Below are positions 1-37,793 of a stretch of 37,793 bases of DNA, piece after piece. The translations under genes were made by a program, and so were the position numbers. This stretch comes from Terriglobales bacterium. Its GTDB lineage: Bacteria; Acidobacteriota; Terriglobia; Terriglobales; Acidobacteriaceae. The notes under the pieces were generated by a model. That model was not told where the DNA came from and did not search any database. It worked only from the letters and a program-made list of their open reading frames with translations. The DNA lies in contig JAATFH010000124.1 in the NCBI GenBank assembly GCA_015655315.1, positions 1 to 37,793 of the forward strand. Reading direction: 5' to 3'. The number at the start of each line of letters is the position of its first letter. The stretch's first letter is position 1.

Positions 1-470
1 GCAAAGAACGACCAGAAGGTATGGGAGTGATGTGGTCCAGTGCTACGTACGCCTCCACCTGCTGCGCGCAGCAGCATGGGAACCTTGTATCGACCATTTG
101 AGATGTAGTGAATTGTCGATGCCTGCTGGACGATCTCGCCCATCGCTTCGAGGGTAAAGTCGAGGAAGACGATATCGATAATAGGATGACTGCCGGCAAG
201 CGCGGCTCCCACTCCGATGCCAGCCTGTGCCCGTTCAGCGATGGGCGTATCGCGCACGCGCTCTTCGCCGAATTCTTCCCACAGCCCGCGGCTTTGCTGG
301 AAGTTTCCGCCACGCGGACCAATTCCCTGGCCGATATAAAAAATATCGGGATTACGCCGCATTTCTTCGCGAACTCCTTCGATTCCTGCCTGCGCATAGG
401 TGATGATTCGCTCTGCCTGGCGTGAAGGCGTTTCGGAAGCACTGGAAATTAGAGTTGTTGTCTCAGACAT
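1..470 (-). CDS. TPP-dependent 2-oxoacid/acetoin dehydrogenase E1 beta subunit (3' part cut off)
   Basis: The reading frame starts at ATG 470-468 and stays open to the window edge (156 codons visible). The N-terminal part shows the usual E1-beta pattern: an approximately 35-residue lead, a GQGIGPRGGNFQQ segment, then RVRDTPIAERAQAGIGVGAA, matching the EFG-x-RV-x-DTPI-x-E signature of pyruvate, branched-chain or acetoin dehydrogenase E1-beta. It would form the alpha2beta2 thiamine-diphosphate enzyme with the alpha subunit ending 46 bp upstream. The E2 and E3 partners are not in the window and, if present, lie beyond coordinate 1. Substrate (pyruvate, acetoin or another 2-oxoacid) cannot be told from this fragment. 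The family call is firm; the missing C-terminal half is only an edge effect. Confidence 0.88.
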   Translation of the reverse strand, partial: MSETTTLISSASETPSRQAERIITYAQAGIEGVREEMRRNPDIFYIGQGIGPRGGNFQQSRGLWEEFGEERVRDTPIAERAQAGIGVGAALAGSHPIIDIVFLDFTLEAMGEIVQQASTIHYISNGRYKVPMLLRAAGGGVRSTGPHHSHTFWSFF

Positions 471-516
471 GAATAGCTTCCCTGTTCGTCGTTCCTAGTT
501 TGTCAGTCAATGTTCG

Positions 517-1530
517 TCAGTCAACCGCTGGATTGAAGTAAACGTGATCGAGTGCAGTCTCGTCCTTTTCTAGAGGGCTCGAAAGCGCGAACTCAGCGGC
601 GCCCTCAAGCTCTGCCTTGATGTCAGCATCGATCTGCTTAAAGTCCTGCTCCGATGCAAGTTTGGCAGCGATGACGTCATCATGCAGTTTCTGAATTGGA
701 TCACGCACCTTCCATGCCGCAATTTCTTCCTTGGTCCGATAAGCAACGCCCGGATCGCCCTCATGATGACCGAACCAGCGGTAGGTAAGACATTCAATCA
801 GGGTCGGACCCTCTCCGCGGCGGGCTCGTGCAACCGCTTCGCCCGTCTTCTCGTAGACTTCCAGAACATTGTTTCCATCGACCTGGATTCCCGGAATTCC
901 GTATGCGGCAGCACGGCTGGCAACGTTGGTATTTTTTGTCGCCTTTGCGAACGGCATCTCTGTCGCATACATATTGTTTTCGCAGACAAAGATGACCGGG
1001 ATGTCCCAGGTAGCCGCCATGTTCAGGCCTTCATGAAAGGCTCCGTTATTGGAGCCGCCGTCACCAAAGAAGGCAACCGCAACCTGATCGCCGCCTTTGA
1101 GCTTTGCGCTCAACCCCGCACCGGTAGCGATAAGAATTCCCGGAGGAACAACACCGTTTGAGCCCAGGAACCCTACCGTAGGGTCGTAGAGATGCATGGT
1201 GCCGCCCCTACCACCAGAACACCCTGTCACTACACCCATGAGCTCGGCCATGGCGTCTCGCGCCGAGATTCCCTTGGCCAGAGCATGACCGTGGCCGCGA
1301 TGTGTGCTGGCCACGTAGTCGTCCTTCCGCAGCTGGCCGCATACTCCCGTGGCTACCGCTTCTTCGCCGATGTAGACATGAATGAATCCCGGCATTCTCC
1401 CGCTGCGAAAGACCTCTTTCGCCTTCAACTCGAACTCCCGAATCAACACCATGGTCCGGTATAGCTCCAAGACGAGTTCCTTGCTGTACTTCCCTATCGA
1501 CGTGCTATCTGTTGTTGAAGCGCGCGCCAT
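517..1530 (-). CDS. TPP-dependent 2-oxoacid/acetoin dehydrogenase E1 alpha subunit
   Basis: A 337-residue protein, full length for the family. The thiamine-diphosphate motif is clear: GDG at about residues 156-158, followed after the usual spacing by ENN at 184-186. The mobile-loop region YRWFGHHEGDPG...YRTKEE is near residues 252-269 and resembles the phosphorylation loop of pyruvate dehydrogenase E1-alpha. With the beta subunit it decarboxylates a 2-oxoacid (or cleaves acetoin) and passes the acyl group to a lipoyl E2. It lies between a RhaT-type symporter (81 bp upstream) and E1-beta (46 bp downstream), all on the minus strand, so the three probably form an operon. A job in oxidising pyruvate made by the sugar-acid pathway is inference; an acetoin or modified-ketose substrate is also possible. 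Confidence 0.92.
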   Translation of the reverse strand: MARASTTDSTSIGKYSKELVLELYRTMVLIREFELKAKEVFRSGRMPGFIHVYIGEEAVATGVCGQLRKDDYVASTHRGHGHALAKGISARDAMAELMGVVTGCSGGRGGTMHLYDPTVGFLGSNGVVPPGILIATGAGLSAKLKGGDQVAVAFFGDGGSNNGAFHEGLNMAATWDIPVIFVCENNMYATEMPFAKATKNTNVASRAAAYGIPGIQVDGNNVLEVYEKTGEAVARARRGEGPTLIECLTYRWFGHHEGDPGVAYRTKEEIAAWKVRDPIQKLHDDVIAAKLASEQDFKQIDADIKAELEGAAEFALSSPLEKDETALDHVYFNPAVD

Positions 1531-1611
1531 AATCTATGCCCCAATCCACTGGTAAACAAGCTTTCTGAAGACGATGAACATTTTGTAGTTAGCTAAAACG
1601 CTAATCCGCAT

Positions 1612-2670
1612 TCAAGCTTCAAAGTATTTTGAAAGACCGATCGTTAAGACTGCAAGTATCAACAACCCTACGCCTGCAGCGAAGGGAATGTAGGTCTTCG
1701 GCTTCATCAGGCGCCATTCCCTGGTAATTAATCCAGTAAACTGGCCGCTGACAATCATCGTGATCATAAAAACGGCAAAGCCGATGGAAACGCCGAGGCT
1801 TCCCAGATAAGTCGTACCGCTGCTGTAAAGCGCGATTCCCGCCATCCACAGGCATGCCGCCAAAGCAGGGTAGAACAGCTCTGGGAAAAACCCGATGCGG
1901 AAATTCCCCCACGTTTTATTCTTCGAGAGCAAATACACGGCATAACCGATGTTCGCCAGCGATCCACCCAGCAGGGCGATTGGCCATACTGCAAAGGGAG
2001 TCCAGGAGGGCTGGCCGCCCTGTTGCTCCGCGAGCTTCATGATATGGCCGCTATAAGCGAGAGCGATATTGAGCAACGAAGACAACACGCCTGAGCCAAT
2101 TGCAATACCGAGAGTAAAGATATAGGCACTCGCCGAATAAGAGGCCTGACGCATGGCCGCCTGTTCCTCACCAAAGCCCGCTCCTCCGCGCTGCCTTGCT
2201 TCAATCTCTCGTAGGTATCCGCTCCAACCGCAGAACGCCGCACCTGCCAGCATCATGACGACGCCGGCGACGATTAGCGTGCCGCTCGTCCGTAGTACCG
2301 CATCGCGATGCAGGGACAACAGAGGAATGATTGTTCCGAAGGCGGCGCCCGTTCCGTTTAGGACTGCGCCTGCCACCCCAATGCCCAGGCGATGCACACA
2401 GATGCCCGCACCCAGTTGAGCAAACCCCCACAGAACACCCATGAACAAGGGCCAGAGAATTTCACTCAATGCGAGGGATGAATATACAGTGCTGAGATTC
2501 GGGAGAACTGCGAATGCCAGGCCGAAGGGAACGACGATGAGGGAAAAGATTGCGTAATAGAACCAGAAATTTTCCCATTTCCAGGCTCTGGCCCACTTTA
2601 AAGGCCACATGCTGATGCCTACGCTTGCACCCGCGATCAGGGTTAAAGAAAATCCAAATATGTTATTCAC
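1612..2670 (-). CDS. rhaT: RhaT-family sugar:proton symporter
   Basis: A 352-residue protein that is hydrophobic throughout, with about ten predicted membrane segments, matching the L-rhamnose:H+ symporter (RhaT, DMT superfamily) in length and N-terminal pattern (two G-rich helices, then W-x-WEN-x-W around residue 31). The start is GTG 2670-2668; no upstream in-frame ATG is available. It is first in a minus-strand unit leading into the E1 genes. A TTGACA-17-TACAAG promoter preceded by the regulon operator lies 92-140 bp upstream. The family is clear, but RhaT relatives in Acidobacteria and Bacteroidota are often named from homology alone, and no rhamnose isomerase, kinase or aldolase genes are present here, so the true sugar may be galactose, fucose or another deoxysugar. 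Confidence 0.85.
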   Translation of the reverse strand: MNNIFGFSLTLIAGASVGISMWPLKWARAWKWENFWFYYAIFSLIVVPFGLAFAVLPNLSTVYSSLALSEILWPLFMGVLWGFAQLGAGICVHRLGIGVAGAVLNGTGAAFGTIIPLLSLHRDAVLRTSGTLIVAGVVMMLAGAAFCGWSGYLREIEARQRGGAGFGEEQAAMRQASYSASAYIFTLGIAIGSGVLSSLLNIALAYSGHIMKLAEQQGGQPSWTPFAVWPIALLGGSLANIGYAVYLLSKNKTWGNFRIGFFPELFYPALAACLWMAGIALYSSGTTYLGSLGVSIGFAVFMITMIVSGQFTGLITREWRLMKPKTYIPFAAGVGLLILAVLTIGLSKYFEA

Positions 2671-2761
2671 GAATATTCACAGTCCACTGATTCGCCGCTG
2701 AAGGAAGGCCGGTTGAGCATGATAGACGTCCCTCGTTTCGACCTTGGCTCATCGTTTATTT

Positions 2762-2810
2762 CTTGTAGAGTTGGAGCTTACGGGTGTCAATCGATTTCAG
2801 CCTATTGAAC
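2762..2810 (-). promoter_or_regulatory. Promoter of the rhaT-E1 unit with regulon operator
   Basis: On the minus strand the operator GTTCAATAGGCTGAAA (2810-2795) is followed after 4 bp by TTGACA (2790-2785), a 17-bp spacer and TACAAG (2767-2762). The GTG start of rhaT is about 90 bp further on. The same layout recurs at 4605-4653 and 19064-19112, which is why I call this a real promoter. In the plus direction the operator is also 153 bp upstream of the GntR gene, with a weak TATCCT at 2838-2843, so divergent control is possible. Confidence 0.72.
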
Positions 2811-2913
2811 AAAGACTAGGCAGGATGGGCGATCAAGTATCCTCTAAGCTATTCATGGCAAATGCGATTGACGTGCTGTTGAAAGGTTGATGCTTGTAAC
2901 CGCAAGTAAAAGC

Positions 2914-2930
2914 TGCTGTATTATGCAGCA
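2914..2930. promoter_or_regulatory. Palindrome just upstream of the GntR gene
   Basis: An inverted repeat TGCTG-N7-CAGCA, with partial symmetry continuing inside (ATTAT core), lies 33 bp upstream of the GntR-family start codon. FadR-type GntR proteins usually bind short palindromes near their own promoter, so this is a candidate autoregulatory operator. It does not match the GTTCA-N6-TGAAC operator seen elsewhere in the window. Confidence 0.4.
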
Positions 2931-2963
2931 AAAAGATGAGCGCGCCAGTGAGGAAAATCAGAA

Positions 2964-3743
2964 ATGAGTCCGCTTCTCGATAAAGGATCGAATCAAGCTT
3001 CCGCGCTAACCCGGCTGGCGAAGGAAATGGGACCGATCCGGACCGAGGACTTGACCGAAAATGTGGTCCGTCAACTGAAGGCAAGTATTCTCCGCGGAGT
3101 GATCAAGCCGGGCGAACGGCTCCCCCCGGAACGTGAGTTGGCAGCTCTGCTCAAGATCTCACGAGGCTCTCTTCGCCAGGCATTAAAGGCCTTGCAGATC
3201 ATGGGCGTTCTGGAGGTCATCCATGGCTCCGGCACTTATCTCGCGGATGCGGCCGAAGCGGTCCTCCGCGATCCTGAAGATCTGCTCGTTCCCTTACGAG
3301 GACACTCGTTTGCAGAGATGTATGAGGCCAGGCGCGCCATGGAAGCTGAATCTGCCGCTTCAGCAGCCTTGCGCGCTACGGACCAGGATTTGCAGAAGAT
3401 GCATTCTGAAATTGAAGCGATGCGAAAGTCACTGACCAACACGCGCCGGTTTATCGAGCGCGACAAGGCATTTCACCATCACATTGCAATCGCGTCGGGA
3501 AACAGCGTTTTTATCTGGTTCATTGAGCTGCTGCAGAAAGTGCTTGCCCAGGGCCAGCTGATCCACGCTCGCTCGGAACGGATGCATATCCTCATCGACG
3601 AACATTTGCGGATTCTGAATGCGATTGAGGCTCGCGAGCCCGATGTTGCGCGCAACGAAATGCTTTCTCATTTAACGCTAAGCAAGGCCTACACCGATCA
3701 GGAAACAGGCATCGAGTTACGTGTTATTTCGCCGGGCCGCTAG
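2964..3743 (+). CDS. GntR-family (FadR/FCD subfamily) transcriptional regulator
   Basis: A 259-residue protein with an N-terminal winged helix-turn-helix at about residues 33-95 (VVRQLKASILRGVIKPGERL, then LPPERELA and SRGSLRQALKAL, ending in the wing GSGTYL). A mostly helical C-terminal FCD ligand-binding domain follows (about 115-235), with the usual His-rich segment AFHHHIAIASGN. FCD regulators commonly sense sugar acids or other small carboxylates. The ATG at 2964 has AGGAAA 7 bp upstream. It is divergent from the rhaT unit and heads the plus-strand pair with the UlaG-like gene (41 bp gap). Likely targets are its own region and the neighbouring sugar-acid genes; the ligand is unknown. Confidence 0.9.
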   Translation: MSPLLDKGSNQASALTRLAKEMGPIRTEDLTENVVRQLKASILRGVIKPGERLPPERELAALLKISRGSLRQALKALQIMGVLEVIHGSGTYLADAAEAVLRDPEDLLVPLRGHSFAEMYEARRAMEAESAASAALRATDQDLQKMHSEIEAMRKSLTNTRRFIERDKAFHHHIAIASGNSVFIWFIELLQKVLAQGQLIHARSERMHILIDEHLRILNAIEAREPDVARNEMLSHLTLSKAYTDQETGIELRVISPGR

Positions 3744-3784
3744 GGCCAGAGAAAACGTTTGAGTCAGAAGACACGAGGAGAAGA

Positions 3785-4585
3785 ATGAAGCTGGCGGATC
3801 AAATCGCCTCGAAGAATGTGAGAGCAGGACATGTGTCCTGCTGGTGGCTGGGTGGATCAGGGTTTGCCTTCAAGACGCCAAGCGGCGCTGTTGTTTACAT
3901 CGACCCCTATCTCTCAAATTCAGTAAAGACAATCTTCGGTGCGGACCGTGCCTTCCCGCCACCCGTGTCGCCGGAAGATGTTAGGGCAGATGCGGTCGTG
4001 TCAACCCATTGGCATGAAGATCACCTCGATCCGGGCTCGATACCTGTGATCTCGCAGAACAATTCTGAAGCCCTGTTCATCATGCCTCCCAGCGCGTCGG
4101 CCCATGCGTTGAGCTGGGGGCTGAATCGTGAACATGTCATCAAGCTTCAGTATGGACAAACCAAGACGGTGAAAGACATCATCGTTGAAGCAACGCCGGC
4201 GCGGCACGAGGCAGGGATTCCGGGCTGGGAAGTACCGGACGCCATGGGTGCGCTGCTGCAAATCGGGGACATTACGATTTACCACTGCGGAGATACCGAA
4301 TACGACGTTCGGCTCAGGCGACTCAAATCCCGGAAGCCGACGGCCGCACTGCTCTGCATCAACGGCATCAGCGGCAACATGGATGCCCATGAAGCGGCAT
4401 TACTCGCATGGCATCTGGGTGCCGCTGTCGTCATTCCCATTCATCACCATCTCTGGGCCACCAATACGGGGACCGCAGAAGAGACGCTCGACCCGACGCT
4501 ATTTACCGGAACTTATGCCCGTCTTGGCGGTAAAGGAAAAGCTCTCATTCCGCAGCTCGGAGCGGAGATCGACATCGCAGGCTAA
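3785..4585 (+). CDS. UlaG-like metallo-beta-lactamase-fold hydrolase (L-ascorbate-6-phosphate lactonase family)
   Basis: A 266-residue protein of the metallo-beta-lactamase fold. The metal motif THWHEDHLD is at residues 74-82. Further candidate ligands are H141 in TPARHEAG, the CGDTEYD segment (168-174) and the IHHHLW segment (219-224). Overall length and the early IDPYLSNSV segment fit the UlaG branch, whose founder opens the lactone ring of L-ascorbate 6-phosphate. GAGGAG lies 4 bp before the ATG. It follows the GntR gene and precedes the dehydratase operon, so hydrolysis of a sugar-acid lactone or related ester is plausible. No other ula genes (PTS, UlaD/E/F) are present, so ascorbate itself is unlikely. 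Confidence 0.82.
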   Translation: MKLADQIASKNVRAGHVSCWWLGGSGFAFKTPSGAVVYIDPYLSNSVKTIFGADRAFPPPVSPEDVRADAVVSTHWHEDHLDPGSIPVISQNNSEALFIMPPSASAHALSWGLNREHVIKLQYGQTKTVKDIIVEATPARHEAGIPGWEVPDAMGALLQIGDITIYHCGDTEYDVRLRRLKSRKPTAALLCINGISGNMDAHEAALLAWHLGAAVVIPIHHHLWATNTGTAEETLDPTLFTGTYARLGGKGKALIPQLGAEIDIAG

Positions 4586-4604
4586 GTCAGTGAATCCACT
4601 TCGC

Positions 4605-4653
4605 GTTCAATACACTGAAACTCGTTGACAGCGCTGTCCCGCAACTCTAAAAC
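4605..4653 (+). promoter_or_regulatory. Promoter of the dehydratase operon with regulon operator
   Basis: Operator GTTCAATACACTGAAA (4605-4620), 4 bp, TTGACA (4625-4630), a 17-bp spacer and TAAAAC (4648-4653). The predicted start of transcription near 4660 leaves a leader of about 30 nt before ATG 4691. The arrangement is the same as at rhaT and the TonB receptor, which argues that the dehydratase operon has its own promoter and is not simply read through from the GntR gene. Confidence 0.75.
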
Positions 4654-4690
4654 GATACTGATCATCGGTCTAAGACGGTGATCGGATCGC

Positions 4691-5962
4691 ATGAAAATAA
4701 TCAAAGTTGAAACCATCTGGTTTGAAGCAGTGCCAGAAGCAGTCTGGCGTGAGCGGGAGCCTCATGCGCGCCAGGCTTTGCCTAATAATCTGTGGGTCCG
4801 CATTTATACGGACGACGGCCTGGTTGGACTGGGAGAGACATACTATCTTCCCCGTGCGGTCAGTGCGATTATCCACGACCTCTTCGCTCCTCTTCTGATC
4901 GGCCGCGACGCCTTTGATACGGAGAACCACTGGACCAATCTCTTCTCCGTGGTCAACTTTTGCGGTTTCGCGGGCGCGGAACTGCGGGCGATCTCTGCAG
5001 TTGACGTAGCTCTGTGGGATTTAGTCGGCCAGTCCCTGCAACAGCCCATCTACAACGTGCTTGGTGGCCGTAGTCGCGATCGCATCCCCGTCTATAACAC
5101 CTGCGTCGGGTCTGGACGGTACGCCGACTACACAGCTTGGACCCAGGGAAGAGCCGGCGAGCTGGCGCAAGACCTGTTAAGCCAGGGCATCACGGCGATG
5201 AAGCTATGGCCCTTTGATCAATTTGGCAACACGGTCGCCGGCCCTGATAAACCACGGGAAAAAGTCTCGATCTGGGGACAGGAGACGGCGGCGGGGCCGC
5301 TGGCCCATTCCATCAGTGATGCCGAGCTGAAAAAAGGTTTAGACATTGTTGAAGACATCCGAAATAAATGCGGCGATGCCATGGCAATCGCCATCGAAGG
5401 ACACGCCCGATGGGATCTTCCCTGCGCAATTCAGATTGCGCGTGCACTTGAGCCATATAACATCCTGTGGCTTGAGGAGATCATGCCACCAGACAATGTC
5501 GACGCATTCGTAAGGCTCAAAGCGGCTACTTCGGTTCGCATCTGTCAGAGCGAACGCGCATTTACCCGCTTCAGGTTTCGCGAATACGTCGAGAAGAATG
5601 CGGCCGACATCATCATGCCGGATCTTTCCTGGGGCGGCGGCTTTACCGAGACGCGTAAGGTTTGCAGTCTCGCAGACACCTATTACCTGCCGATCACGCT
5701 GCATGACACCATCGGCCCTGTGGCGCTTTGCGCGGCGCTGCATCTCATGCTGCACATCCCGAATGCGATGATCCAGGAAATCGTACGAGGCTACATCGAT
5801 AGCTGGTACAAGGATGTCCTGGACGAACCGTTCCTGCTGGAAGACGGTCACCTGCGTTTGAATGGCAAACCCGGCCTTGGAATGGCGCTTCGGAGCGACT
5901 TCACTTCGCGGCCTGGAGCACAGATCACCATCACCACCGAAGACGATCTGAAGAGGTGGTAA
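4691..5962 (+). CDS. Enolase-superfamily sugar-acid dehydratase (galactonate/mannonate dehydratase-like)
   Basis: A 423-residue member of the mandelate racemase/muconate lactonizing group. The capping domain covers about residues 1-130, followed by the TIM barrel. Visible active-site positions are K171 (MKLWPFD), E236-G-H238-A-R240, E262/E263 (WLEE), E288 (SER), D311 (MPD) and H338 (LHDTIGPVALCAALH). The last block closely resembles the GPxALAAxLH segment of D-galactonate dehydratase. H238 sits where these enzymes carry the acid histidine of D-x-H-x-R, but the usual metal-binding Asp is Glu here. The expected reaction is removal of water from an aldonate to give a 2-keto-3-deoxy acid. First gene of the 4691-9061 operon, 9 bp wrongly overlapping with an upstream GTG of the next frame. 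The exact substrate (galactonate, fuconate, rhamnonate) is unresolved. Confidence 0.87.
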   Translation: MKIIKVETIWFEAVPEAVWREREPHARQALPNNLWVRIYTDDGLVGLGETYYLPRAVSAIIHDLFAPLLIGRDAFDTENHWTNLFSVVNFCGFAGAELRAISAVDVALWDLVGQSLQQPIYNVLGGRSRDRIPVYNTCVGSGRYADYTAWTQGRAGELAQDLLSQGITAMKLWPFDQFGNTVAGPDKPREKVSIWGQETAAGPLAHSISDAELKKGLDIVEDIRNKCGDAMAIAIEGHARWDLPCAIQIARALEPYNILWLEEIMPPDNVDAFVRLKAATSVRICQSERAFTRFRFREYVEKNAADIIMPDLSWGGGFTETRKVCSLADTYYLPITLHDTIGPVALCAALHLMLHIPNAMIQEIVRGYIDSWYKDVLDEPFLLEDGHLRLNGKPGLGMALRSDFTSRPGAQITITTEDDLKRW

Positions 5963-5964
5963 CG

Positions 5965-7059
5965 ATGCGCTCCTTCAAAGCATTGTTCACAGGCGATTAC
6001 CTTGATGAATCCGGAGAGATGAGGGGACAGGACATCGGGGTCGATACTCTGAACGACATCGGATTTATTGAGACTGGCTTCCTGCTCGACCAGAAACCGA
6101 CGCCTGGCGATTCGACTTATTGGGACCATTTATACTCTCTGGAAATTACCGCAGAACACATCGCCGATGCCAACGCGATTGTGATCATAAGGCCCTGGCT
6201 GAAGACCGAAGCATTTGCCAAAGGCGCGAAGAACCTAATCGTGATCGCACGCGCAGGCGCAGGCTACGACAAGATCGATATCAAGGCCTGCACAAAAAAT
6301 AACGTAGTCGTCTTCAATGCTCCCGACAGTCTTACTCATTCCACGGCCTCGGCAGCATTTACGTTCATGCTTGCGCTGGCAAAGAGGCTACCGCAGCAAG
6401 AAGCTGTTCTTAGAAGTGGCCGTTGGGACAGGCAATCCGAAATATATGGCGACGACTTGATAGGAAAAATACTAGGCATCGTTGGCCTCGGTAAAACAGG
6501 CCTTGAGCTTGCCCGTCTTGTGGCGCCTTTCCACATGAAGATTCTTGCTTACTCACCCCGCGCTGATCGGTTTGCCGCCGAAGCTTTGGGTGTCGAGCTG
6601 GTACCCAATCTCGAAACACTGCTTTCTGTTTCCGACTTTGTGAGCCTGCACTGCAGGCTGGAAAAACATACCAGGGGCTTACTGGATGCCCAAAAGCTGA
6701 AGCTGCTGAAGCCGACCGCATACCTCATCAATGTGGCGCGTGGAGAGATCATCGATGAAGAAGCCTTGGTGAGATCTCTTCAGGAGAATGCAATTGCCGG
6801 AGCCGGTCTGGATGTCTTCGATACGGAGCCACTTCTGCCCTCGAATCCCCTCCTCGCGCTCGATAACGTCATCCTGACTCCGCACTGGCTTCCCAGTACG
6901 CGCCGCGCAGCGCAGGCAACCAGGGAAGTGATCGTTCAGAACCTGATCCGCGTGGCGACCGGGCGGATACCGCAAAACATATTGAACCCGGAAGTGCTGG
7001 GCCAGCCTGAGTTTCTGCAAAAGCTCGCTCAATTTGAAGAGAATCGGCACAATGGCTGA
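5965..7059 (+). CDS. D-isomer-specific 2-hydroxyacid dehydrogenase (PGDH-like)
   Basis: A 364-residue NAD-dependent dehydrogenase. The Rossmann nucleotide motif GIVGLGKTGLELA is around residues 171-183; the family catalytic set is present as Arg in INVARGEII, Glu in DVFDTEPL and His in TPHWLPSTRRA. I take ATG 5965 as the start because AGAGG is 8 bp upstream; an earlier in-frame GTG at 5956 would overlap the dehydratase stop. The gene follows the dehydratase by 2 bp, indicating tight coupling. It would interconvert a 2-oxoacid and its D-2-hydroxyacid. It carries an N-terminal extension compared with simple D-lactate dehydrogenases. A second, distinct family member lies at 36856. Confidence 0.88.
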   Translation: MRSFKALFTGDYLDESGEMRGQDIGVDTLNDIGFIETGFLLDQKPTPGDSTYWDHLYSLEITAEHIADANAIVIIRPWLKTEAFAKGAKNLIVIARAGAGYDKIDIKACTKNNVVVFNAPDSLTHSTASAAFTFMLALAKRLPQQEAVLRSGRWDRQSEIYGDDLIGKILGIVGLGKTGLELARLVAPFHMKILAYSPRADRFAAEALGVELVPNLETLLSVSDFVSLHCRLEKHTRGLLDAQKLKLLKPTAYLINVARGEIIDEEALVRSLQENAIAGAGLDVFDTEPLLPSNPLLALDNVILTPHWLPSTRRAAQATREVIVQNLIRVATGRIPQNILNPEVLGQPEFLQKLAQFEENRHNG

Positions 7060-7098
7060 TGCAGGGCCGATGCCACCAGATGAGGAAGAGCAAAGATT

Positions 7099-7950
7099 AT
7101 GAGCGAAGAACTTCGGTTAGCCAGTAAAAAAGCACTCGTGACAGGGGCCGATACCGGCATTGGCCGGGAGATCGCGATCGAGTTTGCAAGGAATGGCGCA
7201 GATGTCGTCCTCCACTACAGCCATCACGAGCAAGGGGCCGGCAGCGCAGTCGAAGAGATCAAGGCGATGGGGCGGGAAGCGGTCGCAATCGGCGCTGATT
7301 TTAACGATCTTCAACAGGCGTTATCGCTTACCGAAGGAGCTATCTCCGCCCTGGGCTCCATCAACTGCCTCGTCAACAATGCGGGAATCACTTTTAACTG
7401 TCCTTATGTGGAAATGCAACCTGCCCAGTTTGACACGCTCTTCAACGTAAACGTGCGTGCACCTTACTTCATCACCCAGAAGATCGTCGCCGACATGATG
7501 AAGCATGGTGGCGGCGCTATCTGCAATATTTCATCGATCCACGGATTGCAGGGAGCGCCGGAGCACTCGGCGTACGCGGCCACGAAAGGTGCCATCATCG
7601 CGCAGACAAGGGTATTGGGTATTGAACTTGCTCACCATGGCATTCGAACCAACGCAATCGCCCCCGGCTGGGTCACGGTTGAAAACTTCTTCAGTGAAAT
7701 TCCTGGTTTCTCGGAAGCCGAAGCGAAGAAGAGTGCTTTTAACTCCGTACCCGCAGCGCGTTATGGCGTGCCGCACGACGTCGCCTCGCTCGCAGTTTTT
7801 CTGTGCGGTGACGATGCCGGCTTCATTGTAGGACAGACGATTGTTGTGGATGGCGGAACGACGGCTCTCATGTCTTTGATTTCGAATTTTCGGGACAAAT
7901 CATCCGCACGATTCGGCGCCCGCTATCTGGGGAAAGACGCGCGTGAGTGA
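7099..7950 (+). CDS. Short-chain dehydrogenase/reductase (classical SDR)
   Basis: A 283-residue classical SDR. The cofactor motif TGADTGIG is at residues 15-22, NNAG near 92-95, and the catalytic Ser in ICNISSIHG and Y-x-x-x-K in SAYAATKGA are intact. C-terminal GQTIVVDGGTTA is also typical. GAGGAAG lies about 10 bp before the ATG. It sits between two other oxidoreductases in the dehydratase operon, so it probably oxidises a sugar to its lactone or a 2-keto-3-deoxy acid to a diketo acid. The C-terminus is about 25 residues longer than a minimal sugar SDR. Substrate not determinable from sequence. Confidence 0.9.
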   Translation: MSEELRLASKKALVTGADTGIGREIAIEFARNGADVVLHYSHHEQGAGSAVEEIKAMGREAVAIGADFNDLQQALSLTEGAISALGSINCLVNNAGITFNCPYVEMQPAQFDTLFNVNVRAPYFITQKIVADMMKHGGGAICNISSIHGLQGAPEHSAYAATKGAIIAQTRVLGIELAHHGIRTNAIAPGWVTVENFFSEIPGFSEAEAKKSAFNSVPAARYGVPHDVASLAVFLCGDDAGFIVGQTIVVDGGTTALMSLISNFRDKSSARFGARYLGKDARE

Positions 7951-8002
7951 CAAGAACCACGATTGCACCTGCGATTGCTAAAACACACCGAGAAAGAAGT
8001 GA

Positions 8003-9061
8003 ATGCAAAACCTTATCAAGGTCGATGATCTGAGCCGATTCTGCGAGGAGGTGCTTCTCAGAGAGGGCTTGCGACCGAGCGACGCCAAGACGATTGCTGA
8101 TGTTCTGGTAATGACGGATACCTGGGGTACCTTCTCCCACGGTACCGGCGCGCTGTTGAACTATATTCGGGCTATGCGGACCGGCGGCATTGAATCGTCG
8201 GTCACTCCTGAGGTCGTGTCCGAGGGGCCTTCGTGGGCTGTCATCGACGGCCATGCAGGCATGGCGATGCCGAACTGCAGCATGGCGATGAGCCTAGCGA
8301 TTGAAAAGGCGCGCTCCTGCACGATCGCATGGGTTGGTGTGAGAAACAGCAGCCACTTTGGCGCAGCGGGCTATTACGCAAATATGGCAGCACAGGAAAA
8401 GATGATCGGCATCGCCATGAGCGCTGCCGATCCCAACATGGTCATTCCCGGCGCACGCGGGCACGTCATCGGCAACAACCCGCTCGCCTATGCCGTGCCC
8501 GCAGGCAAGGAGCATCCCATCCTTCTCGACATCGCGCTCAGTGCCAGCGCATATGGAAAAATTATGGGAATGAAGACCAGCGGAAAGCCAATCCCGCAAA
8601 ACTGGATTACGGATGACGATGGGTTGGCAACGACCAGTCTTGAAAACTGGCCAGCCACAGGATCGATGATGCCGATGGCAGGGCACAAGGGTTATGGCCT
8701 CGCGATCCTTGTAGAGGTTCTGGCTGGCTTGCTGGTAGGCGGCTCCACGCTTGCAGAGATGAAGAGCTGGGTGAACAATCCAACGGAGAAGGCCAATCTC
8801 GGACAGGCTTTCATTGCCATCAATGCAGGTGCGATCCTTCCCTTCCAGAACTTTGAACAACGGGTAGAGGAAATGATTCAGCAGTTGCGCGGCGCACCCA
8901 AGGCAAAGGGGTCAGATCGCATCTTCGTGCCAGGCGAGATCGAGTGGGAAAAGCGAGAGAACGCTCTACGGCATGGAATCCCTTTGCCGGATGCAGTCAT
9001 CGAGTCGCTGCATCGCGCCGGTGAGGAATGTGGCATCGATCCGGCCATCCTTCATCAATGA
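8003..9061 (+). CDS. LDH2/YiaK-type malate/L-lactate/2,3-diketogulonate reductase family protein
   Basis: A 352-residue protein of the LDH2 (malate/sulpholactate/YiaK) family, which binds NAD(P)H with its own fold rather than a Rossmann domain. Hallmarks are the S-H-F-G-A-A-G-Y-Y segment with the catalytic His at about residue 115, the GNNPLAYAVP block and GHKGYGLAILVEVLAGLL near 228-245. GAAAGAAGTG precedes the ATG. It is the last gene of the 4691-9061 operon, 52 bp after the SDR. Members reduce 2-oxo or 2,3-diketo acids, so the operon may make a diketo or 2-oxo intermediate that this enzyme reduces. A lactate or malate role cannot be excluded. Confidence 0.88.
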   Translation: MQNLIKVDDLSRFCEEVLLREGLRPSDAKTIADVLVMTDTWGTFSHGTGALLNYIRAMRTGGIESSVTPEVVSEGPSWAVIDGHAGMAMPNCSMAMSLAIEKARSCTIAWVGVRNSSHFGAAGYYANMAAQEKMIGIAMSAADPNMVIPGARGHVIGNNPLAYAVPAGKEHPILLDIALSASAYGKIMGMKTSGKPIPQNWITDDDGLATTSLENWPATGSMMPMAGHKGYGLAILVEVLAGLLVGGSTLAEMKSWVNNPTEKANLGQAFIAINAGAILPFQNFEQRVEEMIQQLRGAPKAKGSDRIFVPGEIEWEKRENALRHGIPLPDAVIESLHRAGEECGIDPAILHQ

Positions 9062-9064
9062 CTT

Positions 9065-9213
9065 GTCATTCCGGGCGAAGTCGAGGGGTCTGCAGCTTGC
9101 GATATCAGATGAGGTTCACCGCAGGCGTACTTGAGTGAAGAGTTGTTTCAGAAAGAACTGCACAACTGCAAGTCCCTCCGCTTCGCACTGCGCGATACGG
9201 TCGGGATGACAGA
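9065..9213. repeat. Long imperfect inverted repeat (REP-like element)
   Basis: The left arm, about 9065-9094, begins GTCATTCCGGGCGAAG and ends in TCTGCA. The right arm, about 9166-9213, read on the minus strand begins CTGTCATCCCGAC, contains GCGAAGCGGAGGGA and ends CTTGCAG. The right arm carries an extra stretch of roughly 12-15 nt in its middle. The arms flank a roughly 70-nt centre. The sequence sits between the LDH2 stop and the GH2 start and could act as a terminator or mRNA stabiliser; being a dispersed genomic repeat is inferred from its form, since only one copy is in the window. Confidence 0.55.
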
Positions 9214-9271
9214 GTAACCGGCAGAGGTGATGGCGGGTACGGAACCAGGCCCGCGCAGCAGAGGGGCAAAG

Positions 9272-12200
9272 ATGATGCAGCGTCGTGGATTCTTGAAGAT
9301 TGCCGGTCGCTTTGGCGCTGGCGTTGGCGTGGCGGGTCCATTGCTTGGGCCGTTAGCCGGAGCTGCACAGGCAGACACGGATACTGCAGGGCCGCAGGAA
9401 TTGATCCTGACCCTCGACAAAGGCTGGTCCATTGCTACTGATCCGAACAATGTCGGCCGGGAGCAGTCCTGGTTCCAGGCGGCGCGGCCCAACGCTAAAG
9501 CCACTCCGGTGCCATCCATCATCCAGGAGCTTTACCCTGCCTATCACGGCGTTGCCTGGTATTGGACGGATTTCAAGGTCAGCACAAATCCATTTGCAAA
9601 GGGGCGAACTCTGCTTCGCTTCTATGCCGTCGACTATCTGGCGGATGTGTGGCTCAATGGCCATCATGTGGGGTCGCACGAAGGCGGTGAAACGCCATTT
9701 GTCCTGGATGTTACCGATATCGTGAGCCCCGATCAGAGCAACAAGCTTGCCGTAAGAGTTCTAAACCCGGATGATCGCAGCATTGATGGAATTGTCCTGA
9801 AAGAGACGCCTCACCGGAATAAAGTCGTCCAATTTTCGAATGGCAGCCTCTATGATTTCGGAGGCATTCTTCAACCTGTTGAGCTTGTCCATGTGCCAGC
9901 TGTTCGCGTCTCGAACCTGCATATCATTCCGGACTGGAAGACGGGCGATGTCGCCATCCGGCTTACGGTACAAAATACCTTATCGAAATCTGTCCGTGCT
10001 ACTTTGCAGCAGCTGGTTTCGCAGGATGCGGGTCGAACCGTACTGCAGGGCACGCTGAAGACTCCGATCGCAGCCGGCGAATCGCAGGTAAGTCATCGGA
10101 TCACGCTCAAGCAGTTCATGCTGTGGGATCTTGATACACCTAACCTTTATCAGCTTCAAGTGATGCTCGATTCCGTCGACATGGACGGCTCATTCGCCAT
10201 CGCGGATACCTTCGGCTTTCGCGATTTTCGACTCGTCAATGGATACTTCCGCCTGAATGGACGGCGCCTCTTTCTCCGCTGCACGCACACCGGCAATCAC
10301 GTTCCTTTTCGCCAGGTGATTCCGCCGGAGGGATACGAGGACATGCTCAGGCGTGATCTTCTCTACGCCAAGGCTTCCGGATTTAATACGGTTCGCTTTA
10401 TTTCTGGCGTCGCCTATCCCTACCAGCTAGACCTGTGCGACGAGCTTGGTCTCATGGTGTACCAGGAGTCGTCCGCGAGTTGGCTGCTGAAGAATTCGCC
10501 GAGGATGAAGACCCTCTACGAAAACTCCGTGCGCGAGATGATTGTGCGCGATCGCAATCATCCCAGCCTGACGATCTGGGGCATGCTGAATGAAACCGAA
10601 GACGGGGCCGTCTCGCGTGAAGGACAGGCAGCTCTACCGCTGGTTAGGACACTCGACGATACGAGACTGGTGCTCTATTCCAGCGGACGCTTTGACGGGC
10701 GTCTTGACACCGGCTCAGAGAGCAATCCGAAGACCAACGAGTGGGAATACGTCTGGGGAAAGGAAGCTCCGGGAGCAAGCCGCGTCGCCATGGTTTCACC
10801 CTCCGGCCCCGGCATCGGTGACTTTCATCTTTACCCGAAGGTCCCCCAGACGCCGGAAACAAATCACATGATGCGCACTCTGGGTGAAGGCGGCAAACCT
10901 GTTTTCCTCTCCGAGTACGGCATTGGCAGCATGATGAATGTTCTTCACGAGCTGCGCATGTATGAGCAGGCTGGAATACCGGAAAATGCCGAAGACCTGT
11001 TTCTGGTGCGATCGATGGCGGAACACCTGGTCGCAGACTGGACGCGATTCGGAATGGACGCGGCCTACCCTTTTCCCAATACTCTTCTGGACATGAGTCA
11101 GGAAATGATGGGCCGCCATCGTTTGCTGGGCTTCAACCTGATCCGCTCCAATCCCCTGATCTGCGGCCTCAACCTGACGGGAATGCTGGATCATGCCCTG
11201 ACGGGTGAAGGTGTCTGGCGCTTCTGGCGGGACTGGAAGCCAGGACTCTTCGATGTGATGCGGGATGGATGGGCACCCGTCCGCTGGTGTCTCTTTGCCG
11301 AGCCTGCACATACCTATCTTGGCCGGCCGGTGATGCTTGAAGCAGTCTTGGCGAACGAAGATGCGATTCGCCCCGGCGAATATTCAGCACAGTTTCACGT
11401 ATGGGGCCCGCAAGGCACAGCTTGGAAAAAGCAGGCCGTCATTTCCATTCCCGATAGCAAGAGTAACGATGGACCGCTTGCTGTTCCAGTCATGAAAGAG
11501 TCGGTCACTCTTGAAGGCCCTGCCGGCAGCTATGAGCTTGTTCCTTACATAGAAAAAGGAATCGCACCTCCGGAGACGTCATGGCAGTTCTATCTTTCCG
11601 ACCCGGCCGCGCTTCCAAAGCTGAACCAACAGGTGATCACCTGGGGCATTCCAAAGAACGTGGAAGACTGGCTGCTAAGCCGCGGTGCGAACGTGGTGCC
11701 GGTTGCAAACCCTGCGTCGGGAAAGCGCTATGTCATCCTTGTTGGCGATGTCTCGAAGGAGCAGGCTTCCGGAACAACATGGAGAACCTTGGCAGAGCTC
11801 GCAGCTACTGGCTCGATAATCATATTCCTTTCTCCCATGGCCTTTGCTCGCGGCGAACAATCCTCTACCCAACTGCCTCTAGTCAAAAAAGGCCGCATCT
11901 ATGAATTCAACGACTGGCTTTATCACAAGGAATGTGTGGCGAAGCCGCATCCGGTATTTGACGGTCTGCAGCACCGCGGGATTCTTAATTGGTATTACTG
12001 GGCTCCTGTCCTGCCGACCTATCTCTATGATGGACAAGACACGCCTGATGAGGTGATGGCCGCGGCCTTTGCTGCCGGGTATTCAACACCTGGCGGCTAT
12101 GCCTCCGGCGTGCTGCTCGGCTTATATAAATTTGGAGCTGGAAACTTTGTCCTGAACAGCTTTCACATCCTCGAGCATATTGATGTACACCCCGCCGCCG

Positions 12201-12313
12201 ATCGTCTGCTGCTGAATCTTATCCAGCACTACGGTCAACTTTCAGCTGGTCCGGCAGTCGTGCTTCCATCTGACTTTGAGACGCGCTTGAAGGAAATCGG
12301 CTACGTGGACTGA
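9272..12313 (+). CDS. Tat-exported glycoside hydrolase family 2 protein (beta-galactosidase-like)
   Basis: About 1013 residues from ATG 9272, which has AGAGGGG 5 bp upstream; an earlier in-frame ATG (9227) would put 15 residues ahead of the signal. The N-terminus is a twin-arginine signal: QRRGFLKIAG followed by a hydrophobic Gly/Ala stretch and AGAAQA. The jelly-roll sugar-binding domain (about residues 45-220), immunoglobulin-like domain and TIM barrel (about 325-630) follow. Catalytic acid/base is E441 in GMLNETED and the nucleophile is E548 in LSEYG. A long C-terminal part (about 640-1013) has further beta domains. It probably cleaves beta-linked galactose, glucuronic acid or related terminal sugars in the periplasm or outside. 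It is convergent with the TPR genes, 19 bp away. Confidence 0.87.
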   Translation: MMQRRGFLKIAGRFGAGVGVAGPLLGPLAGAAQADTDTAGPQELILTLDKGWSIATDPNNVGREQSWFQAARPNAKATPVPSIIQELYPAYHGVAWYWTDFKVSTNPFAKGRTLLRFYAVDYLADVWLNGHHVGSHEGGETPFVLDVTDIVSPDQSNKLAVRVLNPDDRSIDGIVLKETPHRNKVVQFSNGSLYDFGGILQPVELVHVPAVRVSNLHIIPDWKTGDVAIRLTVQNTLSKSVRATLQQLVSQDAGRTVLQGTLKTPIAAGESQVSHRITLKQFMLWDLDTPNLYQLQVMLDSVDMDGSFAIADTFGFRDFRLVNGYFRLNGRRLFLRCTHTGNHVPFRQVIPPEGYEDMLRRDLLYAKASGFNTVRFISGVAYPYQLDLCDELGLMVYQESSASWLLKNSPRMKTLYENSVREMIVRDRNHPSLTIWGMLNETEDGAVSREGQAALPLVRTLDDTRLVLYSSGRFDGRLDTGSESNPKTNEWEYVWGKEAPGASRVAMVSPSGPGIGDFHLYPKVPQTPETNHMMRTLGEGGKPVFLSEYGIGSMMNVLHELRMYEQAGIPENAEDLFLVRSMAEHLVADWTRFGMDAAYPFPNTLLDMSQEMMGRHRLLGFNLIRSNPLICGLNLTGMLDHALTGEGVWRFWRDWKPGLFDVMRDGWAPVRWCLFAEPAHTYLGRPVMLEAVLANEDAIRPGEYSAQFHVWGPQGTAWKKQAVISIPDSKSNDGPLAVPVMKESVTLEGPAGSYELVPYIEKGIAPPETSWQFYLSDPAALPKLNQQVITWGIPKNVEDWLLSRGANVVPVANPASGKRYVILVGDVSKEQASGTTWRTLAELAATGSIIIFLSPMAFARGEQSSTQLPLVKKGRIYEFNDWLYHKECVAKPHPVFDGLQHRGILNWYYWAPVLPTYLYDGQDTPDEVMAAAFAAGYSTPGGYASGVLLGLYKFGAGNFVLNSFHILEHIDVHPAADRLLLNLIQHYGQLSAGPAVVLPSDFETRLKEIGYVD

Positions 12314-12332
12314 TTGCAGCTCGACGCACATT

Positions 12333-13115
12333 CTATGGCTTCGCTTTCGGTAGCTTTGCTATCTCTTCCATCGCCAGTTGACGAACCGCGTCGGGACCCA
12401 GCTCCGCAGCGCGGCGAAGATTTACTTCAGTTTTTCTGAAGTCTCCCGCAGCTGCAAAGGCAAGCGCCAGCCTCAGATATCGCGATCCGTCGGGAGGCGG
12501 TGAAAGCTGAATGGATTGTTGCAGCTCGCTGGTAGCGACCGATGGCTGGCCACGCTTCAGCGCTACCAATCCCAGAACTTCGTGTGCACCAGACTGCATC
12601 CTCTGCTTCTGTGCTGCCCATTGCTCCAACGACGTTTGCCGTGGGGGCTTCGTCTTCTCAATTCCTTCCAGCGCTCGGTGAGCATAGTCTTCAGCAAGCG
12701 CAGGCAGATGCGCAGCGGGAGGGCCTTGAAAGATGCGGTTGGCAATGGCGGGAGCGAGTGCCATAAGAGTATTCAAGTTGTCAGGCTGGCTCTTCAACGC
12801 CAATTGCCCGGTGGAAAGCATCGCTGGAAAATCACCGAGCTGTTCATAGGCGTGCATCTTGTATTGATACGCCGTCCCTGACAGCTCAGAGCCTGGAAAT
12901 TGGGCAGCGAATGTATCCACATCCGCGATGATCGTCTGCGGTGAGGCGTCGGTGATGATCTTGAGATACTGGTCAAGCTCCTGCTGCGTTTTTGCCTGTG
13001 GCGCTTGCGATCGGCTGAAGAGCGGCCCAAATTGCGCCGCAAGCGATATGGCATGGCCGATGCCAGCGGCCATGGCGGCCGAAAGCAGCCATTTCGAGAG
13101 CTTATTCCGGACCAT
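12333..13115 (-). CDS. TPR-containing protein with N-terminal membrane/signal segment
   Basis: A 260-residue protein. Residues 1-30 contain a basic start and a hydrophobic stretch (KLSKWLLSAAMAAGIGHAIS), suggesting export or membrane anchoring. The rest is helical with degenerate tetratricopeptide units, for example VALKRGQPSVATSELQQSI and LAFAAAGDFRKTEVNLRRA near the C-terminus. Its start overlaps the end of the preceding TPR gene by 14 bp, so the two are translationally coupled. It is the last gene of the unit that starts with the TonB receptor. It probably acts as a periplasmic scaffold in glycan handling; no enzyme motif is visible. Confidence 0.72.
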   Translation of the reverse strand: MVRNKLSKWLLSAAMAAGIGHAISLAAQFGPLFSRSQAPQAKTQQELDQYLKIITDASPQTIIADVDTFAAQFPGSELSGTAYQYKMHAYEQLGDFPAMLSTGQLALKSQPDNLNTLMALAPAIANRIFQGPPAAHLPALAEDYAHRALEGIEKTKPPRQTSLEQWAAQKQRMQSGAHEVLGLVALKRGQPSVATSELQQSIQLSPPPDGSRYLRLALAFAAAGDFRKTEVNLRRAAELGPDAVRQLAMEEIAKLPKAKP

Positions 13116-14133
13116 AGACCGCGTTCAATGTCTGAAATAATTTCAGCTCAGCACTAGCGGAGGCGGTGTCCCCCGATTTTCGATAAAGCCGAAAGAGAAG
13201 ATATCTTACCGCTGCATGATTTGGGTCCTGTGATGCGGCGATACGCCCCTCCTTGATTCCCGCAGTCAGGTCCCCTGTCTGTTCATACATCTTTGCCAAG
13301 ATGAAGTGATGAGAAGGCTCATCCGGCTCGATTTCAACTGCCTTCTTTGCATAGAGCAGTGCTTCGCTGGGAGCGGCGGCTGCGTCGATGCGCGCCATAC
13401 CCTGATAAGGCCAGCCAAAAGCCTGCCCATTCTCTTCCACCAGGTGGATCGATTTCAGGTAAGGCTCGCGCGCCGCTGTCGAATCTCCGGAAAGTTCAAG
13501 ACAATAGCCTTGCTGATAAAGACTCTTCCAGTCGGATGGATTGAGACGCACCGCTTCACGAAAGTAGGCCAATGCCCCTCCAACATCGGATTGAATCGAC
13601 AGACGGTAGAGGCCTAAATAGTAAGCAGGCGCAAAGTCGTTCGGGTCCTGTCGAGAAGCCATCTTCATCTGCTCCTCGAACAATACAAACTGATTGAGGT
13701 CGTAATAGGCCAGGCCAAGCCCTTCATGCAGCAAAGGACGATCGAGACCGAGCTTTTCTGCGACGCGAAAGGACTGGACTGCACCAACCGGCTTGTGCAA
13801 TTGGAAGCTGGCAATTCCCTGCCAGTAGAAAACATTTGGATCCGCCGGATTCTTCGCGGCGAGGTTTTGCGTCAGTCCCAAAAGCTCACCCCAACGTTTT
13901 CCCTTCACTAAATCTGCGATGGCGGAATGGTGATCGCTCGACCCCGAAGCGGTGGTGGGGAGACTCAATGGGCGCGCCAAGCTCGAAGGTGCATCGATTG
14001 ACGGCTGTTGCGCGGAAGCATGATTCGCCGGCAGCAAAGAACTAACGGTGCAGCAGACCATCAGGGCGAGGCAGGCGTATCTACGCAGCGAAACCATTCG
14101 GAGTTCAATCTTTCCATAGCTGGCTTGATCCAT
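13102..14133 (-). CDS. Exported TPR-repeat protein
   Basis: A 343-residue protein with a signal peptide ending near SLLPANHASAQQ (about residues 31-43). At least five TPR-like units follow, such as PNVFYWQGIASFQLHKPVGA, PAYYLGLYRLSIQSDVGGAL and HHFILAKMYEQTGDLTAGIKEG. The start may be ATG 14133 or ATG 14097; the second gives a shorter signal peptide, but neither has a strong ribosome-binding site. It lies 14 bp after the previous TPR gene and overlaps the next by 14 bp. A chain of exported TPR proteins behind an Oar-like receptor is a common acidobacterial arrangement. Function beyond protein-protein scaffolding is unknown. Confidence 0.75.
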   Translation of the reverse strand: MDQASYGKIELRMVSLRRYACLALMVCCTVSSLLPANHASAQQPSIDAPSSLARPLSLPTTASGSSDHHSAIADLVKGKRWGELLGLTQNLAAKNPADPNVFYWQGIASFQLHKPVGAVQSFRVAEKLGLDRPLLHEGLGLAYYDLNQFVLFEEQMKMASRQDPNDFAPAYYLGLYRLSIQSDVGGALAYFREAVRLNPSDWKSLYQQGYCLELSGDSTAAREPYLKSIHLVEENGQAFGWPYQGMARIDAAAAPSEALLYAKKAVEIEPDEPSHHFILAKMYEQTGDLTAGIKEGRIAASQDPNHAAVRYLLFRLYRKSGDTASASAELKLFQTLNAVYGPE

Positions 14134-14147
14134 ACGATTGCAAGCAG

Positions 14148-15347
14148 CTAGTGTGGAGGTGCGGCTTGGGCCGGCGGGTTCGTGGGGTCGCTCTGGTTCA
14201 TCTGTTTTTGCGCTCTCTGCTGCGTCTCTTCCGACGCTTCTTTCTGCAGCTGTTCAAAGATCGAGTCTTCAGATTGTGCCTCTGTGGTCAGGTTTGCCTT
14301 GCGATATGCGCGGGCTAGCTGAAAGTGCACTATCACGTTATCCGGGTTCAGCGAACTCGCCTTTTTGAGATCTGCTATTGCTTCCTGCAGTTTGTTTAGC
14401 GCAAGCAAAGCGCGCCCGCGAATGATCAAAGCTTCTGCTTTATCAGGCTGAAGTTCCAGTGAACGGTTGACCAGCTTGAATGCCTCGTCTGGATTTTCCT
14501 CCACCACAATTCCTGCTTCTTCACGCGCAGCCTCAGCGGAATAGGGATTCAGCTCCAGTGCGCGTTTATAGGCTGTCAGTGCCTCAGTTGGATTGCCGCT
14601 TGCCACCAGCGCATGTCCGTAGTGACAGTACAACTCAGGATTCTCCGGAGCCCTAGCAATCGCCAACTTGTAATGCTCGGCTGCATCCACATCAATCTGC
14701 CTTGCCTCGGAAGCTTTTCCCAGCAGCAGTTCCAGCAGGTAGGAATCTGGTGCAACTCTTTGAATATGGCCGAAAGCCGACTCTGCGAGCACCGAATATA
14801 GCGAACCTAACGTGTAGAGCGCTTCTTCGTCGTCAGGGTTCTGCTGACGAATCTGCTCCAGAAGAGCCTGCGCGCCCTTCAAATCGCCAAGTTCAATCAG
14901 AGTGCGGGCGAGAAATAACTTGATATTTCCATCTGCGGGCGCAAGCTGCTTTGCGCGCGTCAACTCACGGCGGGCATCCTGAAAATTGCCTCTCTGATAA
15001 TAGGAGAAGCCCAGTAGAGCTCGTGGGGCGACGAGGCTGGGCTCGATCTCGCAGGCACGCTTCAGGGCCTTGATCGCCTCGTCCAGCTGCATCGTTCGAT
15101 AGTAGAGGGACCCGATGTTGTTGTAGCCCGCGGCCATATTGGGCTGAAGACGGAGTATCTCCTGGTACTTCTGGATGGCATCGTCCAGGTGACCGGAGGC
15201 CTCGTCTGCCTTGGCCTCGGCGTGAAGCTGCTGAACGTCAAGTTGCCGAGTCCGGCTATAGCCCTGTTGCGGCCGCGCGGGGACAACGCAGACACCAGCT
15301 ACCAGAAACAACCCCGTCCAGCTTCTCCAGGCACGCTTCATTCCCAT
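14148..15347 (-). CDS. Exported TPR-repeat protein
   Basis: About 399 residues from ATG 15347. The frame is open further upstream into the receptor gene, but the Met at 15347 (or 15341) begins an obvious signal peptide (MKRAWRSWTGLFLVAGVCVV) and keeps the intergenic terminator outside the coding region. The mature protein has about eight clear TPR units; good examples are PNMAAGYNNIGSLYYRTMQL, NPELYCHYGHALVASGNPTE and NPYSAEAAREEAGIVVEENP. The C-terminus is rich in Gln and Pro. It is the first TPR gene after the TonB receptor. It likely works in the periplasm as an interaction scaffold; partner unknown. Confidence 0.8.
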   Translation of the reverse strand: MGMKRAWRSWTGLFLVAGVCVVPARPQQGYSRTRQLDVQQLHAEAKADEASGHLDDAIQKYQEILRLQPNMAAGYNNIGSLYYRTMQLDEAIKALKRACEIEPSLVAPRALLGFSYYQRGNFQDARRELTRAKQLAPADGNIKLFLARTLIELGDLKGAQALLEQIRQQNPDDEEALYTLGSLYSVLAESAFGHIQRVAPDSYLLELLLGKASEARQIDVDAAEHYKLAIARAPENPELYCHYGHALVASGNPTEALTAYKRALELNPYSAEAAREEAGIVVEENPDEAFKLVNRSLELQPDKAEALIIRGRALLALNKLQEAIADLKKASSLNPDNVIVHFQLARAYRKANLTTEAQSEDSIFEQLQKEASEETQQRAQKQMNQSDPTNPPAQAAPPH

Positions 15348-15416
15348 TGGTCCCAACCATCGACAGATTCTACTGTATGGCGCATTCGGCAGATAATCAT
15401 ACGGCCCGCAAACACA

Positions 15417-15448
15417 AATCTCCACACCTGAGAGAGCGTGTGGAGATT
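15417..15448 (-). terminator. Rho-independent terminator after the TonB-receptor gene
   Basis: A perfect 11-bp inverted repeat (AATCTCCACAC at 15417-15427, GTGTGGAGATT at 15438-15448) with a 10-nt loop, followed on the minus strand by a T-rich stretch (TTTGTGTTT). It begins 24 bp beyond the receptor stop codon. It may only partly stop transcription, so the downstream TPR genes would be expressed at a lower level. Confidence 0.75.
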
Positions 15449-15471
15449 GCGTCAGTGCGGGTAAGCAAAGG

Positions 15472-18400
15472 TCAAAAGTCGACTCGTCCTCCAAACTGGA
15501 TCACGCGAGGTGAGTTCGCCTGAGAGCCGATCTTGCCGAATCCGCCACTCGTCACATCGCTGAAATTCATATCTGGCACGCCGAAAGCGACCCGGTTGAA
15601 AGCGTTAAAGAAGTCGGCTCGCAGCTCGAAGTTGACGCCTTCGTACAGCTTGGTTCTCTTAATCGCCGAGATGTTTTCGTTGTATAGAGCAAACGAGCGA
15701 AGCCGTGGCAGCGTTGGAGGTGCATTGCCTAAGGCGAATGCGCCCGCATCGCTGAAGGCCGCCGAGTTCACATAATAGTCAGTAAATGGATTGAAATTGC
15801 TCGATTTACCCTTCTGGGTCACGTTCGGCACTAGGTTTGGACGTGACTGCCCGTTAAAGATCGGGTTCGGACTTCCACCGCTGATTGGCAATGGCGCCCC
15901 AGCATTGTAGGAGGCAACTCCGGCAACACCCCATCCGCCGCTGAACACACCTACGATGCCACCCTTGTTCAGATAAGGCTTCCCGGGCCCAACCGGCAGT
16001 TCATAAGAGCCGGCGATCGAGAGGGCATGAGGACCGCCGCCACCATTCACATTGGCTCCGAGTACCTGGCGTTCACGCCTGCGTTGCGCGGTGTCCAGTG
16101 GCATCGCGAAGAATGTCGAGAACTGATCAAGTCCATCTGTGATCGATTTGGACCAGGTGTAGCTCACCAGTAATGTCATTCCATTCGAGTAGTCTTTCTG
16201 CGCTCTCATCTGCAATGAATGGTAGTTAGAGTGCCCGGGCGTCTGCGTCTTGGCGTTGATGGTGAGGAACTGCGGGAAGGGACGCAGTGCCTGCTGCACT
16301 GTCCCCGTAAATCCCGGATACGGAGGTGTAATTCCTGCAGCCGCAGCTTCCGGCGAATTGATATCCGCATTGAGTACGGGACCTAGGCTGAGGTATCTCG
16401 CCGGGACCTGGTTCTCGTTGAGAAGGTTGGCTCCGATTCTTACGTTGCTACTGCCAACATAGCTGGTCTCTAAAGCGATGCGGGCAGGCAGCTCACGCTC
16501 GACAGTCAAACTCCAGCTCATGGAGTAGCCATTTTTTCCATCGATCTTCTGCATGTAGTCGATCGTCTGGTTGTTGGCCAGATCCCTGGTGCGAGGTGGA
16601 GCATTCCCGACCGGAGGCAGTCCCACATCCCACGTCGGCCTGAGTCCAACCGGCGGAGAAATTCCGTTATCCGGGCTGATGAGTGTGTCTTGATATTGGA
16701 AGCCGGTCAGATAACCGGCGGCAATGTCCGGTCCCATCAACGTACTGGCTCCGCCGCGAAGACTGGCCATTCCATAACCTCCGCGTAGAACGGTTCGAGT
16801 ATCGAGGCGGTAAGCAAAGCCAATACGCGGCTGCCAGCTGCCGTAATATGTGTCGGCGATCTGCTTTTTGCACAGAGAGGCACCTCCTTCCGGTATGCAG
16901 GAGCCGCCTTGCTGGCCTGTGTACACGATCGACCCCGGCAGGTTACCCGCACTCGGATTCGAAACCGTTGGGTCGAACGTCGAGAACTGATCTTTCGGAT
17001 CTGTCACTGGTATGCCAACATCCCATCGCAGCCCCGCATTGATGGTCAGTCGGGGGTTCACTTTGAAGTCGTCCTGTACATAAAACGCACGATATCCGGT
17101 TCTGACTAATCGGTTGTTGGCGACGCCAGTGCGGCTCGCCTGATTCGGCGTACCCAGGAAGAAGCTGGCGAACCCGTAGCCGAGGGAGCCGAAGTTGGTC
17201 GAGTCGGGAAGCGAAGTTGTTCCGTTTCCAAAGGTGTATGTACCTATATTGACTGCGAACGCATCGCGTTCATCCTCCCAGCGAAGCTCCGTTCCAAAGC
17301 TTAGACCGTGCCGTCCTTTTTGCCACTTGAAGTTGTCGGCAAAGAAGATGCAAGGCCAGCAGCCGCCGCTGTTCTGATTGTTATCCAGTCCGGCGCCGAA
17401 TGTTGGCATTCCCTGAATGGCCAATGCCGGATACGGAAGCCCCGGAGTGGCGATTGGGCTGTTAAAATCCGCGGAAACGAGCGGAAAAAAGACGCGCTTG
17501 CCTTCCGTATATTGCACAGAGAAGCCCGTCTGATTGTAGATGTTCGATGAAAAATTCTGGTCCAGTGTAAGTCGCGGTTCCCACGCCTCCGAGTTGAAGT
17601 TGTTGCCCGTTCCAAGAGGGCCAGAGAAAACCGGCGACGTCGGAGTCACTCCCTTATTGTGATAGTACGAACCATGGAGCACAAGCTTGGACGATATATT
17701 GTGATCCATTTTCACAATCCAGTACGTATTGTTGATTGGTGCACTGGGTGCGCTCACCACGGCATTGTTGACTACGCCAGGAAGCGTGGCGCTTGGCATC
17801 AAGCCCAAGTACGCTGCGCTGGTTGCGCTCAACCTTGACGTCGGGATCATGTTATTCGGGAATGGGTCTCGGGTGAGGCCTCCAGCGCCGTCCGAACGTG
17901 TTGTAGCTGGATCGTAGATGGGGAACGGAAGCTCGGAAAAATCTCCATTCTTCATCCTATCCGTGGGCAGTGTCGTCAGCGACGTAGAAACGCCGCCACG
18001 GAACTTGTACCAATCCATTAGGAAGAAGAAAAAGGTCTTGTCTTTCCCGTTATAGATCTTGGGGATCCAAACCGGGCCACCTACTTTAAAGCCAAATTCA
18101 TGTTGCTTCTCTGTGCCGGCCGTTGGAGAAAAGTATCCTTTAGAGTCGAAGACGTTATTGCGCAGATATTCCCACGCCCCGCCGTGCAGGCGATTGGTGC
18201 CGCTTTGTATGTGAAAGTTTAGAAACCCAGATGACCGGCCGTATTCCGCAGAATATGCATTCGTAGTGATAGCATATTCTTCGATCGCGTCGACGGGAGG
18301 AGTAATGCCTTCCTGTCTTCCGCCGCCGTCGGCATTCATGTAGGGAATTCCATCGTAATAGAAATCCTGGCTGAAGTCCGGCGCTCCGTTAATGCGCGCC

Positions 18401-18939
18401 GAAAATGTATTGCCGGTGACCCCAGGTGCCAGTGTCAGAAAGGCGTCATCTGCGCGCGGACCATTCGAAATCTGAACTGGGAGCTTGGCCAGGGTTTGCG
18501 CCGACAGCAACACGCTGCGGTCGCCCGTGTCCTCGGTGATCGCAATTGTATGCGCTTCAACCGTTACGGTTTGCGAAGCCTGGCCGGGCTTCAGCTGGAT
18601 GTTGATAACCGCACCCTGGCCGACGCCAACCTCTATGCCCTGCTGGACCGCCGTATTGAAACCGTCTCGATCCACCTTGACGTTGTACCTGCCTACCGGA
18701 AGATTGAAGACGGTGTAGCCTCCATCTTCTCGAGTGGTGAGCGTAGATATCTTGTTGGTCGCGGTATTGGTGACGGTAATGTTAGCTCCGGATATGACGG
18801 CTCCCGACGAGTCGGTTACTGTCCCTTGAATCGATCCTGTCGCGGTGCCCTGTGCGCGAGCGGAGCTCAACGCACAAAGCAAGAAGGCAAACAGACCGCA
18901 CATCAATAGAAGACTTTTAGCCTCACAGACGCTGCGCAT
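15472..18939 (-). CDS. Oar-like TonB-dependent receptor with carboxypeptidase-regulatory domain
   Basis: A 1155-residue outer-membrane protein. Residues 1-29 are a signal peptide ending SSARA. A carboxypeptidase-regulatory-like beta sandwich covers about 33-120 (GSIQGTVTDSSGAVISGANI). A plug domain follows (about 140-260, with DFYYDGIPYMNADGGG), then a large beta-barrel ending in the terminal aromatic residue (GGRVDF), the outer-membrane insertion signal. GGAGG is 8 bp upstream of the ATG. This receptor type is strongly expanded in Acidobacteriota and moves or senses large substrates such as glycans. It lies divergently to a secreted alpha-galactosidase and shares the regulon operator, so it is probably the uptake port for the glycan attacked by the GH2/GH36 enzymes. 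Confidence 0.93.
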   Translation of the reverse strand: MRSVCEAKSLLLMCGLFAFLLCALSSARAQGTATGSIQGTVTDSSGAVISGANITVTNTATNKISTLTTREDGGYTVFNLPVGRYNVKVDRDGFNTAVQQGIEVGVGQGAVINIQLKPGQASQTVTVEAHTIAITEDTGDRSVLLSAQTLAKLPVQISNGPRADDAFLTLAPGVTGNTFSARINGAPDFSQDFYYDGIPYMNADGGGRQEGITPPVDAIEEYAITTNAYSAEYGRSSGFLNFHIQSGTNRLHGGAWEYLRNNVFDSKGYFSPTAGTEKQHEFGFKVGGPVWIPKIYNGKDKTFFFFLMDWYKFRGGVSTSLTTLPTDRMKNGDFSELPFPIYDPATTRSDGAGGLTRDPFPNNMIPTSRLSATSAAYLGLMPSATLPGVVNNAVVSAPSAPINNTYWIVKMDHNISSKLVLHGSYYHNKGVTPTSPVFSGPLGTGNNFNSEAWEPRLTLDQNFSSNIYNQTGFSVQYTEGKRVFFPLVSADFNSPIATPGLPYPALAIQGMPTFGAGLDNNQNSGGCWPCIFFADNFKWQKGRHGLSFGTELRWEDERDAFAVNIGTYTFGNGTTSLPDSTNFGSLGYGFASFFLGTPNQASRTGVANNRLVRTGYRAFYVQDDFKVNPRLTINAGLRWDVGIPVTDPKDQFSTFDPTVSNPSAGNLPGSIVYTGQQGGSCIPEGGASLCKKQIADTYYGSWQPRIGFAYRLDTRTVLRGGYGMASLRGGASTLMGPDIAAGYLTGFQYQDTLISPDNGISPPVGLRPTWDVGLPPVGNAPPRTRDLANNQTIDYMQKIDGKNGYSMSWSLTVERELPARIALETSYVGSSNVRIGANLLNENQVPARYLSLGPVLNADINSPEAAAAGITPPYPGFTGTVQQALRPFPQFLTINAKTQTPGHSNYHSLQMRAQKDYSNGMTLLVSYTWSKSITDGLDQFSTFFAMPLDTAQRRRERQVLGANVNGGGGPHALSIAGSYELPVGPGKPYLNKGGIVGVFSGGWGVAGVASYNAGAPLPISGGSPNPIFNGQSRPNLVPNVTQKGKSSNFNPFTDYYVNSAAFSDAGAFALGNAPPTLPRLRSFALYNENISAIKRTKLYEGVNFELRADFFNAFNRVAFGVPDMNFSDVTSGGFGKIGSQANSPRVIQFGGRVDF

Positions 18940-19063
18940 AACTTACACCTCCAAACATTTTTCCAATCAATTCAACGCCGGCCAGCACTTACACTTAAAT
19001 CAATCTCAAATTGATTTGTTTATAGCGCGGATAAAGAACTCGCGGGAAGGCCATGAGAGGAGC

Positions 19064-19112
19064 TTCTAAGTTGATGGGTATATCACTGTCAAGGGAGTTC
19101 AATACCCTGAAC
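19064..19112 (-). promoter_or_regulatory. Promoter of the TonB-receptor unit with regulon operator
   Basis: On the minus strand the perfect operator GTTCAGGGTATTGAAC (19112-19097) is followed by 4 bp, TTGACA (19092-19087), a 17-bp spacer and TTAGAA (19069-19064). The receptor ATG is about 125 bp further on. Operator-to-promoter distance is the same as at rhaT and the dehydratase. Confidence 0.75.
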
Positions 19113-19259
19113 GAAAGCTTCCCCGCTCATCAAGGTTGAATGAGCTTGCAGCTTTAATTAAAGAGTTTCTTGCGCGTACCGAGCAGCCTGTTTTAAATGC
19201 AAAACAGCAGGGGGCGCTCACAGGCAGCCTGTCTCGCAAACTAGGCTCGAGGGATTTAT

Positions 19260-19302
19260 GTTCAGCCAGCAGAACGACGAATTGACCATCTTCCAGATGG
19301 TC
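19260..19302 (+). promoter_or_regulatory. Second operator copy and a perfect palindrome upstream of the GH36 gene
   Basis: GTTCAGCCAGCAGAAC (19260-19275) is one mismatch from the operator core. After 6 bp it is followed by TTGACC (19282-19287). A perfect 7-bp inverted repeat, GACCATC-TTCCA-GATGGTC (19284-19302), overlaps this -35 box and fills the spacer. No good -10 hexamer follows at 17 bp. The start codon at 19346 is 43 bp beyond the palindrome. The rest of 19113-19345 shows no other gene. Confidence 0.5.
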
Positions 19303-19345
19303 ATGTCTCGTTGAAGGGCACTCCTGGGCGGAGGCGGTTAATGCC

Positions 19346-21925
19346 ATGAAAGATGGGGAAGCCATTATCTCTGCGATCTCAATGCGTACTTCAAGAGACA
19401 GACGCACAAAATTTGCGATGCGTGCAGTTGTTGCTGCTTCGATTTTCGCTATAGCACTTCCTGCTGCTCATGGCGACTCGTCTGACGCGCGAAGCAGAGC
19501 GCAGCAGTGGATCAGTGCAAAGTTTGAGGGCAAGCAGACAAAGCTGGCGGAGGGATACCTTCTTCCTCAGCTTACGTCCGGCGTACTTGAGAAACGGGCG
19601 AGAAAGGGTTTTCCGCTGCAGATCGGGGGGCAAATCTACCAACGCGGCTTCCACGCTCCATCCACTGGAACGATTACGGTTCACGTGCCATCCGCAGCTT
19701 CATCATTCGATGCGGTAATCGGCGTCGACAGCAATGATCTCAGCTATTATTCGCCGGAAGGACGAGGACATGCCATCGTCACAGTCGAATCCAATGGCAA
19801 AGAACTGTTCCGATCGCAGCCCATGTCTGAAGGCCAGGATGGGATCCAGGTGCATGTGCCGTTGAAGAGGGTAGAAGAGTTTACCCTCCAGATCAAAGGC
19901 ACGAAGGAGGATGCTCCCTGGGACCAGGTCACCTTCGCGGATGCTGCTGTAACCTTGAGCGCCGGAAAGATTCTTCAGTTGGATGAGTTGCCGGTCGGCC
20001 CTTTGGCCGCGCAGGCGGATACCACTCTACCATTCTCATTCATCTACGCTGGCGTCTCTTCGCGGGAATTTCTGAAGAGCTGGAAGTTGACCAAAAGCTC
20101 TCGGCGTATCGACGAATTTCGGACCGAGCACACGCAGACCTACAAGGATCCGGCGACGGGATTGGAGCTGCGCGTTGTCGAGACGACATACCAGGACTTC
20201 CCCACGGTGGAGTGGGTTCTGTATTTCAAGAACGACAGCAGCAAAGCGTCTCCAATCATCGAAAATATCCAGGCACTCGATACTCGCTTTGAGCGAAATG
20301 GTGAAGGTGAATTCGTTCTGCATCACAGTAAGGGCGCTCCGGCTACGCGAAATGATTACGAGCCCTATGAAACTGCGATGCCACGAAACTTTGAACAGCG
20401 CCTCAGCGCCTTCGGCGGACGCCCGACCAACAAAGACCTTTCGTACTTCAATCTTGCCTGGCCAGAGGAAGGCGTTATTTTGTCCGTCGGATGGCCCGGT
20501 CAATGGGCAGCCGTCCTGAAGCGTGATACCCAAAACGGCATCCAGGTATCTGCCGGCCAGGAGCTCACACACTTCAGCCTGTTGCCGGGCGAGGAAGTCC
20601 GCACTCCGCTCATTGTTATGCAGTTCTGGAATGGTGATTGGCTCGATGCGCAGAATACCTGGCGGCACTGGATGCTGGCACACACCGTCCCGCGTCCAAA
20701 CGGAAAACTACCACCGCCGCAGATGGCTGGAAATACGTCGCGCGAATTTGTCGAAATGACAGAAGCCACGGACAAGGATGAAATTCAATTTCTCGATCTG
20801 TATAAGGCAGCCGGATTGAATCCGGACTATTTCTGGATGGATGCTGGATGGTATCCAAACAACGGATCGTGGGTAAACACGGGCACATGGGAAGTGGATA
20901 CAAAACGCTTTCCCCATGGACTCCGGGCTGTAAGCGATCATGCTCACGCCATTGGAATCAAGACGATTGTCTGGTTTGAGCCGGAACGAGTGACGAAGGG
21001 CAGCTGGCTTTATCGGAATCATCCAGAGTGGCTATTGAAGCCCCCACCAAATCCAGGGGATCAGCTCTACGAGAACGAGTGGAGACTATTTAATTTTAGT
21101 GACCCGGCCGCGCGTCAGTGGATGACGCAGCATGTAGATCAACTCATTACGGATCAGGGAATAGATTTATATCGGCAAGACTTTAACATGGATCCGCTTA
21201 ACTTCTGGCGCGCCAACGATGCACCAGACAGGCAAGGTATCACGGAGATACGTTATGTCACTGGCTATCTGGCCTATTGGGATGAGTTACGGCGGCGACA
21301 TCCTGGAATGCTGATTGACTCCTGTGCCAGCGGCGGACGCCGCAACGACATCGAGACACTTCGTCGTTCCGTGCCGCTCACTCGAAGCGACTATCTACTT
21401 GAACCCGCCGAGCCTATCAGCCAGCAGGCGCAAACATATGGTATGGCGTTGTGGATTCCATACTTCGGAACCGGTGTGAGTGGCACCGACGCTTACAAGT
21501 TTCGCAGCCAGATGACCCCCGCAATCGTTACCGGCTGGGATCTGCGCCGCAAAGACGTAGACGTGGCAACGATTCGCAACCTGGTTGAACAGTGGAGAGC
21601 CATTGCAGGAGATTACCTAGGCGATTTTTATCCGCTTACATCTTATTCGTTGGAGAAGGATGTCTGGGCCGCAATGCAATTCGGCCAACCGGATGCGACC
21701 CACGGTTTCATGGTGGCCTACCGTCGTTCGGGCAGCCCCTATGAGAAGGCTGTTTTCAAACTTCATGGATTGCAATCCGATAGCAGCTATGAAGTCGTTA
21801 ACGTCGACACGAAGGAAAAGCAGACAAGATCAGGGAGGGATTTGATGACCGTCGGCGTTGCTGTGGAGCTAAAGCAGGCGCCAGAGAGCGCGCTGATCAC
21901 CTATCACCTCCTCAACAGCAAATGA
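19346..21925 (+). CDS. Secreted GH36 alpha-galactosidase with N-terminal NPCBM domain
   Basis: An 859-residue protein. After an N-terminal lead, residues 25-44 form a Sec signal peptide (AVVAASIFAIALPAAHG). A galactose-binding-like NPCBM domain follows (about 92-215). The GH36 supersandwich and TIM barrel carry FWMDAGWY, WFEPERV, the nucleophile D612 (YRQDFNMD) and the acid/base D682 (LTRSDY), 70 residues apart, with CASGGRRNDIET between. ATG 19346 has GGAGG 11 bp upstream; ATG 19418 at the signal peptide is an alternative. It probably removes terminal alpha-galactose outside the cytoplasm. It is followed by a kinase and an aldolase, which suggests one operon from polymer to central metabolism. 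Confidence 0.9.
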   Translation: MKDGEAIISAISMRTSRDRRTKFAMRAVVAASIFAIALPAAHGDSSDARSRAQQWISAKFEGKQTKLAEGYLLPQLTSGVLEKRARKGFPLQIGGQIYQRGFHAPSTGTITVHVPSAASSFDAVIGVDSNDLSYYSPEGRGHAIVTVESNGKELFRSQPMSEGQDGIQVHVPLKRVEEFTLQIKGTKEDAPWDQVTFADAAVTLSAGKILQLDELPVGPLAAQADTTLPFSFIYAGVSSREFLKSWKLTKSSRRIDEFRTEHTQTYKDPATGLELRVVETTYQDFPTVEWVLYFKNDSSKASPIIENIQALDTRFERNGEGEFVLHHSKGAPATRNDYEPYETAMPRNFEQRLSAFGGRPTNKDLSYFNLAWPEEGVILSVGWPGQWAAVLKRDTQNGIQVSAGQELTHFSLLPGEEVRTPLIVMQFWNGDWLDAQNTWRHWMLAHTVPRPNGKLPPPQMAGNTSREFVEMTEATDKDEIQFLDLYKAAGLNPDYFWMDAGWYPNNGSWVNTGTWEVDTKRFPHGLRAVSDHAHAIGIKTIVWFEPERVTKGSWLYRNHPEWLLKPPPNPGDQLYENEWRLFNFSDPAARQWMTQHVDQLITDQGIDLYRQDFNMDPLNFWRANDAPDRQGITEIRYVTGYLAYWDELRRRHPGMLIDSCASGGRRNDIETLRRSVPLTRSDYLLEPAEPISQQAQTYGMALWIPYFGTGVSGTDAYKFRSQMTPAIVTGWDLRRKDVDVATIRNLVEQWRAIAGDYLGDFYPLTSYSLEKDVWAAMQFGQPDATHGFMVAYRRSGSPYEKAVFKLHGLQSDSSYEVVNVDTKEKQTRSGRDLMTVGVAVELKQAPESALITYHLLNSK

Positions 21926-21967
21926 CAGACTGCTTCACACCAGATACTCACGCGATTGGAGAAGCCG

Positions 21968-23350
21968 TTGTCGTTGATCGGGATCGATATAGGCACGTCG
22001 TACATCAAGGGCGCAATCCTTGATTTGAAGACGTGTCGCTATGAACATGTACTCAGAATCCCTTTTCCTGATCCCCTTCCCCTGAAGGATACCTTTCGTT
22101 GCGAGTTCGATGCCCAGGGAATTCTGAACGAAGTCAGCTACATGACTTGTCAGCTCGCAAACCTCGACCCGGCCTGCGACGGCATTGTGATGTGTACGCA
22201 AATGGCATCGATGATCCTGACAGACGAAGCCGGAAAAACTGTATCGAATTGCATCGGATGGCGCGACCAGAGAGCGTCAATGCCTCATCCTTCAAAGAAG
22301 GGCTCCTATCACGACGTTATTAAGAGTCGCATCACGACTGAGCAGCGTGCAGAGCTGGGAAATGAATTGCCCGTGGGCGCTCCTGCGTGCTTTCTATTTT
22401 GGATGAAAGAGAACGGTCAATTGAAATCAAATGTCATACCGGTAACTTTGGCTGATTTCATCTTGGCCAATCTTTGTAAAACTCGGCCCACGGTGGATCC
22501 TACAAACGCACTGTCGTATGGCCTGTTGAACCTCGATACATTGCAGTGGCACCAGGACGTCATTCAGCAGCTCGGCCTCGGCGAGGTACGCTGGCCTGCC
22601 ATCGTAAGCGACGGGCAGGTGGTGGGGCGAATGAGGCTCGGTGGCCGCGATATTCCTTGCTATGCGCCCGTCGGGGATTATCAATGTGCACTGGCTGGAG
22701 CGATGGTGAAAACAAATGAACTATCGCTCAATATTTCAACTGGCTCCCAAGTCAGCAGAATCACAAATCATCTCGAAAAGGGCGACTACCAGTCCAGACC
22801 GTTCTTTGAAAAGCAGTTTGTCAACACGCTCTCTCATCTTCCCGCAGGCCGCGCGCTTAATATCCTTGTCGACCTGCTGACGGAGATTGAACGTCAGACG
22901 CACGGCACGGTTCAAGATCCCTGGAACTACATTGCAGAAGCCGCTTCGGATGCTGATGACAGCGATCTCGGCGTCACGACTACCTTCTTTCAAGGACCGT
23001 GCGGAAGCCGGGGAAACATCTCTAATATCGGCGAGCGAAATTTAACTGTTGGGACACTGTTCCGCGCTGCATTCATGAATATGACCGAAAACTATTATGC
23101 ATGCGCACTTAGGATATGGCCCGATTGTTCCTGGGAAAACCTGGTTGTTTCAGGCGGCCTTGGCCGCAAGCTCCTTCTGCTGCGCCAGATGATCAAGCAT
23201 CGCTTCCAATCTGAGATTCGTCTTTGCCAGGTGGAAGAGGACACGTTGCTGGGGTTGATGATTTTGGGGATGGTCTTCAGCGGTGATGCTCGATCGCTTC
23301 AGGCGGCCATGCAGAAGGTCTTAAAGCTCAGCAACATCGATATCGAATAA
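21968..23350 (+). CDS. FGGY-family carbohydrate kinase (sedoheptulokinase-like)
   Basis: About 460 residues. No in-frame ATG is available at the N-terminus; TTG 21968 has GGAGA 5 bp upstream, with TTG 21956 or 21974 as alternatives. The first ATPase lobe begins LIGIDIGTSYIKGAIL; CIGWRDQR (about 96-103), GDYQCALAGA and NISTGSQVSR (about 235-260) follow, and SGGLGRKLLLLRQ is the second-lobe phosphate-binding loop. The GDxQCALxGA and STGxQVS segments resemble sedoheptulokinases more than xylulo- or rhamnulokinases. It would phosphorylate a ketose or keto-acid. Lying between an alpha-galactosidase and a KDPG-type aldolase, it could make the phosphorylated substrate for that aldolase, although classical 2-keto-3-deoxygalactonate kinases are not FGGY proteins. 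Confidence 0.83.
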   Translation: MSLIGIDIGTSYIKGAILDLKTCRYEHVLRIPFPDPLPLKDTFRCEFDAQGILNEVSYMTCQLANLDPACDGIVMCTQMASMILTDEAGKTVSNCIGWRDQRASMPHPSKKGSYHDVIKSRITTEQRAELGNELPVGAPACFLFWMKENGQLKSNVIPVTLADFILANLCKTRPTVDPTNALSYGLLNLDTLQWHQDVIQQLGLGEVRWPAIVSDGQVVGRMRLGGRDIPCYAPVGDYQCALAGAMVKTNELSLNISTGSQVSRITNHLEKGDYQSRPFFEKQFVNTLSHLPAGRALNILVDLLTEIERQTHGTVQDPWNYIAEAASDADDSDLGVTTTFFQGPCGSRGNISNIGERNLTVGTLFRAAFMNMTENYYACALRIWPDCSWENLVVSGGLGRKLLLLRQMIKHRFQSEIRLCQVEEDTLLGLMILGMVFSGDARSLQAAMQKVLKLSNIDIE

Positions 23351-23370
23351 ATTTACGGAGAAGCAAGAAA

Positions 23371-24036
23371 ATGCAGGTAAAGACGATACAGCGGCAGACG
23401 AAAGACGATGTTTTATCCGCGATCCGAAAGTATCGGCTCGTACCGGTGGTTCGCGTTGCATCCCGCGAACAAGCTCTCTGCGCCGCCGAAGGCATTGTAA
23501 GGGCAACGTTTCCGCTGATCGAGATCACGATGACCGTTCCTGGCGCTATCGACATTATCGCGGAGATGTCAGCACGCTATGCGGACCAGTTAATCGTGGG
23601 CGCTGGGACTGTGCTCGAAGCTGCAACCTGCGAGTCTGCGTTGCGTGCCGGTGCTGGCTTCATCGTAAGTCCGTCCTTCGATGCTGCGGTGATTCGTATT
23701 GCAAATGATCACAACACTGTCTGTATCGCAGGCGCTCTCACCGCGACTGAGATCGTCGCAGCCCGGCGAGCCGGAGCCGATATGGTGAAGGTATTTCCCT
23801 GCGGCCTGGTTGGCGGTCCACGTTATATCCGTGCGCTGAAAGGGCCGCTTCCTGACATCCAGCTGATTCCGTCTTCGGGCGTAAACCTGGAGACAGCCGC
23901 CGAATTTCTTGAAGCCGGGTCGACTGCTGTGGCTATTGGTGAGCCTATCTTTCAGAAACGCGCCCTCGAAGCAGGCGATTCAGAGGCAATTAGCAAAAAC
24001 ACGGTCCGCTTCATTGAGATATGCACTGCGGTATAA
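23371..24036 (+). CDS. KDPG/KDPGal-type class I aldolase
   Basis: A 221-residue (beta/alpha)8 aldolase of the Eda/DgoA family, normal length. The Schiff-base lysine is K140 in ADMVKVFPC and the catalytic glutamate is E51 in LIEITMTV; R28 (VVRV) and GAGTVL (77-82) are also conserved. The usual PGxxTPTE loop reads AGALTATE here, lacking the proline. GGAGAAG precedes the ATG. It splits a 2-keto-3-deoxy-6-phospho sugar acid into pyruvate and glyceraldehyde 3-phosphate. It follows the FGGY kinase by 20 bp and is convergent with the second GH36 gene, 10 bp away. Preference for gluconate- or galactonate-derived substrate is not readable. Confidence 0.9.
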   Translation: MQVKTIQRQTKDDVLSAIRKYRLVPVVRVASREQALCAAEGIVRATFPLIEITMTVPGAIDIIAEMSARYADQLIVGAGTVLEAATCESALRAGAGFIVSPSFDAAVIRIANDHNTVCIAGALTATEIVAARRAGADMVKVFPCGLVGGPRYIRALKGPLPDIQLIPSSGVNLETAAEFLEAGSTAVAIGEPIFQKRALEAGDSEAISKNTVRFIEICTAV

Positions 24037-24046
24037 GAGCCGCTTC

Positions 24047-26356
24047 TTATGCCGCTTCGAAGATAAGCAGCTCCGACGTGAGCGCACCCTCCAGCCGTAC
24101 CAGGATGCCTTGTTCCATCAATGTGAATGCATCAACTGTAGTCGATCTACCTGAATTATCGAATGTCACCTTATAGCGCTTGGAGACATCCAGACCACGC
24201 GGATGAAGGCGATATTCCGGCTGCTCCGGCATCGAAAGTTGGAACAATGCGCAGATTGAACGGTCCTGTTCTGGCGATCCCATCTCCAGAACACCCCAGC
24301 CGTGAGGCTCCAATCCACTTACCGTTGGCGTGTGGTGGTAGATGCGGCTCGTGCTGATGATGGAACGTACAACGCTCTTATAAACGTCGATCCAGTGCTT
24401 CATGCGTTGTATAAATATTGGATTCACCTGCGCGCCGATGGGGTACAAGAAGCCAAACTTCGGCTCCATAAAGAGCAGCAGGCGTGACTGAAAATCGAAG
24501 TCAGCAGACGTCTGGCCATCCTGTCCTCCCAACAAACGGTCAACATACTCCGGGGGCAGCGCCATCGTCATCCCATTCGTGATCATGAAAGAGCGCGGAG
24601 CAATTTGCCAGTCGGTAACGTCCGTGTGGTTGAAGCGCCTAACCATACCAATATCCGTACGCGCGCCACCGCCGGCACAGTTTTCGAAAATCACCTTTGG
24701 AAATCGAGCGCGTAACCGATCGTAGACTCCGTAAACCGTCTCGTAATATCGCCAGTACCCGTTCTCCACGAAACCATCATGAACACTCCGGATTCCCCTT
24801 CCAGGATCGGTGTTGTAATCCAGCCGGAAGAAGTCCAGCTCATTTTCTTCGATAACACGGACGATCTGAGACTCCATCCACTTCGCAGCGTCCGGATTTG
24901 TTAGATCGAGCAGTCCACCCATCTCCCGCTTGCCGTCGTAATTCATCGCCAGCCAGTCAGGATGCTCTTTCGCCACACGACTGGAGGCTCCTACACGTTC
25001 TGCATCCATCCACAATCCCCATAACATTCCTCCCGCGTGCGCGCGATCACGGAATGGCTTGAGCCCTTGGGGAAAGCGTTGACGGCTTACATCCCAGTCG
25101 CCTACCGTCTTCCACCAGTCACCCCCAGGAGCTGCATACCAGCTTGCATCGATAAAGAACACCTCTGCACCTACCTCGATGGCTACGTCGATGGCGTGAT
25201 TTACCTGTTCGGTCGTAATTTCGATTTCCGGACCGATACCCGATTCAATCCAGCTCCTGCGTCCTCGTGCAGGAGCCATGAAAACGCTGCGTCGCAGATG
25301 CGTGTGCATCGATTGAACGGCGGCGTCCAGGTTGCCATACACCATTCCGAGATGAACCTCCGGCGTGCTTACCGTCTCTTTTGCCGCAATCACACGGAGC
25401 GGCGCAAGTGCGCTGGGGCCGACCGCAAATGTGAGCGCAGCCGCTTCACCATCCTTACCACTCTCAGGATTGAGGTCAAAGTCAAAGGCGTATCCTCCGG
25501 TCCACGCTATCTGCCCGATAAAGAATTCTCCCGTCACGTTATTGCGGAGCATGAAAATCGGATGCCGCCACTGGTCTCGCATATAGCGGCCATCGATCCG
25601 ATATCCCGCCTTCGGCATTTCATGCCACTGGAAGTCACCTTCTTCGCCCCATCGAGTGTTCTCGAAATAGCCGAGGGAATATAGAGGTAGATTGGTACCG
25701 CTCAAGCTTGATCGCCAGCGATCATTCTTCCGTAGCACACCGCTCCATGAGCAAACCGAGGCCAATGCTGCCGGCTGTGAGGCTGTGTTTGTGACTTCCA
25801 ACCAACGGGTGATAATTGGCGTTCCGTCAAGCTTGGTATGTACCTTAACTGTGACCGGACGGACAGTATGGATCAGCGTCACGGTGACTTGGGTAAAACC
25901 GTCTGCAGTAGTAGTCTTCTCCATGCCACCCCATTTCCAGTCCGTGGCTAAGGACTGGCCATCGATCTCCAGCCGAAACACTTCCGGCGCACGGTACTCG
26001 TCGGGATTGAGCCGGCCATCATAAAAGTTAATAAAGCCGGCGTCATTCCATCCCCTACCCACAAGCTGGCCATTTATGAATGACTCTTCGTACACAACCC
26101 AGTTTGTGCGATAGCTTATCGTGGGAGCATCTCCCTCCACGAGAAGCACATCCGACCACGTTGAATCTGCAGCGGCCTGTGGTCCTCTGATCGTCTGTGG
26201 CGCTGTCTGATGTTTGCGGACGACGTCCTGTGCCATCGGCATCGCGTTTGGAACCGCCAACGGAGAGGTCGCGCAAAGGGCTTCACGGCCTACCAATAGA
26301 CCTGCGTAGCTTGCGAGCAAAACTTTTCCTGCGTCTCTTCTTGAGAGATTCGCCAT
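24047..26356 (-). CDS. Tat-exported GH36-family alpha-galactosidase-like hydrolase
   Basis: A 769-residue protein with a twin-arginine signal (SRRDAGKVLLASYAGLLVG). The N-terminal beta-supersandwich reaches about residue 340; the TIM barrel has FFIDASWY, WMDAERV, nucleophile D513 (FRLDYNTD) and, 66 residues on, acid/base D579 (NHTDVTD), with ENCAGGGARTDIG between. It is related to the 19346 enzyme only in these motifs and lacks the NPCBM domain, so it is not a recent duplicate. AAGGAG is 7 bp before the ATG. It is probably an alpha-galactosidase or a GH36 relative of different specificity. It lies downstream of the IclR gene but has its own operator and promoter. Confidence 0.86.
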   Translation of the reverse strand: MANLSRRDAGKVLLASYAGLLVGREALCATSPLAVPNAMPMAQDVVRKHQTAPQTIRGPQAAADSTWSDVLLVEGDAPTISYRTNWVVYEESFINGQLVGRGWNDAGFINFYDGRLNPDEYRAPEVFRLEIDGQSLATDWKWGGMEKTTTADGFTQVTVTLIHTVRPVTVKVHTKLDGTPIITRWLEVTNTASQPAALASVCSWSGVLRKNDRWRSSLSGTNLPLYSLGYFENTRWGEEGDFQWHEMPKAGYRIDGRYMRDQWRHPIFMLRNNVTGEFFIGQIAWTGGYAFDFDLNPESGKDGEAAALTFAVGPSALAPLRVIAAKETVSTPEVHLGMVYGNLDAAVQSMHTHLRRSVFMAPARGRRSWIESGIGPEIEITTEQVNHAIDVAIEVGAEVFFIDASWYAAPGGDWWKTVGDWDVSRQRFPQGLKPFRDRAHAGGMLWGLWMDAERVGASSRVAKEHPDWLAMNYDGKREMGGLLDLTNPDAAKWMESQIVRVIEENELDFFRLDYNTDPGRGIRSVHDGFVENGYWRYYETVYGVYDRLRARFPKVIFENCAGGGARTDIGMVRRFNHTDVTDWQIAPRSFMITNGMTMALPPEYVDRLLGGQDGQTSADFDFQSRLLLFMEPKFGFLYPIGAQVNPIFIQRMKHWIDVYKSVVRSIISTSRIYHHTPTVSGLEPHGWGVLEMGSPEQDRSICALFQLSMPEQPEYRLHPRGLDVSKRYKVTFDNSGRSTTVDAFTLMEQGILVRLEGALTSELLIFEAA

Positions 26357-26561
26357 ATCACGCTCCTTGAATATTCTGGATTTTCGTTACGAATGACGCA
26401 GATCGATCATAGAGTTGGACGCGTGCGTTTTTACAAGATCGAAAGCAACCGACGCAATTTACGCACACTTTGTTCGGAACTGTGTCTATTGAGACATCGC
26501 TTTTGGCAAACAGGTTGTCGTACATAAAATAGCAAAGGCCGCTTGCACCCTATGCGCCGAA

Positions 26562-26612
26562 GTTTTATTCAGCCGGAACTCTATCGTCAAGCCACAGTTC
26601 AAGGTATAGAAC
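26562..26612 (-). promoter_or_regulatory. Promoter of the second GH36 gene with regulon operator
   Basis: On the minus strand the operator variant GTTCTATACCTTGAAC (26612-26597) is followed by 6 bp, TTGACG (26590-26585), a 17-bp spacer and TAAAAC (26567-26562). The ATG is about 205 bp away, giving a long leader. The spacing is 6 bp rather than 4 bp. Otherwise 26357-26670 shows no gene or repeat. Confidence 0.55.
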
Positions 26613-26670
26613 ATAAGGGTTGTCATCGTGAACCGGAGTGCAGAATGATCAGCTGTTCACTTCTTTGTAT

Positions 26671-27483
26671 TCAGTATCCCGATATCTGCAACGCGATATC
26701 ACGTGAGGACTGGATCATCTGCCGGCCTAGTTCAGGGAACCGGGAATGAGGAATCTGATCGAGCGATCCGCGGACCGAAATGCAGGTAATCACATTTCCC
26801 GACGGATCCAGAATCGGAGCAGCAACTGCTCTTACGCCGCGAACCTGCTCTTCGTCGTTGATCGCATATCCTCGTTCTCGAACCTCTGCCAGCTGTGCCC
26901 TCAGCGCATCAAGAGAGATGATAGTTTTGGAGGTGTATTGCGCCAGCTCTCTTCGCAGGAAGAGCCGGCTCAGCTCTTCATCCGAGCAGCGCGATAGCAG
27001 TGTCTTTCCTTGAGCCGTGCAGTGCAGATCGAGGTGGCGCCCCACCCAAGCTCCTCCTCCCATATCCTGAAAGGCATTCGCCCTTCCGATAATGACGGCC
27101 TCAGCGCCTTTCAGAATGGCAGCCGTCGCCGTCAGATTTACCCTTGCGGCTACTTCTCGCAGATAAGGTGTTGTCAATGAACTCAGATCCACCTCGGCCC
27201 GGGATTGACTGGCGATTCCTGTCAAACGCAGACCCAGCGAATGCCGGCCATTCGTCGCTCTCTGCACGTATCCTCTGGTAGAGAGTGTGTAGAGGAGATA
27301 GTGCGCCGTGCTTTTGGGGATATCGAGCTTCCGGCTCAGCTCAGAGAGTGTGAGCCCATTGCGCGACACTGCAAGCAGTTCCAGAAGGTTCATGGCTCGA
27401 TCGACTGCCGGTAAACGAAAGTGCCGGCTATCCCGGGTTTTGATTGTCGTTCTTACGCTAAGCTCACTCGTTACTGGGCTCAT
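26671..27483 (-). CDS. IclR-family transcriptional regulator
   Basis: About 270 residues from ATG 27483 (GTGAG about 10 bp upstream); a TTG at 27513 would add ten residues. The winged helix-turn-helix covers roughly residues 28-85 (AVDRAMNLLELLA, LTLSELSRKLDIPKSTAHYL). The C-terminal IclR effector domain follows to about 260, including RGYAINDEEQVRGVRAVAAPI and ITCISVRG. It follows the DapA-family gene with a 35-bp gap, so both are likely co-transcribed. IclR proteins of sugar-acid and aromatic pathways bind short palindromes at their target promoters, and their ligands are often pathway acids. It is the best candidate to bind the GTTCA-N6-TGAAC sites found here. Confidence 0.9.
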   Translation of the reverse strand: MSPVTSELSVRTTIKTRDSRHFRLPAVDRAMNLLELLAVSRNGLTLSELSRKLDIPKSTAHYLLYTLSTRGYVQRATNGRHSLGLRLTGIASQSRAEVDLSSLTTPYLREVAARVNLTATAAILKGAEAVIIGRANAFQDMGGGAWVGRHLDLHCTAQGKTLLSRCSDEELSRLFLRRELAQYTSKTIISLDALRAQLAEVRERGYAINDEEQVRGVRAVAAPILDPSGNVITCISVRGSLDQIPHSRFPELGRQMIQSSRDIALQISGY

Positions 27484-27518
27484 ATATGTTGTCTCACTCA
27501 AATCTGAACTCAAGGGTT

Positions 27519-28499
27519 CTAACTGTTTGACTTGTCGTTAATCTTGTAACCAAGGGCCGTGAGCAATGTAATCAGTTCGGCATGGTAGCGGACCTCTAAA
27601 GGCTGAACTGGCAACTCCGGTTCGCCTACCGAGGGACCGATCAGGTTTAAGGTTGTCTTCATTACGCTGAACCAATGCGGACCCTCTCCTTTTTTTGAAT
27701 ACGCGGCGAATTGCAACCGCATCAACCTTGAGAGCGGCGCCCATTGCTTCCTCGCCTCAATCAGGTCCCGTTTTACTGCCAGCGTTTCGTAGAACGCCTG
27801 CGCCGCGCGCGGAACGATGCTGGGAATCCCTGAAATCCATCCATGTGCGCCGTGGGAAAGTCCTTCAAATGCAACGGAGTCAATTCCGCAATAAACCTTG
27901 AGTGCTCCGTCCGATTGTTGCAGCAGCTCGCAGATGCGATCCGCTTCTGGATTGGACATCTTTACTGCCGCAATGGCACCCTCATGAAACAGGGTCAATA
28001 GCTGGTCAGTCTTGAGATCGACGCAGGTAAGCGGAATATTGTGGTAAAGAACTATGGGTATATCTACCGCATCGGCAATCCTTCGATAGTGATCCATCGT
28101 CTGCTCGGGCGTAGGAGCCATGTAGTAGGGCGGCACAATGAGAAGAGCATTGGCGCCTGCGGTTGCGGCATGTTGGGACAATTCGATCGTCGCGCGGGTG
28201 CTGTAGTGATGGGTACCCGCCCATACTGGAAGGCGTGAGTCATTCGCACGGATCACTGCCGCAAGGACGCGTTTGCGGTCCTCAATTTCTAAAGCTGTGA
28301 ATTCACCGGAGCTGCCAAGTGGGGAGAGGCCCTGCGCGCCTTCTTCAATGAGCCAATCAATGTGCGGTTTAATTCGATCGAAGTCAATCTTTCCGCCTTG
28401 CGAAAATGGCGTGACTGAGGATGCAACAGTTCCTGCAGGAAGAGCACGGCTGGAAGAAGATGTTAGCCCTGAGGAGATGGGCTCCGCTGCTGCTGACAT
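27519..28499 (-). CDS. DapA/N-acetylneuraminate-lyase family aldolase (2-keto-3-deoxy sugar acid aldolase-like)
   Basis: A 326-residue class I aldolase. The first 25 residues are a Ser/Ala-rich extension. GSSGE (62-66) replaces the usual GTTGE; the catalytic Tyr is Y152 (VLYHNIP) and the Schiff-base Lys is K180 (AAVKMSN). GAGAGG lies 8 bp before the ATG. The family includes dihydrodipicolinate synthase, but the location in a sugar-acid cluster favours cleavage or dehydration of a 2-keto-3-deoxy sugar acid to pyruvate and an aldehyde. Paired with the dehydratase at 4691 it would complete a non-phosphorylative route. A 4-hydroxy-2-oxoglutarate or trans-o-hydroxybenzylidenepyruvate-type role remains possible. 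Confidence 0.88.
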   Translation of the reverse strand: MSAAAEPISSGLTSSSSRALPAGTVASSVTPFSQGGKIDFDRIKPHIDWLIEEGAQGLSPLGSSGEFTALEIEDRKRVLAAVIRANDSRLPVWAGTHHYSTRATIELSQHAATAGANALLIVPPYYMAPTPEQTMDHYRRIADAVDIPIVLYHNIPLTCVDLKTDQLLTLFHEGAIAAVKMSNPEADRICELLQQSDGALKVYCGIDSVAFEGLSHGAHGWISGIPSIVPRAAQAFYETLAVKRDLIEARKQWAPLSRLMRLQFAAYSKKGEGPHWFSVMKTTLNLIGPSVGEPELPVQPLEVRYHAELITLLTALGYKINDKSNS

Positions 28500-28547
28500 T
28501 CGATTAGCCTCTCGAGGTTTTTGATCTGCGTTCCCAACTTCACAATT

Positions 28548-28564
28548 GGTTCAATGGGCGAACC
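28548..28564. promoter_or_regulatory. Off-length operator-like palindrome near the DapA-family start
   Basis: GGTTC-AATGGGC-GAACC, a perfect 5-bp inverted repeat with spacing one base shorter between half-sites than the other sites. It is 49 bp upstream of the aldolase ATG, a position suited to repression of the aldolase-iclR unit. It is the least consistent member of the site set. Confidence 0.4.
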
Positions 28565-28783
28565 ATAGCACCACTAAAAGTCGATCGTCAAATGATTCCG
28601 GCAGTGACAGGAAATATTCCTAAGCTTGCAAGCTACCCGCAGCTTTAAGGTACTCGAGTCGACGTTTTGGGAGGACAACCCGAACATAAAAGAGGTTTAA
28701 ATAAAACGATTTAGTTATCCATCGTGCGAGTTTTGTGAGGCTTTTTTCCGTGCGTTAGCCCGCCGGTTCAGCCCGCAAAAGGG

Positions 28784-28799
28784 GTTCAACATATTGAAC
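28784..28799. promoter_or_regulatory. Regulon operator upstream of the aldolase-iclR unit
   Basis: GTTCAACATATTGAAC, a perfect core with two more symmetric bases. It lies 285 bp upstream of the DapA-family ATG and 62 bp beyond the P450 stop. No strong -35 box follows at 4 bp on the minus strand (TTTGCG). An isolated half-site GGCTGAACC is nearby at about 28763-28771. The remaining intergenic sequence 28500-28860 holds an AT-rich tract around 28690-28720 but no gene that I can see. Confidence 0.6.
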
Positions 28800-28860
28800 A
28801 CTTCTAAAGAGTAGCCTTTTCGCGCCGCTGCCAGAGGCTATGGGCCTGCGAAGTTTGAGC

Positions 28861-30102
28861 TTAAAATGCCACTGCAAGGGTGTGCAGCATCCGCGAATTT
28901 GGCTTTTCTACATCCCAGTCCGGACGTTCGTCCTTCAGCTGAAGTTCCGGTATTCTTTGGATCATTGTGCGGAATACAACCTGCGCTTCAGTGCGCGCAA
29001 GGGCAGCACCGACGCAGAAATGAATTCCGTTGCCGAAGGCGATATGTCGGCTCTTCTGCCGTTGAATATCGAAGCGGTCAGGATCGCTGAAATAGGCCGG
29101 GTCGCGATTTGCGGAATTGAGCATCTGAAAGACCATCTGTCCAGCGTGAATCTGCCTTCCGCCCAGTTCTATATCTTCTTTCATCAAGCGAGGCTGCCTA
29201 GCCACCGGGCTTTCGTAACGAAGAATCTCTTCGATCGCCGTTCCGAGCAACGCCGGATCGCTCTTCAGCTGCCGCCACTGATCGTGGTGGTGCAACAACA
29301 GATACAGCCCATTTCCGATCAGCGAAGTAGTTGTTTCATGGCCGGCAACCAGAAGAGTGATGCAGGTATTCAACAACTCCAACTCGGAAAGCCACTCCCC
29401 TTCCGACTCCGCTAACACCAGTTTAGTTATGAGATCCTCGCGTGGTTGACGCCGCCTCTCTGCCACCAACTGCGACAGGTAAGTTTTGATCTCAACCAGC
29501 GCAGTCTGAGAGCGGTCGAGAATGTGCTCGCCCGGCTTGTTGACTCCCTGGAATGCCAGGAGCGAGTCGGCCCACTTCTTGAACAAATGTTGATCGGCAG
29601 TAGGAGTTCCTAATATCTCCGCAAGTACGGTGAACGGTAGAACGATCGCGAGATCCGCGATGATGTCCATCTCGTGTTTATCTTGTACCTTGTCGAGCGC
29701 CTCATCCACGATCTGCTGGATGCGTGGCCGCATCGCTTCTACCACCGTCACCGTAAGAGCCTTAGTCACCAGCGAACGTAGTCGCGTATGATCGGGCGGA
29801 TCGGAATGCAGCAGCCCTTTTGTGCGGTAGTGATCTTCGAATGGTTTGAATTTTGCACGTGTTTTAGCAGGAAGGTATTCCACCGCGCGCGCCAGGCGTC
29901 CTTCATTTGAATAGCGGCAGACATCGCGAAAAGTAGTGATGATGTCGTCGTATCGCGTGACGATCCAACCCCCGATTGAATCGCTCCAATGTACCGGGTC
30001 TTCTTCTCGCAGTCGATTCAGGATCGGATACGGGTCATAGAGAAATTCTTTCGATACCAGCGATTTGTCCAGTTCAGAGATCGAGAGTTGAGCGATTGAC
30101 AT
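28861..30102 (-). CDS. Cytochrome P450 (soluble bacterial class)
   Basis: About 413 residues from ATG 30102; a TTG at 30111 is the longer alternative. All P450 landmarks are present: the I-helix oxygen-binding segment LLVAGHETTTSL, the K-helix E-x-x-R (EEILRYESP), and the haem loop FGNGIHFCVGAALA with Cys363 as the axial ligand. There is no signal peptide or membrane anchor, so it is cytoplasmic and depends on a ferredoxin and reductase, none of which is in the window. It lies within glycoside and sugar-acid genes and shares the regulon operator at 30165. A role in oxidising a sugar substituent, for example O-demethylation, is inference. Confidence 0.95.
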   Translation of the reverse strand: MSIAQLSISELDKSLVSKEFLYDPYPILNRLREEDPVHWSDSIGGWIVTRYDDIITTFRDVCRYSNEGRLARAVEYLPAKTRAKFKPFEDHYRTKGLLHSDPPDHTRLRSLVTKALTVTVVEAMRPRIQQIVDEALDKVQDKHEMDIIADLAIVLPFTVLAEILGTPTADQHLFKKWADSLLAFQGVNKPGEHILDRSQTALVEIKTYLSQLVAERRRQPREDLITKLVLAESEGEWLSELELLNTCITLLVAGHETTTSLIGNGLYLLLHHHDQWRQLKSDPALLGTAIEEILRYESPVARQPRLMKEDIELGGRQIHAGQMVFQMLNSANRDPAYFSDPDRFDIQRQKSRHIAFGNGIHFCVGAALARTEAQVVFRTMIQRIPELQLKDERPDWDVEKPNSRMLHTLAVAF

Positions 30103-30164
30103 AGTTTTCAATTCCAGGCTTCAGAAACATGGGAAAGCATTTGAATAAAAATGATCTACAACTC

Positions 30165-30180
30165 GTTCAGCCTAATGAAC
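30165..30180. promoter_or_regulatory. Regulon operator between the P450 and SGNH-hydrolase genes
   Basis: GTTCAGCCTAATGAAC; read on the minus strand it is GTTCATTAGGCTGAAC, one change from the consensus. It is 62 bp upstream of the P450 ATG and 103 bp upstream of the SGNH start, so it could serve either or both. Flanking -35 and -10 boxes are weak (minus strand TGTAGA after 4 bp). Confidence 0.62.
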
Positions 30181-30283
30181 GCTTATATACATTCGTTGTG
30201 CCGCAGATGTTGTCTATAGGCATGCTGAATCAGGCAATGCCACGATTCAGCGTGCCGATGGTGCTGTTCTCAATAAAAATCGA

Positions 30284-31440
30284 ATGATCAATACACTCGC
30301 GTTACTTTTACTCTCTGGAATAGCCGCAGGGCAGCAGACGGATTGGGCAAGGGGATGGATCGGCGCCTTTCGCCATTCGAAAACGGCGCCCGTGCACGTT
30401 GTGGTGTTAAGCGATAGCACCGCACACGTTGACCAAACCAATGGCATCGGATATGGCCCAGACAAACGCATCAATCTATGGCCAAATCAACTCCAGACGG
30501 CTCTTGGAGCGATAGCACCGGGAAGATCTAACGGCACTGACCTGCTTACGCTGGAAGCGAATGCCGGGCGCTTCGATACCGACGTCTGGCAGATATCGGA
30601 GCCATACACATTCAATTCGTCCATCGGACCATTTCAGCCGAATATCGGCAGGGCCGGAGCGATTCCGGCAAATGGTGGCACTGTGCGCCTCAATCCGCAT
30701 GTAGAGGCGTCCCTCTCAAGCCAGACTGGCGATAGTCTCTGGATTTACTGGGCGTCATGCCCGGACAGTTCCGCTTTCACGGTAGAAGTAGACGGAGTGT
30801 CAGCCGGAAGCTTTGGTGGCGATAGCTCAGCGACCTGCGTCGCAAAACGGACTCGTGTTTTTCACGGAGTGCTGGCAGATCACAAGACTACGGTGAAAGC
30901 TGGTAGTGGCAATGCTTATCTCTACGCTGCTGAATGGACGACAGGGCGGCCGGCATTGCCGTCGACAATCTCGCAGTGGGAGGTGCGACAACGACATTTT
31001 TTAATAGCTCAGACAAACTGGCCTTTGTTCATGCAATCCCGAGTGTCGGCCTCGTGATCATCGCCCTCGGCATCAATGACTTTGCGCACGATCTTTCACT
31101 CGACGATTACAGGCAGGGGCTTTCGACGATCATCGAGGACCTGCACAAAACCTCTCCGAAGACATCGATCCTTGTCGTCAGCCAGTATCAGGCGTTAAGC
31201 GACACGATGCGTAACCCTTCAGGCTTACCTCAATCGCAATACAGTGAGCTTGCGCGCCAGACTGCCGAGCACTACAAGGTCGGATATCTCGACCTTGGCG
31301 ATGTTTGGAAATCATTCTCCGTCGTGAACCAAAGCGGCATTCTCACCTCAGACAAAGTTCATCCATCCGATGCAGGTGGACAACAAATTGCTCAACAGAT
31401 CGAGCGTGTAATCGTAGATAAATTGGGATTGCGTCATTAA
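30284..31440 (+). pseudogene. SGNH/GDSL hydrolase interrupted by a frameshift
   Basis: Two overlapping frames together make one secreted SGNH esterase of about 385 residues. The first frame (30284-about 30950) has a signal peptide (LALLLLSGIAAG), the block I nucleophile S45 in VVVLSDSTAHV and a beta-sandwich-like middle. The second frame (from about 30940 to 31440) has GINDFAHD (block III) and the Asp-His pair in SDKVHPSDAGG (block V). Continuous homology would pass from AAEWTTG to GIAVDNLAVGG, requiring a -1 shift in the G/C-rich stretch near 30945-30960. Causes could be a real mutation or a sequencing error; no classical slippery heptamer is visible. The catalytic triad is divided between the pieces, so neither is active alone. 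An intact form would deacylate a carbohydrate. Confidence 0.8.
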
Positions 31441-31489
31441 ACAATCTAGAAACTTCATCGGCAGGCCTTCAGAAACAACTGCATTCTGT

Positions 31490-31515
31490 GTTCAATAGAC
31501 CGAAATTTCTTGACT
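31490..31515 (+). promoter_or_regulatory. Degenerate regulon operator and -35 box before the TauD-type gene
   Basis: GTTCAATAGACCGAAA (31490-31505), two core mismatches, followed after 4 bp by TTGACT (31510-31515). The -10 is unclear; TAGAAG at 31531-31536 is only 15 bp away. The 4-bp spacing to TTGAC is what links it to the other sites. The proposed GTG start is at 31577. Confidence 0.5.
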
Positions 31516-31576
31516 CCTGTAGAGCCCCTTTAGAAGAGTGGTTGTTCGAAACTTTTGCTACTGGAAGGTAGAGATC

Positions 31577-32662
31577 GTGACTTCGAAGATCGCGGTGACT
31601 CACCCTGCTTTGATAGACGTGGCCGGAAAAGAGTGTCAGCTGCCCTTTCTGATCGAGGCGTACCCTGAATCCGCCGATACACCGTTGAGCGAACTTCTCG
31701 ATTGGCTTACAGAAACCACGACGTGGCGAGAAGAACGGCTTCACCGCGCAGGAGCAATCCTCTTCCGTAGATTCACGGCCATCCGAACTGCCGAAGATTT
31801 TGCCGGAGTAGCTCAAAGGATGGCTCCAGAAATTCTGGATTACGCCGGTGGCACCACGCCGCGCAGCGCCATCACCGGAAAGATTGTCACCTCCACCGAT
31901 GCGCCACGCCACGTCGTGATCGGGTTACATCAGGAGATGAGCTACCTGGCCCCGACTCAGGAATTTCCCGATCCAACGCCGGACAAGGTAATGTTTTTTT
32001 GCGCAACCGCGCCCGGGGGAGGGGGTCAGACACCGATTGCCGACATGCGAGCGGTTTATAGAAAGCTTCCGCGCGAATTAGTGGAGCGGTTTGAAAGCAA
32101 AGGTGGACTCATCCTCCATCGAAAGCTGCCCACGCACAAGCGCTATGGCTTTGAGGTAACGTGGACAACGGCGTTCGGCACTTCTAATCAGGCTGAGATG
32201 GAACGCATTGCCAGGAAAAACGGATGGCCGATGTCATGGGGAAAGGATGGCGGCCTGGAAGTGACTCACGGTCCATCACCTATAGTGAGAAGGCACCGCG
32301 TGACCGGAGAAAAGATCTGGTTCAATCAAGCGCACCTGCTGCACAAGTCTGTCGCTCCGTGGACATCCGCATGGCTTGGCCCCAGTGCACTTGAGCGGAT
32401 GAAAGCCAGGGTAATGGAGCCGTTCATTCGTGATCGCTTCTATTACCACTCGACGTTTGCGGATGGTTCCGAGATATCCGAGAAGGATCTGGACACGATT
32501 CGGAGTGTAATTGCAGAAGAGATGGTCCTTTTTGATTGGCAGAGAGGCGATGTGCTTCTAATCGATAATAAGCTGGTCTCGCATGGGAGGCAGCCTTACA
32601 GCCCACCGCGGACGATCTACGCAGCCCTGCTCGCGGATCAAGCTCGGCGTCCGGCTGCATAG
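31577..32662 (+). CDS. TauD/TfdA-family Fe(II)/2-oxoglutarate dioxygenase
   Basis: About 361 residues from GTG 31577, which has GGAAGG 8 bp upstream; a GTG at 31538 lacks such a site. The iron-binding facial triad is readable: H118 and E120 in GLHQEMSY (Glu in place of the more common Asp) and the distal H336 in LVSHGRQPY. R345 (SPPRTIY) would hold 2-oxoglutarate. The TPRSAITGKIVTSTDAP and CATAPGGGGQTPIADMR segments are typical of the branch near clavaminate-synthase-like and natural-product hydroxylases. It is the first gene of a four-gene unit with an SDR, a lactonase and a ruined MFS transporter. The reaction is hydroxylation or oxidative cleavage of an unknown small molecule. Confidence 0.88.
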   Translation: MTSKIAVTHPALIDVAGKECQLPFLIEAYPESADTPLSELLDWLTETTTWREERLHRAGAILFRRFTAIRTAEDFAGVAQRMAPEILDYAGGTTPRSAITGKIVTSTDAPRHVVIGLHQEMSYLAPTQEFPDPTPDKVMFFCATAPGGGGQTPIADMRAVYRKLPRELVERFESKGGLILHRKLPTHKRYGFEVTWTTAFGTSNQAEMERIARKNGWPMSWGKDGGLEVTHGPSPIVRRHRVTGEKIWFNQAHLLHKSVAPWTSAWLGPSALERMKARVMEPFIRDRFYYHSTFADGSEISEKDLDTIRSVIAEEMVLFDWQRGDVLLIDNKLVSHGRQPYSPPRTIYAALLADQARRPAA

Positions 32663-32687
32663 CAACTTTTGATTGAAGGGAAATTCG

Positions 32688-33473
32688 TTGAGAGTAGACC
32701 TGGGAGGTAAATTCGCGCTGGTTACTGGTGCTGCTCGCGGCATTGGTGAGGCGATCGCTAATACCCTAGCTGCCAATGGGGCACGGGTTGCATATGCGGA
32801 CGTTGATTTTGAAACAGCCAAGAAGACAGCCGCTAAAGTACCCGGTTCGCTGCCCGTAGCGGTGGACATCAGCAGCGAATCGAGTGTCGAGTCTGCGATG
32901 GCTGAAGTAGTGAAGCAATTTGGGCGCGTCGATATCCTGGTCAACAACGCTGGTGTCAACACTGCAAAATACCGCGTGAACATTGACCAGTTTCCGCTTG
33001 ATGAGTGGGAGCGGATCGTAAAGATCGATCTCACCGGCACCTATCTTGTCAGCCGTGCAGCCTCACGTATCATGATGCAACAGCGTGAGGGCCGTATCGT
33101 CAACATCTCTTCCGTGCTGGGCATCATCCCGGCTCGCCTGCAGTGTGCCTTCACCTCAGCTAAGGCCGGTGTTGTCCACCTCACGCGCACCCTGGCAATC
33201 GAACTGGGCGAATACGGAATTCTGGTGAACTGTGTCGCGCCAGGATCGACTTTAACGGAAGGTACCCAGCAGCTCTTCTACAGCAATAACGCAGCGGAAA
33301 AAGACCGGGCTAATCGCCTGCTGAGCCATGTGCCTCTTGGACGAGCGGGAACCGTACAGGAGATGGCCAATGCAGTGCTCTTTTTTGTGGCTCCGGACAG
33401 CAGCTACATCACCGGTCAGACGCTCTGCGTAGACGGTGGATGGAGCGCAGGCGGTTTCTTCCGCGACTTCTAG
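32688..33473 (+). CDS. SDR-family protein with catalytic Tyr replaced by Phe
   Basis: About 261 residues from TTG 32688 (AAGGGA 6 bp upstream); TTG 32673 is less likely. It has the cofactor motif TGAARGIG, NNAG, the catalytic Ser pair in VNISSVLG (141/142), and K159. The tyrosine of Y-x-x-x-K is Phe (F155, codon TTC at 33150-33152) in CAFTSAKAG. C-terminal GQTLCVDGGWSAGG is normal. Without the tyrosine the standard proton relay is lost, so it may be inactive, bind substrate for another enzyme, or use a different group. It is encoded 25 bp after the dioxygenase and just before the SMP-30 lactonase, the place expected for a sugar dehydrogenase. Confidence 0.85.
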   Translation: MRVDLGGKFALVTGAARGIGEAIANTLAANGARVAYADVDFETAKKTAAKVPGSLPVAVDISSESSVESAMAEVVKQFGRVDILVNNAGVNTAKYRVNIDQFPLDEWERIVKIDLTGTYLVSRAASRIMMQQREGRIVNISSVLGIIPARLQCAFTSAKAGVVHLTRTLAIELGEYGILVNCVAPGSTLTEGTQQLFYSNNAAEKDRANRLLSHVPLGRAGTVQEMANAVLFFVAPDSSYITGQTLCVDGGWSAGGFFRDF

Positions 33474-33487
33474 TGAAATGGTTGAAG

Positions 33488-34408
33488 ATGGAAAAATCAT
33501 TTGAGGTTTTGTCTGATGAGTTTCAGCGAATCTTAGGTCCTTCGCCCGAGCTCACGCTTATTTCTTCAGGCTTGAAATTTGCCGAAGGCGTTTGCTGGGT
33601 TGAGCGCCAGGACTGTCTGATCGTCAGCGACTTCTTAAATGACCGGATCGTAAAGTGGTCGCCACAGCACGGGATGGGGATTTTTCGCCAACCCGCGGCC
33701 ACGGCGAATGGGAATGCTGTTGACCGAGAGGGCCGCGTCATCTCGTGCTTAACACGTGGCCGTTCGGTTGTACGCGAAGAACTGGACGGATCGTTGACCA
33801 CCATTGCAGATCGCTATCAGGACAAGCGATTGACGTCACCGAACGATGTCATCGTCAAGTCGGACGGAAGTATCTGGTTTACCGATCCCGACTACGGTTT
33901 TCTCGTTCCGGATTTCGGCCACGGCGACAAGCCGGAGCAAGATCGAAATCGTGTCTATCGGGTTGTACCGGATACAGGCGAAATAAGCGTTGTGTCCGAG
34001 GATTTCGACAAGCCCAATGGTTTGGCGTTCTCTCCAGACGAATCGGTGCTCTATGTGGGAGATACCGGGCGCACGCACGGAGAATTCCGGTCGCATCAAT
34101 TGATCGCATTCGACGTGATAAATCAAGGCATCTCGCTTACCAATCCCAGAGTGTTTACCTTGATTGAGCCGTGGGTTCCCGATGGCTTCAGACTGGATGT
34201 AGACGGGAATCTTTACGTGACGGCGGGAGACGGCGTGCAGGTCTTCGATCCGCATGGGAATCTGTTGGGTAAGATTCTTACACCACAGGTAGCGGCAAAT
34301 TGTTCGTTTGGCATGTCAGATAACCAGACTCTCTTCATCGGGGCGAGCAACTCGATCTGGAGTATCAGGCTCAATACGTCTGGAGCTAAGAACACCCTCT
34401 TGAAATGA
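33488..34408 (+). CDS. SMP-30/gluconolactonase/LRE-family lactonase
   Basis: About 306 residues from ATG 33488; an upstream in-frame ATG (33440) lies inside the SDR gene. It is a six-bladed beta-propeller with the metal ligands of the family: Glu in FAEGVCWV (about residue 31), Asn in SPNDVIV, Asn in KPNGLAFSPD and Asp in VPDGFRLDVDGNLYV. WFTDPDYGF and YVGDTGRT are also typical. It would open an aldonolactone to the free acid, the step between sugar dehydrogenase and dehydratase. It is cytoplasmic, with no signal peptide. It starts 14 bp after the SDR stop, so the two are co-translated. Confidence 0.9.
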   Translation: MEKSFEVLSDEFQRILGPSPELTLISSGLKFAEGVCWVERQDCLIVSDFLNDRIVKWSPQHGMGIFRQPAATANGNAVDREGRVISCLTRGRSVVREELDGSLTTIADRYQDKRLTSPNDVIVKSDGSIWFTDPDYGFLVPDFGHGDKPEQDRNRVYRVVPDTGEISVVSEDFDKPNGLAFSPDESVLYVGDTGRTHGEFRSHQLIAFDVINQGISLTNPRVFTLIEPWVPDGFRLDVDGNLYVTAGDGVQVFDPHGNLLGKILTPQVAANCSFGMSDNQTLFIGASNSIWSIRLNTSGAKNTLLK

Positions 34409-34460
34409 CAGCAGCCAGCATCTGGCTCGGTCTTCTAAACTCTCAGACGAGGCGGCTGCA

Positions 34461-34875
34461 ATGTCGAATCACTACAGCAAATGGCTCGTGCTTGCATTGC
34501 TCTGGATGGTGGCGTGCCTGAATACATGGACCGGATGGCGGTTTTGTCATCTTCCCCATACTTCAGCGAGAGATGCACCTGTCAAATGTCTCGCTGGCGA
34601 TGCTCGGGTCAGTCTTCCTCTGGGTATATGGACTTTGCTCACCGCCGAGTGGATATTTAGGAGACCGTTTCCCGCGTAAGCCGGTGATTTTTTGCACTCT
34701 TCTCATTTTCAGCGCTGTCACGCTGGCGACAATCTTTCCGGCACAATCGCGGGCAGCATTGGCATCTTCTTCGTCGGCTACTTTAAGAAGTCCTGGGGAA
34801 TTGGCATCAGCCTCTCGGTCACGTCGCTGCTTCTGTTTGCATATGAAGCGCTTGCTGGCTCTGCAACTGCGTAAG
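34461..34875 (+). pseudogene. Degraded MFS transporter (ACS-type) with frameshifts and internal deletion
   Basis: Pieces of one MFS protein occur in successive frames. The start MSNHYSKWLVLALLWMVACLN should continue YMDRMAV (one base missing near 34522), then VIFPILQREMHLSNVSLAML (another missing near 34542), SVFLWVYGLCSPPSGYLGDRFPRKP (the GDRxxRK loop after helix 2) and helix 3. At about 34730-34745 it jumps to GTIAGSIGIFFVGYFKKSWG and a final helix ending near 34873, so helices 4-10 are missing. It is the fourth gene of the dioxygenase unit and was presumably the transporter for that pathway. The losses mean no working carrier is made. Confidence 0.8.
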
Positions 34876-35500
34876 CGGATCGATACCAAGTCCTCCACGG
34901 GAAATTGGAGACAGGCATCAAGCAGTGGCGGTGCTCCCACGATATCTTTGCTGTAAGGAAGCATTGGAAGACCTTGAGCAGGTGGGTGAAATCTATGCGC
35001 AACATGACCATCCCACCGGAACAGGTTCAGTGCTGGTCAACGCCGGATACCTCTATCTCGACCAGGGGCATATGGATCGCGCCGCTGCTAAAAGCTTTAA
35101 GGCGTATGAGCTAGCATGCGGCAAGCAGGATCATATTCTTATGGCACGCGCACATTCTCGAATGCGCAGTTGCGAATGTCCGTGTCAACGAGCAACTTAG
35201 TGAGGATGACAACCTCACGTGCATGCAAGTGCGGCAAAAACATATGCGGAAGAAGCTGTGCTCCTTGCCAAACATACGCAGAATCGCCGCCTCCTGGCGG
35301 GAGCATGGATTGTACGAGGTATGACCGCGGCCAATGATTTTTTTGAAGATTGGGAAGAATCAAAAGAGTGCGAGACACGCGCTGGAGCGCTTCTGTCGTC
35401 GGAAGACCGCGATCACCCTTGGGAAGACTTGTTGAGCCTAAAAGCCCGCATTCTGCATGCCTCCGGCAATACTGGTCTGCTCAGGCAAGGCGAGGACTGA
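34876..35500 (+). pseudogene. Remnant of a TPR-containing (probably regulatory) protein, frameshifted
   Basis: In frame from about 34925 it reads as TPR-like helices (VLVNAGYLYLDQGHMDRAAA, KSFKAYELACGKQDHILMAR). At about 35150 the homologous reading moves by one base (ILECAVANVRVNEQ) and returns near 35217 (ASAAKTYAEEAVLLAKHTQN, then RRLLAGAWIVRGMTAANDFF), ending at a stop at 35498-35500. The pattern recalls acidobacterial TPR regulators that carry a C-terminal helix-turn-helix, but the HTH end is missing and I recall this family only by eye. It directly follows the ruined transporter, making 34461-35500 one decaying stretch. Confidence 0.6.
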
Positions 35501-35525
35501 GTTCTATTTAAGGTTGTGTGCCCCT

Positions 35526-35541
35526 GTTCAATTGGCTGAAC
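35526..35541. promoter_or_regulatory. Regulon operator upstream of the zinc dehydrogenase unit
   Basis: GTTCAATTGGCTGAAC, perfect in the core and one base from the consensus. A TTTCAC hexamer follows after 4 bp, with no clear -10. The dehydrogenase start proposed here (35829) is 287 bp away; a short frame begins at 35579. Confidence 0.65.
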
Positions 35542-35578
35542 ACAATTTCACAAACGATCCCCTTAGTCTCCTCCAAGG

Positions 35579-35905
35579 ATGAAGCACTGTCCGTCTCTGT
35601 TTGGCTGCGGCTGCTCCAGTGAATACTGCCCAAAATCTCGAAAATATCGCGCCTTCACTCCTCTTGCGATGGCAGGAAAGCAGTCTTCCATGCTCAAAAA
35701 ATATCTTTTTTGGCTAATTGACAGTGGTCTGATGACCAGACTACTATTCGGGCTGTTTGGAAAGGCTCACATCCTCGTGGCCATCCAGAAAAAGGCGTGC
35801 ATACCACCCAGGAGACGAGTCCGAAACGATGAAAGCCCTTCATTACCCCGACTGGCAGACGCTCGAGATTGCCTATCTGCCGACACCGTTTCCGCGCTCA
35901 AATGA
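35579..35905 (+). other. Unexplained short reading frame, possible leader ORF
   Basis: A 108-codon open frame beginning 38 bp after the operator, with AAGG directly before its ATG. The product is basic with a hydrophobic stretch (KKYLFWLIDSGLMTRLLFGL) and matches nothing I recognise. It overlaps the first 77 bp of the zinc dehydrogenase gene in another frame. It may be a chance frame in the decayed region, a leftover of a deleted gene, or a translated leader. I do not assert that it is a gene. Confidence 0.2.
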
Positions 35906-36851
35906 GTTGTTGATTCGCGTAGCCGCATGTGGCATCTGCGGCTCGGAGCTTGAGTCATTTCGCAATCAAAGCGTGAGGCGCAAGCCGCCGCTCATTATGG
36001 GCCATGAGTTTTGCGGCGAGGTAGTAGGCACTGGCGACCAGGTCTCTGGCGAATGGCTTGGGCAGCGTATCATCGCGCATTCCGTCATTCATTGCGGCAA
36101 CTGCATCGCATGCTGGCGAGGCGATACGCATCTGTGCTCTGCGCGCGAATTATTTGGAATGCATCGTCCAGGTGCCTTCGCGGAATTCGTCTGTGTGCCG
36201 CAACACGTTGCGATTCCATGGCCAGAGGGACTTACCGCCGTGCATGCATCGTTCGCAGAGCCGTTGGCCAACGGCATCAACGCAATGCGGCAAGGCACCA
36301 GCAATCGACGGGGTCGCGTAGCCGTCATCGGCGCTGGTCCGATCGGTCTGATGTGCGCGCTTGCCGCGATGCGCATCTTCGGTTCCGAGGTGTTGATTGC
36401 AGACTTGATCCCCGAGCGCCTTGAAGCAGCAAAGAAACTGGGAATCGCTCACACTGTCCACTCGGCGCAGACCGACCTCGTTACGGAGATTTCGTCACTA
36501 TGGCTGGAAAAAGCTGAGCACGTGATTGACGCCGTTGGTAGCAGCCGCACCAAGAAGCTATCGCTTGAGATGGCCGAGCCCGGAGGAACGGTAGTGTGGC
36601 TGGGACTCCACGAAAATGCGGTGCCGGTTGAGAGCTATGCGATTACGTTGCAGCAGCTCACCGTCAGTGGATCCTACGCAGGCACACTCGGAGATTTACG
36701 CGCAGGGGTGGATCTGCTGGCGGAGACACCGACCGATCTGAGTTGGGCTAAGACATATTCACTGGATCGCGGTGAAACCGCTTTTCGGGAGATGGTCGAA
36801 GCCAACGGAAACAACATAAAAGGCATTTTGCAAATCTCCGAGGCGAGCTAA
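35829..36851 (+). CDS. Zinc-dependent medium-chain dehydrogenase (sorbitol/threonine dehydrogenase-like)
   Basis: About 340 residues from ATG 35829 (MKALHYPDW, the normal family start); the frame is open 24 codons further upstream. Catalytic zinc residues lie in ACGICGSE and GHEFCGEV. The structural-zinc cysteines follow the normal four-Cys layout in CGNCIACWRGDTHLC. The nucleotide motif is VIGAGPIGLMCAL (about 165-177), followed by an acidic D at the end of the second strand (LIADLIPERL), indicating NAD. It oxidises an alcohol or sugar hydroxyl. It is 4 bp ahead of the next dehydrogenase, forming an operon. It could provide the first oxidation of the released sugar, or handle an alcohol or aldehyde product. 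Confidence 0.92.
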   Translation: MKALHYPDWQTLEIAYLPTPFPRSNELLIRVAACGICGSELESFRNQSVRRKPPLIMGHEFCGEVVGTGDQVSGEWLGQRIIAHSVIHCGNCIACWRGDTHLCSARELFGMHRPGAFAEFVCVPQHVAIPWPEGLTAVHASFAEPLANGINAMRQGTSNRRGRVAVIGAGPIGLMCALAAMRIFGSEVLIADLIPERLEAAKKLGIAHTVHSAQTDLVTEISSLWLEKAEHVIDAVGSSRTKKLSLEMAEPGGTVVWLGLHENAVPVESYAITLQQLTVSGSYAGTLGDLRAGVDLLAETPTDLSWAKTYSLDRGETAFREMVEANGNNIKGILQISEAS

Positions 36852-36855
36852 AGGT

Positions 36856-37793
36856 ATGAAGACATCCAAGCTGAATATTGTTGTGACGGATTACACCTTT
36901 GTGGATCTGGAGTCGGAACGGCAGATCATCGAAGGCGCCGGGGGTCTCCTGACTGCATTTCAATGCCGGACAGAAGAGGATGTGATCCGGCAGGCAAGCG
37001 AAGCTGATGGACTGCTTGTTCAATGGGCACCGATTACGCGCTCCGTCATAGGAAATTTGCGAAATTGCAAGGTGGTTGTTCGGTATGGCATCGGCATCGA
37101 TAATGTGGACCTTGATGCGGCTCGCGATCATGGCATCACGGTTTGCAATGTGCCGGACTACTGCATCAACGAAGTAGCCGATCACACAATGGCGTTGGCT
37201 CTCTCTCTTCTACGCCAAATCACGGCAGCTGATCGAACGCTCCGATCTGGACGGTGGAACCCGCAGCCCGAGAGACCGATTCTGGCGCCTGACCAAATGA
37301 CTTTCGCGACGATCGGTTTTGGACGGACTGCACAGGCGGTGCTTAACCGTGCACGGGGTTTCTGCTTTAATCTGGCGACTTTTGATCCTTACCTTCCCAC
37401 TTCAGTACAGGTTGCAGAAGACGTTGCACCGCTCGACCTGGACAATCTCCTGACCAGTGCCGACATCATTTCGCTGCACGTTCCGCTGAACGAAAAGACC
37501 CATCACCTGATCAATGAAGCAACGCTCGCGCGCATGAAGCGCCACGTCTTGCTCGTAAACACGGCGCGCGGCGGGCTTATCGATACAGTCGCCCTCGCAA
37601 ATGCTCTGAACAAAGGAACGATTGCAGGGGCGGGACTCGATGTGTTTGAAGCGGAGCCGCTTGCTGCGAATCATCCGCTGCTGGCGTGCGAAAACCTGAT
37701 CGCTACGCCACACGTGGCATTGTACAGCGAGCAGAGCATGGCGCAATTACAGAAGATGGCGGCGGAAGAGGTCATGCGTCCGCTGACAGGACA
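36856..37793 (+). CDS. D-2-hydroxyacid dehydrogenase, PGDH-like (3' end cut off)
   Basis: The frame starts at ATG 36856 and runs off the window (312 codons visible, nearly the whole protein). The nucleotide motif is TFATIGFGRTAQAVL, with GFGRTA in place of the common GxGxxG, here G-F-G-x-x-A. Catalytic residues are Arg in VNTARGGLID, Glu in DVFEAEPL and His in TPHVALYSEQS. An early VVRYGIGIDNVDLDAA segment marks the phosphoglycerate-dehydrogenase-like group. It is not a close copy of the enzyme at 5965. It is coupled to the zinc dehydrogenase by a 4-bp gap. It probably interconverts a pathway 2-oxoacid and hydroxyacid; hydroxypyruvate or glyoxylate reduction is another option. Confidence 0.9.
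   Translation, partial: MKTSKLNIVVTDYTFVDLESERQIIEGAGGLLTAFQCRTEEDVIRQASEADGLLVQWAPITRSVIGNLRNCKVVVRYGIGIDNVDLDAARDHGITVCNVPDYCINEVADHTMALALSLLRQITAADRTLRSGRWNPQPERPILAPDQMTFATIGFGRTAQAVLNRARGFCFNLATFDPYLPTSVQVAEDVAPLDLDNLLTSADIISLHVPLNEKTHHLINEATLARMKRHVLLVNTARGGLIDTVALANALNKGTIAGAGLDVFEAEPLAANHPLLACENLIATPHVALYSEQSMAQLQKMAAEEVMRPLTG

Follow-up and report, generated by a model that had tools for sequence, protein, structure and literature searches.

In the short-chain dehydrogenase/reductase (SDR) superfamily, the tyrosine of the YxxxK motif is regarded as the central acid-base, and proteins are called active or dead by its presence. In classical SDRs, as described in the available part of one paper, this tyrosine serves as the acid-base and the lysine lowers its pKa (PMC5812520). 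In a stretch of DNA of 37,793 nucleotides from a Terriglobales bacterium (contig JAATFH010000124.1, hereafter the window), one SDR gene carries phenylalanine at the tyrosine position, and the question arises whether we are dealing with a gene that lost its function recently, with a protein of another role, or with an enzyme that manages without the tyrosine hydroxyl.

The features of the locus are collected in Table 1. The reading frame of the SDR gene is open from end to end, an alternative in-frame TTG start lies at 32673, and the cofactor motifs TGAARGIG and NNAG are present. The earlier note had claimed a TTC codon for Phe155 with Ser142 and Lys159 intact, and this was borne out by the codon itself, by the open frame and by the orthologue of Acidobacterium sp. 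S8, an independent genome record in which the protein is 97.7% identical and codon 155 is likewise TTC. Asp114, found in place of the tetrad asparagine, is a feature additional to that note. Its observations on the neighbours hold as well: an SGL lactonase gene directly follows the SDR gene, the upstream GDSL hydrolase gene is broken into two frames, against a single frame of 403 aa in S8, and the downstream MFS transporter gene is broken and shorter than the 439-aa frame of S8. The hydrolase occupies 30284-31440 of the window, its name coming from the likeness of the first ORFs. The transporter remnant (34395-34841; MFS is our own reading) has a broken frame and is devoid of approximately residues 114-377 of the S8 frame, and the DNA alignment with S8 stops inside it, at 34729.

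Table 1. Positions in the window of the SDR gene, its diagnostic residues and selected neighbouring genes
Feature	Position	Strand	Remarks
SDR-superfamily protein, Phe155 at the Tyr position	32688..33473	+	261 aa; TTG start
TTC codon for Phe155, where the catalytic Tyr would stand	33150..33152	+	
Ser142	33111..33113	+	kept in 51/51 family members
Lys159	33162..33164	+	kept in 51/51 family members
Asp114 at the tetrad-Asn position	33027..33029	+	51/51 family members; non-family stretches: Asn 43/49, Asp 1/49
Arg150-Leu-Gln152 family signature, 5 and 3 residues before 155	33135..33143	+	R 50/51, Q 51/51
C-terminal Arg259-Asp-Phe tail	33462..33470	+	
SMP-30/gluconolactonase (SGL) gene, directly downstream	33440..34408	+	listed ORF; translation more probably starts at 33473 or further on
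TauD/TfdA-type dioxygenase gene, directly upstream	31538..32662	+	five further regions in the subclade of the window also have it upstream of the SDR
Enolase-superfamily sugar-acid dehydratase-like gene	4691..5962	+	relatives near family members elsewhere

Broken genes on both sides of the SDR gene and an assembly of 564 contigs, 77.5% complete, could speak for a recent loss of function, as the earlier note had proposed, or for a sequencing error in this strain. The probability of such an explanation is practically negligible, since TTC also occurs in S8, Phe is shared by 41 of the 51 family members, across three phyla, and is not confined to this strain, the family ancestor probably had Phe, and the gene is under purifying selection (dN/dS 0.026). 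Sequencing error was ruled out by the TTC codon of S8 and by the other orthologues. In S8 the same Phe is accompanied by intact copies of both damaged neighbours, so their decay is not linked to Phe155.

Profile searches place the protein well inside the superfamily, with 207.3 bits for adh_short_C2 (PF13561, E 3.3e-61, cut-off 27) and 182.8 bits for adh_short (PF00106, E 6.8e-54, cut-off 26.6). It scores 224 on the NCBIfam model NF005559 (PRK07231, glucose 1-dehydrogenase subfamily; cut-off 215), and the canonical SDR encoded at 7099 of the window scores 224.2, so this model does not single out the Phe155 protein. The AlphaFold model (mean pLDDT 91.9) has a classical SDR fold, and its closest match in the PDB is 4npc (Z 38.9, rmsd 1.2, 246 aligned residues), with others within 1-2 Z. 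No substrate could be read from these relatives: the best sequence matches in the PDB are mostly FabG-like, with no sugar substrate named, and the structural matches, separated by no more than a few Z units, are classical SDRs with a wide range of functions.

The family was assembled by searches starting from the window protein and comprises 51 distinct members, this protein and 50 others, from Acidobacteriota, Planctomycetota and probable Alphaproteobacteria. Five loci that repeat another (L009, L010, L043, L044, L045) were dropped before counting, none on account of residue 155; L053, cut by a contig end, and L003, without a stretch near the glycine motif, were retained in the counts. Locus L001 is Acidobacterium sp. 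S8, L002 and L003 are planctomycete metagenome-assembled genomes and L006 belongs to Proteobacteria; other members were placed by their kinship to these four, and the taxonomic family of genome G1451 is probably alphaproteobacterial, judged from its genes. Matches are sparse, with 3 among 61 relatives. Members were found in 5 of 396 genomes of the window's phylum (its own genome included), in all four genomes of one acidobacterial family (the same four as found phylum-wide), in 11 of 392 planctomycete genomes sampled by phylum and 26 of 346 sampled by order, and in one of the two genomes from the order of G594. In the phylum of L006 a single genome of 299 was positive, and the family of that match gave 7 of 297. 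Three genomes of other groups gave no match at 1e-45, and no plasmid-borne copy was found in the plasmid collection at 1e-55. A second, Tyr-type orthologue was not found in the window genome, 77.5% complete, where the sole other match at E <= 1e-40 is one of 34%.

Beyond S8, the nearest relatives of the window protein are planctomycete, with 66-74% identity, and at this similarity the gene is absent from two of the three same-genus genomes searched (one 59% and one 99% complete). Horizontal transfer of the window SDR gene is a possible scenario, as far as these similarities indicate.

The active site of the family is almost constant. N91, R96, D114, S142, Q152, K159, S187 and W252 occur in 51/51 members and R150 in 50/51, with Phe and Tyr members alike. 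The NNAG block is present in 51/51; among the rows with a letter at the position, T13, G14 and D38 are each found in 50/50 and G20 in 49/49, and the middle glycine of the cofactor motif is variable (G in 44/50; L003 is without the stretch just after it). The control set was drawn from 164 matched stretches in the fetched loci. After removal of 100 stretches of over 42.5% identity (the family, repeats included), 8 not spanning residues 100-165 and 7 repeats, 49 non-family SDR stretches were left, and filtering them for the family signature took away no more. Tyr stands at position 155 in 47 of these 49, and the remaining two, with Phe, are degenerate partner proteins that are also devoid of the lysine.

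The combination of D114, R150 and Q152 was seen in 0/49 control stretches. A signature of this kind, in proteins that keep the cofactor motifs while Tyr is missing in 41/51, might also belong to a non-redox or otherwise different chemistry, in which bound NAD(H) serves epimerisation, dehydration, decarboxylation or isomerisation and no Tyr base is needed. The cupin fold includes isomerases too, and it is a small cupin gene that most often directly follows a family gene (12/38 regions, 10 Phe and 2 Tyr; e.g., L102:8766-9248). We regard such a chemistry as unlikely, since the Tyr members have the same signature, the cupin accompanies Tyr members too (2/9 regions), and lactonase or FAA-hydrolase neighbours fit a dehydrogenase.

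Position 155 is occupied by Phe in 41 members and by Tyr in 10, with no third residue. The fewest changes within the family amount to 9 on the best tree, for which the trait column was left out of tree building, and to 9, 8 or 7 changes in 582, 417 and 1 of 1000 bootstrap trees, respectively; an earlier 44-member tree gave 8. The change count is approximate, since a few long rows (L051, L052) are present and support is weak at several forks. Under a two-state model with four rate settings, Phe was reconstructed for the family ancestor with a posterior of 0.91-0.97, despite seven outgroup SDRs that all have Tyr, and it may be concluded that the ancestor probably had Phe. One-way models are far poorer (lnL -35.4 and -46.7 vs -26.1). 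End branches are longer in Tyr members (median 0.30 vs 0.13 in Phe members), which argues against a wholly neutral toggle; together with the dN/dS of 0.133-0.199 in three Phe-Tyr pairs, this suggests that the change from Phe to Tyr may accompany a change of function. Among 44 rows, no compensating residue came near to tracking the Phe/Tyr state: the next best column, 45, has mutual information of 0.34 vs 0.54 for the trait. In a literature search with thin coverage of subscription journals, no published description of a natural SDR family switching between Phe and Tyr was found.

Between the window and S8, the SDR gene has dS 0.459, dN 0.012 and dN/dS 0.026, and the flanking genes have dN/dS of 0.11-0.12 (TauD, dS 0.335 and dN 0.040; SGL, 0.321 and 0.036); purifying selection acts more strongly on the SDR gene than on either of these two neighbours. 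In a close, hand-chosen subset of pairs, some of which share a row, dN/dS was 0.026-0.179 for 12 Phe-Phe pairs, 0.103 and 0.136 for two Tyr-Tyr pairs and 0.133-0.199 for three Phe-Tyr pairs. On these pairs, Phe-type genes are at least as constrained as Tyr-type ones. Taken together, the sequence comparisons show a family with repeated Phe/Tyr switching, invariant Ser142, Lys159 and Asp114, and purifying selection.

The gene neighbourhood was studied in 40 regions, in 38 of which (29 Phe and 9 Tyr, the window and S8 being two of them) the SDR ORF was called; it was missed in L099, a Tyr locus, and in L105. The neighbours are genes of sugar and sugar-acid catabolism. The window itself contains, at 4691-9061, genes of enolase-superfamily, 2-hydroxyacid dehydrogenase, canonical SDR and Ldh2 proteins. 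A 2-hydroxyacid dehydrogenase gene is nearby in 8/29 Phe and 2/9 Tyr regions, and an E1 gene of 2-oxoacid dehydrogenase (one cluster) in 5/29 and 1/9, accompanied by genes which we read as E2-like, one related protein falling just under the Pfam E3-binding cut-off. Ldh2 and UlaG-like metallo-hydrolase genes also occur among the neighbours, and an enolase-superfamily dehydratase-like gene was found in 3/29 Phe and 0/9 Tyr regions. The SGL lactonase gene directly follows the SDR gene in 6/38 regions, which all have Phe and belong to the subclade of the window, and an FAA hydrolase gene does so in 2/38 (1 Phe, 1 Tyr). SGL, TauD and enolase neighbours were seen with Phe members only; 7/9 Tyr regions have a neighbour gene family in common with Phe regions, and the other two are short. 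In the alphaproteobacterial set, L131 has an FAA hydrolase gene immediately upstream of the SDR gene, and L126 has an aldose 1-epimerase gene two genes downstream of it. The adjoining lactonase suggests aldose 1-dehydrogenation as the SDR reaction, and the FAA-hydrolase neighbour suggests oxidation of a 2-keto-3-deoxy acid; the substrate would be a sugar or a sugar acid.

Summarizing these data, we lean with moderate confidence to the view that this is a functional NAD-binding SDR family of sugar-acid catabolism, for which the hydroxyl of the catalytic Tyr is optional and which has Phe as its usual and probably ancestral residue, with the role of NAD-dependent dehydrogenase and the proton relay described here being inferred. 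The tetrad asparagine of SDRs normally helps to hold water near the lysine. Since neither Lys159 nor Ser142 varies in the family and Asp114 takes the place of this water-holding Asn, a relay through Lys159, Asp114 and water is proposed. The Phe155 protein would thus act as an NAD-dependent dehydrogenase in which Ser142 holds the substrate oxygen, and the part of the tyrosinate in proton transfer would be taken by a water that Lys159 and Asp114 keep in place together with the hydroxyl of the nicotinamide ribose. Packing may be the reason why the ring at position 155 is retained. The Arg tail at the C-terminus (Arg259) would help to complete an active site, probably that of a neighbouring subunit.

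A scaffold role had been named in the earlier note next to a changed chemistry. Of these two suggestions, the second is favoured in the form of Tyr-independent catalysis and the first less so, because Ser, Lys and the cofactor motifs are kept and the Phe and Tyr members share the active-site signature. As scaffolds or pseudo-subunits, Phe-type proteins would be non-catalytic and, with NAD bound, would support or regulate another SDR, much as the inactive subunit does in BbsCD, a precedent known to us from a title. A canonical second SDR family does occur near some members, with a further copy in the window at 7099-7950; it is, however, near no more than 6/38, Ser142 and Lys159 persist in 51/51, and the protein adjacent to the Phe SDR in the probable Alphaproteobacteria is itself the degenerate one. 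It is improbable, in our opinion, that the Phe proteins are such pseudo-subunits.

These adjacent proteins deserve separate consideration. In all seven probable alphaproteobacterial loci (L126-L132), a gene of 191-216 aa adjoins the Phe SDR gene on the same strand (e.g., L129:8951-9559, minus strand), downstream in three and upstream in four, with gaps of -31 to 59 bases. Its product is a degenerate paralogue, which has kept Ser142 and lost the glycine motif, the NNAG block and Lys159. In each pair the NAD motif and the lysine are kept by the Phe protein only, and the retained cofactor motifs and Lys, in which the Phe protein stands alone here, mark it as the probable catalytic one. An aromatic residue at 155 is retained in the partners (6 Phe and 1 Tyr of 7), devoid of the lysine as they are, which means that retention of the ring is no proof of catalysis. 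The R-x-F/W C-terminal tail is found in 44/44 members outside the probable Alphaproteobacteria, in 0/7 Phe SDRs inside this group and in 7/7 partners. In the partner model (mean pLDDT 81.5), the last eight residues are under 50. A search with one partner gave matches in 3/190 genomes of the probable alphaproteobacterial family, all three also with the Phe SDR; the G1451 partner, which is more divergent, was missed by this search at 1e-25. No degenerate partner was called beside the window gene.

Division of the tail between the Phe SDR and its partner makes sense if the tail acts on the neighbouring subunit and both proteins form one enzyme, and it suggests a split, two-subunit enzyme in the probable Alphaproteobacteria. 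A more complete proposal is tentative, and we are rather more doubtful than confident about it as a whole: the family would oxidise with NAD without a Tyr hydroxyl, by means of Lys159, Asp114 and water; its ancestor would have had Phe, with Tyr regained several times; and in Alphaproteobacteria an NAD-binding Phe subunit and a degenerate subunit giving the Arg tail in trans would make up an obligate two-part dehydrogenase.

Judging from the proteins compared, the window protein represents more than one mutated gene, namely what appears to be a conserved SDR family in which Tyr is optional. The repeated alternation of Phe and Tyr on an otherwise constant active site offers matched pairs for probing the contribution of the hydroxyl, and it cautions against labelling Phe-type SDRs pseudoenzymes in annotation. 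Should the split form prove real, it would show how the active site of an enzyme encoded by one gene can come to be shared between two.

Among known systems, the classical SDRs of the FabG and glucose 1-dehydrogenase type are alike in fold and in the TGxxxGxG motif, NNAG, Ser142 and Lys159; the family differs from them in having Phe for Tyr, Asp114 for the tetrad Asn, R96, R150, Q152, S187 and the C-terminal Arg tail. Human HSDL1, which belongs to a different SDR family, has a natural Phe at the SDR Tyr position and was reported to be inactive. BbsCD is reportedly a heterotetrameric SDR, the title of the work naming "inactive pseudoenzyme subunits", and BbsD (7pcs_B) is among the structural matches of the window protein (Z 36.6). 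As far as this title tells, the likeness is that an SDR with an NAD site goes together with a degenerate one; in the probable alphaproteobacterial loci, it concerns adjacency and complementary features only (7/7). The alphaproteobacterial NAD-site protein differs in having Phe, its degenerate partner keeps the C-terminal tail, and the window gene is without such a partner.

The ketoreductase SimC7, according to the accessible text on it, is an SDR functioning without Tyr, in which Ile and His replace Tyr and Lys and catalysis relies on a substrate proton (PMC5812520); the Phe family, in contrast, keeps the Lys and an aromatic ring. Eugenol synthase and the PIP-family reductases, atypical SDRs, are likewise without the catalytic Tyr and keep the catalytic Lys, and in the consulted portion of that study Lys132 of eugenol synthase works via a bridging water, K132A and K132Q being inactive and K132R retaining 71% (PMC1991597). 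They are NADPH reductases of plant phenolic substrates from another SDR branch, whereas the Phe family is known here from sequence. L-2-keto-3-deoxyfuconate 4-dehydrogenase resembles the family as an SDR of sugar-acid catabolism, and FAA-hydrolase neighbours occur in a few family loci. The structure 4dqx, another match of the window protein (Z 37.1), is placed near type 2 in the scheme of the paper on this enzyme, which in the part available to us describes a Ser-Tyr-Lys triad with Arg148 three residues before Tyr151 (PMC11199699). In the Phe family, the position equivalent to Arg148 is taken by Gln152 in 51/51 members.
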